From Chitinophagales bacterium (lineage in GTDB: Bacteria > Bacteroidota > Bacteroidia > Chitinophagales > Chitinophagaceae): 64,000 bases of DNA. Where the stretch lies: the NCBI GenBank assembly GCA_026936105.1, contig JAIXKI010000015.1:75498-139497 (forward strand), read 5' to 3'. The notes below the pieces were generated by a model, which was not told the DNA's origin, did not search any database, and saw only the letters and a program-made list of their open reading frames with translations. Positions 1 to 64,000 of the stretch are shown piece by piece (within the stretch, counting starts at the first letter, position 1; every line of letters begins with the position of its first letter). Both the position numbers and the translations under genes were made by a program.

Positions 1-113
1 CTCAGCAATACTGACTTCCCGTCTTTTTTAGACATGGCAAAATATTCCGGTGCAAATTCCACACAATAATTGCACCCGATGCATTTATCTCTTTGCAAAG
101 TAACGGTGACCAT
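1..113 (-). CDS. 4Fe-4S ferredoxin (3' part beyond window edge)
   Basis: Only the first 37 codons are in the window. The N-terminus carries CIGCNYC followed by a Pro four residues later (CVEFAP), the cluster-binding start of a small soluble ferredoxin. It would be a cytoplasmic one-electron carrier. The start codon ATG (113-111) overlaps the stop of the upstream U32 gene in a TAATG arrangement, so translation is probably coupled and the two genes share an operon. The C-terminal half, including any further cysteines, cannot be seen, so 3Fe-4S versus 4Fe-4S is open. Confidence 0.8.
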   Translation of the reverse strand, partial: MVTVTLQRDKCIGCNYCVEFAPEYFAMSKKDGKSVLL

Positions 114-1357
114 TATGCCGGAACGATTTTATAAAGTTTATCGGATGGGTGCACTTTAAAACCGGTTTTGAATGTGATGAGATCGGAACGCTCTGCTTTC
201 TGTGCTCCTTCTTTTTTATCTACCATCATTTCTTCAAGTACCATTTCCTGCGAGCCGGTCGTAGGGCCCTGTATCAATATTTTATCTCCCACACTTATAT
301 CAAATGATTCAATTAAAAACACGGCAATATTGGTTTTGGGAAAATAATGTTTCCCCTTACCGATATAGATTTTTTTCTGAGTGGCTTTCGATCCCGAAGC
401 ATCGGTCCACTCACCTAACTTACGGCCGAGGTAATATCCTGACCAGAATCCGCGGTTATATACGGTTGACAGCCTTCTCATCCAGTCATCCACTTTTTCT
501 TTGGTGTAAGTGCCTTCGGCTATAGCATCTATTGCTTCACGGTAACACTTAGTTGTGGTAGCTACATATTCAGGAGCTCTTCCCCTGCCCTCGATCTTCA
601 GCACTTTCACCCCAGTGTCAATCACCTGATCCAGGAAATCTATGGTGCAAAGGTCTTTGGGCGACATCATGTATTCATTATCCAGCTCTATCTCAAAACC
701 GGATTCCTGGTCAATTACTTTGTATTTCCTTCTGCAGTTTTGCTTGCAGGCTCCCCTGTTGGCAGATGAATTGTGAGAATGAAGGCTCAGATAACATTTT
801 CCTGACACAGCCATGCACAAAGCGCCATGGCCGAAGATCTCGATCTCCACCAGTCTTCCTGAAGGCCCTTTGATCTCTTCTTTTTCTATCTGGCGGCAGA
901 TCTTTTTTACCTGGTTCAGGCTCAGCTCGCGGCTCATCACCATGGTGTCGGCAAACAGGGAATAAAATTTTATCGTTTCAATATTGGTGACATTTACCTG
1001 CGTGGAAATATGAACTTCCATTCCGATCTGCCTTGCATAAGCGATCACTGCCTGGTCCATGGCGATGACCGCTGACAAGCCGGCTTCTTTCGATTTATTT
1101 AATAATGTTTTTACCAGTGAAAGATCATGATCATAAATTATGGTATTGAGGGTAAGATAGGTCCGGACATTTTTTTCTTTGCATCTTGCGGCTATCTCCG
1201 GCAGGTCATCCATTGTAAAATTGATGGATGCCCTCGCCCTCATATTCAACTGCTCCACGCCGAAATAGACCGAATCGGCGCCATTGTCCAATGCAGCCTG
1301 CAATGAGGCGAAGTCACCTGCAGGACTCATCAGTTCGATCTTTCCGCTTTTTGTCAT
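113..1357 (-). CDS. Peptidase U32 family protein (TrhP/YegQ-like, tRNA hydroxylation type)
   Basis: A 414-residue U32-family protein. The N-terminus ELMSPAGDFASLQAALDNGA is the family's barrel start, and the signature EIFGHGALCMAVSGKCYLS (about residues 175-193) is followed by RGACKQNCRRKY, giving the conserved cysteine set. Family members once called collagenases are now linked to prephenate-dependent 5-hydroxyuridine formation at tRNA position 34 (TrhP), and related UbiU/V proteins hold a 4Fe-4S cluster. The four cysteines and the ferredoxin gene directly downstream in TAATG overlap fit an Fe-S redox role better than proteolysis. Start ATG at 1357. The exact substrate is inferred from the family. 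Confidence 0.85.
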   Translation of the reverse strand: MTKSGKIELMSPAGDFASLQAALDNGADSVYFGVEQLNMRARASINFTMDDLPEIAARCKEKNVRTYLTLNTIIYDHDLSLVKTLLNKSKEAGLSAVIAMDQAVIAYARQIGMEVHISTQVNVTNIETIKFYSLFADTMVMSRELSLNQVKKICRQIEKEEIKGPSGRLVEIEIFGHGALCMAVSGKCYLSLHSHNSSANRGACKQNCRRKYKVIDQESGFEIELDNEYMMSPKDLCTIDFLDQVIDTGVKVLKIEGRGRAPEYVATTTKCYREAIDAIAEGTYTKEKVDDWMRRLSTVYNRGFWSGYYLGRKLGEWTDASGSKATQKKIYIGKGKHYFPKTNIAVFLIESFDISVGDKILIQGPTTGSQEMVLEEMMVDKKEGAQKAERSDLITFKTGFKVHPSDKLYKIVPA

Positions 1358-1548
1358 AAAAATTCAAATACGGTTATGCAAAGAAACATAATAAACTCAA
1401 ACACATTTCCACCGGAAACACCCTGCGAAATGCTGTTCTTCAACACATTTGAATAAAATCACATTTTAGAGAAATTATTTCATCCTATCACTACCGAAAA
1501 TTCTATCGCACATGAAAAAAAACGTGTCATAAAAACGTAAAAGAATAA

Positions 1549-1564
1549 AAGTACTTAAATACTT
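1549..1564. promoter_or_regulatory. Near-palindrome upstream of the RIC fusion gene, candidate Rrf2/NsrR operator
   Basis: AAGTACTTAAATACTT matches its own reverse complement at 14 of 16 positions. It ends 18 bp before a TATCTTTG -7 box, so it covers the expected -33 zone, where a repressor would block initiation. An NsrR-like Rrf2 gene lies in the same run of genes, which makes it the obvious candidate ligand. This is inference: no second copy was found in the cluster. Confidence 0.4.
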
Positions 1565-1582
1565 CTATTTTAAAAATCTCAT

Positions 1583-1590
1583 TATCTTTG
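1583..1590 (+). promoter_or_regulatory. -7 promoter box TATCTTTG for the NO-repair cluster
   Basis: Matches the Bacteroidota TAnnTTTG -7 element exactly, 32 bp before the ATG at 1623. No clear TTG -33 element is seen at 19-21 bp upstream; that zone is taken by the near-palindrome at 1549-1564. Confidence 0.6.
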
Positions 1591-1622
1591 CCCGGCAAAT
1601 TAAATCATCAAAAAATCAAGCT

Positions 1623-3110
1623 ATGCAAACAGCAAACGACATCGTTATCAATGTTCAGGAGATAGAACCAAGACTAAGACATCAAACCATATTTTATGTC
1701 TTCGACAACATACAGGAAGGTGAGAGTTTTGTAATTCACAACAATCACGATCCCCGCCCGGTATATTTTCAACTGATGGACATGCACGGAGATATTTTCA
1801 CCTGGGAATACCTGCAGCAGGGCCCCGAGTGGTGGGATATCAAAGTGACCAGGAAAGTGCTGTCAAGCCGACCGGCAAATGAATATAATTCAAAAGAAAA
1901 TGTGATCAATGTTCCTTCTTTAGAGCCGAGATTGAAACATGCCACCATCTTCGGAACTTTTGATAACCTGAAACCCGGCGAATCTTTCATCATCCACAAC
2001 GATCATGATCCCAAGCCGGTGTATTTTCAGCTGATGAGCATGCATGGCGATGTGTTCACCTGGGAATACCTGCAGCAAGGGCCTCAATGGTGGGATATCA
2101 GGGTAACCAGAAAAGGACAGGCACAGCCTGCAGCGAATGATGCCGTTACCAAACAGGGAAAAGATATTGTGATCAATGTGCCGGCTCTGGAACCAAGACT
2201 AAAACATCCTACCATCTTCAAAGTGTTCGACAGCCTGAATCCCGGTGAGAGCCTGGTGATCCATAATGACCATGACCCCAAACCACTCTATTATCAATTG
2301 CAGGGAGAACGGGGTGATGTGTTCACCTGGGAATATTTGCAACAGGGCCCGCAATGGTGGGATATCAGGGTAACCAGAAAAGGAACGGAAACCCATGAAA
2401 CCATCGGCGAAATCGTTGCCAAAGATCTTCGCAAATCAGAAGTGTTTAAAAAATACGGAATTGATTTTTGCTGCAACGGTAAGAAAACAATCCGTGAAGC
2501 TTGTGCCGCAATGGGAATTGATCCTGCAACGGTGGAACAGGAACTTCAGAAACCGGTGCAGGGAGTAGCAGCATCCGGCAGTGGAGCCATGAACTATGAT
2601 GAATGGGGGCTGGACTTCCTTTCCGATTACATCGTGAACACCCATCACCGGTACATCCGCAAATATTTGCCCGAGATCACCGGATATGCCAATAAAGTAG
2701 CGCATGTACATGGCGCAAACCACCCTGAATTGCTCAGGATAAATGAACTTGTACATGAACTAAGCAAAGAACTTCCTGATCACATCGGCAGTGAAGAAAA
2801 TAAACTATTCCCGGTGATCAAAGAGATTGTAAAAGCGAAAGATTCCAATACTGCTTATAACAGAAGCGGAAGTGAAAGCTTCAGGGCTCTGGTAGCAGAA
2901 TCGGAAAAAGAACACGACAGCGTAGGCGATGCCATGAAGGAGATCCGCAAGCTGAGCAAAGACTATGCAATTCCCGGTGACGCCTGCACCAGCTACAAAT
3001 TGCTTTATAAAATGCTGGAAGAATTCGAGAACGACTTGTTCGTGCACATCCACCTGGAGAATAACATACTCTTCCCGAAAGCAGTGGAAGCAGAAAAGAC
3101 ACTTGCTTAA
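1623..3110 (+). CDS. Triple DUF2249 - ScdA_N - hemerythrin fusion, RIC-type iron-sulfur cluster repair di-iron protein
   Basis: A 495-residue fusion. Three tandem DUF2249 domains lie at about 8-78, 93-164 and 183-253; each has a HN(D/N)HDP(K/R)P motif and ends in GP(E/Q)WWDI(K/R)VTRK. Then comes a ScdA_N/DUF542 domain (about 258-310, with the DFCCNG cysteine pair at 283-284) and an HHE hemerythrin-like domain (about 333-487). Candidate di-iron ligands H342, H363, H387, E391, H431, H475 and E479 follow E. coli YtfE spacing, except for about 13 extra residues between E391 and H431. RIC proteins restore Fe-S clusters damaged by NO or oxidants in the cytoplasm. Usual RIC proteins are about 220-245 residues and carry no or one such extra domain. 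First gene of the cluster. Confidence 0.92.
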   Translation: MQTANDIVINVQEIEPRLRHQTIFYVFDNIQEGESFVIHNNHDPRPVYFQLMDMHGDIFTWEYLQQGPEWWDIKVTRKVLSSRPANEYNSKENVINVPSLEPRLKHATIFGTFDNLKPGESFIIHNDHDPKPVYFQLMSMHGDVFTWEYLQQGPQWWDIRVTRKGQAQPAANDAVTKQGKDIVINVPALEPRLKHPTIFKVFDSLNPGESLVIHNDHDPKPLYYQLQGERGDVFTWEYLQQGPQWWDIRVTRKGTETHETIGEIVAKDLRKSEVFKKYGIDFCCNGKKTIREACAAMGIDPATVEQELQKPVQGVAASGSGAMNYDEWGLDFLSDYIVNTHHRYIRKYLPEITGYANKVAHVHGANHPELLRINELVHELSKELPDHIGSEENKLFPVIKEIVKAKDSNTAYNRSGSESFRALVAESEKEHDSVGDAMKEIRKLSKDYAIPGDACTSYKLLYKMLEEFENDLFVHIHLENNILFPKAVEAEKTLA

Positions 3111-3127
3111 GAAAGAAGGATTTTACA

Positions 3128-3209
3128 GCCACGGATGCACGGCAAAGAGTTATCAAATAAAAGATTATTATCCCTGGAGAATTCAGATATTTATTCATGC
3201 ATCCGTGGC
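3128..3209. repeat. Long-loop inverted repeat (12-bp perfect arms), terminator- or repeat-like
   Basis: GCCACGGATGCA at 3128-3139 is the exact reverse complement of TGCATCCGTGGC at 3198-3209, with a 58-bp loop. The right arm is followed by ATTTTTATTTT. It fills the gap between the RIC fusion and the DUF1858-DUF2249 gene. It could end part of the transcript, or be a copy of a short interspersed repeat. Confidence 0.5.
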
Positions 3210-3250
3210 ATTTTTATTTTGGTTTTGCCACTGATTAATAAAAACAAATT

Positions 3251-4075
3251 ATGCTGATCAACGCACAGACAAAGATCGCAGCCCTGCTGAAGCATCACCC
3301 TGAAGCTTTGGAGACTATCATCACTTTAAGTCCTAACTTTAAAAAGCTGCGCAATCCCATTCTCCGCAAGCTCATGGCAGGGAGGACCAGCATTGCCATG
3401 GCTTCAAAGATAGGCGGATGTAAGCCTGAGGATTTTTTCAAGGCTCTGGCTCCCCTGGGATTTGAAGTGGATGACAAGGCCGTTGCAGAAGAGAAAACAC
3501 CGGAAAGCAAACCGATGCCTGACTTCCTGAAAAACCTGAAGCCGGAGCAGTTCATAAACTTTGATGTAAGGGCGATGATCGCAAGCGGTGATGATCCGTT
3601 GAGGCATATTCAGAAAAAAGTAAAAGAACTGAATCCCGGTGAAGCGCTTAAGATCATCAATAATTTTGAACCGGTTCCTCTGATCAAACTGCTGGAAAAA
3701 CAGGGATTCGAATCCTTTGTAAATTTCAAAGACAGTGAGACCATTGAAACTTATTTTTACAAAACTTCAGCCGGAAAAGCATCTGCATCATCTGAACCGG
3801 ATACGGAGATCACTGATGCAGGCGATTGGGATGAGTTGCTAAAACATTTCGAAAACAGGATGGAAGAAGTTGATGTCCGCCATCTTGAAGCGCCTCAACC
3901 GATGATGACCATACTGGAAGCTTTGGAAACCTTGCCTGAGGACAAAGCGTTGTACGTTCACCATAAAAGAATTCCTGTATTCCTGCTCACCGAATTAAAA
4001 GACCGCAACTTTGAATACCGGATCAAAGAAGTCCAGGAAGGAGAAGTGTATTTGCTGATCTTTAAAAACAGGTAA
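3251..4075 (+). CDS. DUF1858 - DUF2249 - DUF2249 protein
   Basis: A 274-residue soluble protein. Residues about 1-75 fit DUF1858 (helical; PNFKKLRNPILRK motif). A DUF2249 domain follows at about 103-170 (FDVRAMIASGDDPL, then NNFEPVPLI), and a more diverged second copy at about 205-272 (DVRHLEAPQPMMTILEALE). DUF2249 belongs to the SirA/TusA-like fold, and such proteins recur beside RIC, NnrS and denitrification genes, but their biochemical role is not settled. Gap to the next gene is 6 bp, so it is co-transcribed with the membrane protein. A role in NO-stress handling or sulfur transfer is inferred from context only. Confidence 0.8.
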   Translation: MLINAQTKIAALLKHHPEALETIITLSPNFKKLRNPILRKLMAGRTSIAMASKIGGCKPEDFFKALAPLGFEVDDKAVAEEKTPESKPMPDFLKNLKPEQFINFDVRAMIASGDDPLRHIQKKVKELNPGEALKIINNFEPVPLIKLLEKQGFESFVNFKDSETIETYFYKTSAGKASASSEPDTEITDAGDWDELLKHFENRMEEVDVRHLEAPQPMMTILEALETLPEDKALYVHHKRIPVFLLTELKDRNFEYRIKEVQEGEVYLLIFKNR

Positions 4076-4081
4076 GAGAAT

Positions 4082-5365
4082 ATGATGTCGCCATTGATGG
4101 GTGGGCTGCAGAAAACCACTAATTACAGGGTCGTATTGCCATTTTACATTTATGCATCCGTTTCTTTCCTGGTAGCAACGGTTCTGTTATTACTGCATAC
4201 CAACATCTTTGAGCATCATTATTTCTATCCTTACACGCTGGCCATCACTCATACTCTTGCATTAGGCTGGGGTACCATGACCATCCTCGGAGCGTCCCAT
4301 CAATTACTGCCGGTGCTGGTGGAAGGTAAACTGGATAGCGACACTCTTGCTTATCTCACTTTTATCTTTACCGCCATAGGCATTCCTGTTCTTATTGCAG
4401 GTTTTTATATTTTTCAAACCGGGTGGCTGATGCAGACAGGCGCTTCACTGGTGAATATAGGAGTGCTGTTTTATGTAATTAATGTTTTCAGCAGTTCATT
4501 TAAAAGCAAGAGAAGGAATGTGCATGCCTGGTATGTGATCACAGCCTCACTCTGGCTGTTCTCCACCACTTTCTTCGGATTGCTTCTTGTCTTCAATTTC
4601 AATAACGACATTCTTCCGAAAGATTCCCTCTCCTATCTTTCCATCCATGCCCATCTGGGACTGGTGGGCTGGTTTTTATTATTGGTGATCGGCGTCGGAT
4701 CAAGGCTGATCCCCATGTTCCTGATCTCAAAATACACCAACCCCAAAGGATTGTGGTGGATATTCGGCTTGATCAATGCAGGCCTTGTAAGTTTTATCGT
4801 ATTTAAAGTATGGGGCCTCTCTCCTCTCTCATATTATTTTTCCGTAGCCCTGATCCTGATTGCCATAGCATTGTTTGCCAGGCATTGCATCAAAGCATAT
4901 AAAGTGAGGATCAGGAGAAATGTGGATGAACAGATGAAGACCGCTTTAATCTCCGTGCTTCAGATGCTTCTCCCTTTTATTGCACTGATCGTTGTGCTTG
5001 CCCTGTTGCCGGTAGATCAGCACCCCAATATTGTTTTGCTTTACGGCTTTTGCATCCTGCTGGGCTGGATCACTGCAATCATCCTGGCCATGACTTTTAA
5101 GACACTTCCTTTCATCGTGTGGAATAAGGTGTATCATAAAAAAGCACATAAAGGAAAAACTCCGGTTCCCAAAGAACTATTCAGCGAGAAAGTGTATCAT
5201 GCCATGCTGATCGTTTATCTCGCAGGATTCGTGGTATTTATTTTCGGCATTATTTTCATTAATGAGATCACCCTGAAAACAGGCGCTGTGGCCTTGCTGG
5301 CAGCGGCGGTACTATATGTCTATAACACAGGAAAAACATTATTTCATCAACCTAAGAAACTATGA
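4082..5365 (+). CDS. Polytopic membrane protein, heme-copper oxidase subunit I-like / NnrS-like
   Basis: A 427-residue integral membrane protein with roughly 11-12 hydrophobic segments. Histidines sit in membrane contexts typical of heme-binding oxidase-like proteins: ITHTLALGWGTMTILGASHQ and SIHAHLGLVGWFLLL. Bacteroidota homologues are often labelled cytochrome c oxidase subunit I, but I do not see the full CuB ligand set or proton-channel motifs, and no partner subunits are encoded nearby. NnrS, a heme/copper NO-response protein of similar size and topology, is the best functional analogue given the RIC and Rrf2 neighbours. The stop overlaps the next start (ATGA at 5362-5365), so the DUF59 gene is translationally coupled. 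Confidence 0.7.
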   Translation: MMSPLMGGLQKTTNYRVVLPFYIYASVSFLVATVLLLLHTNIFEHHYFYPYTLAITHTLALGWGTMTILGASHQLLPVLVEGKLDSDTLAYLTFIFTAIGIPVLIAGFYIFQTGWLMQTGASLVNIGVLFYVINVFSSSFKSKRRNVHAWYVITASLWLFSTTFFGLLLVFNFNNDILPKDSLSYLSIHAHLGLVGWFLLLVIGVGSRLIPMFLISKYTNPKGLWWIFGLINAGLVSFIVFKVWGLSPLSYYFSVALILIAIALFARHCIKAYKVRIRRNVDEQMKTALISVLQMLLPFIALIVVLALLPVDQHPNIVLLYGFCILLGWITAIILAMTFKTLPFIVWNKVYHKKAHKGKTPVPKELFSEKVYHAMLIVYLAGFVVFIFGIIFINEITLKTGAVALLAAAVLYVYNTGKTLFHQPKKL

Positions 5366-5691
5366 GTGTAAACGTTCCAACCAACAACAAAGAAAGATGC
5401 GATTATGCATTGCAGGACTTGTACAATGTGTATGATCCCGAAGTGGGCTTAAACGTAGTGGACCTCGGATTGATCTACAACCTGGATTTCAATGAGGAAG
5501 AAAAGATCCTGGAAGCCACCATGACGCTGACGACCGAGTTTTGCCCGATGGGAGAAAGCATCACCAGCGATGTTACCCAGTCGCTGACCTATTCTTTTCC
5601 AGAATGGCAGATCCATGTGAACCTGACTTTTGATCCTCCCTGGAATTATACGATGATATCTCCTGAAGGAAATAAATTTTTGGGTCGTTAA
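5362..5691 (+). CDS. DUF59/MIP18-type metal-sulfur cluster assembly factor
   Basis: A 109-residue single-domain DUF59 protein. The hallmarks are YDPEVGLNVVDLGLIYNLDF and, later, TTEFCPMGESI with the conserved Cys. Members (SufT, PaaD-like, CIA2/MIP18) help mature Fe-S proteins or deliver clusters to selected targets in the cytoplasm. The ATGA overlap with the membrane protein and only 3 bp to the Rrf2 gene place it inside the repair operon, where it could re-metallate targets after NO damage. The specific client is unknown. Confidence 0.85.
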   Translation: MSVNVPTNNKERCDYALQDLYNVYDPEVGLNVVDLGLIYNLDFNEEEKILEATMTLTTEFCPMGESITSDVTQSLTYSFPEWQIHVNLTFDPPWNYTMISPEGNKFLGR

Positions 5692-5694
5692 GCT

Positions 5695-6126
5695 ATGTTG
5701 AGTCACACCTGTAAAACGGCAATAAAAGCGGTAGTGTACCTCTCCGGAAAAAGCGAGTCGGGAGAGAAAGCGGGCATTAAAGAGATTTCCGAACAAATCA
5801 ATGCCAGTGAACATACTGTGGGCAAAACATTACAGCTTCTTGCCAAACAAAAGATCATCAACAGCCTGAAAGGTCCTTCCGGAGGATTTTTTTTAACGGA
5901 ACGCCAGCAGGAACAACCTGTCTTTGATATCGTGGAAGCCATTGAAGGGAAAGGGATTTTTAAAAAATGCGGACTGGGCTTAAGTAAATGCTCTGAAACG
6001 CATCCCTGCCCGATCCACAATGAATACAAAGAGGCAAGAGAACTGATTGAAAAAATTTTTAGGGAAAAAAAGATCAGAGATCTCCACGATCATGTCAGTA
6101 ACGGAAAAGCATTTCTGATCGGGTGA
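5695..6126 (+). CDS. Rrf2-family transcriptional regulator, NsrR/IscR-like
   Basis: A 143-residue protein with an N-terminal winged helix (about 1-65; TCKTAIKAVVYLS start, ASEHTVGKTLQLL recognition region, then LKGPSGGFFL wing). Three cysteines follow in CGLGLSKCSETHPC (CX6CX5C), the spacing used by NsrR-type Rrf2 proteins to hold an Fe-S cluster that reacts with NO. It starts 3 bp after the DUF59 stop, so it is probably made from the same transcript and would regulate the cluster, perhaps through the near-palindrome at 1549-1564. IscR- or RsrR-like sensing remains possible. Confidence 0.88.
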   Translation: MLSHTCKTAIKAVVYLSGKSESGEKAGIKEISEQINASEHTVGKTLQLLAKQKIINSLKGPSGGFFLTERQQEQPVFDIVEAIEGKGIFKKCGLGLSKCSETHPCPIHNEYKEARELIEKIFREKKIRDLHDHVSNGKAFLIG

Positions 6127-6175
6127 TTTTTTTCTAATTTACTCCGTTCACAATTTTGTGTGATCTGCAAATCGT

Positions 6176-6183
6176 TATCTTTA
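6176..6183 (+). promoter_or_regulatory. -7-like box TATCTTTA ahead of the ArsC-like gene
   Basis: TATCTTTA lies 16 bp before the ATG at 6200, with TTTTG at 6154-6158 upstream (17-bp spacer). This suggests that the ArsC-like gene has its own promoter in addition to any read-through from the Rrf2 gene. Confidence 0.45.
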
Positions 6184-6199
6184 GCTGAGAATTTTAGTT

Positions 6200-6547
6200 A
6201 TGAAAACGATCATCTACCATAATTCCAGATGTTCTAAAAGCCGGGAAGGGCTTTGTATTTTAGAAGATGCCGGCGAAGACGTTGAAATCAGAAATTACCT
6301 TAAAGATCCGCCGGACTATAAAGAGCTGGATCACTTACTGAAACTACTGAAAGCAGAACCGCTGGACATCATCCGTCAAAAAGAACCGGTGTTCAAAGAA
6401 AAATATGCAGGAAAAAAACTCACACGGAAACAATGGATCGAAGCTATGATCCAAAATCCTGTATTGATCGAAAGGCCGATCGTAGTAAGAGGGAAAAAAG
6501 CAATTATCGGCAGGCCGCCATCGCTGATTAAAGAGCTGCTTCACTAA
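6200..6547 (+). CDS. ArsC/Spx-like thioredoxin-fold protein (arsenate reductase family)
   Basis: A 115-residue protein of the ArsC family. The N-terminus IIYHNSRCSKSRE holds the active-site Cys11 in the place of the ArsC HNPxCxTSR loop, and the late VLIERPIVV segment carries the conserved Arg. Thr of the classic TSR loop is Lys here (CSKSR). The family reduces arsenate with glutathione/glutaredoxin, but many Bacteroidota copies have no ars operon and may have other thiol roles; no ars gene lies nearby. The placement after the Fe-S repair cluster suggests a redox-stress role, by inference. Confidence 0.75.
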   Translation: MKTIIYHNSRCSKSREGLCILEDAGEDVEIRNYLKDPPDYKELDHLLKLLKAEPLDIIRQKEPVFKEKYAGKKLTRKQWIEAMIQNPVLIERPIVVRGKKAIIGRPPSLIKELLH

Positions 6548-6548
6548 A

Positions 6549-6577
6549 GCAGGCCTGCTGCCTGCGGGAACATTTTT
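6549..6577 (+). terminator. Stem-loop terminator after the ArsC-like gene
   Basis: GCAGGC (6549-6554) and GCCTGC (6560-6565) form a 6-bp GC stem with a 5-nt loop, directly after the stop codon. A short T run (6573-6577) follows. It plausibly ends the cluster transcript. Confidence 0.5.
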
Positions 6578-6691
6578 ATCTCCCGATTGTTGTAACTTTA
6601 GATCATGTGGGATTTTAAATACATCTCTGAATATGAAATGTAAAATTCAGAGTAGCATGTGGTGATCTGTAAGAATATTAAAAAGAATTTT

Positions 6692-7090
6692 ATGGAAAAC
6701 AAATCAAACGAAGCAACTCCCTTACGCCCCCAGGGTGACAGAGTGATTGATGCACCATTGGTTGAAATGGACCTGAACAAATTCATCAGCCAGATCAGGA
6801 GTGAAGCCACCTGGAAAGAAAGCGACCACAATTCCATTACGATCTTCAAGTCAGACACCATGCGCATTGTTCTGATCGGAATTCATGAAAAAGCAAGCCT
6901 GAAAACACATTCTGCCGATACGGTCATCAGCCTCCAGGTACTGGAAGGTAAAGTCAGATTCAAAGCAGATGAACAGGTGGTATCCCTGGGTAAAGGCCAG
7001 ATGATCGCACTGCATTCCCGGATACCGCACAGCGTGTCGGCCGATACGGAAAGTTTTGTCTTATTGACATTGGCGGCTTTGGCTAAATAA
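6692..7090 (+). CDS. Cupin-domain protein
   Basis: A 132-residue protein from the ATG at 6692; a GTG 33 bp upstream in frame is possible but less likely. The C-terminal half is a small cupin barrel: KTHSADTVISLQVLEGKVRF, then LGKGQMIALHSRIPHSVSA. The two halves retain histidines suited to a metal site, though the first HxH pair is reduced (K-T-H). No catalytic partner is obvious, and such stand-alone cupins are often sensors or metal-binding proteins. A TAACTTTA box at 6593-6600 gives it a separate promoter candidate with a leader of about 90 nt. Confidence 0.72.
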   Translation: MENKSNEATPLRPQGDRVIDAPLVEMDLNKFISQIRSEATWKESDHNSITIFKSDTMRIVLIGIHEKASLKTHSADTVISLQVLEGKVRFKADEQVVSLGKGQMIALHSRIPHSVSADTESFVLLTLAALAK

Positions 7091-7228
7091 TTTTTTCATT
7101 ACCGGATCTCTGTACTGGGAATATATGTGTTGAATGGTTTGAGCCGGATCAGTGAATACCTGAAAAATTATTTGGGTATTATAAACGATTTTGTTTTACT
7201 TGCCGGAATATTTTTAAACTTCCCGATC

Positions 7229-7876
7229 ATGCCATTGGTTGCACCATCACTACTGTTTGCCGATTTTTTACAATTAGAAGAACAATGCCGGATGCTGAAT
7301 GAAAGCGAGACCGACTGGTTTCATCTGGATGTAATGGACGGCCGCTTTGTCCCCAATATCAGCTTCGGCCCGATGATCGTTGAGTTCATCCGCAAAACCA
7401 CCGAAAAGATCTGTGATGTGCACCTGATGATCGTGGAACCTGAAAAATATACGGAAGCATTTAAAAATGCCGGGGCGGATCATCTTTCAGTGCATATCGA
7501 AGCCTGTCCGCACCTGCACCGGAATATTCAGCAAATAAAATCTCTGGGGATGAAGGCAGGCGTGGCTATCAATCCGCACACTCCGGTCAATGCATTGAGC
7601 GAGGTCATCCGTGATATTGACCAGGTGATCTTAATGAGTGTGAACCCGGGATTCGGCGGTCAAAAATTCATTCCTCACACCATGGAGAAGATCCGCCAGC
7701 TTCGCAAGCTCATCAACGAAACCGGATCGAAAGCATTGATAGAAATTGATGGCGGGGTGACGGTGGAAAATGCTCCCGAGATCGTAAAAGCCGGAGCGGA
7801 TGTATTGGTGGCAGGTAATGCTGTGTTTAAATCTGCCGACCCGAAAAAGGCAATTGCACAATTGAAACACAGCTGA
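7229..7876 (+). CDS. rpe: Ribulose-phosphate 3-epimerase
   Basis: A 215-residue TIM-barrel enzyme interconverting ribulose-5-phosphate and xylulose-5-phosphate in the pentose phosphate pathway. Motifs are complete: PSLLFADF, WFHLDVMDGRFVPNISFG (metal-binding His and Asp), VDVHLMI-like CDVHLMIVEPE, MSVNPGFGGQKF, and EIDGGVTVENA with the second catalytic Asp. The start is placed at ATG 7229, because homologues begin with the A-PSLLFADF strand; the longer upstream frame adds 34 residues with no family match. It stands alone, between a cupin gene and a TonB receptor. Confidence 0.95.
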   Translation: MPLVAPSLLFADFLQLEEQCRMLNESETDWFHLDVMDGRFVPNISFGPMIVEFIRKTTEKICDVHLMIVEPEKYTEAFKNAGADHLSVHIEACPHLHRNIQQIKSLGMKAGVAINPHTPVNALSEVIRDIDQVILMSVNPGFGGQKFIPHTMEKIRQLRKLINETGSKALIEIDGGVTVENAPEIVKAGADVLVAGNAVFKSADPKKAIAQLKHS

Positions 7877-7945
7877 CCTGCAATACTTGACTATAAAAGG
7901 ATTGAATTCGCCAAAACAAATACGTATCTTGTACCGAATTCACTT

Positions 7946-10438
7946 ATGAAAATCCACATCCGCCACACATCCCTGACTGCAATTTGTTTTTTGCTCACTG
8001 TAATTTCTTTCTCACAGAAAAAATCTGCTTACGTATCCGGTAAAGTAATTGATGAAAATGAAAACCCGCTGCCAAAAGTTTCTGTAACTATCCTGGGCAG
8101 GTCAGGAGGTATCACTACCAATGATTCAGGATATTTCAGATTGAAGGTGACAGCAGACAAAGCATTTGCCCTGGTGTTCAGCTACACAGGCAGAAAAACG
8201 GAGCAGAGGAATTTTTTGCTCAGCGAAAATGAGGAAGAGAAAATAACGGTGAAACTGGAAAAAGGAGTGGCTGTACTGCAGGAAGTGGTGATCACCGGAA
8301 ACCAGCGTGACCGCAGGGAAGCAGGGCTGATCAAACTGAATCCGAAATCTGTGATCAATCTTCCTTCGGCAATTACCGGCGTGGAAAGCATGATCAAAAT
8401 TATTGTGGGGTCCAACAATGAACTTACTTCCCAATATTCCGTTCGGGGCGGCAGTTATGATGAGAACCTGATCTACGTAAATGATTTTGAAATTTTCCGA
8501 CCCTATCTCACCAGCAGCGGCCAACAGGAAGGATTAAGTTTTATCAATCCCGAACTGGTACGCAATATCAATTTTTACACAGGCGGCTTCCAGGCAAAGT
8601 ATGGCGATAAGATGAGCAGTGTGCTGGACATTCAATATAAAAAACCAAAGCAGTTCGGAGGCTCTGCCTATGTCAGCATCCTGGAACAGGGATTGCATTT
8701 GGAAGGCACTTCGAAAAACAACAGGCTCAGTTACCTGATCGGTGTCCGTAACCGGAGCAACCGCAATTTGCTGAGCCGGCAGGATACCAAAGGGAATTAT
8801 ATTCCTTCTTCTGCCGATCTTCAGGCACTGATCAATTACCAGATCAATACGAAATGGGCAGCCGAGTTTTTAGGAAATATTTCCCGGACAAAATTCACAT
8901 TGATACCTCAATCAAGTGAACTCACTTCTTCTGTCTTCTCCCCTTTCTTCAGCGCCAATCTGGCCCTTGACATTTTCTTTGACGGCCAGGAAAAAGATCA
9001 GTATCAGACCAACATGCAGGGATTCGCCATCACCAACCTGGCAACACGCAAGCTGAAACACAAATGGATGCTCTCGCATTTTGGCGACAATGAAAAAGAG
9101 AACACAGACATCACAGGCACTTACCTGTTCGGGCAAAGGGATTTTGACAAGAGCCATGCCACTTACGGAACCATTATCAATCCACTCGGTGCAGGGATGT
9201 ACCAGAATTTTACCAGGGATAAACTTGCCATTGATAACTGGAATGTTTCTTATAAAGGCAGCTACGATCAGGGTAAGAATTTTTATCAATGGGGAATCGG
9301 TTACGATAAAACGATCATCAACGATAAGCTGCATGAATGGGAATACCAGGATTCCGCCGGCTACTCACTGCCTTTCAACCCGGATCAATTGCAGTTAAAT
9401 AAAATCCTCAACTCTGCTGCCGGTCTTAATATCAATAAATTTTCAGGCTACCTGCAGGATAATATTTTACTGGGAGATTCCACACATTCCACCATACTGC
9501 AGGCCGGAGTGCGGTTCAATTATAATACCCTCAACAAGGAATTCATCATCTCCCCCCGTATCGGCTTCAACTGGAAACCTCAGTGGCAGAAAGACATTGT
9601 TTTCAGGGCAGCTGCCGGAGTTTATGATCAGCCGCCGTTTTACCGCGAAATGAGAAGATATGACGGCACTGTAAACACAAATCTTAAATCTCAGAAAAGT
9701 GTGCAGGGTGTTTTGGGATTTGACTATAACTTCAGCGGCTGGGGCAGGCCAATGCGATTTACCACTGAAGCATACTACAAACACATGACCGATGTGGTGC
9801 CTTATGATATTGACAATGTCAGGATCCGTTATTACGGAGAGAATAATGCGAAAGCCTATGCCACGGGCATCGAGATGCGGTTATTCGGAGAACTGGTTCC
9901 CGATGCGGAAAGCTGGATCAGCCTGGGAATAATGAGAACGAAAGAAAAGATCAGCAATACTTTCTACACCGACTACACTCTTGATTCATTGGGAAAGCCG
10001 GTTGACAGCACCGTGAAACAATTAGGCTGGGTGCGCAGACCTACAGACCGCACGATCACCTTCGGAATGTTCTTCCAGGATTACCTGGCCACCAATAAAA
10101 ATTTTAAAATGTACCTGAACTTGTTGTATGGGAGCAACCTTCCTTACAATATTCCCGGCAGTGTGAAATACAGGAATGCCATGGTGATAGATCCATACAT
10201 CCGTTGTGATATCGGCTTCAGCGCTTTGCTGCTGGATGCGGAACGCAGTAACCGGCGAAGCCACAGCCCCTTCCGGAATTTTGAAAACATCTGGGCCACA
10301 CTTGAAGTCTTTAACATCATTGACCGGGCCAACACTATTTCGTATCAACTGATCAAAGATTTTTCCAACACTACTTTCCTGATGCCAAACCGTTTAACAC
10401 CCCGGTTAGTGAATTTTAAGATCATTGCAAGGTGGTGA
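7946..10438 (+). CDS. TonB-dependent outer-membrane receptor with CarboxypepD_reg N-terminus
   Basis: An 830-residue protein: signal peptide (about 1-24, ending near FSQ), a carboxypeptidase-regulatory-like domain (about 29-110; VSGKVIDENENPLPKVSVTI), a TonB plug (about 120-225; YSVRGGSYDENLIYVNDFEI), then a 22-strand-type beta barrel to the C-terminal residue W. It would import a ligand across the outer membrane using TonB energy. There is no SusD partner, no regulator and no substrate enzyme beside it, so the ligand cannot be named. Start ATG 7946 precedes a normal basic-hydrophobic signal sequence. Confidence 0.9.
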   Translation: MKIHIRHTSLTAICFLLTVISFSQKKSAYVSGKVIDENENPLPKVSVTILGRSGGITTNDSGYFRLKVTADKAFALVFSYTGRKTEQRNFLLSENEEEKITVKLEKGVAVLQEVVITGNQRDRREAGLIKLNPKSVINLPSAITGVESMIKIIVGSNNELTSQYSVRGGSYDENLIYVNDFEIFRPYLTSSGQQEGLSFINPELVRNINFYTGGFQAKYGDKMSSVLDIQYKKPKQFGGSAYVSILEQGLHLEGTSKNNRLSYLIGVRNRSNRNLLSRQDTKGNYIPSSADLQALINYQINTKWAAEFLGNISRTKFTLIPQSSELTSSVFSPFFSANLALDIFFDGQEKDQYQTNMQGFAITNLATRKLKHKWMLSHFGDNEKENTDITGTYLFGQRDFDKSHATYGTIINPLGAGMYQNFTRDKLAIDNWNVSYKGSYDQGKNFYQWGIGYDKTIINDKLHEWEYQDSAGYSLPFNPDQLQLNKILNSAAGLNINKFSGYLQDNILLGDSTHSTILQAGVRFNYNTLNKEFIISPRIGFNWKPQWQKDIVFRAAAGVYDQPPFYREMRRYDGTVNTNLKSQKSVQGVLGFDYNFSGWGRPMRFTTEAYYKHMTDVVPYDIDNVRIRYYGENNAKAYATGIEMRLFGELVPDAESWISLGIMRTKEKISNTFYTDYTLDSLGKPVDSTVKQLGWVRRPTDRTITFGMFFQDYLATNKNFKMYLNLLYGSNLPYNIPGSVKYRNAMVIDPYIRCDIGFSALLLDAERSNRRSHSPFRNFENIWATLEVFNIIDRANTISYQLIKDFSNTTFLMPNRLTPRLVNFKIIARW

Positions 10439-10568
10439 TGGAGCAACATTTTATTCAGGAATGCTTAATGCAATATTCTCTTCTGAATGTGATCTAATCA
10501 AATGCAACGAACATAGCCAACGATTCATTTTAATTAGTTTAAATCATTAAAACCGGAAGTAAATTTCT

Positions 10569-10576
10569 TAACTTTA
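10569..10576 (+). promoter_or_regulatory. -7-like box TAACTTTA before the DUF6970-like gene
   Basis: TAACTTTA is 26 bp upstream of the ATG at 10603, fitting the Bacteroidota -7 element with A in the last position. No convincing -33 element is seen. Confidence 0.4.
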
Positions 10577-10602
10577 TCCACGATCAAAAACCAATATTTA
10601 CC

Positions 10603-10944
10603 ATGCACATTTCTTCTTTGATCCCTGTACTGATCTTATCCGGTTTTGTTTTCGGCACCTGTAATAAATCCATCGGTGTACCTGTCTGCATCCAGACTCA
10701 AATAGAGTCTTTCAAACAATCATCACTCTGCGACAAGACCGCCACTGTAAAGCAATATGAATTCCAGGGAAAAACGGTTTACGTCTTTGATGAGGGTGGT
10801 TGCTGTTGCGACCGGGCAGCTTCAGTGGTTGATGAAAACTGCAACTCATTGGGTATCCTCGGCGGCATAGCGGGATTAACAAAGATCAACGGGGTTGTTT
10901 TTTCCGACAGCGCCGTTTACAGGAGAACGATCTGGCACAACTAA
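10603..10944 (+). CDS. Small exported lipoprotein-like protein, DUF6970-like
   Basis: A 113-residue protein with an N-terminal hydrophobic segment (about 5-18) and a Cys at the lipobox position (VFGTC), so probably a lipoprotein. The remainder resembles the small Bacteroidota DUF6970 group: a cystatin-like pattern VCIQTQIESFKQ, KQYEFQGKTVYVF, then a Cys-rich CCCDRA segment and CNSLGILGG. Function unknown. It converges on the DUF5686 gene with 4 bp between the stops, leaving no room for a separate terminator. Confidence 0.65.
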   Translation: MHISSLIPVLILSGFVFGTCNKSIGVPVCIQTQIESFKQSSLCDKTATVKQYEFQGKTVYVFDEGGCCCDRAASVVDENCNSLGILGGIAGLTKINGVVFSDSAVYRRTIWHN

Positions 10945-10948
10945 GTTT

Positions 10949-13408
10949 TTATTTCCATTTGTTGGTATAGCGGTTCCAGGTGGTCAGCCCCACTTTGAAT
11001 TGAACAGGGTTTCTGAATTGATTGGCAGCAGACCCGACTACATAAACTCCCAGTTTGAATTTGGACAAGGGATTCAAAGGAAACTTGAATACTCTTTCCA
11101 GTCCGGCAAACAATTCCACATAACGAAGATCTCTTTCATGAGAGATCAGAAATCCGCCTCCGGCAATCTCTTCTATCTTCAGTTTTTTCATAAAGGGGAT
11201 CTTGTTGATCAGCGCTCCGTGAAATTCATGCACATAATTTCCCTGGTAAAACCTTTTGAACACCGGGAAAGTGGAATCGAGAGCCTGGAATAATTTAAAC
11301 GGGTCATGAAAATAGATCGGGTCGCCCCTGCGCTGATAAGTGTAGTCAATCAGCCTCAGGTCCCTCATATTCGGGAAGCTTCCGGTTTTGACCGTATAGG
11401 TGGATACACCGGCCACTCCCATGTTGATCTTCTGCTGCATGCCGTATTCGAGATAATCAAAGTTGATCTCGCTTTTGAAAATTCCCGGAATTCCTTTTCT
11501 CCAGAGAACATAAAATGTAGGCCATTTTGATCCCAGGATGATCTTCTCTTTCGGCTCCCGCATGTATTTCTGAAAAGGAGTGAATTCCAGTTTCACTTTG
11601 GAATAAAATGCATTGTACGCCTGAAAATCCTGTGGCTGGTTATCGGTCAGAAAATCACCGAAAATACTGTCCACTTTCGGATTGATTTTGTATCCCGCAA
11701 CAGAACGATTCAAAGCGACTTCCAGTTCATTGGTGAGATAAACGCCGTTCACCAGTTCCAGCCCATGCCCCACCATGAAAAAATTATCCAGGTAAATATT
11801 GCTTCGCTTGATCATGTTGATCCATGCATCACCGCCATAGATATAATTGAAATCACGGCCGGCGCCGACACGATAATATCCCCTGTTGAAAGGATTGTAC
11901 ATCCTTCTCAGATCGAAAGCTCCGTTCACATCCTTATTCCGGAAACCGTAACTGGTCTCCATATCCAGTGTCAGGTCTTTCTTTGAAGGATAAGTCTTTT
12001 TATATAATACATGAAAAGAAAGTCTGCTTCCTCCAAATTGGAAAGGAGTGAATATGGTTGTAACCGGCGGCAGGATCCATGTTCTTTGTTTACGGTGGTC
12101 ACTGATAATCTGGCCGAATACCAGCATGCGGTTCCAGGTGATCCTGTTCAACATCCTGTCAATGGAATCCAGGTAAGCTTCCGAGTTCATGACGATATGT
12201 AAACTGTCACGATACCTGGAATACAACAGCTCTTGCTTTGACAAAGGTTCGGTGCGGACAGAGTTCCAGAAAGCGCTGTCTTTTTCATAGGCTTTTATGG
12301 AAGTGCTGCTGATCTCGTTTCCAAAATAGCCTTTACCGAATTTCTTATTGAGTTCATAATCCGAGTAAGCGGCAACGGTCCGGCCGTATTGCTTCCCGGG
12401 TTTTGTTTTACGGTAATAATCGAACTGCTGATGAGTCATTATCCACAAAGAATCATCCAAAGGGGCGAACTGTTGCTTCACTTCAAAGAAATCATATTCG
12501 GGGATATGGGCAGAAGGAAGTTTGAAATCTGCTTTGGTTACCACCCACAAACTGTCAATGACCGTCAGTTCGCCTTCTACGGTGGCATTGCTCAGCAGTC
12601 TTGGTTTCACTGATATGGTATAGATCTTTCTCTTGCCTGTACGGTCAATTTTCAATGTCTTGAAACGGTAGGCAACAAGCCCGCTGTAACTCAAAGGTGA
12701 AATAAATGGTATGGCGGAAATGGAAGATGCTTTTAAAAGATTGTTGTAAATATTGAGGTCGGCCTCTGTTGCAGAGAGATAAAACAGGCTTCTTGTATCT
12801 CCGTCTTTTTTTACACCCAGCCGCTCTTCTTTCACCTGTCCGTTTGAATTTTTGTCAAACCGTAGCGAAATTTCCGCCAGTGCCATGGCGTTGAAATCAG
12901 AGACGGTTGTTGAAGTGTCTTCAAAACCGGCTATCCTTCTCCTGGCAAAAGACGAATCGGTCTGGGAAGCTTTGATGTAAACCAGACAGGAATAGGATCC
13001 CTGAAATTGTATGGAATCTTTTTTCCTGATCACATTCCTGATGATCTCTTCCGCCCGGTCTTTCGCCTTTACTTTGATCACCACTTCCGACAGATCGGTG
13101 GAATCAATATCCATGATGATATCCTGAACCATATCTTCATTATTCACCTGAACGCTTACCAGTTTGGTTTTATAACCCACCATGGTGACTACAAACTCAT
13201 ACTTCCCTCTTTCCAGTGAAAAAACAAAACTGCCATCATCTTTGGTGATGATACCGGTGCGTAATTCCCTGATGCCGATGCTGGCCAGCGGCAGAGGCTC
13301 CCGGTTTGTGTTCATAACCACACCACTCACTTTAAAATATTGAGCCTGCAAACCGGAAGCCGTCAACACAAGGAGAAGTAAAAAAAGAAAACGGTAACGG
13401 TGCATCAT
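10949..13408 (-). CDS. DUF5686 / CarboxypepD_reg outer-membrane protein
   Basis: An 819-residue exported protein: signal peptide (about 1-22, ending LQAQ), a carboxypeptidase-regulatory-like domain (about 26-110; VSGVVMNTNREPLPLASIGI), then the long DUF5686 region (about 120-800) with alternating aromatic beta strands typical of an outer-membrane barrel. DUF5686 proteins are widespread in Bacteroidota; no biochemical function is established. No TonB plug is present. Its promoter region holds a perfect 9-bp inverted repeat around a TACTTTTG -7 box (13477-13506), suggesting specific control. Confidence 0.85.
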   Translation of the reverse strand: MMHRYRFLFLLLLVLTASGLQAQYFKVSGVVMNTNREPLPLASIGIRELRTGIITKDDGSFVFSLERGKYEFVVTMVGYKTKLVSVQVNNEDMVQDIIMDIDSTDLSEVVIKVKAKDRAEEIIRNVIRKKDSIQFQGSYSCLVYIKASQTDSSFARRRIAGFEDTSTTVSDFNAMALAEISLRFDKNSNGQVKEERLGVKKDGDTRSLFYLSATEADLNIYNNLLKASSISAIPFISPLSYSGLVAYRFKTLKIDRTGKRKIYTISVKPRLLSNATVEGELTVIDSLWVVTKADFKLPSAHIPEYDFFEVKQQFAPLDDSLWIMTHQQFDYYRKTKPGKQYGRTVAAYSDYELNKKFGKGYFGNEISSTSIKAYEKDSAFWNSVRTEPLSKQELLYSRYRDSLHIVMNSEAYLDSIDRMLNRITWNRMLVFGQIISDHRKQRTWILPPVTTIFTPFQFGGSRLSFHVLYKKTYPSKKDLTLDMETSYGFRNKDVNGAFDLRRMYNPFNRGYYRVGAGRDFNYIYGGDAWINMIKRSNIYLDNFFMVGHGLELVNGVYLTNELEVALNRSVAGYKINPKVDSIFGDFLTDNQPQDFQAYNAFYSKVKLEFTPFQKYMREPKEKIILGSKWPTFYVLWRKGIPGIFKSEINFDYLEYGMQQKINMGVAGVSTYTVKTGSFPNMRDLRLIDYTYQRRGDPIYFHDPFKLFQALDSTFPVFKRFYQGNYVHEFHGALINKIPFMKKLKIEEIAGGGFLISHERDLRYVELFAGLERVFKFPLNPLSKFKLGVYVVGSAANQFRNPVQFKVGLTTWNRYTNKWK

Positions 13409-13476
13409 TTTCTAAGGCAGAATTTGACTGTAAAAATTGCAATTATCCTCTCTATATGCAGGGGAAATAGTCTCTT

Positions 13477-13506
13477 TTCAGAGTAATTTAACAAAAGTAC
13501 TCTGAA
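13477..13506 (-). promoter_or_regulatory. Inverted repeat enclosing the -7 box of the DUF5686 gene
   Basis: TTCAGAGTA (13477-13485) and TACTCTGAA (13498-13506) are exact reverse complements separated by 12 bp. Read on the minus strand, TACTTTTG at 13499-13492 matches TAnnTTTG and lies inside the element, about 84 bp from the start codon. A protein bound here would cover the -7 box and transcription start. It might instead be the end of the hemerythrin transcript, but no T run follows. Confidence 0.5.
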
Positions 13507-13561
13507 GCTTGCAGCAAATGCTTAATTGTTTAAAATTCACCGGTAAAAACAATGAGGCCCT

Positions 13562-14047
13562 TTATTTCACTCTTTTCCAGAATTCATCCTGCCATTCCGA
13601 TGCCGGAATTGGATGCTCGGCAAGCTGAAGAGATATCATATCAAGCTGGTCTTTGGAAAGCACCTGCTCCAGGTATGCGTAGAGCTCCTGTTCTTCAAAA
13701 TTTATATGCTCTTCAATAAAATTCGCCAGGTCCACAAAAATCTCTTTGCCTGATTGATCATCGAGAGACATGATCATTTGTTTAATTCTTTCATGTTCGC
13801 TATGCATTCTCAAACCCAGTTCATGTTGTGCCGGTAAATAAGGCAACAATATCTTTTCTTCCTGATAGAAATGAGGCTTAATGTGATTTTCCCAATACCA
13901 GAGAATGTAATCCTTAATTCTTCCGGGTTCCGTATTCTTTTTCAGGCCCTGGTAAATTCTCCAAACCAGCAATAATCCTTCATGATGTTCCTCGCTTAGT
14001 GGTGCTAATTGAAGGGTGCGTTTAACGGATTTGTCTGTAGCTGCCAT
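13562..14047 (-). CDS. Hemerythrin HHE-domain protein
   Basis: A 161-residue cytoplasmic four-helix protein. Likely iron ligands are spread as in hemerythrin-like proteins: LSEEHHEGLL, KPHFYQEEKILLPYL (H-x3-E), LRMHSEHERI and EHINFEEQELYAYLE (H-x3-E). Such proteins bind O2 or NO or store iron; it may work with the RIC-type protein 11 kb away, though nothing in the sequence links them. It runs towards the DUF5686 gene on the same strand with a 153-bp gap that has its own promoter candidate, so a shared operon is unlikely. Confidence 0.82.
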   Translation of the reverse strand: MAATDKSVKRTLQLAPLSEEHHEGLLLVWRIYQGLKKNTEPGRIKDYILWYWENHIKPHFYQEEKILLPYLPAQHELGLRMHSEHERIKQMIMSLDDQSGKEIFVDLANFIEEHINFEEQELYAYLEQVLSKDQLDMISLQLAEHPIPASEWQDEFWKRVK

Positions 14048-14404
14048 AATGCAATACTATAAACCGGCGCTTCTACCGGGATTGACTTGTAACAGACTGG
14101 TAAATGATTTTAATCAAAGAGCAAAAAAAGCTGAACAGGCCTTTAATTTCATTGGAAAAAGATTAACCAAAATTTTCGCAATGATTCTTCTTTTCACAAC
14201 TGTGAATAAGTAACTTTAGGGAATAATGATCTCTATCATTTATATTTGAATACCACAGCAAAATTGTGGTCAATGAAGGGAAAGCTTCTGTACAGGTATT
14301 CAGAAGACGCAGTTGTAATCCGGAACCCCTTCACCGGCTTTATGAACAGGCTCGGGTCTGCACAAAATTATGCGGCGGACCTCTGCCAGTAAAATTGAAG
14401 AGCA
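14048..14404. other. Intergenic region between the divergent hemerythrin and phoH genes
   Basis: This 357-bp gap has no supportable gene; a 65-codon frame running through it has no family-like features. It does hold an inverted repeat AATGAT-CTCT-ATCATT (14225-14240) directly followed by TATATTTG (14241-14248), a good -7 box reading towards phoH. The predicted phoH leader would be about 150 nt. Confidence 0.6.
14241..14248 (+). promoter_or_regulatory. -7 box TATATTTG for phoH, abutting an inverted repeat
   Basis: An exact TAnnTTTG match, preceded immediately by a perfect 6-bp inverted repeat with a 4-nt spacer (14225-14240). The repeat would sit in the spacer between the -33 and -7 elements, a plausible repressor position. 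Confidence 0.5.
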
Positions 14405-15394
14405 TTGACAGAAACGATTATTAACCTTGAAACCGTCAACCCTATTGAGTTTTTTGGAGTCAACAACGGAAAACTCGACATTCTGAAGAAAAAATTCCCA
14501 CTGCTCAAGATTCTTTCCCGAGGCACGCAGATCAAACTAAGCGGCGCCCCGGAGCATGTCGGAAATGCAAAAGAGAAAATTGAACTCATTGTTCAGTATC
14601 TCGAACGCAATGGCCACATGAGTGAAAATTATTTTGAGCAGATCCTCGGCGGGGATGATGCCGAAACGGTTGATCACTTCGTTGAGCGGAACCCGAATGA
14701 CATCCTTGTATTCGGCCCTAACGGTAAGACCGTTCGTGCCCGGACAGCCAATCAGAAAAAACTCGTGCACATGGCGGAGCGAAATGACATCGTTTTCGCC
14801 ATCGGCCCTGCAGGCACGGGTAAAACCTATACGGCTGTAGCGCTTGCAGTACGGGCATTGAAAAATAAACAGGTAAAAAAAATCATTCTGACAAGGCCGG
14901 CCGTGGAAGCAGGTGAAAGCCTGGGGTTCCTTCCCGGCGACCTGAAAGAAAAGATAGACCCATACCTGCGTCCGTTATATGATGCACTGGACGACATGAT
15001 CCCATCCGATAAGCTCGGATATTATATGAGCACGAGAGCCATTGAAATCGCTCCTCTGGCATATATGCGTGGCCGCACACTGGATAATGCTTTCATCATA
15101 CTGGATGAAGCACAAAATGCAACTGAGCTGCAACTGAAAATGTTTTTGACCCGCATCGGCGCCAATGCGAAAGCGATCATCACCGGAGATATTACCCAGG
15201 TGGATCTGCCGAGGCATCAGAAAAGCGGGTTGCAAACTGCCGCCCGTATATTAAAAAATATTGATGGCATAGCACACATCGAACTGGATGAAGACGATGT
15301 GGTTCGTCACAAACTGGTAAAAGCGATCTTGAAAGCATACGAAAGGGAGCATCACAGAGAGACGACTCCGGAGGAAGAAAAAGGAAAGCAATAA
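14405..15394 (+). CDS. phoH: PhoH family ATPase
   Basis: A 329-residue protein. A KH-like N-terminal part (about 1-75) is followed by the PhoH P-loop domain: Walker A GPAGTGKT at 134-141, Walker [12 protein letters not shown], and the downstream [11 protein letters not shown] sensor region. PhoH/PhoH-like proteins are cytoplasmic ATPases with proposed RNA helicase or RNA-processing roles. The start is TTG at 14405: an in-frame TGA lies 9 bp upstream and homologues begin MTEKIINLE-like, so no ATG is available. A GAAGAG sequence sits just before it. The lipoprotein gene follows after 30 bp. Confidence 0.92.
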
Positions 15395-15424
15395 CACTCT
15401 GTAAAGATTCTGTAAATTGCAGGG

Positions 15425-15880
15425 ATGAAAATGAAAAACAATCTGTTCTTTTTGTCCCTGCTTTTTTTTGCAGCGGCCTGCACCAATAATACAAACAAAG
15501 AAAAAGGGCCGGAGAACGATATTGATGCTGCAAGGGATTTTATCCGTGCGGCGCTGGATGGAAAATTCGATATCGCAAAAACATATATGCTCCAGGACTC
15601 TTCAAACATTCAGTATCTGGATGCGGTAGAACGCAACTATCAAAAGCTGCCCGACTCGACAAAGGATGGCTATCGTGAATCTTCCATTAACATTCACCTC
15701 GTTAATCCTGTCAACGATTCCACTACCGTGGTTGTTTATTCCAACTCTTTTATGAAAGACAAAGACACGCTGCGGGTGTGCAAGGTGAATCAACAATGGG
15801 AAGTGGACCTGAAATACATTTTTGAACATGATATAGACTCTACCGGCAACAGGCAAAACAAGATCGATACGATACAATGA
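15425..15880 (+). CDS. Small lipoprotein, DUF4878-like
   Basis: A 151-residue protein with a lipoprotein signal (about 1-19, FFAAAC lipobox, Cys19), so probably anchored in a membrane facing the periplasm. The mature part starts with an acidic linker, then DAARDFIRAALDGKFDIAKTYML and a C-terminal VNQQWEVDLKYI strand, the pattern of NTF2-like DUF4878 domains. No catalytic residues are evident. The stop overlaps the crcB start in ATGA (15877-15880), so it is translationally coupled to the fluoride channel gene. Confidence 0.75.
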   Translation: MKMKNNLFFLSLLFFAAACTNNTNKEKGPENDIDAARDFIRAALDGKFDIAKTYMLQDSSNIQYLDAVERNYQKLPDSTKDGYRESSINIHLVNPVNDSTTVVVYSNSFMKDKDTLRVCKVNQQWEVDLKYIFEHDIDSTGNRQNKIDTIQ

Positions 15881-16254
15881 TCAAAAGTATTTTACTGATA
15901 GGCCTTGGAGGCGGCATAGGGAGTATAGCCCGCTACTTTTGCCAGAAATGGTTCGCAGATAATTTTCAAGGCGCTTTCCCATGGGGAACTTTTGCAGTGA
16001 ATATAACCGGTTGCTTTCTGATCGGGATCATCTTTGCACTTTCTGAAAGAACAACTTTGCTGACACCTCAGGTGCGCTTGCTGCTGATCACCGGCCTGTG
16101 TGGGGGCTTCACCACATTTTCCACTTTTGCTTTTGAGAATATGAACATGTTGAGAGGAGGAGATATCAGCTATGTATTGTTTTACACTCTTGCCAGCGTT
16201 ATTCTGGGTATTGCGGCAGTATTTGCCGGTATTGGTTTGATCAAATTATTATGA
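15877..16254 (+). CDS. crcB: Fluoride channel CrcB (Fluc)
   Basis: A 125-residue inner-membrane protein with four hydrophobic segments. It has the family motifs GGGIGSIARYFCQ at the N-terminus, GTFAVNITGCFLIG, and GLCGGFTTFSTFAFEN around the fluoride pathway phenylalanines. Fluc dimers export fluoride passively. The gene is followed after one base by a DUF190 gene, a frequent Fluc companion. I see no fluoride riboswitch in the short gaps before this set. Confidence 0.95.
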   Translation: MIKSILLIGLGGGIGSIARYFCQKWFADNFQGAFPWGTFAVNITGCFLIGIIFALSERTTLLTPQVRLLLITGLCGGFTTFSTFAFENMNMLRGGDISYVLFYTLASVILGIAAVFAGIGLIKLL

Positions 16255-16255
16255 T

Positions 16256-16606
16256 ATGGAACAACTCCAGGGGCAATCCAAGTTACTACGCATATTTCTC
16301 GGGGAAGCAGACCGTTTCAATCACCAGCTGCTTTACGAAGAAATTTTAATAGCCGCTAAAGAAAAAGGCCTGGCCGGCGGAACAGTTTTGAGAGGGATCA
16401 TGTCTTTTGGCGCCAGCACCCGCATTCATCGTGCCCGGCTGATAGAGCTTTCTGAAGATCTGCCTATCGTAGTAGAAATCGTAGACACTGCAGAAAAGAT
16501 TGATGCATTTCTGAACGTGGTCAATGACCTGTTTGAAAAATGCGGCCGCGGCGGCATGATCACTGTTGAAAAAGTGGATGTCCTGTATTATAAAGGAAGA
16601 GATTAA
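16256..16606 (+). CDS. DUF190 family protein (CrcB companion)
   Basis: A 116-residue soluble protein with the DUF190 pattern: SKLLRIFLGEADRF, GLAGGTVLRGIMSFG, LPIVVEIVDTAEKI and a C-terminal MITVEKVDVLYY strand. The fold is related to PII-like and nitrogen-regulatory proteins (GlnB-like ferredoxin fold), suggesting ligand sensing. It lies one base after crcB, and this pairing recurs across bacteria, so a regulatory role in fluoride export is the natural guess. No biochemical function is established. Confidence 0.88.
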   Translation: MEQLQGQSKLLRIFLGEADRFNHQLLYEEILIAAKEKGLAGGTVLRGIMSFGASTRIHRARLIELSEDLPIVVEIVDTAEKIDAFLNVVNDLFEKCGRGGMITVEKVDVLYYKGRD

Positions 16607-16724
16607 AAATTCTTCCTATTATAAAGAATATCCTGTGGCTATCTGATCCCGGGTCCCTCATGTACCGAACAATTAACCTGAAGTAAAGCAGCTTCCCATT
16701 ACAGGCCTTGCAGAAAGAAAATCT

Positions 16725-16732
16725 TAACTTTA
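16725..16732 (+). promoter_or_regulatory. -7-like box TAACTTTA right before a 69-aa membrane protein
   Basis: TAACTTTA ends 3 bp before the ATG at 16736. If used, transcription would start at or after the ATG, giving a leaderless message or pointing to a later start codon. Confidence 0.4.
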
Positions 16733-16735
16733 AGA

Positions 16736-16945
16736 ATGCTGAGCCTGTTGCTGATCGTTGCTGCCATGGCAGTGGGCTTGATTGCCGGTGCAATGGCTTA
16801 TTTTATCCATTACAATGAATACCAGCATCACCTGACAGGAAACCGTCCTTTCAGAGAATCGTTTAAAAGTGCAATAGTTTCGTTTATCTTTTTCTTTGCT
16901 ATCTCCGTTGCCGTTGGCCTGATGATGTATCGTTTATTTAAATAG
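16736..16945 (+). CDS. Small two-helix membrane protein, unknown
   Basis: A 69-residue protein with two hydrophobic segments (about 2-24 and 46-65) joined by a polar loop rich in His and Asn (HYNEYQHHLTGNRPFRES). No family was recognised. It precedes ppa by 39 bp, but ppa has its own TACCTTTG box. Coding is supported by the clear membrane-protein pattern and basic loop; it may be conserved only in the lineage. Confidence 0.55.
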   Translation: MLSLLLIVAAMAVGLIAGAMAYFIHYNEYQHHLTGNRPFRESFKSAIVSFIFFFAISVAVGLMMYRLFK

Positions 16946-16960
16946 AAAGCCGGGAACCAA

Positions 16961-16968
16961 TACCTTTG
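16961..16968 (+). promoter_or_regulatory. -7 box TACCTTTG for ppa
   Basis: An exact TAnnTTTG match 16 bp before the ppa ATG at 16985, giving a very short leader with an A/T-rich stretch before the start. Confidence 0.6.
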
Positions 16969-16984
16969 CACCATTAATTTTTTT

Positions 16985-17533
16985 ATGCAAACAGTCAAAC
17001 ATCCCTGGCACGGGGTATCTGCAGGAGAAAAAGCGCCGCAAATTGTCAATGCATTGATTGAAATTCCCCAGGGTTCCCGTGCTAAATATGAAGTAGATAA
17101 AGCCAGTGGCCTGCTGAAACTGGACCGGGTGATCTATTCTTCCTTTCACTATCCAATTAACTACGGGTTCATTCCGCAAACACTCGGAAAAGACAATGAC
17201 CCGCTGGACATCCTGGTACTCTGTTCCCAGTCCATACAGCCTCTTTGTCTTGTAGAAGCCAGCGTCATCGGTAATATGCAGATGATAGACAGCGGCGTTG
17301 CCGATGATAAGATTATTGCAGTAGCCACAAAAGACCCTTCGGTAAACCACTACACCCGTACAGAAGAGCTGCCACGGCATTTTTTACTGGAGCTCAAAAA
17401 TTTCTTTGAACAATACAAAGTGCTGGAAAATAAAAAAGTGGAAATTGATAATTTTCAGGACACACAAAAAGCCATAAAGATCATTGAAGAAGCTCTTGAT
17501 AATTATTCAAAACATTTTTCCATTTCAAAATAG
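16985..17533 (+). CDS. ppa: Inorganic pyrophosphatase (family I)
   Basis: A 182-residue soluble enzyme that hydrolyses pyrophosphate to phosphate, pulling biosynthetic reactions forward. Family I residues are visible: [15 protein letters not shown], the [15 protein letters not shown] substrate region, the signature [10 protein letters not shown] with metal-binding aspartates, and [12 protein letters not shown] with another Asp pair. Length is typical. Start ATG 16985 sits just after a TACCTTTG box. Confidence 0.95.
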
Positions 17534-17571
17534 CAAGCCCTTCTATTACCGGGATTTCTTAAATGTAAACT

Positions 17572-18411
17572 ATGACATTACTGACTTTTACGCTGGTCAT
17601 CTTTTTAGGCTCAATGCTGGCCGGCTTTCTGGGTTCTCTCACCGGCCTGGGTGGCGGCATTGTCATCATCCCGATGCTTTCACTGATGTTTGGAGTGGAC
17701 ATACGATATGCCATCGGCACTTCCATTGTTGCGGTCATTGCCACTTCTTCCGGTGCGGCGGCAGCTTATGTAAAAGAAGGCATCACTAATATCCGGTTGG
17801 GTATGTTTTTGGAAATAGCAACCACTATCGGCGCCATAGTCGGAGCGTTCCTTGCCGTTTATGCGCCAACAAATATCATTGCGATCGTCTTTGGCGGCAT
17901 CCTGCTTTTTTCAGCAGCTCTTTCGTTTCAGAAAAAAGTGCATTTCATAAAAAATGAACCGGCCACCGGCTGGGCAAAGGCTTTAAAGCTCAGCAGCAAT
18001 TATCCCGACGTCAACGGTAATAAAATAGAATACTCGGTAAAGAATGTGGGCGGAGGATTTTTTATGATGTGGATCGCAGGAATATTGTCGGGATTATTAG
18101 GCATCGGTTCGGGTGCACTGAAAGTACTGGCTATGGATAATATAATGAAGATTCCGTTTAAAGTTTCCACCACTACCAGTAATTTCATGATCGGCGTAAC
18201 GGCAGCGGCAAGCGCCGTTGTGTATTTTCAGAGAGGTTACATTGATCCGGGCCTTTGTCTCCCCGTTACACTGGGAGTTCTGGCCGGCGCTTTCATGGGC
18301 TCAAGAGTGCTTACCAAAACGCAGACAAAAGGATTGCGTATAGTATTCGCATTTGTGATCACCGTTCTTGCCATAGAAATGATCTATAACGGAGCCACAC
18401 ACAGGATCTGA
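17572..18411 (+). CDS. TauE/SafE family sulfite exporter-like permease
   Basis: A 279-residue inner-membrane protein with about eight hydrophobic segments in two repeats. Each half has the family glycine motif: LGSLTGLGGGIVIIPML near residues 20-36 and LSGLLGIGSGALKVLAM in the second half. TauE/SafE proteins export small sulfur-containing anions such as sulfite or sulfoacetate. It is followed after 15 bp by a DUF1634 gene, a common pairing. The substrate cannot be deduced. Confidence 0.9.
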   Translation: MTLLTFTLVIFLGSMLAGFLGSLTGLGGGIVIIPMLSLMFGVDIRYAIGTSIVAVIATSSGAAAAYVKEGITNIRLGMFLEIATTIGAIVGAFLAVYAPTNIIAIVFGGILLFSAALSFQKKVHFIKNEPATGWAKALKLSSNYPDVNGNKIEYSVKNVGGGFFMMWIAGILSGLLGIGSGALKVLAMDNIMKIPFKVSTTTSNFMIGVTAAASAVVYFQRGYIDPGLCLPVTLGVLAGAFMGSRVLTKTQTKGLRIVFAFVITVLAIEMIYNGATHRI

Positions 18412-18426
18412 TAAAATTTTGAAACA

Positions 18427-18810
18427 ATGATCAGCAACTGGAAAGATAAAAATATTGAGGTCGCATTGGGTAATTTACTTCGCTGGGGGGTGATATTATC
18501 TTCCATCGTAGTGATTGCAGGTGGTATCATTTATCTTTTTCATCATGGCAGTACAAGTCCGGATTATACCACTTTTCACGGATTACTTCTTCCCTTTCAC
18601 AGCATGTCGGAAGTATGGAACGGTGTCATGGAACTGAGAGGAGAAGCGATCATTCAATTAGGCGTCATACTTCTTATTGCTACTCCCATAGCAAGGGTTG
18701 CATTCTCCGTCGTCGGATTTATCTGGGAAAAAGATCTCCTTTACATTTTCCTTACTTTGCTCGTGCTTGGCATTATTCTTACCAGTATGTTTTTGGGCGT
18801 TAAAGGTTAA
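18427..18810 (+). CDS. DUF1634 membrane protein
   Basis: A 127-residue protein with three hydrophobic segments (about 18-36, 74-95, 103-122), matching DUF1634: VALGNLLRWGVILSSIVVIAG, then RGEAIIQLGVILLIATPIAR. DUF1634 proteins nearly always accompany TauE-type permeases and are presumed accessory subunits. The spacing and order here fit that. No direct functional data are known to me. Confidence 0.85.
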   Translation: MISNWKDKNIEVALGNLLRWGVILSSIVVIAGGIIYLFHHGSTSPDYTTFHGLLLPFHSMSEVWNGVMELRGEAIIQLGVILLIATPIARVAFSVVGFIWEKDLLYIFLTLLVLGIILTSMFLGVKG

Positions 18811-18907
18811 ATTACTTTTAAGAATCAGCAGAAGGAAAGCTCACCGTCATTACTTAAAATATACAGTTGGGGTCTGGCGCATGCTTTTCTAACAGTAAAA
18901 AGGCAGT

Positions 18908-18915
18908 TATCTTTG
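18908..18915 (+). promoter_or_regulatory. -7 box TATCTTTG immediately before an exported protein gene
   Basis: An exact TAnnTTTG match ending 6 bp before the ATG at 18922. Transcription would begin at or next to the start codon, so this is a good leaderless-mRNA candidate. Confidence 0.5.
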
Positions 18916-18921
18916 AAGAGA

Positions 18922-19551
18922 ATGAAAAAAATCATATTCATTACCGGATTCTCCTTTTTCATAAATAATTGCTTTGCACAGCAGGCATTAGAACAAGTTG
19001 CAAAATCATATTACCGGTGCGATCCATTTAAACAGGAGACCGGCAGCTTTCTGAAACAACTGATAAACGATCCCACACTTATCAATACCACCATTTTCAG
19101 GCGAACGGATACTTCTCTGTTCTATTTCAAAGGTGAATACAAAAATTTCAATCCTTTCTTTTTTAAGCCTGACCGTACCGTGGTCATCCTTTCAGAAAAA
19201 GAACTGCTCCTCAACGATTCCCTTAATCTTACTGACACCATCTTTACTTATCAGATAGCAGGATATATAGGTGAAGGAAAAAATTCAGTGCATGATGTGA
19301 AACAGGAATTCAAAAAATTCGATCATAAATACTTAAAGAAATTCTCTTCCAGCGAGCTCTCGGAACTGAGATCGGGAGATCTTGTTTATGGCGCCATCAG
19401 GAATTATTATGTTGCCTTTACCAATTTATCACCATTGACTGCCGCATGGCAGGAAATTAGCAGCACGCATGAGAGTGTTTTTGTGATCACACTGCGGTTC
19501 AAGATGTACGATAATGTGGCCGTATTACCAATAACGACGGATGGCTTTTAG
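18922..19551 (+). CDS. Exported protein of unknown function
   Basis: A 209-residue protein with a signal peptide (KKIIFITGFSFFINNCFAQQ, cleavage near residue 20) and no recognised domain. It is rich in Phe and Asn with mixed beta character, as in periplasmic Bacteroidota proteins. Start chosen at ATG 18922; an in-frame TTG at 18913 would lie inside the -7 box. Its last 27 bp overlap the end of the convergent NlpC/P60 gene, so the two messages can pair at their 3' ends. Confidence 0.6.
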   Translation: MKKIIFITGFSFFINNCFAQQALEQVAKSYYRCDPFKQETGSFLKQLINDPTLINTTIFRRTDTSLFYFKGEYKNFNPFFFKPDRTVVILSEKELLLNDSLNLTDTIFTYQIAGYIGEGKNSVHDVKQEFKKFDHKYLKKFSSSELSELRSGDLVYGAIRNYYVAFTNLSPLTAAWQEISSTHESVFVITLRFKMYDNVAVLPITTDGF

Positions 19552-20289
19552 CTTATGAGTTCTTTTCCCTGTTTCAGAATTGATAATCCCTTTTTTCGTA
19601 ATGGTATCTATCCTCACTTTGCCCGAAGAATGAATGATCTGTTCATTGCCCAGAAGTATTCCCACATGAACGATCTCTTCTTTATCATTGAAAAAAGCAA
19701 GATCGCCGGTCCGGGCATCTTTTAGTTTGCTGACCCTATCTCCTTTTTGCACCTGCTGCCAGGCATCACGGGGCAGGTCGATACCCATCATCTTAAAAAT
19801 GGTTTTGGCAAAGCCGCTGCAATCCACTCCCAAAATGGTCCTTCCACCCCAGAGGTAAGGCGCATTCAGCCATGGCATGGAAAGTTTTTTCACCACATCC
19901 TCATCAGGAATCACCTCATCTCTCTTTATTTTGTTTCCAGTAAAACCATATTCAAAATTCCCGAATTTTCCCCCGGTATCTTCAAAGCCCAATAATGAAG
20001 CTCCGGCTGAAATATGCATTTTCTGCCCACCGGTCTCTATCTCACTCAACAGGTCTGCACTCACCCATGGGCTTTTTTGATAAGCAAGGCTTCCGTCTAT
20101 TTCTTCAAGATGTGAAACAGTGATCCATCCTTCATAGTTATCGGGAATGGATTTTACCCATGCCCATTTTCTTTTTTCTTTCAATACGAACATGGTCTCG
20201 CCAAACAGAATTTGATTGACAATTTCACTTTTATGAGAAGCTCTTTTCCGCACCGGGGAAGCCGGTACTTTACAGGCAGCATATTCCAT
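19525..20289 (-). CDS. NlpC/P60 (C40) cell-wall peptidase with SH3b domain
   Basis: A 254-residue protein. An N-terminal bacterial SH3 domain (about 1-65; PASPVRKRASHKSEIVNQIL) and a linker precede an NlpC/P60 domain (about 120-250). Catalytic residues are visible: Cys in GVDCSGFAKTIF, His in IVHVGILLGNEQ, and the third polar residue near IIHSSGKV. It would cut stem peptides of peptidoglycan, probably gamma-D-Glu to diamino acid. No classical signal peptide is evident from ATG 20289, so it may act in the cytoplasm on recycled muropeptides (YkfC-like). Confidence 0.88.
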   Translation of the reverse strand: MEYAACKVPASPVRKRASHKSEIVNQILFGETMFVLKEKRKWAWVKSIPDNYEGWITVSHLEEIDGSLAYQKSPWVSADLLSEIETGGQKMHISAGASLLGFEDTGGKFGNFEYGFTGNKIKRDEVIPDEDVVKKLSMPWLNAPYLWGGRTILGVDCSGFAKTIFKMMGIDLPRDAWQQVQKGDRVSKLKDARTGDLAFFNDKEEIVHVGILLGNEQIIHSSGKVRIDTITKKGIINSETGKRTHKLKAIRRYW

Positions 20290-20386
20290 ATTCAGGAGTT
20301 TTCTTTTTTAGGAAACTTCGTGCAAAATAATGTGAAATCACGTTGAATTTGCATCTTAATAAAAGTAAATTAATTACATTACTTCT

Positions 20387-20986
20387 GTGAATACAGAAAA
20401 ATACCAACAGCTTACCGATCAGCAATTGCTGGAGCGTTTTTATGCCGACGGCAATAATGAGTGGCTGGGTATTTTGCTGCAACGCTATACACTCCTGCTT
20501 TTGGGTCTTTGTATGAAATATCTGAAGAATGAAGAACAGGCAAAGGACAGTGTGCAGCAGATATTCCTGAAAGTGATCAGCGAGATGAGGAAATATAAGG
20601 TAGAGTATTTCAAGTCATGGATCTACATGGTGGCAAAAAATCATTGCCTGATGATACTCCGGGGCAACCAGGGGAAAAAACCTTCAGAAATATCAGATCA
20701 GATGAGGATTGCGGCTACGGATGAAGAATTGGACAAACAATTAATCATTCAGAACGATCACTCCCTGGACCTTATGGAAAAAGCGCTTACCGAACTGAAT
20801 CATGAGCAGCAGCAATGCATAACTTTGTTTTACCTGAATAAAAAAAGTTATCAGGAGATCAGCCAGGCCACAGGGTATAGCCTGCTGCAGGTGAAAAGTT
20901 ATATTCAAAATGGAAAAAGAAATCTGAGAATATTGATCGAGAAAAAATTAAAAGAAGAAAAAGATAATAACAGACATGCAGGATAA
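20387..20986 (+). CDS. ECF-type RNA polymerase sigma-70 factor
   Basis: A 199-residue sigma factor. Region 2 is at about 25-95 (LGLCMKYLKNEEQAKDSVQQ, FKSWIYMVAKNHCL), and region 4 at about 130-190 (LNHEQQQCITLFYL, SYQEISQATGYSLLQVKSYI, GKRNLR). It starts at GTG 20387; the LTDQQLLERF motif of this group follows soon after. The next gene overlaps by 11 bp and encodes a one-helix membrane protein, the usual anti-sigma position. Target genes cannot be read from the sequence. Confidence 0.9.
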   Translation: MNTEKYQQLTDQQLLERFYADGNNEWLGILLQRYTLLLLGLCMKYLKNEEQAKDSVQQIFLKVISEMRKYKVEYFKSWIYMVAKNHCLMILRGNQGKKPSEISDQMRIAATDEELDKQLIIQNDHSLDLMEKALTELNHEQQQCITLFYLNKKSYQEISQATGYSLLQVKSYIQNGKRNLRILIEKKLKEEKDNNRHAG

Positions 20987-21335
20987 TTTAAAAGACATAT
21001 TATCACATCTTTCCACCGAGATAGACCAGGAAACCTTATTGCGTTACCTGCAAGGCAAACTCTCGGGGGATAAACTGCATGAGGTGGAAAAGATCCTTTT
21101 GGAAAATGATTTTGCCAGCGAAGCACTGGAAGGCCTGCAGCAATTCCGCGACAAACAGCAATTGAATTACACCGTTGAAAAACTGAACCGTGACCTGAAA
21201 AAAAAGCTGGAGCTAAAGAAAAAACGCAGAAGAAAACCGGAGCTTACCGACCAGTCATGGCTCTACATAACCATTCTGATCCTTATTCTTCTTATCGTGA
21301 TCAGCTATATCGTCGTAAACAAAATGATGCATTGA
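20976..21335 (+). CDS. Anti-sigma-factor-like single-pass membrane protein
   Basis: A 119-residue protein: an N-terminal helical part (about 10-60; QETLLRYLQGKLSGDKLHEV, LENDFASEALEGL) typical of small Bacteroidota anti-sigma domains, a very basic stretch (KKKLELKKKRRRK), and one membrane helix (about 92-114), leaving almost nothing outside. The zinc HxxxCxxC motif is missing. Overlap with the sigma gene supports an anti-sigma role. With no periplasmic sensor domain, a further partner would have to sense the signal. Confidence 0.7.
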   Translation: MQDNLKDILSHLSTEIDQETLLRYLQGKLSGDKLHEVEKILLENDFASEALEGLQQFRDKQQLNYTVEKLNRDLKKKLELKKKRRRKPELTDQSWLYITILILILLIVISYIVVNKMMH

Positions 21336-21512
21336 TGAGATGGCGCTACGCCAAACCGCAGAATCGAACCGGAGTTTCTTTCTTTTTTGTCACAAATTCT
21401 TCACTCTGGCGGGGTCAATTTGACATGAATCATTGATTTCTTCTCATTACAGAGAACAATTAAAGCTTAAAATTGTAATTATGGATACTTTCACCATCTA
21501 TTCATTTTCATA

Positions 21513-21992
21513 ATGCACTGGACCTCTGAAATTGAAATGAAAGGGCAAACGGTTTATGTTTTACATGATCATGAAAAGACTTTGCTCACATTGGAATTTC
21601 ACAGGTCAACAAGTTGGGTAAGAGTACGATCGGGTAAAGAAGAAAGAGTTCTTCTCATTCAACTGCAGGGGCTGCTCAGAAAAAAAGCAATGCTGAAAAA
21701 TGAATACGGCGTAGCGATTGGTGAACTACGCCATGATAAAGGAGAACATTTTATCGAGGTCAATAACAAGAAATACCACTATCAGTTAACTATGGAGGCA
21801 AATCCTGAAATACGGATCACCCGTAACCGCGGTAAAGTCCTGCTCACTGTTTGCAGCCTGGCGCTTGATCCTATTTATTTTTCAAAAAAGAAAAAACTTC
21901 CTGCCAAACTCGAAGCGGGAATGCTGCTTTCCTTATGCTGGTATCTTTCTAAAACCATCAAGACAAAAGAAGTGACTGAAACTGCGCTGTAA
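21513..21992 (+). CDS. Conserved hypothetical protein, unknown
   Basis: A 159-residue, basic, signal-less protein with many short beta strands (KGQTVYVLHDHEKTLLTLEF, MLKNEYGVAIGELRHDKGEH) and a hydrophobic C-terminal part (LEAGMLLSLCWYLSK). The repeat-strand pattern resembles a tubby/LURP-one-like barrel, but I cannot assign it. Preceded by a 177-bp gap. Coding is likely because codon use and spacing match its neighbours. Confidence 0.5.
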   Translation: MHWTSEIEMKGQTVYVLHDHEKTLLTLEFHRSTSWVRVRSGKEERVLLIQLQGLLRKKAMLKNEYGVAIGELRHDKGEHFIEVNNKKYHYQLTMEANPEIRITRNRGKVLLTVCSLALDPIYFSKKKKLPAKLEAGMLLSLCWYLSKTIKTKEVTETAL

Positions 21993-22002
21993 TCCGAAAA
22001 TC

Positions 22003-23379
22003 TTAAAGTTCATTCCATACGCTTTTCGCAAAATCTTCCAAAGAAGGATCCCTGGCGCCCATCAGCAGGATCACACAATCGCCGGTAAGATGAGGCCTTA
22101 CATTTTTCAAAAACTCTTTTCTGTCAGGCACAAAAAAGGCAGGCTTATCCATTTTTCTCAGATCACTGACGAGGTCACCGGCAGAGATGGATTTCTTTGC
22201 GGTACCGCCTGCATAAAATATCTCACTCATCCAAATTTCATCATCGGGACGTAAGGCTTCAGAAAGTTCTTTTACAAAATCATTTCTCAGAAATTTGGTA
22301 GGGCCATAACCGTGCGGTTGAAACCAGGCGATCACTTTTGAAGCAACCGGCTGGCAGGCTTTGATAGCTGCGGCACACTTTACCGGATTGTGAGCAAAAT
22401 CATCAATTACCCAAACTCCGTTTTTATTTCCCAGTACCTTATGCCGGCGATAGATACCTTCATAGTTTTTTAAAGCATCGGCACAGGCGGCCAGATCCAC
22501 TCCCAGATAATTGGCAACTGCTGCCGAAGCAATCGCATTTTCCATATTATGCCTGCCCAGCAATTTCAACTCAAACGGAACTCCGTTCACTTTGAAAGAA
22601 ATGTTTAATCCTTTCTGCTCAAAACCGGAAGCTTTGTATCCTGCTTCCACTTCGGTGTCAGGAGAAAAATCATGACGGACATCCTGAGATAATCCTTTTG
22701 CGAGAGCATTGGAGCGGTTCACGATGAATACATTGCTGTTCTGTCTGAACGTACTGAATATCTCCATTAATGTTTCGATCTCTTTATGATCTTTATCCAC
22801 ATTCAATAACACTCCTATTTCCGGATGGTATTGCACTATGGAGCCATCACTTTCATCAGCTTCTATCACCAGCCATTCTCCCGTGCCCACCTTTGCATTT
22901 CCGATCTTTCCTTTCTTGATCAATGCAGTCAGGCCCGCGCCACTAATGATGCCCGGACCCAGGCCGGCATATTCCAGAATATCAAATAGCATGGCGCTTG
23001 TAGTGCTTTTTCCGCTGGTGCCACCGATGGCAATGGTCTTTTTACTTTTTGCGATCAATGCCAGCAATTCTGCCCTTCTTATGACGGGAATATTCAACTG
23101 TTTTGCTTTGATCATCTCTGTCACCGTGTCTTCCACTGCCGTGGACGCGACCACAAGATCTGTTTCTCCGGTTATTCCCTGTCCATCCTGAACGTAACAC
23201 CGGATACCTTCCTCTTCCAGTTTTGATTTAATATCATTATATTCTCCCGGCTTGAAAAAACGATCGCTGCCCGATACATTTTTCCCATTACCTTTCAGAT
23301 ACTGGGCTAAAGCGCTCATTCCGCTTCCTGCAATGCCAATGAAAAAAGGGCTTTGAAAACTGTCTAATGACGTGATCAT
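22003..23379 (-). CDS. MurC/Mpl-like Mur ligase with altered motifs
   Basis: A 458-residue three-domain Mur ligase: an N-terminal Rossmann part (FIGIAGSGMSALAQYLKGNG), a central ATPase (GTSGKSTTSAML at about 118-129; LNVDKDHKE) and a C-terminal domain (DDFAHNPVKCAAAIKA). The order fits MurC or Mpl (UDP-MurNAc-L-Ala ligase or murein-peptide ligase). Key positions differ: the GTHGKTTT loop is GTSGKSTT, the HHP of DDxxHHP is HNP, and QPHRYTRT is QPHGYGPT. It is far from any division/cell-wall cluster. So it is probably a paralogue, perhaps for recycling or another substrate, rather than the essential MurC. Confidence 0.75.
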   Translation of the reverse strand: MITSLDSFQSPFFIGIAGSGMSALAQYLKGNGKNVSGSDRFFKPGEYNDIKSKLEEEGIRCYVQDGQGITGETDLVVASTAVEDTVTEMIKAKQLNIPVIRRAELLALIAKSKKTIAIGGTSGKSTTSAMLFDILEYAGLGPGIISGAGLTALIKKGKIGNAKVGTGEWLVIEADESDGSIVQYHPEIGVLLNVDKDHKEIETLMEIFSTFRQNSNVFIVNRSNALAKGLSQDVRHDFSPDTEVEAGYKASGFEQKGLNISFKVNGVPFELKLLGRHNMENAIASAAVANYLGVDLAACADALKNYEGIYRRHKVLGNKNGVWVIDDFAHNPVKCAAAIKACQPVASKVIAWFQPHGYGPTKFLRNDFVKELSEALRPDDEIWMSEIFYAGGTAKKSISAGDLVSDLRKMDKPAFFVPDRKEFLKNVRPHLTGDCVILLMGARDPSLEDFAKSVWNEL

Positions 23380-23535
23380 AATGCAAAGAAAAGATAATCT
23401 GTATTATTCGTGAATTTACTCCTCATGCTACCGGACATCTTACGGAACTTACGAATGTATGAATTGAATTTTACCGCTCTTACCATGATATGCTGTAATT
23501 ATAAAATTGATAACATCCGTCGCTTTATATTCGTT

Positions 23536-23543
23536 TACTTTTG
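23536..23543 (+). promoter_or_regulatory. -7 box TACTTTTG for the beta-barrel receptor gene
   Basis: An exact TAnnTTTG match 29 bp before the ATG at 23573. A TTG at 23507-23509 is too far upstream to be a standard -33 element. Confidence 0.45.
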
Positions 23544-23572
23544 CCCTCTGCTATTACAGAAAGATAGAACTC

Positions 23573-25993
23573 ATGAGATCCATTATGACCCATTTAAGAA
23601 AGAACTGTACCCTTTCACTTCTATTTTTGACAATCCTATTCACACAGCAGTTGACAGCACAGGAAACTCTTGTCACAATTAAAGTCGTTAATACAAAAAA
23701 AGAAGCTGTCCCTTTTGCAACTATAAATCTTTTCAATAAAGCAGATTCCACTCTGGATCAAAGTAAAGTTGCCGATAGTAGCGGAGAATCAGAGTTCAGA
23801 CTAAAGAAAGGCCATTACACTGTCAATATCAGTTCGGTGAACTACCAGTTCCTGGAAAAGCGGATTAACATTACAGCCAATCAAAGACATTTTACATTCA
23901 CTGTAGAAGAACTGCCTAAGACGTTGACAGGAGTCACTATCACTACTTCGAGGCCGTTGATGCGCCAGGAAGATGATAAAACAGTGGTGGATCCTGAAAA
24001 CCTGGTGGCCATGTCAACCAACGGGTATGAAGTTCTGGAAAAAACTCCGGGTCTGTTCATAGACCAGGACGGAAATATTTATATCAGCAGTATGACACCT
24101 GCCACGGTGTACATCAACGGGCGTGACATGAAAATGAGCGCCGATGACATGGCAACTTTGTTGAAAAATCTCCCGCCCAATGCCATCTCAAAGATCGAGA
24201 TCATGCGTACGCCTTCGGCAAAATATGATGCAACCAGTTCCGGAGGAATAGTGAATGTAGTATTACGCCGGGGTGTGAAGATCGGAAAGACAGGCAGCAT
24301 CAATGCAGGAATGCAACAAGGAGTCTATGGAAATCAATTCATCGGATTCAGCCTGAATAATAATGACGGAAAAAGAAACTCTTACATCAATCTTAATTAC
24401 GGCAGCCGCAACCGCTATCAAACCACTGTTACCAACCGCTGGTTCGCTGTAGATTCACTGCTAAGCCAGAATGCAAGGACCAAATATCCAACGCATTATT
24501 TTTATGCAGGATACGGAATAGGCGATTCCCTTGGGAAAAACTGGGATGTGAGTTTCTCCGGAAACATATCCTATAATAATTTTAATAACACCACCAACAA
24601 CGAAAGCACAATAGAAAAAGAAAGCATTTCAAAACCACTTGCCGATAATCTGAACCGGGTAAATAACAATGGGAATTCCCTGACCATCAATAATGGCATA
24701 GATGCTAAAATGAAAATTGATTCCACAGGTTCTGAATGGGACAATACAATCTTCTATACTAATTCGCATAACCTGACGAACCAGGTTTTCTCCACAGAAT
24801 ATTTTTTCCCCGTTCTTCCTTCTACCGCCGGCGATGGCAGCGGGAAGACCAACCGGAATTATTTTTATGTCACATCAGACCTGAAGCTGAAAACTAAGAA
24901 CAGGTTCACCTTTGAGACCGGCATAAAATCATCTTTAAACAGATTTGAGAACAAAACAAATTATTTCACTGAGTCAGGCAGTATTCGTACAAAGGACCCC
25001 TCCAGGACGAATACTTTCCATTATACCGAGAATATTAATTCTGCTTACGTGCAGGGGTCTCAGACCTTCGGAAAAGACATCATTCTGAAAGCAGGTGTCC
25101 GCTTTGAAAACACCAATATGGATGGCAGGCAACTGATCCCTTACGATACTTCTTTTACCATTCACCGCACCGATCTTTTCCCTTATGTTTTTCTGAGTAA
25201 AAACATTATGCAGATCGCAGGATATGATCTTCGTGCCTACTTAGTGTATCGCCGCACCATCAGCCGCCCTTCTTACAGTTTCCTGAATCCTTTTCCCAGA
25301 TATGTGGATCAGTATATGTATGAAACAGGAAACCCTTCCCTGCGTCCGCAGTTCACTCAAAACTACGAAGCCAACATCAGTATTGATGAACGCCCTGTTG
25401 CAGCCATCGGCATCAACGACACCTGGGATATTTTCACCAACGTAACTTATCAGTCTGATACCAGCAAGAGTGTAGCTTACAGAACTTATGACAACCTCGG
25501 CAATAATAAAGAACTTTATTTAAGAGCGCTGGCTGCCATCCCTCCCGGAAAAAGATATTTTTTTGTGATCGTGGCGCAATACAATCACAATTTTTACCAG
25601 GGACAATATGAAAACCAGCCCCTCTCCTATAAAAAAGGAAGCTGGACATTTTTCACTTATCAGTCACTCAAACTGGGAAAACATTCCCAATTATCATTGC
25701 ATGGTTTCATGAGATTAAAGGGCCAGCAGCAATTTTATGAACTGAGCCCTTTTGGATCGCTGAATGCAAGTATCAACAGAAAATTTCTGAAAGACAAACT
25801 GACCATCACCCTGAGTATGAACGATATTTTCTTTACCAATAAAAATGATTTTACCATACATCAGGGAAGCATCAATGCTTTCGGGAGCAGGCAAAATGAC
25901 AGCAGAAGAGGAGGACTCAATATCCGCTACAATTTCGGAATACAAAGGAAAGCAAAGGAAGAAAAGAAATTTCCGGACATCGAATCCCAGTAA
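23573..25993 (+). CDS. TonB-dependent receptor-like outer-membrane beta-barrel protein
   Basis: An 806-residue protein from ATG 23573 (ATG 23585 also possible). Signal peptide ends near QLTAQ; then a carboxypeptidase-regulatory-like domain (about 33-115), a plug (about 125-225; TPATVYINGRDMKMSADDMA, KIEIMRTPSAKYDATSSGG) and a C-terminal barrel of the outer-membrane beta-barrel family 3 type (YRRTISRPSYSFLNPFPRYVD). Proteins of this group import or bind unknown ligands; no SusD or anti-sigma partner is adjacent. An upstream TTG would put the -7 box inside the gene, so it was not used. Confidence 0.87.
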   Translation: MRSIMTHLRKNCTLSLLFLTILFTQQLTAQETLVTIKVVNTKKEAVPFATINLFNKADSTLDQSKVADSSGESEFRLKKGHYTVNISSVNYQFLEKRINITANQRHFTFTVEELPKTLTGVTITTSRPLMRQEDDKTVVDPENLVAMSTNGYEVLEKTPGLFIDQDGNIYISSMTPATVYINGRDMKMSADDMATLLKNLPPNAISKIEIMRTPSAKYDATSSGGIVNVVLRRGVKIGKTGSINAGMQQGVYGNQFIGFSLNNNDGKRNSYINLNYGSRNRYQTTVTNRWFAVDSLLSQNARTKYPTHYFYAGYGIGDSLGKNWDVSFSGNISYNNFNNTTNNESTIEKESISKPLADNLNRVNNNGNSLTINNGIDAKMKIDSTGSEWDNTIFYTNSHNLTNQVFSTEYFFPVLPSTAGDGSGKTNRNYFYVTSDLKLKTKNRFTFETGIKSSLNRFENKTNYFTESGSIRTKDPSRTNTFHYTENINSAYVQGSQTFGKDIILKAGVRFENTNMDGRQLIPYDTSFTIHRTDLFPYVFLSKNIMQIAGYDLRAYLVYRRTISRPSYSFLNPFPRYVDQYMYETGNPSLRPQFTQNYEANISIDERPVAAIGINDTWDIFTNVTYQSDTSKSVAYRTYDNLGNNKELYLRALAAIPPGKRYFFVIVAQYNHNFYQGQYENQPLSYKKGSWTFFTYQSLKLGKHSQLSLHGFMRLKGQQQFYELSPFGSLNASINRKFLKDKLTITLSMNDIFFTNKNDFTIHQGSINAFGSRQNDSRRGGLNIRYNFGIQRKAKEEKKFPDIESQ

Positions 25994-26143
25994 ATGAGAT
26001 CAGAATACAGCATTTTGTTTTGATCATAAGTCAGCACTTTATATATTCCTTGATGTTAATGCATCTTTTTACTAAGGGCAGTGATCAATATTCTGAATTT
26101 CAAATTTGACCGGATTTTTCTTTTCCACTTTTCCCATTGTAGT

Positions 26144-26151
26144 TATCTTTA
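26144..26151 (+). promoter_or_regulatory. -7-like box TATCTTTA for pafA
   Basis: TATCTTTA lies 15 bp before the ATG at 26167 and is followed by an A-rich leader. PafA genes are often phosphate-controlled, but I see no recognisable Pho box. Confidence 0.45.
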
Positions 26152-26166
26152 AAAAAAAATTTAGTA

Positions 26167-27801
26167 ATGGTAAAAAGATTTTCTCTCTTCGTCTTCCTGG
26201 CATTTATCGTAAGCTTTTCATTTGCTCAGTTTAATAAAAATATTGACCGGCCCAAACTGGTAGTGGGCATAGTAGTGGATCAGATGCGTTGGGATTATTT
26301 ATACCGGTATTACGACCGGTATGGTAATGATGGCTTCAAACGCTTGCTGAATGAAGGTTTTTCCTGCGATAACACCATGATCACCTATCTGCCTTCCTAT
26401 ACCGCCGTAGGTCATACTGTGATCTATACAGGATCCATTCCTGCCATTGACGGAATAGTAGGCAACGACTGGATCGATCAGATTACCGGAAGAAAATGGT
26501 ATTGCACCGAGGATACTACTGTGGTTGGAGTGGGAGCGACGGGTAAAGTGGGGCAAATGTCTCCTAAAAACAATCTTGCCTCTACGATCACCGATGAGTT
26601 GAGATTGGCCACAAACTTCAGATCGAGAGTGGTTGGAGTTTCATTGAAAGACAGGGCTTCCATTTTACCGGCAGGCCATTCTGCCAACGGAGCTTTCTGG
26701 TTTGATGACTCCACTGCCTCTTTTATCACCAGCACTTTTTACATGAATGACCTGCCTGATTGGGTAAAAAAATTCAACGCTCAGAAAGAACCTGAAAAAC
26801 TGATGACCGGCAACTGGAATACGCTTTATCCTATCAGCACTTACAAACAAAGCACTGCCGATAATGTAAGCTGGGAAGGTAAGTTCAGGAATGAAAAAGA
26901 ACCGGTATTTCCCCACGACCTGAAAGTGATCTATTCAGAAAATCACGAGAACCTGCGCAGCACTCCTTTTGGAAACAAGCTGACACTTGATTTTGCAAAA
27001 GCAGCAGTTAACGGATACAACCTGGGCAACGGGCCCGCCACTGATTTTTTAACGATAAACTGTGCTTCCACTGATTATGTCGGCCATAAATATGGCCCCA
27101 ACTCCATAGAAGTGGAAGATACATACCTGAGACTGGATCAGGAGTTCGCATCCTTCTTTCACTTCCTGGATAGCAAAGTCGGTAAGGGGAATTATCTTGT
27201 CTTTTTGAGCGCCGACCATGGCGCTGCCCATTCCATCGGATTTATGAAAGAGCATAAGATCCCTGCTGATTTTCTGGATCAGAAAAAAATTCTTCTCAAT
27301 GAATTTCTGAAAGATCAATTCAAAGTGGAAAATCTTTCCATCAACAACATCAACTATCATATAAGCTTTGATGATGCTAAAATTAAAGAAGCCGGGCTGA
27401 ACAGGCAGGCGGTGAAAGATGCAGCAGTTTCCTTTTTGCAAAAACAACCGGGTGTTCAGTTTGCAGTTGACATCGAGAACATAGGCTCCGCTCCTATTCC
27501 GGAGCCGATAAAAAGAATGGTCATCAATGGCTATAATCCCAAGAGATGCGGGCCGGTCATGATCATACCCGATCCGGGCTGGTTTGGCGGCAAAGAAGGA
27601 GGAACAGGTACCACACATGGCAACTGGAATCCGAATGACACACATATCCCGCTGGTGTTTATGGGCTGGGGTGTGAAGCATGGATCTACCAACCGAACTG
27701 TTCAGATGTCGGATATCTCTCCTACTTTGGCTGCTTTGTTGCATATTCAAATGCCTAACGGCACGATCGGAAATGTGATTGAAGAAGTGATCAAAAAATA
27801 G
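26167..27801 (+). CDS. pafA: PafA-type alkaline phosphatase
   Basis: A 544-residue exported phosphomonoesterase with signal peptide (about 1-20, FSFAQ). The active site of the alkaline phosphatase superfamily is clear: D38 (VVDQMRWDY), nucleophile T79 in PSYTAVGH, N100 in GIVGNDW, K161 and R163 in SLKDRAS, the STDYVGHKYGP and SADHGAAHS metal sites, and a late His in THGNWN. PafA releases phosphate from varied phosphate monoesters in the periplasm and, unlike E. coli PhoA, uses Thr. A strong terminator follows. Confidence 0.95.
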   Translation: MVKRFSLFVFLAFIVSFSFAQFNKNIDRPKLVVGIVVDQMRWDYLYRYYDRYGNDGFKRLLNEGFSCDNTMITYLPSYTAVGHTVIYTGSIPAIDGIVGNDWIDQITGRKWYCTEDTTVVGVGATGKVGQMSPKNNLASTITDELRLATNFRSRVVGVSLKDRASILPAGHSANGAFWFDDSTASFITSTFYMNDLPDWVKKFNAQKEPEKLMTGNWNTLYPISTYKQSTADNVSWEGKFRNEKEPVFPHDLKVIYSENHENLRSTPFGNKLTLDFAKAAVNGYNLGNGPATDFLTINCASTDYVGHKYGPNSIEVEDTYLRLDQEFASFFHFLDSKVGKGNYLVFLSADHGAAHSIGFMKEHKIPADFLDQKKILLNEFLKDQFKVENLSINNINYHISFDDAKIKEAGLNRQAVKDAAVSFLQKQPGVQFAVDIENIGSAPIPEPIKRMVINGYNPKRCGPVMIIPDPGWFGGKEGGTGTTHGNWNPNDTHIPLVFMGWGVKHGSTNRTVQMSDISPTLAALLHIQMPNGTIGNVIEEVIKK

Positions 27802-27818
27802 ATCATCCACTCTTATAA

Positions 27819-27865
27819 GGGCAACGGATCCTCATTTTCAGGAATGCCGTTGCCCGTTCTTTTTA
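27819..27865 (+). terminator. Rho-independent terminator after pafA
   Basis: GGGCAACGG (27819-27827) pairs perfectly with CCGTTGCCC (27847-27855), and TTCTTTTTAATT follows. The stem is 9 bp, with further partial pairing inside the loop. It lies 18 bp after the pafA stop. Confidence 0.85.
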
Positions 27866-28002
27866 ATTACCCTCTTCTCCTTAACGGCTTCGGAAATAAA
27901 CAAAGTAGCTCCGCCTATCTTTAGAATCCTGCTATTTACTTTTTCTCTTCTGTCAATTATTAAATAGTAATCAGATTTTTTTATAAGAAAAGATAACTTG
28001 AT

Positions 28003-28475
28003 ATGATACACATTCAAGTATATGGCATCCAAAAGATCTTCTCCACCCTTCTTTGCCTTCAGTATTTCTTTTTGCTGTAACAAAAAACCCTTATTTAGAA
28101 GGGAATGAAGCAGCGCCTGATAAGGATGTAAAAGACACTCTACTGGTCTATACCGGATCAATCAATAATGCTTATATGAATATAAATGTGGGTATTCATA
28201 TTGAAATAGCTCCTGATGTCGGGATCCGTTATGAAACGATCATGAAAAACGGAACCAGAGTTATGTCGCACAAAGTTTTATTCTACAAGTTTGCAGAGCC
28301 TGACCAGTCCATCCAGTACAATTATCTTACAGGCAACTCTTCGGTCAATAAAAGCTCAGTAAAATCCGCCAAAAATGATAAAAGCCTTATTCTGATAGGA
28401 ACAGAAAAAGTGGACAATTATAAAAGTCACTCATCTGCGAAAACAGGAATTATGACATTCGCCATCTTTATCTAA
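28003..28475 (+). pseudogene. Exported/lipoprotein-like gene with a frame-disrupted N-terminus
   Basis: The long frame (28053-28475, TTG start, 140 aa) has no sensible N-terminus. A signal-like stretch KIFSTLLCLQYFFLL starts at ATG 28003 in another frame and stops at 28078, while the third frame reads FCCNKKP, like a lipobox Cys, up to a run of six A (28082-28087). Joining frames there would give a normal lipoprotein continuing into PYLEGNEA and the beta-rich mature part (INVGIHIEIAPDVGIRYE). So the gene is either broken, miscalled at the A run, or recoded. No family was recognised; codon use in the mature part looks normal. Confidence 0.5.
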
Positions 28476-28499
28476 AAAATCAGAGGCTGATTTTTTAGA
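28473..28499. terminator. Perfect bidirectional terminator
   Basis: CTAAAAAATCAG (28473-28484) and CTGATTTTTTAG (28488-28499) are exact 12-bp reverse complements with a 3-nt loop. Both strands end in a T run. It overlaps the stop codon of the plus-strand gene and serves the convergent DsbA-like gene on the minus strand. Confidence 0.85.
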
Positions 28500-28508
28500 A
28501 TATACATT

Positions 28509-29078
28509 TTAAGCTCTTTTTCTTGCAGGAGATTTTCTTTTCAATTTATGCAAGGCCTCATCAATTGCTTCACTAAGATTGTCAAAGGTTGGCTTACCCG
28601 TAAAGGGTTCACCATTAATAAAAAATGCAGGTAAAGTTTTTACTCCTCTTTCAATTCCTTCTTTCAGGTCATCCTGCACTTGCCAGCCATAAGTTCCGTT
28701 TACCAGGTCTTCCAGGAATTTTTTATCGGAAATACCAGCTTCCCTTGAATGAAGTTTCAGACTGACTGTTCCAAGGTTACGACGATTTTTGAAAAGGACA
28801 TTATGCATTTCCCAAAACTTTCCGGCCTGGGCTGCAGCCACTGCAGATTCGCTTGCCTTCATACTACGTTGGTGAATGCGGGTTAGCGGGAAATGACGGA
28901 AATTAAATTTGATCTTTCCCTCATATTCTTCAAGAAGTTGTTTCACAACTTCATTTGCTTTAGCACAGTCTTCATTTTCATATTCACCAAACTCCATCAA
29001 TGTGACCGGAGCATCACTATCTCCCACAAAAACGTCTTTCGGATCAATGATTTCGACTATTTCTTTTTTAAATGCCAT
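28509..29078 (-). CDS. DsbA-family thioredoxin-fold protein lacking the first active-site Cys
   Basis: A 189-residue protein with the DsbA/NhaA-C-like layout: strand VGDSDAPVTLMEFGEYEN, the helical insertion, and the cis-proline loop KTLPAFFING (Pro150) followed by GKPTFDNL. The CxxC site is replaced by NEDC (residues 35-38), so the nucleophilic Cys is Asn and only Cys38 remains. It lacks a signal peptide, so it should be cytoplasmic. Oxidoreductase activity of the DsbA kind is therefore doubtful; a binding or glutathione-dependent role is possible. A good SD (AAGGAG) precedes the ATG at 29078. Confidence 0.82.
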   Translation of the reverse strand: MAFKKEIVEIIDPKDVFVGDSDAPVTLMEFGEYENEDCAKANEVVKQLLEEYEGKIKFNFRHFPLTRIHQRSMKASESAVAAAQAGKFWEMHNVLFKNRRNLGTVSLKLHSREAGISDKKFLEDLVNGTYGWQVQDDLKEGIERGVKTLPAFFINGEPFTGKPTFDNLSEAIDEALHKLKRKSPARKRA

Positions 29079-29150
29079 TTCTGTACTCCTTTTTATTTAT
29101 CTGTGACTCATACTTAAAACAATCGCAAAGCCAATAAGTTTGAAAGTAAT

Positions 29151-29166
29151 TCTTTTTTAAAAAAGA
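29151..29166. promoter_or_regulatory. 16-bp perfect palindrome upstream of the DsbA-like gene
   Basis: TCTTTTTTAAAAAAGA is fully self-complementary, 73 bp upstream of the DsbA-like start and 160 bp after the clpB stop. It may be an operator or an A/T bend. The same gap also has an imperfect hairpin (about 29190-29213), a weak candidate for clpB termination. Confidence 0.3.
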
Positions 29167-29326
29167 TACCTCCGTAGCGGCTGAAGATAGTCCTTTTTTC
29201 AGGCCAAAAAAGACCATTCCTAACTATTTTATAAACATTTAATATTAATATTGATAATCAATAAACTACACCAAATCAGATCACCTTTTTCGAAGTGAAA
29301 TCCGGCAGTTATTTACGAATTTAAAT

Positions 29327-31984
29327 TCACACTTTCTTAGCCTTTTTGCTTCCGGCTTTTTCCAACTCCGGCTTCTCATTTCTGAACACGACCGTATTAT
29401 CGAATGCATCTATCAGGACAGGGTGTGATTTATCAAGTTCGCCAGCCAGAATTTTTTTACTGAGCTGATTGACGATCTCTTTCTGTATCAGTCTCTTCAA
29501 CGGGCGGGCACCAAACTGAGGATCGAATCCCTGGTCGGCAAGATATTCGAGCAGATAATCGCTGAACCTAAGATCAATCCCGCTTTTTGCGACCAACTGT
29601 TTCAGATTGTTCAACTGTATCCTGACAATGCCCATGATCTCTTTCTTCAACAACGGCTGGAACATGATGATCTCATCCACACGATTTAAGAATTCGGGCC
29701 GAATGGTCTGCCTCAACAAATTCATAACATCTATCCTTGCTTTTTCTATTGCTTCTTCAATGGCCTGTTCATGCCCTCCTGTTCTGTCCGAAGGCAGATT
29801 TTCAAAAGCATCCATGATCAGGTTGCTTCCCAGGTTGCTCGTCATGATGATGATGGTGTTCTTGAAATTGACCACTCTTCCTTTATTATCGGTAAGCCTA
29901 CCATCATCCAACACCTGAAGCAATACATTCCACACATCAGGATGGGCTTTTTCTATCTCATCCAGCAACACCACGCTATAGGGTTTGCGACGCACTGCTT
30001 CGGTAAGCTGGCCTCCTTCATCATAGCCCACATATCCGGGAGGCGCACCCACTAGTCTCGATACGGTATGCTTTTCCTGGTATTCACTCATGTCAATACG
30101 GGTCATCATGCTCTCATCATCAAACAGATATTCGGCAAGAGCTTTGGCCAGTTCAGTTTTACCAACACCCGTTGTTCCTAAAAAGATAAACGAGCCGATT
30201 GGCTTTTTCGGATCCTGCAATCCGGCACGGCTTCTGCGAATGGCATCAGCCACGGCAGTGATGGCTTCATCCTGGCCTACCACTCTTTCATGAAGATGTT
30301 CTTCAAGCTGCAATAATTTTTCTTTATCGCTTTGCATCATCCGTGCTACCGGAATACCGGTCATCTTGGCTACACTTTCGGCAATGTCTTCTGCATCCAC
30401 TTCTTCTTTAAGCAAACGATTCTCACCGGCGGCATTCAACAATTTGCTGGTGTCCGTGATTATCTTTTCCTGCTCTTTGATCTTCCCATAGCGTATCTCA
30501 GCCACTTTTCCGTAATCACCTTCACGTTCTGCTCTCTCCGCCTGCAGCTTCAGATTTTCAATCTGTGCTTTGGCATTCTGTACTTTTTCCACCAGATCTT
30601 TTTCTTCTTTCCATTTTGCTTTTAAGGTATCTCTTTCTACACTTAGATTGGCGATTTCAGTATTCAACTCTTTCAATTTGACCTCATCATTTTCCCTCTT
30701 GATCGCTTCCTTCTCAATTTCCAGTTGGCGGATCTGCCTCTCTAATGTATCCAGCTCTTCGGGCATTGAATTCATTTCCAAACGGAGTTTTGCAGCGCTT
30801 TCATCTATTAAGTCAATGGCTTTATCCGGCAAAAAACGGTCGGTGATATAACGATTCGATAATTCCACCGCAGCAATGATCGCTTCATCTTTAATGCGGA
30901 CATGATGGTGTGTCTCATAACGATCTTTCAATCCGCGAAGAATGGAGATCGCATCTTCCAAACTGGGCTCGCCGATCATCACCCGCTGAAATCTTCTTTC
31001 CAGCGCTTTATCTTTTTCAAAAAATTTCTGGTATTCATTCAATGTTGTTGCACCTACTGCTCTTAATTCACCGCGACTCAATGCCGGTTTTAAAATGTTG
31101 GCAGCATCCATGGCTCCTTCGCCGCCTCCGGCGCCAACAAGTGTATGGATCTCATCAATGAATAAAATGATTTCACCATCGCTGTTGCTCACTTCCTTAA
31201 TCACACTTTTCAATCTTTCTTCAAATTCGCCTTTATATTTTGCACCTGCAATCAGCTGACCCATGTCCAGAGCATAAATGACCTTTGATTTCAGATTTTC
31301 AGGAACATCGCCATTCACAATACGGTGAGCTATCCCTTCTGCAATGGCCGTTTTACCAACACCAGGTTCGCCCACCAGTATAGGATTGTTTTTGGTACGG
31401 CGTGAAAGTATATGAAGAGTTCTTCTTATTTCCTCATCCCTGCCAATCACAGGGTCCAGTTTTCCCTGACGGGCCATTTCATTCAGATTTCTGGCATATT
31501 TATTCAGAGCGTTGTATTCCTGTGTCTGCGTTTGTGAAGTAACGGTTTCTCCTTTCCTCAGATCTTTTATAGCGGCTATCAGCCCTTTCTCAGTAAGGCC
31601 AGCGCCTTTTAATAACTTAGCTGTTGAATCATTGCCCTGAACTAAAGCTAAAAGCAGAAGTTCAGGAGTAATAAATTCATCATTGAACTGCTTTAATGAA
31701 GCACCGGCTCTGAGTACCACATTATTCGCTTCCCTGCTGATAGATTGTGCAGGATCACCTGAAGTTCTGGGCAGTTGATCAATTGCCTCATGCAGTTTAT
31801 TCTCCAATAAATTAACGGTCACATTATTCTTTTTCAACAAATATTCTACGGGAGAGTCCTTCTGTTCCAGCAATGCTTCCAGCAAGTGTTCTGTCTCTAT
31901 ATTCGTGCTTTTCGAATTAAAAGCCAGCTGTTGTGCCTGTTGCACTACCTCTGCTGCCTTTATTGTAAAGTTGCCTAAATTCAT
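29327..31984 (-). CDS. clpB: ClpB disaggregase
   Basis: An 885-residue AAA+ chaperone: Clp N-domain repeats (about 1-145), the first ATPase (GEPGVGKTAIAEG, then LFIDEIHTLVGAGGGEGAMD), the long middle coiled coil (about 400-530; LERQIRQLEIEKEAIKREND), and the second ATPase (GTTGVGKTELAKALAEYLF, VVLLDEIEKAH). Arginine fingers and sensor motifs are present. It works with DnaK to dissolve aggregates in the cytoplasm. The start ATG 31984 has a textbook AGGAGG Shine-Dalgarno 9 bp upstream, unusual among these genes. Lys/Ala-rich C-terminus GSKKAKKV. Confidence 0.97.
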   Translation of the reverse strand: MNLGNFTIKAAEVVQQAQQLAFNSKSTNIETEHLLEALLEQKDSPVEYLLKKNNVTVNLLENKLHEAIDQLPRTSGDPAQSISREANNVVLRAGASLKQFNDEFITPELLLLALVQGNDSTAKLLKGAGLTEKGLIAAIKDLRKGETVTSQTQTQEYNALNKYARNLNEMARQGKLDPVIGRDEEIRRTLHILSRRTKNNPILVGEPGVGKTAIAEGIAHRIVNGDVPENLKSKVIYALDMGQLIAGAKYKGEFEERLKSVIKEVSNSDGEIILFIDEIHTLVGAGGGEGAMDAANILKPALSRGELRAVGATTLNEYQKFFEKDKALERRFQRVMIGEPSLEDAISILRGLKDRYETHHHVRIKDEAIIAAVELSNRYITDRFLPDKAIDLIDESAAKLRLEMNSMPEELDTLERQIRQLEIEKEAIKRENDEVKLKELNTEIANLSVERDTLKAKWKEEKDLVEKVQNAKAQIENLKLQAERAEREGDYGKVAEIRYGKIKEQEKIITDTSKLLNAAGENRLLKEEVDAEDIAESVAKMTGIPVARMMQSDKEKLLQLEEHLHERVVGQDEAITAVADAIRRSRAGLQDPKKPIGSFIFLGTTGVGKTELAKALAEYLFDDESMMTRIDMSEYQEKHTVSRLVGAPPGYVGYDEGGQLTEAVRRKPYSVVLLDEIEKAHPDVWNVLLQVLDDGRLTDNKGRVVNFKNTIIIMTSNLGSNLIMDAFENLPSDRTGGHEQAIEEAIEKARIDVMNLLRQTIRPEFLNRVDEIIMFQPLLKKEIMGIVRIQLNNLKQLVAKSGIDLRFSDYLLEYLADQGFDPQFGARPLKRLIQKEIVNQLSKKILAGELDKSHPVLIDAFDNTVVFRNEKPELEKAGSKKAKKV

Positions 31985-32050
31985 ATTTTTATCCTCCTAA
32001 TTATTAAACGGATGAAGCAAACCATAATCCAACACCTAAATTCAGAAACT

Positions 32051-33103
32051 ATGTCATATAAAGGTAAGCGTGCCTGCCTGAAAAGCAGCCTGGCACTAGC
32101 CTTTCTGTTAATGTTGCAGCCTGTATTCAGCCAGTATAATTTTTCCAATCTTGATCAAATTCTTACAAAAGACCAGAAAGCATTGGGCAATAATGTGGTA
32201 TTCCTGCTCTGGAATAAAGACTCTCTTTTGTTTCAAAAACAAATGGGTGATTTCAACACCAGGACTCAGGCGCCAATCGCCAGCTGCAGCAAATGGCTGA
32301 CCACAGCCCTAGTCATGATCTTTGTGGATGAGGGAAAGATATCGTTGGATGATCCCATCGTAAAGTATCTGCCTGAGTTTGGAAAATATTTTAAGAATTA
32401 CATCACGATCCGGGAATGCCTGTCTCATACAACAGGAATCAGATCGGATAAAAACATTTTAAAAAAGATCATGGAAAGAAAAAAATTCAATTCTCTTGAA
32501 GAGGAGGTGAATTCATTTGCAGCACATGACATACAGGCCAATCCCGGGACCGAATTCCGGTACAGTGAGATCGGGTTGAACATAGCAGGGCGCATTCTTG
32601 AGGTGGTAAGCAAAAGAAGGTTTGACCTGTTGATCAAACAAAAACTGTTCAACCCGCTTACCATGAGGAGAACATCTTTTACTTCATTGACCGGAGGGCC
32701 CGTAAATCCATCGGGAGGAGCAGTGTCCACTCCTGAAGATTATATGAAATTTCTGGTGATGCTGCTTAATAAAGGAGAATACAAAGGCAAGCAGATCTTA
32801 AGCAAATCTTCGGTGGAACAGATGATGCAGATAACCACCAAACCGGATATGATAAAATATGCTCCAAAATCTGCAGAGGGGTTTAACTATGCTTTAGGCA
32901 GTTGGGTATTGGAAGAAGGTAAAAAGGGTAAAGCAAATGCTCTGACAAGCCCCGGTTTATTCGGCACCTGGCCGGTGGTTGACTTCTGCAGAGGGTATGC
33001 TTATATAATCTTTGTAAAAAATCTTCTCACCGAAGACAGGGCAGAGACCAATCTTGAGATCAAAAAAACAATAGATGATCAGTTACATTCAAGTTGTAAC
33101 TAA
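32051..33103 (+). CDS. Serine hydrolase, beta-lactamase/class C family
   Basis: A 350-residue exported enzyme from ATG 32051. An ATG at 32012 would lie only 27 bp from the divergent clpB start, so the shorter form with its clean signal peptide (KSSLALAFLLMLQPVFSQ) is preferred. Catalytic SxxK is S78-C-S-K81 in IASCSKWLT; the Tyr motif is YSEIGLN, with Glu where Asn is common; a C-terminal TSPGLFG region stands in for the KTG box. The family includes esterases, D-aminopeptidases and penicillin-binding enzymes; the substrate is unknown. Confidence 0.82.
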   Translation: MSYKGKRACLKSSLALAFLLMLQPVFSQYNFSNLDQILTKDQKALGNNVVFLLWNKDSLLFQKQMGDFNTRTQAPIASCSKWLTTALVMIFVDEGKISLDDPIVKYLPEFGKYFKNYITIRECLSHTTGIRSDKNILKKIMERKKFNSLEEEVNSFAAHDIQANPGTEFRYSEIGLNIAGRILEVVSKRRFDLLIKQKLFNPLTMRRTSFTSLTGGPVNPSGGAVSTPEDYMKFLVMLLNKGEYKGKQILSKSSVEQMMQITTKPDMIKYAPKSAEGFNYALGSWVLEEGKKGKANALTSPGLFGTWPVVDFCRGYAYIIFVKNLLTEDRAETNLEIKKTIDDQLHSSCN

Positions 33104-33128
33104 TTATTTAATCTCAATCTCACTTTAT

Positions 33129-33470
33129 ATGTACGAGCATAAGAAAATGCCGCTGGCACCGATGAAAGTTTTTTATAAGAGAGTGCTGAAAAATATTCTG
33201 CTCTCTTCAGCCATTATTTTCATCTGCCTGATGATAGGGATACTCGGTTATCATTACAGTGCAAACATTTCATGGCTGGATTCATTTCATAATGCTTCCA
33301 TGATCCTCTCCGGCATGGGGCCGGTGGTAGAGGTCAATACAGTCGCAGGTAAATGGTTCTCTTCCCTGTATGCTCTGTTTTCAGGGGTAGTGTTCATTAC
33401 CAATATTGGTATTATCCTGGCTCCGGTTGCACATCGGCTCTTTCACAGACTGCACCTGGAACAAGGCTGA
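33129..33470 (+). CDS. Two-helix membrane protein resembling a K+ channel pore, degenerate filter
   Basis: A 113-residue protein from ATG 33129: TM1 about 23-41, a re-entrant-like segment about 50-65, TM2 about 79-100. The middle part SFHNASMILSGMGPVVEVN followed by TVAGKWFSSLYALFSG matches the pore-helix, filter and TM2 start of 2TM ion channels, but GYG is GMG and the following Asp is Pro. It could be a channel with changed selectivity, a regulatory subunit or a dead copy. It has no cytoplasmic gating domain. Located 25 bp after the serine hydrolase, likely the same transcript. Confidence 0.6.
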   Translation: MYEHKKMPLAPMKVFYKRVLKNILLSSAIIFICLMIGILGYHYSANISWLDSFHNASMILSGMGPVVEVNTVAGKWFSSLYALFSGVVFITNIGIILAPVAHRLFHRLHLEQG

Positions 33471-33607
33471 TCAATGCATCTTTATAAAATTATATTCACA
33501 GCCTTTCCGGAAAATGTTTGAATACAATTGAAACATTTAAAAAAAGAGACTCAAAAAAACCGTTTTCAAGTTTTCACAAATAGTAAAACATTGGGCTTTT
33601 AAAATTT

Positions 33608-33615
33608 TATGTTTG
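33608..33615 (+). promoter_or_regulatory. -7 box TATGTTTG for queG
   Basis: An exact TAnnTTTG match 20 bp before the TTG start at 33636. It helps fix the start, since no upstream in-frame start is possible within the predicted transcript. Confidence 0.5.
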
Positions 33616-33635
33616 CAGGAGAAACATAAATCAGA

Positions 33636-34568
33636 TTGAACGCTCCTGATAAAAATAAATTTTTTATCAAAAACACAGCCGCCCGGCTTGGCTTCGATTA
33701 CTGTGGTATTGCCAAAGCCGTCCGGCTTGATGATGATGCTGTACGGCTGGAAAACTGGCTCTCCAAAAATATGAACGGCGCCATGCATTACATGGAAAAC
33801 TATTTTGACCTAAGAGTGGATCCCACCAAACTGGTACCCGGCGCACGATCGGTGATCACACTTTTAAAGAACTATTTTCCCTCAGAACATCAGAAAGAGG
33901 CTTCGCCGAAAATTTCCAGGTATGCATATGGCAAAGACTATCATTATGTGATCCGTGAAAAACTGAACGAATTCCTTGCCGTGATCAGGGAGGAGATCGG
34001 TGAAGTGGCAGGAAGAGGTTTTGTTGACTCTGCACCTGTTCTGGAAAAAAGCTGGGCAGAAAGAAGCGGACTGGGATGGGTTGGAAAAAACGGTACACTC
34101 ATTACCAAACAAAACGGATCTTTTTTCTTTATTGCCACACTGATCACCGATCTGGATATTGATCCCGATGATCCTTTTGCCAAAGATTATTGCGGCACCT
34201 GCACCCGTTGTATTGATGCCTGCCCCACTAATGCCATCCTGCCCGGCAAAGTGATTGACGGGAGCAAGTGCATTTCTTATTTCACTATTGAGCTGAAAGA
34301 AGAACTTATTCCTGAAGAGATGAAAGGAAAGTTTGAAGGATGGATGTTCGGATGCGATATCTGCCAGGAGGTCTGCCCCTGGAACCGTTTCAGCAAGCCA
34401 CACAATGAACCAGAGTTCACTCCTATACCGGAAATACTGGACCTCACCACCCAGGAATGGCAAGCCATGACAGAAGAAACTTTTAGAAAACTTTTCAAAA
34501 AATCTGCACTCTCAAGATCGAAATGGAAAGGGATACAAAGGAACCTCCGGTTCATTTCACCCGAATGA
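33636..34568 (+). CDS. queG: Epoxyqueuosine reductase QueG
   Basis: A 310-residue cobalamin-dependent Fe-S enzyme making the last step of queuosine synthesis in tRNA. Visible: N-terminal domain [33 protein letters not shown], the B12-binding [16 protein letters not shown] region, and two 4Fe-4S motifs ([16 protein letters not shown] and [11 protein letters not shown]). The start is TTG at 33636: an in-frame TAA lies 9 bp upstream and no ATG precedes the conserved start. Length matches the family. It stands alone between unrelated genes. Confidence 0.95.
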
Positions 34569-35417
34569 TCAGAAGTCATTATCCGATTCAATACCCTTTA
34601 ATATTTCTCTAAACTCTTTCCATACCTCTTTTGCATCCGGGAAAGTGTAATATTTATCAAAGAGGGCTTTGGTGTTATTGATATTTTTCCCAAAAGAAAA
34701 ATAGTATACAGCAAGATTGAGTGCAAATTCCTTGCGCAATCCATCATCAAAATTGATATCCTCTGTATTGACCACTTCCTGGTAAGGTTGTTCCCGAAGC
34801 TTGCCCAGGTTGTCAGTGATCGTATTCTTCAGTTCTGTATCACCCGGTATCACTTTCAATTTTCCCTTGTCATACCGGAGCAGTATGGATCGCACCGGAA
34901 TCGGTGCCGTATCTGTAGTATCTTCATACTGGCAGGCAAAACAGGTGAAGAAGTATCCATACTGTTCATAAAAATGATACATAATTTCATTCTGCGGTGT
35001 TATGTTCACATCTCCTGCAAAGGTTTTCACGGCATAACGGTACTTCCGGGGTGAGACGTATTTGAATACATACAATTCATCACAACAGTGAGCGCCTCCT
35101 GTGAAATTGAATAACACTAATTCTTTGATGCCATCACCATCCATGTCTTTGAGTCCGTACTGTTGACCGATCCCTGAAATTTCATCATCTTCACCTCTAA
35201 GTGCATATTGAAGAGAAACTGTTTTTCCATTTTTCTTGATCAGAGTGGTCTTAGCCTGATCGGCAACGGTATCACAGCGGGAGAAAAATACTTCAAGATC
35301 ATCCAGTATGTCACCGGTAGTGTCCTGTTCCTGTTGTTGAAAGTAAAACTTTGCGGATGCCGGCAGAATGGAAAATGATAAAATGCTTATCAGGAAAAAG
35401 CGGGTTAAGAGTTTCAT
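34569..35417 (-). CDS. Exported protein of unknown function with a DxDxDG motif
   Basis: A 282-residue protein from ATG 35417, with signal peptide (MKLLTRFFLISILSFSILPA, cleavage near SAK). The middle part contains GLKDMDGDGIKELVLFNFTG, a calcium-binding-like FG-GAP/VCBS loop, then GGAHCCDELYVFKYV with two adjacent cysteines. The C-terminus is helical. No enzyme family was recognised. The stop is one base from the queG stop (convergent). A longer start at 35465 adds residues without signal character and was rejected. Confidence 0.6.
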   Translation of the reverse strand: MKLLTRFFLISILSFSILPASAKFYFQQQEQDTTGDILDDLEVFFSRCDTVADQAKTTLIKKNGKTVSLQYALRGEDDEISGIGQQYGLKDMDGDGIKELVLFNFTGGAHCCDELYVFKYVSPRKYRYAVKTFAGDVNITPQNEIMYHFYEQYGYFFTCFACQYEDTTDTAPIPVRSILLRYDKGKLKVIPGDTELKNTITDNLGKLREQPYQEVVNTEDINFDDGLRKEFALNLAVYYFSFGKNINNTKALFDKYYTFPDAKEVWKEFREILKGIESDNDF

Positions 35418-35493
35418 TTTGTATGTTTTTTCTAAAATTACTCTATGGATTGTAAAAAAATCCATAATTATCCGATCGGGGTTAAAATTGAAA

Positions 35494-35513
35494 GGGCTGC
35501 CCTTCAGCAGCCC
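35494..35513 (-). terminator. Stem-loop terminator after the SusD gene
   Basis: GGGCTGC (35494-35500) and GCAGCCC (35507-35513) form a perfect 7-bp stem with a 6-nt loop, 25 bp past the SusD stop. On the minus strand it is followed by TTTCAATTTT. It should end the SusC-SusD message. Confidence 0.7.
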
Positions 35514-35537
35514 GTTTCAACAACCATAAAACATCGA

Positions 35538-36833
35538 TTAGAAAGTAGGGTCCGGAGGTGTATTTGGATTATTATCCCTCTCCTGGAATGGATAAGGCAG
35601 CAGATTCCTCTTCTTTTCAGAATCCGGCCTTCCGAATCTGCGCATATCTTCAAGTTTGAGTCCTGACATGTACAATTCAATGCACCTGTTCCTGTATATC
35701 TGATCCAGCAGATCGGATTGTGACATTGGGGCGAGCGCCGGCAAATCTGCACCAACACCATAAAGATCGGATGCCGGACTCTTGGTAACCACCAGATTTA
35801 GCTGTGCCAAAGCATTAACAAGATCAGGTGTGCTCTGACGGGCATAAGCCTCAGCTTTTATAAGAATCATTTCTCCCGGCAAATAAATCGGCCAGGGTGT
35901 GGTCGTTCCGGCTCCGAATCCCAAAACTTTTGAGTTATAAGCGGTAGTAGTATAAAATGTCAGCCTCTTATCAGCAGGATCCGGCTGTAACCCCCCGGGC
36001 AGTCCCAATGTGGTGTTATCTATGGCAGCAGTAACATTATTGGTAGAAGTTACCGTTTCAAAAATAGGGTTCAGATTAACCGACGAAAAATTGAAAACGG
36101 ATTTTACTGTCAGGCTTGCGGCATTGGCTTCAGTCATTGCCTGGGTATAATTGCCGGAGAACAGGGAAAATCTTGCTTTCAATGCATGAAGAGTATTGGT
36201 AATATCGATCCCTGTAGGAATGTTAGACAGAAAAGCAGAAGAAATCGGATTGGCCGTTATTGCAGCCAGAGCATCATCTATGACAGAAATAGCATTTGCA
36301 TAACCTTGCGATCTGTCAATAAAAGATACATTATTACCACTACCGGCCGGAACCTGGGACCAAAACATAGCCAAATCCCCAATGGCAAGTGCTTTAAAAA
36401 TGGATGCATACCCAATCAGTCCGCTGGCATATCCTTTGTCAGAAAGGCCTTGCGCACCTTCGATCACTTTATCTGCATCATAAATTATCTTGTTACTCGA
36501 AATCCACATTCCTGCAGCAAGAGTATTAGTTCCATCCACGGCCCCTGCACCTAATTGCAATTGGTATTCGCCGGTATTACCCTGATTCAATACAATCATT
36601 TCAGAAGTAATCAATCCGTTAATGTTGACTTTATTATACAAAGAACTCGCACGGCCGGCCGTATACACACGTTGTAAGCCAACAGCAACCCCGGTCAATC
36701 CCTGAGGGGAACTGAACACCTGCTGGTCGGTGGCTGCATTCGGATTATTATAATCCTTTTTACAGGATGCCATAAATAAAAGCATCACGGATGATAATCC
36801 TATGAATGTTATATTGATGAATCGTTTTTTCAT
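35538..36833 (-). CDS. SusD/RagB-like outer-membrane lipoprotein
   Basis: A 431-residue SusD-family lipoprotein (signal about 1-23, LLFMASC lipobox with Cys24). The helical TPR-like scaffold is apparent: ATDQQVFSSPQGLTGVAVGL, KALAIGDLAMFWSQVPAG, and the C-terminal RNRCIELYMSGLKLEDMRRF signature. It caps the SusC barrel made from the gene 18 bp upstream and binds the substrate at the cell surface. The length is somewhat short for the family (often 480-550). No carbohydrate enzyme, sulfatase or regulator lies nearby, so the ligand is open. Confidence 0.92.
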   Translation of the reverse strand: MKKRFINITFIGLSSVMLLFMASCKKDYNNPNAATDQQVFSSPQGLTGVAVGLQRVYTAGRASSLYNKVNINGLITSEMIVLNQGNTGEYQLQLGAGAVDGTNTLAAGMWISSNKIIYDADKVIEGAQGLSDKGYASGLIGYASIFKALAIGDLAMFWSQVPAGSGNNVSFIDRSQGYANAISVIDDALAAITANPISSAFLSNIPTGIDITNTLHALKARFSLFSGNYTQAMTEANAASLTVKSVFNFSSVNLNPIFETVTSTNNVTAAIDNTTLGLPGGLQPDPADKRLTFYTTTAYNSKVLGFGAGTTTPWPIYLPGEMILIKAEAYARQSTPDLVNALAQLNLVVTKSPASDLYGVGADLPALAPMSQSDLLDQIYRNRCIELYMSGLKLEDMRRFGRPDSEKKRNLLPYPFQERDNNPNTPPDPTF

Positions 36834-36851
36834 ATAAATAGTTTTTTGAGG

Positions 36852-39800
36852 TTAGAATTTAGCTGCGATCCCTACTTTAAATGTCCTGGGAATAGGCACT
36901 GAACCAAAATCAATGCCCCGCATGTAAGTACTCTGTCCGGCTGCATTCACTTCAGGATCATATCCATTATATTTATCCCACGAGATCAGATTGCGGCCGC
37001 TCAGGCTGACAGACAAATCTTTAAAGAATTTGAACTTGCCCAGATCGTAACTCAGGGATACTTCCCTCAACTTTACAAAGTTGCCATTGCTCACACGCCA
37101 TTCTTCCACCTGATAAACTCCAAGAATATATCCTCTTGGTATCTGACCCAGGTCTTCCTGCTCAGCTACTAACCCATTTCCAACACCCTGGCGGGTCCTG
37201 AAATCTGCATTGAATACATTCAGCCCCTGTACTGCATCCAATTGTACATGGAGACCGAATTTTTTATAATTCAGATCATTGGTCAATGTAGCAGTGTATT
37301 TCGGATTGGGATCGCCGATCACTTTTCTCAAAGTTGTTCCTGTCGGCAGCCCGTTGGCATCACGCTGAGGCGTATAAGACAATGGTCCGTTTTGAACTCC
37401 CTTCTCTATTTGAGGTATTCCCGATGAATTCTTTACTTGATTACCGTTTGGATCAACAGCAAAGAAAGTTCCATAGAACACGCCGACGGGATATCCCTGC
37501 AGCAAACTGACCGGTGCACCGGTGACTGTGCTGAGCAGAATTAGTGAAGAACCCACATTAAGTACCTTATTGCGGTTATGATTATAAATTAAAGTCACAT
37601 CCCACCGAAGATCTTTCTTTGACACCGGAGCGCCGTTCAGCAAAATTTCAAAGCCCCTGTTCTGCAAAGAACCCAGGTTATCCAACAAGCTGGAGAATCC
37701 TGTGGTAGGAGCAATGTTACGGGTAAAGAGCATGTCCGTAACTTTCTTATTGTACCAGTTAAACGTCAACCCAAGCCTGTCATTCAGAAATGACATGTCA
37801 GTTCCGATCTCAAGTTCCGCCTGCCTTTCCGGCTTAACATTGGTATTGGCCAGAACACTGCTTGAATTAAGAGCCGTTCTGCTTAAATAAGAATTGGAAG
37901 TATAAGTATTAAATCGTGAATATGCTCCAATACCGGTCAGGTTTCCTGATTGTCCGTAAGCAGCACGGATCTTGAATAAATCCCACCATCCGACATTGTC
38001 TTTCCAGAAATCAGTTTCAGAGATCAGGTAGCTTCCGCTGGCTTTTACATAAGTCTGGTTACGTTGATTTTCTCCAAATACGGATGAACCGTCCCTGCGT
38101 ACAGCTCCTGTAATAAATATCTGGTTCTTGTATTTAAAATTCTGCTGAATATATTCACCTGATATAGAAAGCTCGCTTCTGCCATCGGTTGACGGAAGAA
38201 TGGTGCTGGCCCCATTCACCGTCTGAACAAATGGTGCAAGGCCACGCCCCTGCAACAGCGAATAATGGTTCTTTTCATATTGCATTGAATAACCAACCTG
38301 GGTGATGGAAGCAATATCCGGAGAAATATTAAACTGGTAAGTACCATTAATCTCATTATTGATCTGGAAGAAATTATCATTGCCGGTGCTTGCATACCCG
38401 TTCAATGTCGGGTCCAACGCTGTGCCACCACCCCAGAATGCAGTATTCACGTTATAAGCGAAAGGAGGCATATAAGTGGTACCATTCTGTGCATAATTGT
38501 CAATTCCCAGTGTATAGTCAATGGTCAATCCTTTGACGGGTTTCAGCTTGGCGCCTAAGTTGGCAATGACACGATCCGTTTCTTCCCTTTGTTTAAAATC
38601 TTCAATCACTGAAACCGGGTTTACACGGCCTCTTTCACCGATTGCCTGAACATTTCCCAGTGCATCACGCTTCCAGATATCATGAAAATTTCCAATAATG
38701 GTCACAGAGTTCATTGGCGAATAGAATGAGTTACCGTCAGGCCTTTCATGAGATGATGTGTTGATGTAGTTCAATCCAAGGTTCACACTTAACCAGCGAT
38801 TCAATGTCTGGTCAATATTAGCTCTAAAGCTGTAACGTTGGGCATCCGTATTTTTTACAATTCCCTGGTTAAAAAAGTAAGATCCGGAAATGTAATATTT
38901 CGTCTTATCAGTCCCGCCGCTTACTGAAACATTGTTGTCGGTGCCTAATCCGGTTGTGAAAATATAATCCTGATAATCATAACGGGTAACCGGTGTGGTG
39001 TTTGTTGGCAACACACCGCCAATAGTGGTAATGATATCCTGGGTGAATGCGCCGGGTCCGTCAGGAGGCCCGCCAAATTTTACAGGAGCCCTGTTTACAC
39101 CAATCTTTTTCCTTAAATGATTCACCATAAAGCCTGTTGAAAAATTAACCACAGGTGCGCCGGTAGTTCCTCTCTTGGTGAATATTTGTATTACACCGGC
39201 ATTAGCCCTCGAACCATATATGGCCGCAGCGGCTGCGCCATTCAATACCTCAATATGATCAATATCCGCGGGGTTGATATCTGCCAGCCTGTTTTGGCCG
39301 ATAGACCCTACAAAGTTGGTTCCATCATAACCACTCTGAGTATTTGTGACCCTGTTGGTCGCATTGTTTACAATAACACCATCTACAATATAAAGAGGGT
39401 CTGATGAAGACAGTATTGAGCTCACACCTCTCAACCTCACGGAGAATCCGCCGGCAGGATCACCATTATTTTGAACGATCTGGGCTCCTGCTGTTTTTCC
39501 CTGCAGGGCAGCCAGAACATTGTTGGTGGCGCCTTCAGTCAACTGATCGGCTTTCACCGTACTGATATAGCTTCCTAATTGTTTACGGGTGGTTCCTAAT
39601 GACACACCGGTAAGGATCACTTCATCCATATTTAATGCATCAATGGCAAGCTGAGCATCAGAAGTGTAAGAAGCGGCACTTCCGATCTGGATCGTTTGTG
39701 ATCTTGATTTATAACCTACACCTGAAAAATCAAGTGTATAAGATCCCGGACGCAGATTGGCCTGGAACGTATAAGCGCCATCGGCATCGGTTAGTGTGCC

Positions 39801-39974
39801 AAATGTGGTGTTATGAACCAAAACAGAAATGGCAGGCAAGCCTTTTCCATCCGGGCCCGTTACCTTACCACTGATGTGAACCTGTGCTGATCCGATCAAG
39901 ACAGATAGCTGCAAGGCAAAGACCAGAGAAATATTTTTCCATCTCTGTTGCCTTCTTTGGAGGAGTTTTCTCAT
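36852..39974 (-). CDS. SusC/RagA-family TonB-linked outer-membrane protein
   Basis: A 1040-residue receptor: signal peptide (about 1-30), CarboxypepD_reg domain (about 31-115; ISGKVTGPDGKGLPAISVLV), plug (about 120-265; GKTAGAQIVQNNGDPAGGFS, SDPLYIVDGVIVNN, HIEVLNGAAAAAIYGSRANA) and a long barrel ending in FKVGIAAKF. The SusC signature in the plug is plain. It works with the SusD gene 18 bp downstream as an import pair. The 322-bp leader region holds two inverted repeats, but no sigma/anti-sigma or two-component genes are beside it. Confidence 0.95.
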   Translation of the reverse strand: MRKLLQRRQQRWKNISLVFALQLSVLIGSAQVHISGKVTGPDGKGLPAISVLVHNTTFGTLTDADGAYTFQANLRPGSYTLDFSGVGYKSRSQTIQIGSAASYTSDAQLAIDALNMDEVILTGVSLGTTRKQLGSYISTVKADQLTEGATNNVLAALQGKTAGAQIVQNNGDPAGGFSVRLRGVSSILSSSDPLYIVDGVIVNNATNRVTNTQSGYDGTNFVGSIGQNRLADINPADIDHIEVLNGAAAAAIYGSRANAGVIQIFTKRGTTGAPVVNFSTGFMVNHLRKKIGVNRAPVKFGGPPDGPGAFTQDIITTIGGVLPTNTTPVTRYDYQDYIFTTGLGTDNNVSVSGGTDKTKYYISGSYFFNQGIVKNTDAQRYSFRANIDQTLNRWLSVNLGLNYINTSSHERPDGNSFYSPMNSVTIIGNFHDIWKRDALGNVQAIGERGRVNPVSVIEDFKQREETDRVIANLGAKLKPVKGLTIDYTLGIDNYAQNGTTYMPPFAYNVNTAFWGGGTALDPTLNGYASTGNDNFFQINNEINGTYQFNISPDIASITQVGYSMQYEKNHYSLLQGRGLAPFVQTVNGASTILPSTDGRSELSISGEYIQQNFKYKNQIFITGAVRRDGSSVFGENQRNQTYVKASGSYLISETDFWKDNVGWWDLFKIRAAYGQSGNLTGIGAYSRFNTYTSNSYLSRTALNSSSVLANTNVKPERQAELEIGTDMSFLNDRLGLTFNWYNKKVTDMLFTRNIAPTTGFSSLLDNLGSLQNRGFEILLNGAPVSKKDLRWDVTLIYNHNRNKVLNVGSSLILLSTVTGAPVSLLQGYPVGVFYGTFFAVDPNGNQVKNSSGIPQIEKGVQNGPLSYTPQRDANGLPTGTTLRKVIGDPNPKYTATLTNDLNYKKFGLHVQLDAVQGLNVFNADFRTRQGVGNGLVAEQEDLGQIPRGYILGVYQVEEWRVSNGNFVKLREVSLSYDLGKFKFFKDLSVSLSGRNLISWDKYNGYDPEVNAAGQSTYMRGIDFGSVPIPRTFKVGIAAKF

Positions 39975-40017
39975 TTCGCAGTTTTTAAGGTTAAAAAAAA
40001 TATTGAAAATGGATATT

Positions 40018-40032
40018 GTTCATTTAATGAAC
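40018..40032. promoter_or_regulatory. Inverted repeat upstream of SusC
   Basis: GTTCATT-T-AATGAAC has perfect 7-bp arms around one central base, 44 bp before the SusC start codon. The size suits a dimeric regulator. No cognate regulator gene is adjacent. Confidence 0.4.
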
Positions 40033-40187
40033 TCACTCGTCATTCACTCTGAAATTCTCATAAAATAAGGAAGTAATGGACGTTATTATTTTTTAATTTT
40101 AAATAACAGCACGCTTGAAATCACCGGCCATCCTGCAATTCGAAATGTTAATCGTGCGGCAATTTAATAAAAAAAGTCACAATTTAT

Positions 40188-40211
40188 TGCAATTTCTCGC
40201 AAAAAATTGCA
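40188..40211. promoter_or_regulatory. Second inverted repeat upstream of SusC
   Basis: TGCAATTT (40188-40195) and AAATTGCA (40204-40211) are exact reverse complements with an 8-bp spacer, in a stretch with further GCAATT half-copies. Possible operator or part of the leader's folding. Confidence 0.35.
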
Positions 40212-40296
40212 CACAATAATTTCAAATATCGCATAAAGTCGCATGAATTATAGGTATTTTTACTAACATCCATGTGAATATTGTATTACAAACCCA

Positions 40297-40824
40297 TCAT
40301 TGATAAGGAGCAGAAGTTTTTGATTCAGTAACTGTTTTCAGCTGAGAAAGGCCCTGGTCCATCTGAGAGCCATAAAACTTATCATAAAAGAGACTTGAAA
40401 ATTTTTTCCATGGATACCAATTTAAATGAAAATCCATGTACCACTGTACCGTTGTATGAGCCGAATCAACTTCGGGAATTACACGCCATACAGAATAGAT
40501 TCTTTCTCCCTTATCCCCTTTATCATAGATGGCAGTGATTTCATTTCCTTTTTTATCCTGAATCAACAGATAAAATTCAGGACTGTTTCTGAGTATCAAC
40601 CCCTTAATCATTCCGGACTCGTAAAAAAATGAAAGGGTATCAGACCCAGGATACCAGTCCTTCCATCGTTGAGGACTGCTGAGTTCATCCATTACTGCTT
40701 CTTTGGGACTATCAATACGGATGGTACGGGACACTCTGATCTTGGAAGGTATGAATAAAGAAATGATAAAGAATACTAATGCAAAAGCAAGAATACCAAA
40801 TATAAAAAGTCTGACAAAACGCAT
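40297..40824 (-). CDS. SRPBCC-fold protein with N-terminal membrane anchor
   Basis: A 175-residue protein from ATG 40824. One N-terminal hydrophobic helix (FIFGILAFALVFFIISLFIP) is followed by a START/polyketide-cyclase-like domain: VSRTIRIDSPKEAVMDELSS, PQRWKDWYPG, and VQWYMDFHLNWYPWKKFSSL. SRPBCC domains bind hydrophobic ligands; members annotated as polyketide cyclases usually are not. The longer frame upstream lacks features and runs into the permease gene. It follows the ABC permease by 34 bp on the same strand, so they probably share a transcript. Confidence 0.75.
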   Translation of the reverse strand: MRFVRLFIFGILAFALVFFIISLFIPSKIRVSRTIRIDSPKEAVMDELSSPQRWKDWYPGSDTLSFFYESGMIKGLILRNSPEFYLLIQDKKGNEITAIYDKGDKGERIYSVWRVIPEVDSAHTTVQWYMDFHLNWYPWKKFSSLFYDKFYGSQMDQGLSQLKTVTESKTSAPYQ

Positions 40825-40858
40825 TGAATATTCAATTAAAATAAAAAACAGGCAGTCA

Positions 40859-41983
40859 TTATTCCCATTTGAATACACGTACCGCAACAAAATAAGTGAT
40901 GACCGCCCAAATGCCCAGCAACCCGATTTCTTTCCAACAGTCGGTAAGATGTGCTCCTTCAAAAGATATCTTCCGGATGGCATTGTTGAATTGGGTAAGG
41001 GGCAGCGCCTCGCAAAAAGGCTGCATCCATTTCGGGAATACATCTATAGGAAAAAATGTTCCGGATAATAATATTTGCGGAAAGCTGAAAAGGTTGATGA
41101 GCAAGGGTATGGAAGTATCGGTCTTTGCCACACTGCTGAAGATAAGGCCTACTCCCATCAGGATAAAAAGAATGTAGATGGACATAGCTACTAATTCCAG
41201 AAAAGTGACAAAACCATTCAACAAGGTGAAATCCAGAAAGAAATATCCAAAAGCTATTAAAACAATAATGCTTACCAATTGAAAAAAAAGGCGGCTGGCG
41301 CCAATGCCAATTAAAATATTGATCCGGTTCACCGGCGATGCGTAAAATCTTTTCAATACCAAAGTTTCTCTCAAACTGAAAAAAGTAAAAGCAATTCCGA
41401 AGAGCGTGGAAAACAAAACAGAGAATCCCAGCTGGCCCGGCAATATAAAATCGATATTGTGATAGGGTCTTACTTCATATATATTCGGGATGATCTGAAA
41501 ATGATTGAACTTAGTACCAGCCATCTTTCTTTCCATTTTAAAAGAAAGGTTATCAAAGGTCTGTTTCAAAGCGGCAATGGAAGAACCGCTGGCTGTAGTG
41601 GAAGTGTAATGAATGATAAAATGTGGCTGTCCTGCAGAATCTACGTACTGCTTCAGATCCACTTTAGCATCCAGCTTGCCTTTCTCCAGATCCTCTTTCA
41701 TCTTAAGCGTATCAATTTTCCCCTTCGAGGTCTTATAAGAGACAACTTTGATCAACGGATTACTAATGATGCTATCGTACAGTTCTGATGAAGTGTCTGT
41801 ACCAGGCGCAAAAGCAATCTTATTCCTTCCCGGTACGCCCTGGCCAAAGGATCCGAATATCATGATAAAAACGATCGGAAAAATGACGCTGAAAATAAGG
41901 GAACTTATATTTCTGAAAATCGCTCTGAAACTCGCTTTCGTGATCGCCCACAATGCTCTGCGCTGGCTAAACCTCTCCGCCAT
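40859..41983 (-). CDS. ABC-2 type transporter permease (orphan)
   Basis: A 374-residue inner-membrane protein: one N-terminal helix (SSLIFSVIFPIVFIMIFGSF), a large extracytoplasmic part (about 45-175), then five helices with the ABC-2 pattern (RETLVLKRFYASPVNRINIL, LSGTFFPIDVFPKWMQ, LPLTQFNNAIRKI). The class exports drugs, lipids or polysaccharide. No ATP-binding subunit is encoded next to it: the upstream gene is divergent folK, and the downstream gene is the SRPBCC protein. The ATPase must lie elsewhere. Confidence 0.85.
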   Translation of the reverse strand: MAERFSQRRALWAITKASFRAIFRNISSLIFSVIFPIVFIMIFGSFGQGVPGRNKIAFAPGTDTSSELYDSIISNPLIKVVSYKTSKGKIDTLKMKEDLEKGKLDAKVDLKQYVDSAGQPHFIIHYTSTTASGSSIAALKQTFDNLSFKMERKMAGTKFNHFQIIPNIYEVRPYHNIDFILPGQLGFSVLFSTLFGIAFTFFSLRETLVLKRFYASPVNRINILIGIGASRLFFQLVSIIVLIAFGYFFLDFTLLNGFVTFLELVAMSIYILFILMGVGLIFSSVAKTDTSIPLLINLFSFPQILLSGTFFPIDVFPKWMQPFCEALPLTQFNNAIRKISFEGAHLTDCWKEIGLLGIWAVITYFVAVRVFKWE

Positions 41984-42148
41984 TTTACATATTTGAGGTG
42001 CAAATGTATTATTTAGAAAATAAAACCGTTAAAAACTTTGCTTTGCAGGATCTTAACGGGTTCTTCTGTTCTTCCTGAGTTCAAAATATTCTGATTTCAC
42101 ATTTTCACTTATAAAAAAGAAGATATTTGGTCTTTATTAAGGGCATTA

Positions 42149-42631
42149 ATGAATAAAGCATATATACTTACCGGGTCCAATCTGGGCGACAAAAAAAAGA
42201 ATCTAACTACCGCTTATCGCTTCGTCAATGAGCAATGCGGCACTATCAATAAAAGATCCTCTATATATGAAACATCAGCCTGGGGCAAAACAGATCAGCC
42301 GGACTTTCTGAATCAGGTTTTGGAGCTGAATACTTCATTGACCGCAAGACAGCTCATAAAAAAACTTCAGCACATTGAACTGCAAATGGGAAGGGTCCGC
42401 CATGAGAAGTATGGCCCGCGGATCATTGACCTGGATATTTTATTTTTTAATAATGAGCAATACCAACTTCCTTCTTTAATAATTCCACATCCCGAAATAC
42501 AAAATCGCAGATTCACTCTTATTCCTTTAATGGATATAGCTCCAGAGTTAGTACATCCTGTTTTTCAAAAAACCATATCAGAACTCCTCAAGGAATGTCC
42601 GGATCAACTTGAAGTGAAAAAGTATTCCTGA
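42149..42631 (+). CDS. folK: 2-amino-4-hydroxy-6-hydroxymethyldihydropteridine pyrophosphokinase
   Basis: A 160-residue HPPK of the folate pathway, transferring pyrophosphate from ATP to the pterin. The fold and signature are present: LTGSNLGDKKKNL at the N-terminus, SIYETSAWGKTDQPDFLNQV, and RHEKYGPRIIDLDILFF with the paired aspartates that bind Mg-ATP. PHPEIQNRRFTLIPLMDIAP follows. A deoxynucleoside kinase gene comes 105 bp later, a neighbour order that is common in this phylum. Confidence 0.95.
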   Translation: MNKAYILTGSNLGDKKKNLTTAYRFVNEQCGTINKRSSIYETSAWGKTDQPDFLNQVLELNTSLTARQLIKKLQHIELQMGRVRHEKYGPRIIDLDILFFNNEQYQLPSLIIPHPEIQNRRFTLIPLMDIAPELVHPVFQKTISELLKECPDQLEVKKYS

Positions 42632-42736
42632 TTTTTTCCACAAACTGAAAAATAACAAGGATTGCAATAATCATTTGGATTACTTTGCAAGCCCTGAATC
42701 TATCAGATTCAGATCAGCGTACATTATCCGGAACTA

Positions 42737-43369
42737 ATGCGTTACCATTTCATCACAATAGAGGGAAATATAGGAGCAGGTAAGACCACCCTGGCGCATT
42801 TGCTTTCCAAACATTATAATGCAAGGCTGATATTAGAAGAGTTTGCTGACAATCCTTTTCTTGCTAAATTTTATGAAAACCCGGGCCAGTACGCTTTCCC
42901 TCTGGAACTATTCTTTATGGCAGAGCGATACAAGCAATTAAAAGAACTTCTGCAGCAAAAAGATCTCTTTCAAAGCATCACCATCTCCGATTACCTGTTC
43001 ACCAAATGTCTTTTATTCGCAAAAGTGAATCTTCCTGAAGATGAATTCCGGTTGTACCAGCGTTTATTTGATATTATTCATCAGCAATTGGTACAACCAG
43101 ACATCCTGATTTATCTTCATGCGCCGGTTCAGAAGCTTCAGATCAATATTAAAAAGCGGAACCGCACCTATGAACAAAATATACAGGATGATTATCTCTT
43201 CAACCTTCAGGAAACCTATACACACTATATCAAACAGCACAATATAAAAACATTGTTCGTTGATGCCAGCAATGCCGATTTCCTGGGTAATGAAAAACAT
43301 CTGCAGGTGATCTTCGATGCATTGGAAAAAGAATATGAGAACAGGCAATACTACCTTTCCCTCCCCTGA
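42737..43369 (+). CDS. Deoxynucleoside kinase (dNK family)
   Basis: A 210-residue P-loop kinase that phosphorylates deoxynucleosides for salvage. The N-terminal ITIEGNIGAGKTTLAHLL holds the P-loop, LILEEFADNPFLAKFYENP the catalytic Glu region, FMAERYKQLKEL an ERS-like segment, and ITISDYLFTKCLLFA the DRS equivalent (SDY). KKRNRTYEQNIQ near residue 145 looks like the LID Arg cluster. Which base it prefers (dA/dG or pyrimidine) cannot be read. Confidence 0.88.
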   Translation: MRYHFITIEGNIGAGKTTLAHLLSKHYNARLILEEFADNPFLAKFYENPGQYAFPLELFFMAERYKQLKELLQQKDLFQSITISDYLFTKCLLFAKVNLPEDEFRLYQRLFDIIHQQLVQPDILIYLHAPVQKLQINIKKRNRTYEQNIQDDYLFNLQETYTHYIKQHNIKTLFVDASNADFLGNEKHLQVIFDALEKEYENRQYYLSLP

Positions 43370-43438
43370 CAGGATCAGACCTGATCAAACCGGCCTTCTT
43401 GTTAATTTTAAAAACAACAGAAATCCTGTTTCCATTTT

Positions 43439-44689
43439 ATGATCCCCGGCCCCGGTCAAAAACACGATGCTCTTGTTTCAATTAAGATCGCAGAATTCCG
43501 AAACCTGATGACCGGTCGTTTCCTTTTTATAATGGCGTTGCGGATGATGAGTACCTCTGTGGGTTGGTGGATCTATGAATTGACCCATGATCCTTTTTCA
43601 ATAGGGTTGCTGGGACTTGCAGAGATCATTCCTGCCTTGTCATTTGCCCTCTATGCAGGCCATGTCATTGATAAAAGTGAAAAGAGGAAACTGTTGAGGA
43701 AAGGTATCTTCTTTTATTTCTGCTGCTCCATCGTTCTTTTGCTGCTGTCACATAACTATTCAGATCATCACTTAGGAGTTCACGAAGTCACAATTTTGAT
43801 TTATTGTGTAATATTCTGCAGTGGCATCATCCGTGCATTTGCCGGACCCAGCTTTGCAGTGCTGCTGGCATACATTGTTCCCAAAGAAGTTTTGCAAAAT
43901 GCCACCACCTGGAACCAGGCAACTTTCTTATCCGCATCCGTGTCAGGACATGCCGCCGGTGGTTTCCTGATAGCAGCGTTTGGAATATCCGGCTCACTGA
44001 CTGCTATCTGCCTGCTGATGGCTGCAGCAATACTTGTATTATCTCTCTTGAAGCCTAAAAAGCCTGATCCGAATCAGATCGGAAAAAGAACATGGGAAAG
44101 CGTAAAACAAGGGCTACGTTTTGTATTTAAAACCAAAGTAATATTGAGCGCCATCTCACTCGACCTCTTCGCCGTTTTCTTTGGAGGAGCCGTGGCTATG
44201 GCTCCTGTTTATGCTTCTGATATTTTAAAAGTAGGCCCTAAAGGGTTCGGATGGCTCAATGCCGCATCGGATATTGGCTCGATAATCGTCGTAATCCTTC
44301 TCACTATCGCCCCACTTAAAAAAGATCATGGTAAGAGATTATTATTTGCCGTTGCCGGCTTTGGATGTTGCATCATACTCTTTGGCTTATCCAAATGGTT
44401 CTGGTTATCTTTTCTGGTACTTCTTGTAAGCGGCATGCTCGATGGAGTGAGTGTGGTAATCCGCGGAACCATTCTTCAGTTAAAAACTCCGATGGAACTG
44501 AGAGGAAGGGTGATGTCCGTCAATTCCATGTTCATCAATTCCAGCAATGAACTGGGACAATTCGAAAGCGGCCTGGCAGCAAAGATCATGGGCGTGGTTC
44601 CTTCAGTCGTATTTGGTGGATGCATGACACTCTTTGTGGTGATCGCTACCTGGATAAAAGCGCCGGGATTACGTAAATTCGAGTATTGA
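43439..44689 (+). CDS. MFS transporter, enterobactin-exporter-like
   Basis: A 416-residue protein with 10-12 membrane segments. The N-terminal FRNLMTGRFLFIMALRMMST, then GWWIYELTHDPFSIGLLGLA and the loop GHVIDKSEKRKLL (helix 2-3 motif A variant) place it in the MFS group near EntS/MFS_3. The late loop LRGRVMSVNSMFINSSNELG is another hallmark. It would export a small molecule with proton exchange. No biosynthetic cluster is next to it, so the substrate is unknown. Confidence 0.88.
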   Translation: MIPGPGQKHDALVSIKIAEFRNLMTGRFLFIMALRMMSTSVGWWIYELTHDPFSIGLLGLAEIIPALSFALYAGHVIDKSEKRKLLRKGIFFYFCCSIVLLLLSHNYSDHHLGVHEVTILIYCVIFCSGIIRAFAGPSFAVLLAYIVPKEVLQNATTWNQATFLSASVSGHAAGGFLIAAFGISGSLTAICLLMAAAILVLSLLKPKKPDPNQIGKRTWESVKQGLRFVFKTKVILSAISLDLFAVFFGGAVAMAPVYASDILKVGPKGFGWLNAASDIGSIIVVILLTIAPLKKDHGKRLLFAVAGFGCCIILFGLSKWFWLSFLVLLVSGMLDGVSVVIRGTILQLKTPMELRGRVMSVNSMFINSSNELGQFESGLAAKIMGVVPSVVFGGCMTLFVVIATWIKAPGLRKFEY

Positions 44690-44735
44690 AAATTTTCGGG
44701 GTCATCATTTTCTTCAATAATCAAAACATATTTTT

Positions 44736-45632
44736 ATGAACCGCCGCTCATTTCTTCAAAACACATCTTTTACTTTAGGCGCTCTTGCTTTAATAAAGAA
44801 AAGTTCACTGTCAGCTTGGTTTGATCCGTCCTGGAAGATCACCATGCTTAGAGATAATATCGGAGTATTCACCGAAAGAGGCGGTACCATAGCTTTCATG
44901 GTCCATAAAAAAGGAATCGTTGTGGTAGATGCACAATTTCCCGACACGTCTCAGCACCTGATAGAAGAATTGAAAAAAAGATCTGGGGAACCATTTACCA
45001 AACTGATCAACACGCATCATCACATGGACCATACTTCGGGAAATATCTCTTTCAAAGGCATCGTTAGCCATGTGCTGGCTCATGAAAATTCGCTGAAAAA
45101 TCAAAAGAGGGTGGCAGAAGCCCAAAAAGCAGAAGATAAGCAATTGTATCCTGATCAGACCTTTTCGGATACCTGGTGCGAAGAAATCGGTGGAGAAAAG
45201 ATCTGCCTTTATTATTTCGGAAGAGGCCATACAGATGGTGATGCCATGATCCATTTTCAGCATGCCGGTATAGTTCACATGGGCGACCTTATGTTTAACC
45301 GGCGCCATCCTTTTGTAGATCGCAGTGCAGGGGCCAGTATGAAAAGCTGGATAGAAGTATTGGATAAAGCAGTAAAAAAGTTCGGCAATAAAACACAATA
45401 TGTTTTTGGCCACGCTCAGGATGGCTATGACGTTACCGGCAATGCTGATGATCTGAAAAAATTCAGCGATTACCTGGGCCAGGTCTTACACTTTGCCGAA
45501 AGCGAGATCAAGGCAGGAAAAACTAAAGAAGAGTTTTTAAAAAATACTGCCATCCCGGGAAATACAGAATGGGCAGGCGAAGGTATTCAGCGGCCATTGC
45601 AGGCAGCATATGAGGAATTGACTTCGGAATAA
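44736..45632 (+). CDS. MBL-fold metallo-hydrolase with Tat-like signal
   Basis: A 298-residue metallo-beta-lactamase-fold protein. The N-terminus NRRSFLQNTSFTLGALALI looks like a twin-arginine signal. The zinc site is complete: NTHHHMDHTSG, the His of GRGHTDGDAMIHF, the Asp in HMGDLMFNRRHPF, and a final His in VFGHAQDGYD. Known relatives cover lactamases, quinoprotein relay proteins and other hydrolases; no function can be fixed. It follows the MFS gene by 46 bp, perhaps the same transcript. Confidence 0.85.
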   Translation: MNRRSFLQNTSFTLGALALIKKSSLSAWFDPSWKITMLRDNIGVFTERGGTIAFMVHKKGIVVVDAQFPDTSQHLIEELKKRSGEPFTKLINTHHHMDHTSGNISFKGIVSHVLAHENSLKNQKRVAEAQKAEDKQLYPDQTFSDTWCEEIGGEKICLYYFGRGHTDGDAMIHFQHAGIVHMGDLMFNRRHPFVDRSAGASMKSWIEVLDKAVKKFGNKTQYVFGHAQDGYDVTGNADDLKKFSDYLGQVLHFAESEIKAGKTKEEFLKNTAIPGNTEWAGEGIQRPLQAAYEELTSE

Positions 45633-45654
45633 TTCATTCAGCGGTAAAAAAGTT

Positions 45655-46122
45655 TCATAATCCCGAGGTCAGCCTCTTGTCAAAACTTATTCGCCGTTTA
45701 AAGATCACTTTCATCTTTTTCATATCCGGGTGCAATACGTTTACCAGGTAATTGTTTTCTTCAGGCATCAATACGCTGGGAACAGCTAATAACAAACTGC
45801 TTTTACTCTTCAGAAATTCATCTCCCAATCTTTTTGTGAGAGGCCTTGTATCAGGCGCATCCCATCCGGGAGATAGTTTATTTTTATCTATTACTTCAAT
45901 ACGGGTATTGCCGGGCAATGATAAAGTAATGAGTATATAAACCTTCTGATCCAGCATTTTCGCCGGCGTATGTGCCAATGTTTCCAATAATGCTAACGAT
46001 CGGTAAGAGGAAGTGTATAGCGCAAATAAGCCCTCGCTGTTCCACCTGCCTCCAAAAATTTTTGCCCCGTTGCCTGAAAGATCATCAGCAAATTTTTCCT
46101 GGGCAATACGGTATAGTTCCAT
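45655..46122 (-). CDS. RES-domain toxin of a type II toxin-antitoxin system
   Basis: A 155-residue RES protein. Active-site positions match characterised members in spacing: R26 (GGRWNSEG), Y36 (FALYTSS), E47 (LALLETLAH) and S116 (AVPSVLMP). RES toxins (Res, MbcT, ParT) modify or destroy essential cofactors or enzymes, NAD+ depletion being the best known. The gene is downstream of the Xre-MbcA-like antitoxin with a 3-bp gap on the same strand, the usual order. It appears intact. Confidence 0.92.
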   Translation of the reverse strand: MELYRIAQEKFADDLSGNGAKIFGGRWNSEGLFALYTSSYRSLALLETLAHTPAKMLDQKVYILITLSLPGNTRIEVIDKNKLSPGWDAPDTRPLTKRLGDEFLKSKSSLLLAVPSVLMPEENNYLVNVLHPDMKKMKVIFKRRISFDKRLTSGL

Positions 46123-46125
46123 ATA

Positions 46126-46632
46126 CTATGAATACACTCCCTGTTCTAACCTACCCAGTATTTTGGTAACCATCTGGATACCAAATGAAGTATCTAAAAA
46201 ATCAATTGGTGATTTATTGTCAAGGACGATCAGAGGGCTATGCAGCCACTCAATAAAACCTTGCCGGTTTCCAATTACTTCTATGCCTCTCTGTGCAAAA
46301 GCGGCGAGTTCAAGAACCTTTTCGGTTTTTAATGTATCCAGTAATTCTTCCTCGTCCTTACGTTGTATATTCCGGTGAGAAGTATGCAGCAAACTGCTCA
46401 TAGTTTCCATGGAAACACCCAGGTAAGCTGCCAGGGATTTCAGCGTGGATTTCTTTATGCCTTCCCTTGTAAGACTGATCAGGTCAAAATCCCCTGTGAT
46501 CATTTTTTTTATGCCTTTATTGCCTCCTAAGATCACTCTAAGAGATTCATATTGTATTGCTGCCTCCCCTGCTTTTGTTAGCGGCTCTTCGGTCCCATGA
46601 TAAGGTTTTGTTTTCCTGGATGTTCTTTTCAT
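46126..46632 (-). CDS. Xre-MbcA-ParS type antitoxin (DUF2384)
   Basis: A 168-residue protein from ATG 46632 (ATG 46650 possible, but it overlaps the promoter). A helix-turn-helix of Xre type is at about 50-85 (STLKSLAAYLGVSMETMSSL), and the C-terminal toxin-binding DUF2384 region at about 115-168 (RGIEVIGNRQGFIEWLHSPL, then DLLDTSFGIQMVTKILGRLE-like end). It neutralises the RES toxin downstream and should repress its own promoter through the inverted repeat at 46642-46680. The length fits Xre-MbcA antitoxins. Confidence 0.9.
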   Translation of the reverse strand: MKRTSRKTKPYHGTEEPLTKAGEAAIQYESLRVILGGNKGIKKMITGDFDLISLTREGIKKSTLKSLAAYLGVSMETMSSLLHTSHRNIQRKDEEELLDTLKTEKVLELAAFAQRGIEVIGNRQGFIEWLHSPLIVLDNKSPIDFLDTSFGIQMVTKILGRLEQGVYS

Positions 46633-46636
46633 GTTC

Positions 46637-46680
46637 CAAATATACGACATTTTGGTTAAAATATATCCTTTTTGTCGTAT
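46637..46680 (-). promoter_or_regulatory. Antitoxin-toxin promoter with paired inverted repeat
   Basis: ATACGACA (46642-46649) and TGTCGTAT (46673-46680) are exact reverse complements, centres 31 bp apart, about three helical turns. On the minus strand TATATTTG (46644-46637) is an exact -7 match overlapping one arm. This is what an autoregulated toxin-antitoxin promoter should look like. The distal arm sits at the very end of the YkgJ-type gene. Confidence 0.65.
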
Positions 46681-47177
46681 TAATTTTTTATTGCTTTTTC
46701 CAACACATAAAAAACAATCGGACAAAAAGTGGAGTTTTTCAAAGTCAATTGCAGGCGTTTGATAAAAACATCTTCATCTGTATATGGAAACCGGCGGCAA
46801 TCGGACGGACGTTGTTCGTAAATACTGCAACGATTATCAGCTCCCAGGAAAGGGCAAGGTTTTGCCTTCGCCACAAAATCGCCGTCTTCATCCACCACTA
46901 AGTATTTTTCAATGAATTCGCTCTCTCTCATTTTCAGATGCCTGCTTATCCTTTTTATATCAGGAGTTTTAAAACGGGGAGAATAATTTTTACAGCACCG
47001 GGCACATTCAAGGCAATCGATCCGGGAAAAAGCCTCTTCGTGCAAAGTTGGCAATTGTTTTAATACTTTATTCTTATCTGCCCTTTGAAGAAAGCGTTTG
47101 TATTCTTTTTGTCTTTCTGCAGATCTTTTTTCCCAATTGGAAGGTACACCCTTAATACGATTTATTTCCGGATCCAT
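46680..47177 (-). CDS. YkgJ-family cysteine-cluster protein
   Basis: A 165-residue protein from ATG 47177 (ATG 47195 is also possible). The Cys set is complete: RIDCLECARCCKNY, then KAKPCPFLGADNRCSIYEQR and PSDCRRFPY, which binds zinc or an Fe-S cluster in this family. Its biochemical role is not settled. The C-terminus VFYVLEKAIKN ends one base from the antitoxin promoter arm. It is upstream of the toxin-antitoxin genes, but has its own start region. Confidence 0.88.
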   Translation of the reverse strand: MDPEINRIKGVPSNWEKRSAERQKEYKRFLQRADKNKVLKQLPTLHEEAFSRIDCLECARCCKNYSPRFKTPDIKRISRHLKMRESEFIEKYLVVDEDGDFVAKAKPCPFLGADNRCSIYEQRPSDCRRFPYTDEDVFIKRLQLTLKNSTFCPIVFYVLEKAIKN

Positions 47178-47397
47178 GATCGAAATAGTGGGCAAATTTC
47201 AATAATATAGGCTAAACTCCTTATCAGAAAGTCTGTATATTTTTTATTTTCATAAGAAGACGGAATCGAAAAGAAGGTGAATTCGATAATAATCATTCAG
47301 CTTCAAAGATCCGGTTCTCAATATTTAAAAGTTTTCTACCCTTTGCTCACAATTTTCCACCTCCCTTTATTCCGGAAATTTTCTGCAATTCACTCCA

Positions 47398-47405
47398 TAA
47401 CTTTG
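47398..47405 (+). promoter_or_regulatory. -7 box TAACTTTG for gcvP
   Basis: An exact TAnnTTTG match 49 bp before the ATG at 47455. No glycine riboswitch-like structure is apparent in the short leader. Confidence 0.55.
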
Positions 47406-47454
47406 CGCAGATTTTTAAATAATAATCTGAAATAAATCATCGAAAAATATAATT

Positions 47455-50358
47455 ATGAATCTCTTTGAAGAACTACAACATGAATTCATTTCCCGTCATA
47501 TCGGTCCCGATGAAAAAGAGACCCGGGAAATGCTGAAGATCATTGGAGTTAAAGACCTGAACGAACTAATTGACCGGACCGTCCCCGCTTCTATACGGAT
47601 GCACGGATCACTGCAATTGCCCCCTGCGATGAGCGAAAGTGAATATCTGAAACATATAGAAAGTATTTCACAAAAAAATAAACTGTTCAAAAACTATATC
47701 GGGCAGGGGTATTATGGCACTATTGTACCTTCTGTGATTCTGAGAAATATTTTTGAAAATCCGGGATGGTACACCCAGTACACTCCTTATCAGGCAGAAA
47801 TTTCACAGGGAAGACTGGAAAGCCTACTGAATTTTCAAACAATGGTCAGCGACCTTACCGGCTTACCGATTGCCAATTCTTCTTTACTCGATGAAGCTAC
47901 TGCGGCTGCAGAAGCAATGACCATGTTCTTTAATATGCTGAATAAAGATCATGATCATATCAGCAGGCCGAAATTTTTTGTAGATAAAGAGATATTTCCT
48001 CAAACAATAGATGTACTGATAACAAGAGCCACACCGATCGGCATTGAGATCGTAACAGGAGAATATTATTCTGCTGAAATCAATTCTTCATATATCGGAG
48101 CCATAGTTCAATATCCAAATAACAAAGGATCCATCGAAGATTATCGCAGTTTCATCAATAGAGTTCACGAAGCAGGAGCTTACGTGGTTATGGCTACGGA
48201 CCTGCTCGCTTTGACACTGATCACTCCACCAGGTGAGTTAGGCGCTGACTGTGCTGTCGGTTCAGCACAACGGCTCGGCGTCCCTTTAGGATACGGAGGT
48301 CCACATGCCGCATTTTTCTCGGCCAAAGATGAATTCAAACGGCACATTCCCGGCCGTATCATCGGCGTAAGTATTGATGCACAGAACAACCGTGCCCTTC
48401 GCATGGCATTGCAGACAAGAGAACAACACATTAAAAGGGAAAAAGCCACTTCCAATATTTGTACAGCCCAGGCTTTGCTGGCAAACATGGCTGCTATGTA
48501 TGCAGTCTATCATGGGCCCAAAGGACTCAAAAACATTGCAACAAGAGTTGGTGTGCTGACTCAGACCGTAGCCGAAGCCATTGAATCAAGAGGATTTGAA
48601 CTTGTTTCCGAAAATTTCTTTGATACGATCACTGTCAAAGTAAATGACATCACACCTTTCAGGGAAAAAGCGGAAAGGCAAAACATCAACTTGCGTTATA
48701 TTGACAATAAACATATCGGAATCTCTCTGGATGAAACCACCCAGATCGAAGACCTTTTTGACCTGATCAATTGTTTCGAAAATGACACTGACCCTGTAGC
48801 CTTTGAGATCCATGAAGATGACGCATTGCGCCACATACCCCTTGCTCTAGCCCGCAATTCTGATTTTCTCCTTCATCCTGTTTTCAACTCTTATCACAGC
48901 GAGACAAAAATGATGCGCTACATCAAAATGCTGGAGAATAAAGATCTTTCATTGAACACTTCGATGATCTCTTTGGGGAGCTGCACCATGAAGCTGAATG
49001 CTGCCACAGAAATGATACCGCTGAGCTGGAGTCATTGGAGTAACATACACCCCTTTGCCCCTGCAGCACAGACAGAAGGATATCGTTATCTCATTGATGA
49101 GTTCAGCAACTACTTATGCAAGATCACCGCACTGGATGCGTGCAGCCTTCAGCCCAACAGCGGCGCACAGGGAGAATACACAGGATTACTTACCATCCGT
49201 GCCTTTCACAAGTCTAATGGTGAAGAGCATCGCAAGGTGATGCTGATACCCATATCTGCCCATGGAACTAATCCGGCAAGCGCTGTCATGGCCGGCATGA
49301 AGGTAGTGGTGGTGAAAGCATTGGAGAACGGCTATATTGATATTGATGACCTGAAGGTAAAAGCTTCGCAGTATGCAAATGAACTGGCCGGAATCATGAT
49401 CACTTACCCCAGCACTTACGGTATTTATGAAGAGACCGTGAAAGAGATCATTGACATCATCCATCAGAACGGAGGCCAGGTGTATATGGATGGCGCTAAT
49501 ATGAATGCACAGGTCGGATTGACCGCACCGGGATTGATAGGTGCTGATGTGTGCCATCTGAACCTGCATAAAACTTTTGCTATACCTCATGGAGGTGGCG
49601 GCCCGGGCATGGGTCCGATATGTGTGAAAAAACATCTGGCTAAATTCTTACCCGGGCATGTGAGCAATTCTAAGTTGCACGTTGCCGGAAACAATGAACC
49701 TGCATACAATGCAGTCTCTGCCGCTCCATTCGGTTCTGCTTCCATCATTCTGATCAGCTATGGTTATATCCGGATGCTGGGAAATGATGGACTGAAACTG
49801 GCAAGTGAATATGCCATTCTCAATGCAAACTATATGAGAGCAAGGCTGGATAACGATTTTGATATTCTTTACACCAACCGTCACAATGAGTGTGCTCATG
49901 AGTTCATTGTGGATCTGCGTCCTTTTAAGAAAGCAGCAGAAGTGGAAGCAGAGGATGTGGCAAAAAGATTGATTGATTATGGATTTCATGCTCCCACCAT
50001 GAGTTTTCCTGTGCCGGGAACCATTATGATCGAACCCACCGAAAGTGAAGACAAAGGGGAACTGGACCGTTTCTGTGATGCACTACTGAGTATTAAAAAA
50101 GAGATCAGTTCTGTTGAAGATGGTAAAATGGATAAGAAAGATAATGCTCTGAAAAATGCTCCTCACACTCAGGCTATGGTCACCCGTTCGCACTGGGATC
50201 ATCAATACAGCAGGGAAGTAGCCGCATTCCCCATTGACTATGTCCGGGAAAATAAATTCTGGCCGTCGGTAGCAAGGGTGAACAACACTTATGGTGACAG
50301 GAACCTGGTCTGCACCTGCGAACCGGTCAGCAGTTATATGGAGCATTCCGTTGGATAA
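47455..50358 (+). CDS. gcvP: Glycine dehydrogenase (aminomethyl-transferring), P-protein
   Basis: A 967-residue single-chain P-protein of the glycine cleavage system, decarboxylating glycine with PLP and passing the methylamine group to lipoyl GcvH. Both halves are present: the N-terminal region starts ISRHIGPDEKETREML and includes GYYGTIVPSVILRN; the C-terminal half has the PLP Lys706 in LNLHKTFAIPHGGGGPGMGP, SLGSCTMKLNA, and the end region with NNTYGDRNLVC. The gcvH and gcvT genes are not adjacent. It converges on the acid phosphatase gene with 4 bp between stops. Confidence 0.97.
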   Translation: MNLFEELQHEFISRHIGPDEKETREMLKIIGVKDLNELIDRTVPASIRMHGSLQLPPAMSESEYLKHIESISQKNKLFKNYIGQGYYGTIVPSVILRNIFENPGWYTQYTPYQAEISQGRLESLLNFQTMVSDLTGLPIANSSLLDEATAAAEAMTMFFNMLNKDHDHISRPKFFVDKEIFPQTIDVLITRATPIGIEIVTGEYYSAEINSSYIGAIVQYPNNKGSIEDYRSFINRVHEAGAYVVMATDLLALTLITPPGELGADCAVGSAQRLGVPLGYGGPHAAFFSAKDEFKRHIPGRIIGVSIDAQNNRALRMALQTREQHIKREKATSNICTAQALLANMAAMYAVYHGPKGLKNIATRVGVLTQTVAEAIESRGFELVSENFFDTITVKVNDITPFREKAERQNINLRYIDNKHIGISLDETTQIEDLFDLINCFENDTDPVAFEIHEDDALRHIPLALARNSDFLLHPVFNSYHSETKMMRYIKMLENKDLSLNTSMISLGSCTMKLNAATEMIPLSWSHWSNIHPFAPAAQTEGYRYLIDEFSNYLCKITALDACSLQPNSGAQGEYTGLLTIRAFHKSNGEEHRKVMLIPISAHGTNPASAVMAGMKVVVVKALENGYIDIDDLKVKASQYANELAGIMITYPSTYGIYEETVKEIIDIIHQNGGQVYMDGANMNAQVGLTAPGLIGADVCHLNLHKTFAIPHGGGGPGMGPICVKKHLAKFLPGHVSNSKLHVAGNNEPAYNAVSAAPFGSASIILISYGYIRMLGNDGLKLASEYAILNANYMRARLDNDFDILYTNRHNECAHEFIVDLRPFKKAAEVEAEDVAKRLIDYGFHAPTMSFPVPGTIMIEPTESEDKGELDRFCDALLSIKKEISSVEDGKMDKKDNALKNAPHTQAMVTRSHWDHQYSREVAAFPIDYVRENKFWPSVARVNNTYGDRNLVCTCEPVSSYMEHSVG

Positions 50359-50362
50359 ATCC

Positions 50363-51169
50363 TTAATAATTTTTCAGCCAGGTTTTCAATGTAGAATCCT
50401 GCTGCGCAGGTGTCAGCCGCTTGTAACGATATAAAGCATTTTCCCAATCACCATAAACAGGGTTCGGAAGTACTATAAATCTGCTTCCAAACAGAGCAGA
50501 TTCCTTTTGTACATTCTCCAGTCTCTGCTCCACTGTTTTAGCGTCCCACAAGGCAGAGAAGTCAGACAGATTATCGCCTATCAGTAAGATCACATCATGA
50601 TCCTTCATGATCTGTTGCCGGCGGGCCTCTTTACTGGAGACATCCTGTTTAAGGATCAGGTGTTCGTTGTCAGAATATGGGAAATTGAATTTTTCAAGAT
50701 TCTTCAGAGTGCCTTCTCTTTCTTTTTCTTCCCTGTTGGTCACATAAAAGATCTCCACTCCTTTTGATGCAACAAATTTGAAAAAAGTCAAAGCACCGGG
50801 TACCGTGTCAGCTATGGCAAGAGAAGTCCAGTGGGTCCATTCCACAGGGTCAAAACCCTTACCCAGTAATCCCTGGTGCACCTCCTCGGCGCTGTTGTCA
50901 AGCAAAGTTTCATCAATATCTGTAATAATGGCCCTTGGCCTGGAAGTTTCCATCATCAATGATTCATCCACCCTTTGCCTGGCAATATTATATGCCTGGA
51001 AACACAAAGCGCTGTATTCGGCAGCCCTCTGCATAAAAGCAACCGAAAACAATTTTCCTTCTATGGTAATATTTGAAACCGAACTTTGAGGGACAGCAAC
51101 TGCTTTTTGCGAGGTCTTGCAGGCAAAAAGAATCACGGTCGTTAGTAACAACAAGCTTATTTTTTTCAT
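50363..51169 (-). CDS. 5'-nucleotidase, lipoprotein e(P4)-type HAD acid phosphatase
   Basis: A 268-residue lipoprotein (signal about 1-17, VILFAC lipobox) of the class C acid phosphatase family. HAD motifs: I at AIITDIDETLLDN (DxDxT), II at FYVTNREEKEREGTL, III with the Lys in ILKQDVSS, and IV at LLIGDNLSDFSAL. It would remove phosphate from nucleotides or other esters outside the inner membrane. ATG 51169 is chosen because it starts the signal peptide; the frame extends 30 codons further without features. Confidence 0.92.
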   Translation of the reverse strand: MKKISLLLLTTVILFACKTSQKAVAVPQSSVSNITIEGKLFSVAFMQRAAEYSALCFQAYNIARQRVDESLMMETSRPRAIITDIDETLLDNSAEEVHQGLLGKGFDPVEWTHWTSLAIADTVPGALTFFKFVASKGVEIFYVTNREEKEREGTLKNLEKFNFPYSDNEHLILKQDVSSKEARRQQIMKDHDVILLIGDNLSDFSALWDAKTVEQRLENVQKESALFGSRFIVLPNPVYGDWENALYRYKRLTPAQQDSTLKTWLKNY

Positions 51170-51378
51170 ACACCCTGATTTGAACGGCAAACTTAATTTA
51201 TATCGTTTAAATGCAACTCCCTGCAAAAAAGAGGGTTTCTTTTTTTTGGAGGGTTCCACTCCGCTATTTCAGCGATATTTTCCATCTTTCATGACTCTGA
51301 TCAGTCAGGCACCGGTAGTGCATTCTTAACCATCATTCCTTATTTTATCTTAATTTCGGCCCAAAATTTTTTTCTCAC

Positions 51379-53019
51379 ATGGCTGAAGTGATCTTAATGC
51401 CCCGGCTGAGCGACACGATGACTGAAGGTGTTATTGCTGCATGGCATAAAAAGGTGGGCGATAATGTAAAAAAAGGCGATGTGCTCGCTGAAATAGAAAC
51501 GGATAAAGCCACACTGGAACTGGAGAGTTATAAAGAAGGCACGCTTTTATATTTAGGCACTGAAAAGGGCGGCAAATTGCAGGTAAACGATCTGCTGGCC
51601 ATTGTCGGAAACAAAGGAGAAGATGTTTCTTCACTGATAAAAGGCAAAGGAGAAATGATGAGCAGTAAAAAACAGGAAGCATCAAAAAAACAAACTGCAC
51701 CTCCGCAACAAACAACAACTGCGGTTATGGATATTTCCAAAATAGACGAGGTGGTGTTAATGCCCAGGCTGAGCGATACAATGACCGAAGGTGTGATCGC
51801 TTCATGGCATAAAAAAGTCGGAGACATGGTGAAAAAAGGAGATGTACTTGCAGAAATTGAAACCGATAAAGCCACGCTGGAACTGGAAAGTTATAAAACA
51901 GGAAAACTGTTATATGTAGGCGCAAACAACGGAGAGAAAATCGCAGTGAACGGATTGCTTTGCATTATCGGCGAAGAAGGAAAAGTGGATATCAATGCCA
52001 TAGTGAATGCCGCAAAAACAGGAACTCATTCAGTTCAGGCAGGTTTATCAACCCCGCCGTTGCAGGAAATACATCAAACAACATCCATTGTAGAACAATC
52101 TTCCGCAGGTGATCTGCAATCAGAATCTGAGAACGGAAGGCTTAAAGTTTCTCCTCTTGCAAAAAAACTGGCAAGAGAAAAAGGAATTGATCTCAGTAAA
52201 ATACACGGATCCGGTGATGGCGGCAGAATTATCAAAGCCGATATTGATAATTATAAAGGCGTAGTATCCGGAAGTCAGTTTACGGGAACAACAGCAACTG
52301 CTCCTGCATCAGTTCCTCAATTTGTAGCAACAGACAAAGAAGGATATACCGATATTCCAAACTCACAAATGCGTGGCGTAATCGCAAAAAGGCTTGCTGA
52401 AAGCAAATTCTCGGCTCCTCATTTCTACCTTACCATGGAGATCAACATGGATAATGCGATCACGGCACGGGCACAACTGAATGAGCTGAGCCCTGTAAAG
52501 ATCAGTTTCAATGACATGGTAGTAAAAGCCGTGGCTTTAGCGCTGCGTCAGCATCCTGCTGTGAATGCATCCTGGCTGGGCGATAAGATCAGGCGTTATC
52601 ATCACATTCATATCGGCATTGCAGTAGCCATTGAAGACGGGCTCATCGTTCCTGTCGTCCGTTTCGCAGACCAGAAAACACTTCCACAGATCGCTGCCGA
52701 AAGCAAAGAACTCAGTAGTAGGGCCAGGACAAAGAAATTACAACCCAATGAATTCACCGGCAACACTTTTACCATTTCCAATCTAGGCATGATGGACATT
52801 GATGAATTCACGGCCATCATCAATCCGCCGGACAGTTGCATCATGGCTGTAGGCAAGATTAAAGAAGTCGTTGTTAAAAAGCCGGATGGATTTGGTGTCA
52901 GCAATTTTATGAAGATCACTATGAGTTGCGATCACCGCAGTGTGGATGGAGCTACCGGAGCCGCTTTCCTTCAGACCTTTAAGAAATACCTGGAGAACCC
53001 CATTGCCATGTTACTCTAA
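51379..53019 (+). CDS. Dihydrolipoamide acetyltransferase, pyruvate dehydrogenase E2
   Basis: A 546-residue E2. Two nearly duplicate lipoyl domains (about 1-78 and 122-200) both carry the lipoylated Lys in ETDKATLELESY. A flexible linker leads to the E1/E3-binding domain (about 253-290; SPLAKKLAREKGIDLSKIHG, GDGGRI) and the catalytic acyltransferase domain (about 320-546), with His519 and Asp523 in DHRSVDG. It transfers acetyl from lipoamide to CoA. E1 genes are not beside it. Both lipoyl copies are closely alike at the DNA level, suggesting a recent duplication or conversion. Confidence 0.95.
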   Translation: MAEVILMPRLSDTMTEGVIAAWHKKVGDNVKKGDVLAEIETDKATLELESYKEGTLLYLGTEKGGKLQVNDLLAIVGNKGEDVSSLIKGKGEMMSSKKQEASKKQTAPPQQTTTAVMDISKIDEVVLMPRLSDTMTEGVIASWHKKVGDMVKKGDVLAEIETDKATLELESYKTGKLLYVGANNGEKIAVNGLLCIIGEEGKVDINAIVNAAKTGTHSVQAGLSTPPLQEIHQTTSIVEQSSAGDLQSESENGRLKVSPLAKKLAREKGIDLSKIHGSGDGGRIIKADIDNYKGVVSGSQFTGTTATAPASVPQFVATDKEGYTDIPNSQMRGVIAKRLAESKFSAPHFYLTMEINMDNAITARAQLNELSPVKISFNDMVVKAVALALRQHPAVNASWLGDKIRRYHHIHIGIAVAIEDGLIVPVVRFADQKTLPQIAAESKELSSRARTKKLQPNEFTGNTFTISNLGMMDIDEFTAIINPPDSCIMAVGKIKEVVVKKPDGFGVSNFMKITMSCDHRSVDGATGAAFLQTFKKYLENPIAMLL

Positions 53020-53027
53020 CGAAGTTG

Positions 53028-54881
53028 TTATTCTGTTTTCAGAAAAACAACTTTCCCATCCATTGTAGAAACAACCAGGTGATTCCCGTCTAACACTCTG
53101 ACCGTATTGATCATGGAGTTGTCTATCTTATGCTCCCAGATTATTTTTTGTGAGGAAGGATCAATACAAAACACCACACCATTCCTGGTCCCAAAGAAAA
53201 CCTTGCCCTCTCTTTCTATCAGCATGGAAGGCACATGTTCGTAACCGAAACCGCAATTCATCTTCCAGGCTGCTGATTGTTTTTCCCTGCCGGTACGATA
53301 AGCAACAATCGTATCCATCATCGTTTTCCCGTAAATCCATTTCCCGTCATTGGATATGCCGATAGATTCTCGCACGGTGGCATCATTGTTTCTCCAAAGT
53401 GTTTTACCATCAGCAACATCTATTGCAGAAATATAGCGGTCAGGGGCTACCACATAAACCACTCCTTCATGAGCCACCGGAATGCAGGCAGCCGCAGAAA
53501 AATTACGGACCGGGGAACCATTATTCCAACTCCATAATAATGATCCGTCATCTTTATTGAGTGCATATAAATTCCTGTCCCATGCGCCAAAGATCACTTT
53601 ACCTTCATACAATAAAGGCGTACTTACTACAGGCCCGTCCAGGCCGCTAAAGCTCCACCTGAGTTTTCCTGTAGCAACCTCCAATGCATAGAAATGATGA
53701 TCACTGGCTCCGATATAGACAATACCGCTTTCAATTGCAGGGCAGCCGAGCACTGAAGCGCCACAGTGAAATTTCCAGACCGGCTTTCCGTTTTTTGTAC
53801 TGAGGCAGTAAATATTCCCGTCACCTGAACCAAAAATCACTTTTCCATCAACGATAGCCGGCGAAGAAAATATGGAACTTCCGGTTCGATAACTCCATTT
53901 CTCCTTTCCCGTCTTCAACGAAATACAAAATATCCTTCCGTCCTGGTTCCCCACGATCACATCATCACCCGACACGGCAGGCGTGGAGATCACATTAGCT
54001 TCCGAAGAATATTTCCACACTTCTTTTACCTGCGGGTATTTTTGATTGACACTGTAATCAGGCCTGGGATATTTTTTATCAGGAGAATAATTTCTCGTTT
54101 CGATCTTTACAAAGGTCCATGGTTTCAATGTTGCCACGCCCGGCCTTCGTTCTGAGTAGATAATTGAATCGCCGGTAACATCTACAAGGTTATATCCTCC
54201 TATCTCAGCTTTGGCTCTCAGGTTAGATCGGCCCATCACTCCCGGAATGTCTTCGAAATTCAAAGCCCTGTTGGTATGGCCATGGCCGCACAAAACAGCC
54301 CATGTATTAAAACGGTGCAGCCGGTCAGTGATCTCATACCAGTTGTCCAGATCCCAACTCTTATCCAGAGGATAATGATCCAGAAAGATCAGCGGTTGAC
54401 CCGGCCTCACTTTTTTCAACTCCTTATCCAGCCAGTTGAGAGCGCCTCTCGGAATATGGCCGTCACTCATCCGCACATAAGGACCCGAAGGCAAGCCGAT
54501 AAACCGTATGCCCGCATATTCAAAATTGAATTTATCATCACCAAAAACTTTTGCGAAACTCACTCCGCCGCTCTCGCTCCATCCTGCATCATGATTGCCG
54601 GGAATGATATACCACTTCTTATTCAGGCTGTCCAGCATTGATTTCGCATATTTCAATTGAGCATCGGATCCCATCTCCGTAATATCGCCGGTAATGACAA
54701 CAAAAGCAATATCATTCATCGAATTGATATCGGCAATCGTTCTTCTCAGGTCCTCTTCTGCTTTCCCGTCAGCCGAACCGATATGAATGTCTGACACATG
54801 TGCAAAACGGAAAGGATGAAATTGAGTTCTTGCGGTAAATGCGATTGCGATAGACCATAACAGAAACAGTAGCTTTTTCAT
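53028..54881 (-). CDS. Metallophosphatase fused to a PQQ-like beta-propeller
   Basis: A 617-residue exported protein. Signal peptide about 1-19; calcineurin-like phosphoesterase domain about 22-260 with full metal motifs (HVSDIHIG, ITGDITEMG, IPGNHDAG, LDHYP, CGHGHTNR); then PQQ-type propeller repeats about 290-617 (VIFGSGDGNIYCLSTKNGKP, VYIGASDHHFYALEVATGKL and so on). The propeller lacks the residues of a PQQ dehydrogenase and is more likely a binding or scaffold part (BamB-like). The stop lies 8 bp from the E2 stop (convergent). Likely substrate: a phosphodiester or glycerophospho-compound, unknown. Confidence 0.85.
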   Translation of the reverse strand: MKKLLFLLWSIAIAFTARTQFHPFRFAHVSDIHIGSADGKAEEDLRRTIADINSMNDIAFVVITGDITEMGSDAQLKYAKSMLDSLNKKWYIIPGNHDAGWSESGGVSFAKVFGDDKFNFEYAGIRFIGLPSGPYVRMSDGHIPRGALNWLDKELKKVRPGQPLIFLDHYPLDKSWDLDNWYEITDRLHRFNTWAVLCGHGHTNRALNFEDIPGVMGRSNLRAKAEIGGYNLVDVTGDSIIYSERRPGVATLKPWTFVKIETRNYSPDKKYPRPDYSVNQKYPQVKEVWKYSSEANVISTPAVSGDDVIVGNQDGRIFCISLKTGKEKWSYRTGSSIFSSPAIVDGKVIFGSGDGNIYCLSTKNGKPVWKFHCGASVLGCPAIESGIVYIGASDHHFYALEVATGKLRWSFSGLDGPVVSTPLLYEGKVIFGAWDRNLYALNKDDGSLLWSWNNGSPVRNFSAAACIPVAHEGVVYVVAPDRYISAIDVADGKTLWRNNDATVRESIGISNDGKWIYGKTMMDTIVAYRTGREKQSAAWKMNCGFGYEHVPSMLIEREGKVFFGTRNGVVFCIDPSSQKIIWEHKIDNSMINTVRVLDGNHLVVSTMDGKVVFLKTE

Positions 54882-55135
54882 TTCATATCATCATTTTTCT
54901 AAAATTACATCCTTTGAATGTAAGAACAACAAAGAAATAGCAGTAGCAGCGATCTCAAAACGATCCGGCCTTTAGTCAGGTCATCTCTGAGCCCGGCATA
55001 AGGATGCATGATCTTGTTAAAATATATTTCTCCTCATCAGTAATGACTCAAATAAGATAAATTCGCATATTGCTTTTTAAAGATCTTCCATCGGTACCAT
55101 AAATAAACTAAATCAATCCGGCTGAAAACATAATT

Positions 55136-56596
55136 ATGAGAATACAAAGGATTTGTTTTTCATTGATCATTCTTGCGGCTTTCGCCTCCGGTGCCTGCTC
55201 CCAAAACTACCAGGCCATTCATGGCTCATCTTATGCCGGAAGTCTTGGGCCGGCCAATAATCCTTCATCTATTGTTCATGTGCCTTACGATTGGGATGTC
55301 ACTTTGTTTGCCATTCAATCCAAAGAAGCAACCAATGCTATCAGGCTAAAAGATTATTCTTTGTTTGGTAATACACAGAATGCAAAAATTGAGATCCTGA
55401 ACGGAACAAAGAAAAGGCTGGCCTTTGCCGATCAAAACATAAGACTGCTCAATGCCCGCATTTCCCTGAATTCAAAAATGGCCGTTGCTTTTGGTGTAAA
55501 CCTGAAAGGCTATGAATTCTTACAGACAAGTACTTACACCTGGAATGATAACATCCATAATTTAAGAGACTTTGGCGATGCAAATATGCCCAACAAACCT
55601 CTTTCAGGAAAGATTACAGGAGCATCCTGGGCTGAAATTTACGGAACCTATGCCCAGACGATCAAAGATGATGGCAACAACATTCTCAATGCAGGTGTCA
55701 CTTTTAAAGTGAATCGAGGGCTGGCAGGTGCTTACGCAAACGGGCAAGGGATTAATTTCATACCCAATGCAACAAATAATGGAATCGGTTACCTGTTGAC
55801 TGAAGGAACCCTGCAATACGGATATTCATCCAACCTGGATGACGTTAATAACAATTCCGGAACCAGGGATAATATCAGGAACTTTATGAGGAGAACCTTT
55901 GCCAGTCTGAGCGCAGATGTGGGTATAGAATACATCATGCTTTCCGGGTCGGGCAACGATTATGAATACGACACAAAGATCGGAGTGTCATTGATGGACA
56001 TTGGCCGTATTCACTTCCGGTATGGTGATAAAAGCAGATTGGCAGTTGCGGGAAAAAATAATATCACCGATTCGTTGCTGGAACGAAGATTCGATCATAT
56101 CAATTCCATGAATGAATTCACAGATAGCATTAGCTCCATTGCAAACAGTATTTCCAATTTAGGTGGTGATTTCTATATCACTCAGCCCACCCGGGTTATC
56201 GTCAATGTAGATCAGCACCTCACCGATAATTTTTTCCTGAATGGAGAACTCACCATTCCTTTTTCTGCTACTGCTGCAAAAAATAAATTATATGTGAAAC
56301 AAATGAATCTGCTCGCCATCACCCCGAGATGGGAAAACAGAATGTTCGGCGCCTATCTGCCGGTACAATTCAATATGGCCAGGCAATTATGGGTCGGAGC
56401 TGCAGTCAAAGCCGGGCCTTTACTATTAGGGATACACAATTTTGGAAATTTGTTTTCAAAAAGATCTTCACAAAACGGAGGCTTTTACCTGGCGTTGACA
56501 ATACGGCCCGGAAAATCACATGAAAAGACCTCAAGAGATGATCAACAGAAGATGAGCCGCAGTGAAAGAAGAAAACTGGATTGCCCCAGACTCTAA
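55136..56596 (+). CDS. DUF5723-family outer-membrane protein
   Basis: A 486-residue exported protein with signal peptide (about 1-22, SGACSQ), then the pattern of DUF5723: ANNPSSIVHVPYDWDVTLFA, followed by regular beta strands to the end (KMAVAFGVNLKGYEF, AEIYGTYAQTIKDDGN). Proteins of this sort are predicted outer-membrane barrels and occur widely in Bacteroidota; no role is known. The C-terminal 30 residues are charged (KTSRDDQQKMSRSERRKLD), which is unusual for a barrel end and may hang in the periplasm. Confidence 0.75.
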   Translation: MRIQRICFSLIILAAFASGACSQNYQAIHGSSYAGSLGPANNPSSIVHVPYDWDVTLFAIQSKEATNAIRLKDYSLFGNTQNAKIEILNGTKKRLAFADQNIRLLNARISLNSKMAVAFGVNLKGYEFLQTSTYTWNDNIHNLRDFGDANMPNKPLSGKITGASWAEIYGTYAQTIKDDGNNILNAGVTFKVNRGLAGAYANGQGINFIPNATNNGIGYLLTEGTLQYGYSSNLDDVNNNSGTRDNIRNFMRRTFASLSADVGIEYIMLSGSGNDYEYDTKIGVSLMDIGRIHFRYGDKSRLAVAGKNNITDSLLERRFDHINSMNEFTDSISSIANSISNLGGDFYITQPTRVIVNVDQHLTDNFFLNGELTIPFSATAAKNKLYVKQMNLLAITPRWENRMFGAYLPVQFNMARQLWVGAAVKAGPLLLGIHNFGNLFSKRSSQNGGFYLALTIRPGKSHEKTSRDDQQKMSRSERRKLDCPRL

Positions 56597-56641
56597 TATT
56601 TGATTTCCTTCTATTTTATATTGAAAATATTTTATTACTCA

Positions 56642-56670
56642 CTTACAGAAAATCATCCATTTTCTGTAAG
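56642..56670. promoter_or_regulatory. Perfect 11-bp inverted repeat before the CoA-binding protein gene
   Basis: CTTACAGAAAA (56642-56652) pairs exactly with TTTTCTGTAAG (56660-56670) across 7 bp. It ends 11 bp before a -7 box, so it spans the -33 zone. It could be an operator or, less likely without a T tail, the terminator of the DUF5723 gene. Confidence 0.5.
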
Positions 56671-56681
56671 AATAAGCTTCA

Positions 56682-56689
56682 TAGCTTTG
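56682..56689 (+). promoter_or_regulatory. -7 box TAGCTTTG for the CoA-binding protein gene
   Basis: An exact TAnnTTTG match ending 4 bp before the ATG at 56694. The message would be leaderless or nearly so. Confidence 0.55.
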
Positions 56690-56693
56690 CACT

Positions 56694-57062
56694 ATGAATG
56701 AGAAAAAGAAAACATTGGTGCTAGGAGCATCAGAAAATCCTTCACGATACAGTAATATGGCTATACACCGCTTGCGCAACTATGGTCATCCTGTTGTAGC
56801 CATAGGTAGAAAAAAAGCTTTGGTGGCAGACGTTCCCGTATCAGATAAAACAATCACTGAAAACAACATTGATACAGTAACCCTTTACCTGAATCCTTCA
56901 AATCAGAAACAATATTATGATTACATTCTTTCTCTGAAACCCAAAAGGATCATCTTTAATCCCGGAGCTGAGAACTCAGAACTTTATGATCTCGCTGAAA
57001 AGAACGGCATTCAGCCTGTGGAAGCTTGCACTTTAGTTATGCTGAACACAGGTCAATATTGA
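56694..57062 (+). CDS. CoA-binding domain protein (YccU-like)
   Basis: A 122-residue single Rossmann-type CoA-binding domain: LVLGASENPSRYSNMAIHRL, GHPVVAIGRKKALVADVPV, DTVTLYLNPSNQKQYYDYIL, RIIFNPGAENSELYDLAEKN and the CTLVML end. Members bind CoA or a related nucleotide and lack a catalytic domain; proposed roles are regulatory. Promoter features are unusual: a perfect 11-bp inverted repeat and a -7 box almost touching the start codon. Confidence 0.88.
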   Translation: MNEKKKTLVLGASENPSRYSNMAIHRLRNYGHPVVAIGRKKALVADVPVSDKTITENNIDTVTLYLNPSNQKQYYDYILSLKPKRIIFNPGAENSELYDLAEKNGIQPVEACTLVMLNTGQY

Positions 57063-57271
57063 TTTACTCTTAGTTGTTCGGAATTTTACGAACTGATTAT
57101 TATATGGTTTACTATTCGTTGAGAGTAATACTTCTTTTTCGCTTTGAATTTCTTTTCATCTGCTTGCATTTACTGAAAAGTTTCACAAAAATTGTATTCC
57201 CGTCCCTCTCTGAAAACTGCAGATGACAAATTCAACTGCTCCTGTTACCCTATTTTAAAAAATATCTGTTT

Positions 57272-57784
57272 ATGAAAAACTTAAGTATTTCCGTATTCTG
57301 CATTTTTTTGGTATTATCAGTTTTCTCCGGTTATGGACAGGAACAGAAGATACCTCTCAATGAACCGGATTACAACAAGCCAAAAGTATTTCATAATCTT
57401 CCTGACAGCATCCCGGTCAGTGATGCTACCCTCTCAGGTTTCTTCAATTTATCTAAAGGTGAAAAAATAGTTCCTAAATATCAAAATCGTTCTGAAGCCC
57501 CCGGTTTTCTGTTTCGTGGAGAAGTGGTTTCAAAGAGTGATGATATGCCTGCCAATACCAAAGCACGTTCGGCAGGTCCTGCATCCATCAGAAGCATGAT
57601 CGTAAAGCTGACAGATTACAAAGGTTCCAATTTCACCATTTCAAAGATCACTGAAGCCGACGGGACTATCAGATATACCGGAAGGATCATCAATTTTAAA
57701 AGCGGTGACCTTTTTATCCTGGAAAAAGTGAATGGAAATTTAATGCTGATTAAAAAAGATTACTATGCACTTGTAAATGAATAA
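57272..57784 (+). CDS. Exported protein of unknown function, ahead of a secreted protease
   Basis: A 170-residue protein with a signal peptide (about 1-22, SGYGQ). The mature part has a polar N-terminal stretch and then a beta-rich C-terminal half (FRGEVVSKSDDMPANTKARS, MIVKLTDYKGSNFTISKITE, TGRIINFKSGDLFILEKVNG). No domain recognised. It lies 78 bp before the T9SS metalloprotease gene on the same strand; co-transcription suggests an inhibitor, chaperone or co-secreted partner, but this is only context. Confidence 0.6.
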   Translation: MKNLSISVFCIFLVLSVFSGYGQEQKIPLNEPDYNKPKVFHNLPDSIPVSDATLSGFFNLSKGEKIVPKYQNRSEAPGFLFRGEVVSKSDDMPANTKARSAGPASIRSMIVKLTDYKGSNFTISKITEADGTIRYTGRIINFKSGDLFILEKVNGNLMLIKKDYYALVNE

Positions 57785-57862
57785 CACGACTGTAATTAAT
57801 CGCCCTTTTTTAAATCCGTACCCTATGCCCTATTGATAAACATTTTTAAAATCCGCCTTGTT

Positions 57863-59461
57863 ATGAAAAATCCAATCCGATCCGCCTTTATAATGTTGCC
57901 GCTCATTGGCGCACTAACATCCTTTTCCCAGGTTCCTATTTACAACAGCTATCCCTCAGCTCCCGCAACGATCTTCCTGGATTTTGACGGACAAACGGTT
58001 GAAAATACCAGCTGGAATTCAAACGGACCGATCTATTGCGGCGCTTCCGGATTAAATTCAGCCAAGATCACCGAAGTATTCAACCGTGTGGCAGAAGATT
58101 ATCGTCCGTTTAATGTCAATGTCACCACCGATTCCTCTGCATATTGGGCTGCCCCTGCAAATGCAAGGACAAGGGTGATACTGACTGTTACTTCAGACTG
58201 GTATGGTTCAGCCGGCGGTGTCTCTTTTGTAAGCTCCTTTGTCTGGGGTGATAATACTCCTGCTTTTGTCTTCACTGCATTATTAAATTATAGTACAAAG
58301 AATATTGCAGAAGCAGCAGCACATGAAGCGGGTCATACTCTTGGACTTTATCATCAGTCCACTTATGATGCCAATTGCAAAAAAATTGCCGACTATAATT
58401 CAGGCCAGGGCACCGGTGAAATAGGCTGGGCTCCGATTATGGGTGTCGGCTACTCAAAAAATTTCACACTCTGGAATAACGGCCCTAACTCCTGGGGCTG
58501 CAGCAATTATCAAAGCGATCTGGACATCATTACTTCCCAGAATGGGTTCTCCTACAGAGCAGATGATTTCAGCAGCAATTTTGCTGATGCACATGAAGCC
58601 ACGCTATCAAACAATCAATTTGATATTTCAGGAATCATTGAGCGTAACTCCGACCAGGATATGTTCAAATTCTCATTACCCTCAATGGGGAAGTTTACTT
58701 TGAATGCGATTCCTTATAACGTCGGAACCGGAGATGCAGGCTCCAATCTTGATATGCAGTTATCCCTGTACGATCATTCTCAAACTCTGCTGAACATCTA
58801 TAATCCCGGTAATCTGCTCAGCGCAGCAATGGACACTACACTGGTTGCCGGAGATTATTACCTGAAGGTAGAAGGCAAAGGAAATATTTATGCGCCTGAA
58901 TACGCAAGCCTGGGATCCTATTCTCTGAAAGGAAGCTTTGTTGGTAATTCACCTCTGCCTTTAAGAGAACTTAAATTGACCGGCACTGTGTCGGGTGACA
59001 AACATGAACTGAACTGGCTGATTGATGCTGATGAAAGTGTTGTATCGCAGATACTGGAGGCTTCTAATGACGGGTCTCATTTTATTCAATTGGTACAGCC
59101 GGGTAATGATGAAAGAAGCTACAGTTACACCCCTTCTTCGGAAGGCAACATACAATACAGGTTAAACGTTGTATTTGACAACGGCCGTCAATATTATTCC
59201 AATGTCGTTTCATTAAGACAAAAATCAATAACCCAAAGGCCACATCTGATAAGCAACCCTGTCACTTCAGGAAACGTCATGGTGAGCAGTCCGGGAAAAT
59301 TCAGTTATATGGTGTTTGATGTTAATGGAAAAATGATACACAAAGGCGTCCTCTCCAATGGTACCAACCTGATTGATCCCTACGGATTGGGAAGAGGGAT
59401 GTATCTGATCCGTTTTGCCAATGCATCCCATCAATGGACCGATAAACTGATCATACAATAG
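57863..59461 (+). CDS. Secreted zinc metalloprotease with T9SS sorting domain
   Basis: A 532-residue protein from ATG 57863. Signal peptide about 1-22; metzincin-type protease domain about 35-250 with HEAGHTLGLYH (H154, E155, H158, H164) and a Met-turn in PIMGVGY (Met193); a PPC-like beta domain about 255-365; and a C-terminal type A T9SS sorting domain about 455-532 (VFDVNGKMIHKGVL, GRGMYLIRFANASHQWTDKL). It should be exported by Sec, then across the outer membrane by the type IX system. A TTG 30 bp upstream is possible but spoils the signal. Confidence 0.9.
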   Translation: MKNPIRSAFIMLPLIGALTSFSQVPIYNSYPSAPATIFLDFDGQTVENTSWNSNGPIYCGASGLNSAKITEVFNRVAEDYRPFNVNVTTDSSAYWAAPANARTRVILTVTSDWYGSAGGVSFVSSFVWGDNTPAFVFTALLNYSTKNIAEAAAHEAGHTLGLYHQSTYDANCKKIADYNSGQGTGEIGWAPIMGVGYSKNFTLWNNGPNSWGCSNYQSDLDIITSQNGFSYRADDFSSNFADAHEATLSNNQFDISGIIERNSDQDMFKFSLPSMGKFTLNAIPYNVGTGDAGSNLDMQLSLYDHSQTLLNIYNPGNLLSAAMDTTLVAGDYYLKVEGKGNIYAPEYASLGSYSLKGSFVGNSPLPLRELKLTGTVSGDKHELNWLIDADESVVSQILEASNDGSHFIQLVQPGNDERSYSYTPSSEGNIQYRLNVVFDNGRQYYSNVVSLRQKSITQRPHLISNPVTSGNVMVSSPGKFSYMVFDVNGKMIHKGVLSNGTNLIDPYGLGRGMYLIRFANASHQWTDKLIIQ

Positions 59462-59511
59462 TTTTTTTTCTGTTGTAATAACAGAAGTTTAATCCGCACC
59501 CTTTTGCTGAT

Positions 59512-59546
59512 AAAAGGTTTTTCGATAATTTCGGAAAACCTTTTTT
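59512..59546 (+). terminator. Hairpin with T6 tail abutting the YkuK-like start codon
   Basis: AAAAGGTTTTTC (59512-59523) and GGAAAACCTTTT (59533-59544) match as reverse complements at 11 of 12 positions. The T run ends immediately before ATG 59547. It can end the protease transcript, or act as an attenuator or translation switch for the next gene. Confidence 0.55.
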
Positions 59547-60020
59547 ATGCTCTGGAGAAGATTTAATGGCGACCCGATTGAAATCCCTTTAATCCAGGAA
59601 GTAGAAAATGCGATCAAACGGGAAACTAAAAACGGCAACCACCTGAAAGTATGTATCGGTACCGATTCACAGGTCAAAGGACAGGAAACTGAATTTGCCA
59701 CGGTCATCGTTTTTCTCAGAGAAGGCCGTGGAGGGTTCATGTTCATTCATAATGAGAAGACCCGCCAACAATTCACAATCAAAGAAAGGATGCTGATGGA
59801 AGTATCTAAAAGTATTGAGATCGCTTATGACCTTTGCCATCTGTTCACCGAGTATGACGTGGATATGGAAGTGCATGCGGACATCAATACCAATCCCCAC
59901 TTTAAAAGTAATGATGCCCTCAAGGAAGCCATGGGGTACATTCTCGGAATGGGTTTTGCCTTCAAAGCGAAACCGGAAGCTTTTGCCAGCAGTTGCTGTG
60001 CCAATAAAGCAGTGAATTGA
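59547..60020 (+). CDS. YkuK/DUF458 family RNase H-like protein
   Basis: A 157-residue soluble protein of the DUF458 (YkuK) group: KVCIGTDSQVKGQETEFATV with the Asp of an RNase H-like fold, FMFIHNEKTRQQFTIKERML, and DVDMEVHADINTNPHFKSND, then GMGFAFKAKPEAFASSCCAN. Family members are small, mostly uncharacterised, and may be nucleases. Start ATG 59547 lies right behind a hairpin with a T6 tail, so its expression may depend on read-through or a hidden promoter. Confidence 0.85.
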   Translation: MLWRRFNGDPIEIPLIQEVENAIKRETKNGNHLKVCIGTDSQVKGQETEFATVIVFLREGRGGFMFIHNEKTRQQFTIKERMLMEVSKSIEIAYDLCHLFTEYDVDMEVHADINTNPHFKSNDALKEAMGYILGMGFAFKAKPEAFASSCCANKAVN

Positions 60021-60046
60021 ATTGAAAGCGATATGTCTCCTGATTT

Positions 60047-60061
60047 TCCGGCTTTGCCGGA
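60047..60061. terminator. Short GC hairpin after the YkuK-like gene
   Basis: TCCGGC (60047-60052) and GCCGGA (60056-60061) form a perfect 6-bp stem with a TTT loop. T-rich bases flank it on both sides, with no long T run. Possible terminator for the convergent genes here. Confidence 0.4.
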
Positions 60062-60186
60062 GTATTTCAACTTGCCCTAAAGTCAATTATTTCTCACTGG
60101 TTCATCTACAAAAAAACAAATGAACAGAACCTGTCAGTTCATCACGAAGCATTAATAAAAATCCAGTGGGATGCAGGAATTGAAGC

Positions 60187-60378
60187 TCACTGAGTTTTGA
60201 ACGGAGAAGCGAGTTTGGCAATTTTTACGGGAGTGGCAATGGTATTGTCTGCAGATACGGATCCCTTTGTAGAGAATTCCTGTAATGCTTTGCTGTCTTC
60301 GTGAGCAAATGAAAAAGTAATGAATACCAATACGAATAAAATAATAACAATGTTACGGTCGGATAAATATTTCCTCAT
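60187..60378 (-). CDS. Small exported protein, unknown
   Basis: A 63-residue protein from ATG 60378 with a signal-like segment (RNIVIILFVLVFITFSFAHE) and a short, Ser/Thr/Ala-rich mature part of about 35 residues (SKALQEFSTKGSVSADNTIA). No family recognised. It sits between engB and the YkuK gene on the engB strand, 62 bp after the engB stop. It may be a small secreted peptide or a chance frame; the signal peptide is the only support. Confidence 0.4.
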   Translation of the reverse strand: MRKYLSDRNIVIILFVLVFITFSFAHEDSKALQEFSTKGSVSADNTIATPVKIAKLASPFKTQ

Positions 60379-60440
60379 CTGTAGCTTGATATTGAGGCGC
60401 AATTTAGGCCAATAATTTCAATTAAAAAATAACCATGCTT

Positions 60441-61085
60441 CTATTTTAATATCTGTTGATAAAATGCACGGTTCAGCTCACTGATCCGGTCCAGAATTTC
60501 TTTACGCCCCGTTTTTTTCACGGAAGAAGTAATCACATACGGCGGATGCTCTTCCCATGTTTCGGATAAGGATTCTAAAAATAAGGATACATTTTTTTCA
60601 GTCACACCCGGTTTGTTTTTGTCTGATTTGGTAAATACCAGTACAAAAGAGATCTGCCATTCCCCTAATTCATTAATGAATTCAATGTCTATCGGCTGTG
60701 GCGCATGGCGGCTGTCCACCAGCACAAACAGGCAAACAAGATTTTTTCTTCTCCGGATATATTGTTCGATCATGGAAGACCAGCGCTTCCTTTCTTTTTG
60801 TGAAACCGATGCGTAACCATATCCCGGCAGGTCCACAATATACCATTTGGAATCCCTGACCTTGTTGTTCTTATCTCCTGATGTGATCTCAAAATGATTG
60901 ATCAATTGTGTCTTTCCGGGAGTGCCGGAGGTCTTTGCCAGGTTTTTTGAATTACAAATCATGTTGATGAGCGATGACTTACCGACATTACTCCTTCCTA
61001 TAAAAGCATACTCGGGGCAGTCAGCCTTCGGGCATTTCCTGTAATCAGCATTACTGATCTTATATATCGCCGATTTTATTTCCAT
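60441..61085 (-). CDS. engB: Ribosome biogenesis GTPase EngB (YsxC/YihA)
   Basis: A 214-residue GTPase needed for large-subunit ribosome assembly. G motifs are in order: G1 GRSNVGKSSLIN, G2 in KTSGTPGKTQLINHF, G3 VDLPGYGYA, G4 FTKSDKNKPG and G5-like ITSSVKKTGRKEI. The start ATG 61085 gives the usual N-terminal FIGRSN approach (CPEYAFIGRSNVGKS). It is divergent from menG, with 193 bp between starts. Confidence 0.96.
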   Translation of the reverse strand: MEIKSAIYKISNADYRKCPKADCPEYAFIGRSNVGKSSLINMICNSKNLAKTSGTPGKTQLINHFEITSGDKNNKVRDSKWYIVDLPGYGYASVSQKERKRWSSMIEQYIRRRKNLVCLFVLVDSRHAPQPIDIEFINELGEWQISFVLVFTKSDKNKPGVTEKNVSLFLESLSETWEEHPPYVITSSVKKTGRKEILDRISELNRAFYQQILK

Positions 61086-61240
61086 AAATTAAAGGTACAG
61101 GTAACAGGCTTAAATGAAATATTTAGGTTAAGGTGCCAGCAAAACTACAAGTGTTTTGTGTCGCCAAATCTCATAAGCAAATTCCGTAATGATATCAGGC
61201 CTTTTATTTGTAAAAAATTCTTCAGAACAAATAATTTTCT

Positions 61241-61258
61241 CCCGGCTCTGCTGCCGGG
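61241..61258. promoter_or_regulatory. GC-rich hairpin just before the menG -7 box
   Basis: CCCGGC-TCTGCT-GCCGGG has perfect 6-bp arms in an A/T-rich gap. It ends 2 bp before TACCTTTG (61261-61268), so it occupies the promoter spacer. Possible operator or the end of an upstream transcript. Confidence 0.4.
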
Positions 61259-61260
61259 AT

Positions 61261-61268
61261 TACCTTTG
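61261..61268 (+). promoter_or_regulatory. -7 box TACCTTTG for menG-porT
   Basis: An exact TAnnTTTG match 10 bp before the ATG at 61279, giving a very short leader. Confidence 0.6.
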
Positions 61269-61278
61269 CAGAACCAAC

Positions 61279-62025
61279 ATGGGCTCCTTTCCGCATGACC
61301 ATATTTTACCCACAAAAGACTCAGGCCTGAAGAAAAAAGTTCAGGTTACTCAAATGTTTGATGAGATCGCAAGCCGGTATGATTTCATGAACCATTTTCT
61401 GTCTGCAGGCATAGATAAAGCCTGGCGAAGAAAAGCCATAAAAAAGCTGAAAAGAGACAATCCAAAAAAGATCCTGGATGTTGCTACCGGCACTGCAGAT
61501 ATGGCTTTGCTTGCCTGCCGCCTTCTGAAGCCCGAAAAAGTGGTTGGAATTGACCTTTCTGAAAAAATGCTGGAAGCCGGCAGAAAAAAGATTGAAAAAG
61601 AAGGTTTTAAAAACTTAATTGAATTGCAAATCAGCGATTCAGAGGCAATAAATTTTCCTGAAAATTCGTTTGATGCGGTGATAGCCGCTTTTGGTGTCCG
61701 GAACTTTGAAAACCTTGAAAAAGGCCTTACAGAAATGTTCCGGGTGCTGAAACCGGGCAGCAGGTTGGTCATTCTTGAATTTTCAAAGCCAAAGCTTAAG
61801 CCGGTAAGAGCCTTCTTTAAAGTGTACATGAAACTGGCCGCACCCAGATTGGCTCAGTGGTTCCGGCAAAACAAAGAATCTTATCAATATTTGTTTGAAT
61901 CGGCAAATTCATTTCCTGACCGCCGCCAATTTGTTGAAATTTTAAAAGAGGTGGGATTCTCCGAAACCGGATACCAGCCTTTAAGCTTAGGAATATGTTG
62001 CATCTACAGTGGACGAAAACTTTAG
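61279..62025 (+). CDS. menG: Demethylmenaquinone methyltransferase MenG/UbiE
   Basis: A 248-residue SAM-dependent methyltransferase making menaquinone. Motifs: VTQMFDEIASRYDFMNHFLS, the SAM site ILDVATGTADMALLA, VVGIDLSEKMLEAG, AFGVRNFENLEKGL, RVLKPGSRLVILEFSKP and the C-terminal SFPDRRQFVEILKEVGF. The start ATG 61279 is chosen because a TACCTTTG box lies 10 bp upstream; the longer frame would include that promoter. The last 31 bp overlap the porT start. Confidence 0.95.
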   Translation: MGSFPHDHILPTKDSGLKKKVQVTQMFDEIASRYDFMNHFLSAGIDKAWRRKAIKKLKRDNPKKILDVATGTADMALLACRLLKPEKVVGIDLSEKMLEAGRKKIEKEGFKNLIELQISDSEAINFPENSFDAVIAAFGVRNFENLEKGLTEMFRVLKPGSRLVILEFSKPKLKPVRAFFKVYMKLAAPRLAQWFRQNKESYQYLFESANSFPDRRQFVEILKEVGFSETGYQPLSLGICCIYSGRKL

Positions 62026-62741
62026 GATCAAAAGCCGGGATATTTTTTCTATCCGGAATATTATTTTTTACATCATCATTGCAGGCACAAAGAAACATCA
62101 CCGATCTCAATCTCTGGGACCATGATAACAAGCCTTTCTATTTCGGAATCAGTTTAGGTGGGAATCTTTCCCGTTTTCAGATTGCCCAGCATTCAAGGTT
62201 TCTGCAGGATGACAGCGTTTATACCGTGGAGCCTGTTTATTCCGGTGGCTTCTCGCTGGGATTGTCGGCCACCGCCAGGATCAACGACCGCTTTCAGCTT
62301 CGCTTCAATCCGCAACTCATATTCATGGAGCGTGACTTACTCTATAAACTCAAATATGCCAACTTTGAAGGCGAGGTCAACACCACCAAAAAAATTGAAT
62401 CAGTCATCGTCACTTTTCCCTTCCAATTAAAATTACAATCGGACCGTATTGATAATTTCCGGGTGTATGTATTTACTGGAATTAAAAGCGATATTGATCT
62501 TGCCAGCAATGCCCGTGCAAAAAAATCTGAAGACCTGGTAAAGATCGGTAAATATGATTATGGATTTGAACTGGGTCTTGGGTTCAATTTTTTCTTCCCG
62601 AGCTTTATTCTTTCTCCTGAGATCAAGATCAGCAACGGCGCCAGGAATATTCATAGCCGTGACCCGAACCTGATCTACTCCAGCGTACTTGACCGCATCC
62701 AGTCAAGAATGATCGCTTTTTGTATTCATATTGAGGGATAA
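61995..62741 (+). CDS. porT: PorT-like outer-membrane protein of the type IX secretion system
   Basis: A 248-residue protein with signal peptide (about 13-33, SLQAQ) and an 8-strand-type porin-like barrel: FYFGISLGGNLSRFQIAQHS, GGFSLGLSATARINDRFQLR, FNPQLIFMERDLLYKL, and GFELGLGFNFFFPSFILSPE. The position directly behind menG/ubiE, overlapping by 31 bp, is the standard one for PorT in Bacteroidota. PorT is a T9SS component of uncertain step. It fits the T9SS cargo protease 2.5 kb upstream. Confidence 0.88.
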   Translation: MLHLQWTKTLGSKAGIFFLSGILFFTSSLQAQRNITDLNLWDHDNKPFYFGISLGGNLSRFQIAQHSRFLQDDSVYTVEPVYSGGFSLGLSATARINDRFQLRFNPQLIFMERDLLYKLKYANFEGEVNTTKKIESVIVTFPFQLKLQSDRIDNFRVYVFTGIKSDIDLASNARAKKSEDLVKIGKYDYGFELGLGFNFFFPSFILSPEIKISNGARNIHSRDPNLIYSSVLDRIQSRMIAFCIHIEG

Positions 62742-62850
62742 CATTCTTCTTTAAACATACCAATACACAAAATTTCAGTTTGAAGTTTTTATTACTGTAG
62801 AAAGTTTAAAGTTTAAACATGTTATTTAATAAAGCAATATTCTTTGCTTA

Positions 62851-64000
62851 TTAAAATACAAACTCCTTTCGCTGAACATTCCATCTTACTCCCAAAGAGA
62901 TCACTGTAGTGTTGTTTGAAGTAATGGGAGCGGTTTTTGTATGAAGCTTCCGGGCAATGGCATTGAATTCCAGGAATAAATTCTCTTTTAATTCATAAGA
63001 AACCAGTAACGAAGCATAGGTCACATTTGTTTTCCATCCGCTGCCGATGAAATAGTCATATTCCGAAGTACGATACGGAGGCAGGTAAGGAAGAAAAATA
63101 TTGCTGCCAAAGCTCTCGCTGCTGGAATCCCTCCCCTGCATGTAACTGATCAGCTTCCCTTCGATCAGCCATTTGGGTGCCGGTTGATAACGGGCAATGG
63201 CAACCCATTCATTGAAATTAGCTCCCAGCGGATGTGCCAGCGGTTGATTGTAATGAGTGAAATTAGCCACAGAATCACCATGCGAATAGGTGAACGGACG
63301 TACCCGGTTCCACTCCAATTGCAGATCGAGATTTTTTATACTGAATGCATCAATATATTTTCCTCCCAACTGCAATCCCCATTTATTCACCCAGGAGCCA
63401 CGGTTCCTTTTCATTTCAGATAAAATAAATTCATCAAGGAGGAACTGCCCGTAAAACTGAAACTTCTTTGCCACATTGGCCTTCATGTCAATTCCTGCCA
63501 GTGAATTATCAAAACTTCCGTTTTGTTGTTCGATAGAACGGTAAAAGATCACTGGGTTCAGGTAACTGAAGTCAAAATGATCTTTTCTGCCAAAGACCAC
63601 AGCTTCATACAGTCCCATGTTCAGCCATTTGGTGATCCCGATATCCAGATGGTGTATGGCCGCATATTTTTTCGGGATCAGTTTGTCGCCTCCGGGAATA
63701 TAGGAAGAATGCAACTCCATGAATAGGTTCTGGTAATTAAGTTTCCAGATCCTTGTATTCAGTTTCAAAAAAAGATAAGGGCTTCCAAAATCACTCAGAA
63801 ACAAACTGCGATAGCCATTGCCAATGAAATTCCGGTCATACCCGAAGGAGACATCAATGAACCTGGCTGCACGGAAAGAAAAATATCCTTCCGCATCAAA
63901 ATAATCCACTCCGCCGGCAGCCTTGTACGTCTTGTAAAACCCGTTGCCGGGTACAGCTTTTCTGTCATTGATCCATTGCTGCACATACAAAGGGTCTCTT
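62851..64000 (-). CDS. Wzi/RemB-like outer-membrane barrel (N-terminus beyond window)
   Basis: At least 383 residues of a beta-barrel protein that runs off the window end; the reading frame stays open to 64000. Features match the capsule-assembly Wzi family and the related gliding protein RemB: FRAARFIDVSFGYDRNFIGN, GYRSLFLSDFGSPYLFLKLN, YLNPVIFYRSIEQQNGSFDN and LLVSYELKENLFLEFNAIAR. The barrel ends in VRWNVQRKEFVF. Role: surface polysaccharide binding or gliding. The signal peptide is outside the window. Confidence 0.8.
   Translation of the reverse strand, partial: RDPLYVQQWINDRKAVPGNGFYKTYKAAGGVDYFDAEGYFSFRAARFIDVSFGYDRNFIGNGYRSLFLSDFGSPYLFLKLNTRIWKLNYQNLFMELHSSYIPGGDKLIPKKYAAIHHLDIGITKWLNMGLYEAVVFGRKDHFDFSYLNPVIFYRSIEQQNGSFDNSLAGIDMKANVAKKFQFYGQFLLDEFILSEMKRNRGSWVNKWGLQLGGKYIDAFSIKNLDLQLEWNRVRPFTYSHGDSVANFTHYNQPLAHPLGANFNEWVAIARYQPAPKWLIEGKLISYMQGRDSSSESFGSNIFLPYLPPYRTSEYDYFIGSGWKTNVTYASLLVSYELKENLFLEFNAIARKLHTKTAPITSNNTTVISLGVRWNVQRKEFVF

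Follow-up and report, generated by a model that had tools for sequence, protein, structure and literature searches.

The gene at positions 1623 to 3110 of the DNA analysed here (the window, a stretch of 64,000 nucleotides from a contig of a Chitinophagales bacterium) encodes what its sequence marks as a genuine RIC (YtfE/ScdA-type) di-iron protein, preceded by an old array of three DUF2249 domains. Array-bearing RIC proteins are routine in this group and, as far as the literature was searched, uncharacterised. The explanation of the locus as a whole to which we incline, with a little more belief than doubt, is that a RIC protein carries an old docking or ligand-binding array and heads an iron-centre operon that would respond to NO and be repressed by an Rrf2-family regulator. 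The features of the region are:

1546..1567, no strand: palindrome, candidate regulator site 5' of the fusion gene, conserved in related upstream regions
1623..3110, + strand: fusion of three DUF2249 domains, ScdA_N, and hemerythrin (RIC), 495 aa, ATG start (ORF list, Pfam, NCBIfam)
1647..1853, + strand: DUF2249 copy 1, residues 9-77 (Pfam PF10006, above cut-off)
1905..2111, + strand: DUF2249 copy 2, residues 95-163 (Pfam PF10006)
2085..2117, + strand: 33-nt tract at the end of copy 2, identical to 2352-2384
2172..2378, + strand: DUF2249 copy 3, residues 184-252 (Pfam PF10006; fold predicted)
2352..2384, + strand: 33-nt tract at the end of copy 3, identical to 2085-2117
2397..2552, + strand: ScdA_N domain with C283-C284 (Pfam, residues checked)
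2631..3083, + strand: hemerythrin-type di-iron domain (Pfam; alignment with YtfE; top fold match YtfE)
3251..4075, + strand: second gene, DUF1858 and two DUF2249/TusA-like domains (Pfam)
4082..5365, + strand: third gene, hydrophobic membrane protein of 427 aa, without a Pfam or NCBIfam family
5362..5691, + strand: fourth gene, DUF59/FeS_assembly_P protein, SufT-like (Pfam, NCBIfam)
5695..6126, + strand: last gene, Rrf2-family regulator with three conserved cysteines (Pfam, NCBIfam)

The domain search agrees with the preliminary description of this DNA, which had placed three DUF2249 domains before a RIC-type protein. The whole protein matched DUF2249 in Pfam with an E value of 4.8e-72 spread over three stretches, and each of the three domains scored above the PF10006 cut-off when taken singly. 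ScdA_N (residues 259-310, E 1.1e-21) and Hemerythrin (residues 337-487, E 8.2e-20) follow, and the RIC family TIGR03652 covers the C-terminal part of the fusion with a score of 239 bits (NCBIfam cut-off, 204.7). The best PDB matches by sequence were YtfE and ScdA chains, which were also the best fold matches of the predicted full model (mean pLDDT 82.6, pTM 0.50), YtfE ranking first. The spacing of the HHE ligands had been said to be like that of YtfE; seven residues (H342, H363, H387, E391, H431, H475, and E479) indeed align with the YtfE di-iron ligand positions, their letters were verified, and the vicinal cysteines of YtfE-type proteins are kept as C283-C284. Four of the seven YtfE ligands, E133, E208, H129, and H160, are given in PMC9268430. 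Judged by these residues the RIC part would be active, in nitrite or NO chemistry or in iron donation. The role of YtfE itself is disputed: it has been described as a nitrite reductase that donates little iron (PMC9052748) and as an iron donor, the E. coli protein binding IscS and IscU (PMC8117158). The array is unlikely to be an assembly artefact, the same three copies being found at 98% identity in the sister MAG UTBCD1 (L069) and in genome G002; a phage origin was rejected, as no PHROGs match was present.

At the DNA level, the array consists of three 226-nt copies (1634-1859, 1892-2117, and 2159-2384), the first 70% and the third 74% identical to the middle one. Protein identity of the DUF2249 copies was 0.75 (copies 1 and 2), 0.68 (copies 1 and 3), and 0.80 (copies 2 and 3). 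They had been called near-duplicates, a label that suits the tract at the WWDIRVTRK end but somewhat overstates the likeness of the whole domains, which are only 68-80% identical. The near-identity of copies 2 and 3 at this end, claimed for the DNA as well, was borne out by an exact match of 33 nt, which in UTBCD1 is 36 nt long. Inside the domain, the longest identical run of copies 2 and 3 was 27 nt (P = 0.010 against random synonymous codons), and a 30-nt run between copies in L010 gave P = 0.003 under the same codon-usage null; the null was drawn from the usage of eight window genes, and both P values are for single pairs, uncorrected for the number of pairs or for the 17 proteins compared. 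On this sequence comparison the 33-nt tract appears mildly unusual. The longest inter-copy run was also near the WWDIRVTRK end in L011, L012, L014, and L047, and elsewhere in the other proteins.

A recent amplification, as the preliminary description had proposed, is contradicted by the divergence of the copies. Whole-domain dS was 2.83 between copies 1 and 3 and saturated for the other two pairs, versus 0.183 between the fusion gene and its counterpart in UTBCD1. In a tree of 72 domains and 69 columns, in which 32 of 68 inner branches are unresolved, one group united eleven first copies of families f1, f8, f18, and f19, copy 1 of this protein among them (support 94/89, not starred). This group did not include the first copies of L012, L043, L046, L049, and L052, nor those of the two-copy proteins L058, L013, and L063. 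Because the copies have diverged to a dS of 2.83 or to saturation, and because copy 1 groups with first copies from other families, the array is, by these sequence measures, old. Over the last 57 nt, dS was 1.12 for copies 2 and 3 and 1.65 for copies 1 and 2. A short, old gene-conversion tract between copies 2 and 3 is thus possible, and the identical tract may stem either from local conversion or from local constraint. The array is constrained more strongly than the enzyme part, as estimated from dN/dS of about 0.035 versus about 0.10, values derived from 4.5 and 8.8 nonsynonymous changes and few substitutions. The two-copy fusions of L013 and L063 have a very divergent first DUF2249 (branch 1.46) and a typical second one; their extra domain is perhaps of different origin.

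The prospect had been raised that triple-DUF2249 RIC proteins are routine and already characterised. Routine they are, as fusions with one to five copies recur in this group; no characterisation was found in the searched literature. Among 396 genomes of the order, 158 matched a single-DUF2249-RIC query at E ≤1e-30, many of these matches being RIC without DUF2249. Two sets of loci were counted, both chosen by similarity to this protein and so leaning to many copies: the best 30 loci of the order scan held one DUF2249 in 14 cases, two in 4, three in 8 (this one included), four in 2, and five in 2, and the best 80 of 374 relatives confirmed in a scan of named genomes gave 79 fusion frames with one copy in 22, two in 10, three in 30, four in 14, and five in 3. 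One of these 80 loci (L105) had no RIC frame passing the filter, and the 80 loci are not 80 genomes, as some MAGs contribute two. In a sample of the phylum, 15 of 395 genomes matched at E ≤1e-66, a cut-off that loses more distant fusions; 11 of the 15 matches include DUF2249, and by frame length one of these has three copies (this genome), one has two, and the rest have one. On the best tree of the RIC domain (79 rows, with 25 of 76 inner branches unresolved and row L142 very long), 18 changes of copy number are needed. Among cultured relatives, Amniculibacterium aquaticum KYPW7 (L128) has three copies and Segetibacter koreensis DSM 18137 (L130) has one. Since one-copy fusions also lead the conserved gene cluster, the basic function does not depend on a triple array.

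DUF2249 genes were also observed outside the fusion. A one-domain DUF2249 gene lies directly 5' of a one-copy DUF2249-RIC gene in L122, L124, L125, and L138, an arrangement that is possibly an intermediate between gene duplication and fusion. A second, unfused triple-DUF2249 protein is encoded in this genome (L153:7467-8288; G000:C2:145478-146191). Close relatives of this protein, of which 14 scored above 350, all without cysteine, are encoded within the cluster or close to it at some of the named loci. The ten proteins scanned around the stand-alone gene included thioredoxin, YceI, lipoate ligase, and others, and no NO gene.

The five-gene order headed by the fusion was complete in 65 of the 80 named loci and cut by contig ends in 9 more; most of the cluster was missing despite remaining contig in 5 (L083, L125, L131, L142, and L146), and L105 was unscored. 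In the window, genes 2 to 5 of the cluster are separated by 6 nt, an overlap of 4, and 3 nt, and the cluster is probably one operon, its co-transcription being suggested by this arrangement. Of the 80 named loci, 72 held the second gene and 71 the membrane protein. The membrane protein (4082-5365) had no match in the PDB, and six of its histidines each recur in at least 90% of the 72 relatives aligned. It may resemble heme-copper oxidase homologues. NnrS was considered for this protein and rejected, as the genome has no PF05940 match at E 10 or better.

The palindrome in front of the cluster has a 22-nt consensus (TAAAAGTAyTTAAATACTTTTA) and begins 56-101 nt 5' of the assumed start codon. It was found in 72 of 78 upstream regions with at most 5 of 22 mismatches and in 57 with at most 3, while 17 of 1560 shuffled upstream regions reached 5 mismatches and none reached 3, a control that is somewhat flattering because the loci scored for the palindrome are also those from which its pattern was derived. 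The copy in the window has 1 mismatch to the 20-nt core and is the only place in the genome with fewer than 3; the next is a single place with 3. The 20-nt pattern gave 4 genomic hits at up to 3 mismatches versus 5 for the reversed control, which is no excess, and with one other place at 3 mismatches no regulon beyond the cluster is claimed. In L122, L124, and L138, the palindrome sits before the small DUF2249 gene; in L125 it was not found.

The protein encoded by the last gene scored above the Rrf2 superfamily cut-off of NCBIfam, below the cut-off for IscR, and far below that for NsrR (25.6 bits versus 182). Each of C92, C99, and C105 is kept by at least 90% of the 72 sequences aligned, and their spacing is x6, x5 versus x5, x5 in S. 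coelicolor NsrR, where C93, C99, and C105 are the cluster ligands (PMC9338935). The palindrome departs from the NsrR consensus in the literature, gATGyAT-N5-ATrCATc (PMC1274295). By analogy the regulator would be NsrR-like in action only, and we infer NO as its signal; this signal may be other than NO, because the NsrR score is far under the cut-off and the palindrome is unlike the NsrR consensus.

A single DUF2249 domain was predicted to fold as strand-helix-strand-helix-strand-strand (pLDDT 94.2). Its list of structural matches was headed by TsuB/TusA (Z 8.1-8.6), with which Alba, IF3-C, and other folds, within 1 of these scores, are tied. Foldseek with the single domain gave no match at E ≤0.001 (best, HP1264 at 5.5e-3), and the DUF2249 profile gave no credible match among PDB sequences (best E, 0.27). 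As separate support from the sequence side, the second gene of the cluster matched Pfam TusA at E 1e-7, and hhalign aligned its domain with the array domain at E 1.4e-4, with a probability of only 53%; no match was found on comparing profiles of the array domain and the second-gene domain with one Halorussus TusA protein. All 101 sampled related domains match DUF2249 (PF10006), and P14, H18, N38, H40, P42, P44, W59, Y61, and G65 are invariant in all of them; each DUF2249 module keeps the motifs P-x3-H and N-x-H-x-P-x-P. Cysteine is absent from residues 1-282 of the fusion and from 198 of 203 domains in related fusions. In the hhalign register, the TusA cysteine position, which we take to be the cysteine of the CPxP motif, falls on an invariant proline in the array and, in the last domain of the second gene, on methionine in 69 and alanine in 3 of 72 sequences. 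TusA proper was not found in 24 relatives including this genome, the two matches, both below the cut-off, being the second gene and the G002 orthologue. Based on the prediction and the alignments, the DUF2249 modules are probably TusA-like folds without the TusA cysteine.

In the reading that we prefer, an old DUF2249 array of variable length would have been joined to the N-terminus of a RIC protein whose gene stands first in the conserved cluster. The Rrf2 regulator at the end of the cluster would probably repress it through the palindrome, and NO or a similar stress would destroy the Fe-S cluster of the regulator and lift the repression. The RIC part would then perform YtfE-type chemistry, acting on nitrite or NO at the di-iron site, delivering iron to damaged Fe-S proteins, or both. 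The DUF2249 modules would most likely be a set of equivalent arms, for docking or for ligand binding, and would keep the enzyme near a partner; candidates for this partner are the second protein with its TusA-like domains, the membrane protein, and the Fe-S assembly machinery. Parallel docking or ligand sites are suggested because the modules are equivalent, constrained, and countable. In a concrete form of docking, the array may bind the Fe-S machinery, by analogy with the binding of IscS and IscU by YtfE and with the complex of TusA and IscS (title of 3lvj).

The idea put forward on first reading, that the array might relay sulfur to the repair site, here taken as carriage of persulfide, could draw on the probable TusA-like fold and on the TusA-family gene that follows ric in Halorussus. 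The lack of cysteine in the array, together with an invariant proline where TusA has its cysteine, makes it unlikely that the array transfers sulfur; with cysteine missing from nearly all domains of related fusions as well, and methionine or alanine at this position in the second gene, we consider such a relay highly improbable. The invariant histidines would suit a buffer in which every DUF2249 domain holds iron, haem, nitrite, or NO and the number of copies sets the capacity next to the di-iron site. In the predicted topology, H18 and H40 lie at the meeting point of the strand-loop-helix starts, close to the position of the TusA active site; the frequent change of copy number on the RIC tree and the ties of DUF2249 proteins to denitrification (PMC11218638; PMC6282519) are also consistent with a buffer. 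Conserved His, Pro, and Trp sites serve protein docking too, however, and the PDB has no ligand-bound relative by sequence, so that we regard the buffer as possible though on balance not probable.

Array length might also simply drift, extra copies adding nothing, as a copy number of one to five that often changes on the tree would allow. Such inconsequential expansion is quite unlikely for copies that are old in dS yet constrained (dN/dS about 0.035, from few substitutions) and that retain the invariant residues in all three cases. Just as unlikely, in our view, is a sensor role like the one proposed for DrpA, with the array detecting nitrate or nitrite and controlling RIC or its partners. 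RIC proteins are cytoplasmic, the fusion is expected to be so, and the cluster already encodes its own regulator. DrpA, in contrast, was found in the periplasm, although DrpA/DrpB affect nitrate-dependent expression in Thermus (PMC6282519) and one Haloferax protein shares histidines with DrpA (PMC11218638).

The docking or ligand array can be taken further than we can readily defend: DUF2249 would be derived from TusA, its persulfide cysteine swapped for an invariant His/Pro site that makes it a module for nitrogen-oxide or iron ligands, and one to five such modules would form an adjustable ligand store or docking arm in an undescribed NO-defence pathway of Bacteroidota. We hold this extension to be doubtful. 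If it is true, the partners of RIC are a TusA-like protein that lacks the cysteine and a membrane protein of a new kind that contains histidines, and haloarchaea have a parallel pairing of DUF2249 array and RIC.

DUF2249 has no known biochemical role and no credible PDB relative by sequence. Its function is directly testable here, because it is fused in one to five copies to a well-studied enzyme whose gene cluster encodes a regulator and has a candidate site. UTBCD1, whose protein is 98% identical to this fusion, is genome BCD1 of an anammox reactor and expresses genes for NO reductase and N2O reductase (nosZ) (PMC5460018). This sister organism inhabits anammox granules, where the handling of NO bears on nitrogen removal and on the release of N2O. 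In the present genome, a plain RIC gene (G000:C14:89870-92849; L156) was observed about 1.1 kb from a 473-aa frame of the COX1 family on the opposite strand, which is of NorB size and scored 97 bits.

No characterised DUF2249-RIC fusion was found in the searched literature; subscription papers were mostly outside the search, and an earlier description is possible. No listed title of a search on YtfE fusions had such a fusion, the words "DUF" and "fusion" are absent from the main text of the RIC review PMC9268430, and DUF2249 together with TusA was not found in the literature searched. There, DUF2249 occurred only in PMC11218638 and PMC6282519, both linking it to denitrification. Four DUF2249 genes of Haloferax mediterranei are induced under denitrification (PMC11218638), DrpA acts in Thermus nitrate respiration, and combinations of DUF2249 with hemerythrin domains are mentioned (PMC6282519).

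Compared with known systems, the fusion is like YtfE, ScdA, and DnrN (TIGR03652) in its ScdA_N vicinal cysteines, hemerythrin-type domain, and ligand residues, and differs from them in its three N-terminal DUF2249 domains and in its gene neighbourhood, another cluster that encodes an Rrf2 regulator of its own. With DrpA and the four Haloferax mediterranei proteins it shares the domain and the denitrification link (PMC6282519; PMC11218638), but DrpA is one small domain, reported as periplasmic, without a RIC part (PMC6282519). TusA and TsuB resemble DUF2249 in predicted strand-helix order, as the top structural matches (tied with other folds), and through a weak profile link via the second gene; they have a catalytic cysteine, whereas DUF2249 has a proline there and the His/Pro motifs. 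NsrR-controlled dnrN/ytfE genes likewise have a palindrome in front of ric and a three-cysteine regulator of the Rrf2 family, but the regulator here scores under the NsrR and IscR cut-offs, and its palindrome differs and has one close genomic site. In five plasmid records of haloarchaea, two adjacent genes, DUF2249 and ric, together match at least 80% of the fusion; in the two of these records examined more closely, from Halorussus limi and Haloarcula hispanica (L149:5746-7630 and L150:5752-7603), a four-domain DUF2249 gene lies directly 5' of ric. An array is coupled to RIC there too, but as two separate genes with four domains and without fusion, and the haloarchaeal pairing is independent of the Bacteroidota fusion.
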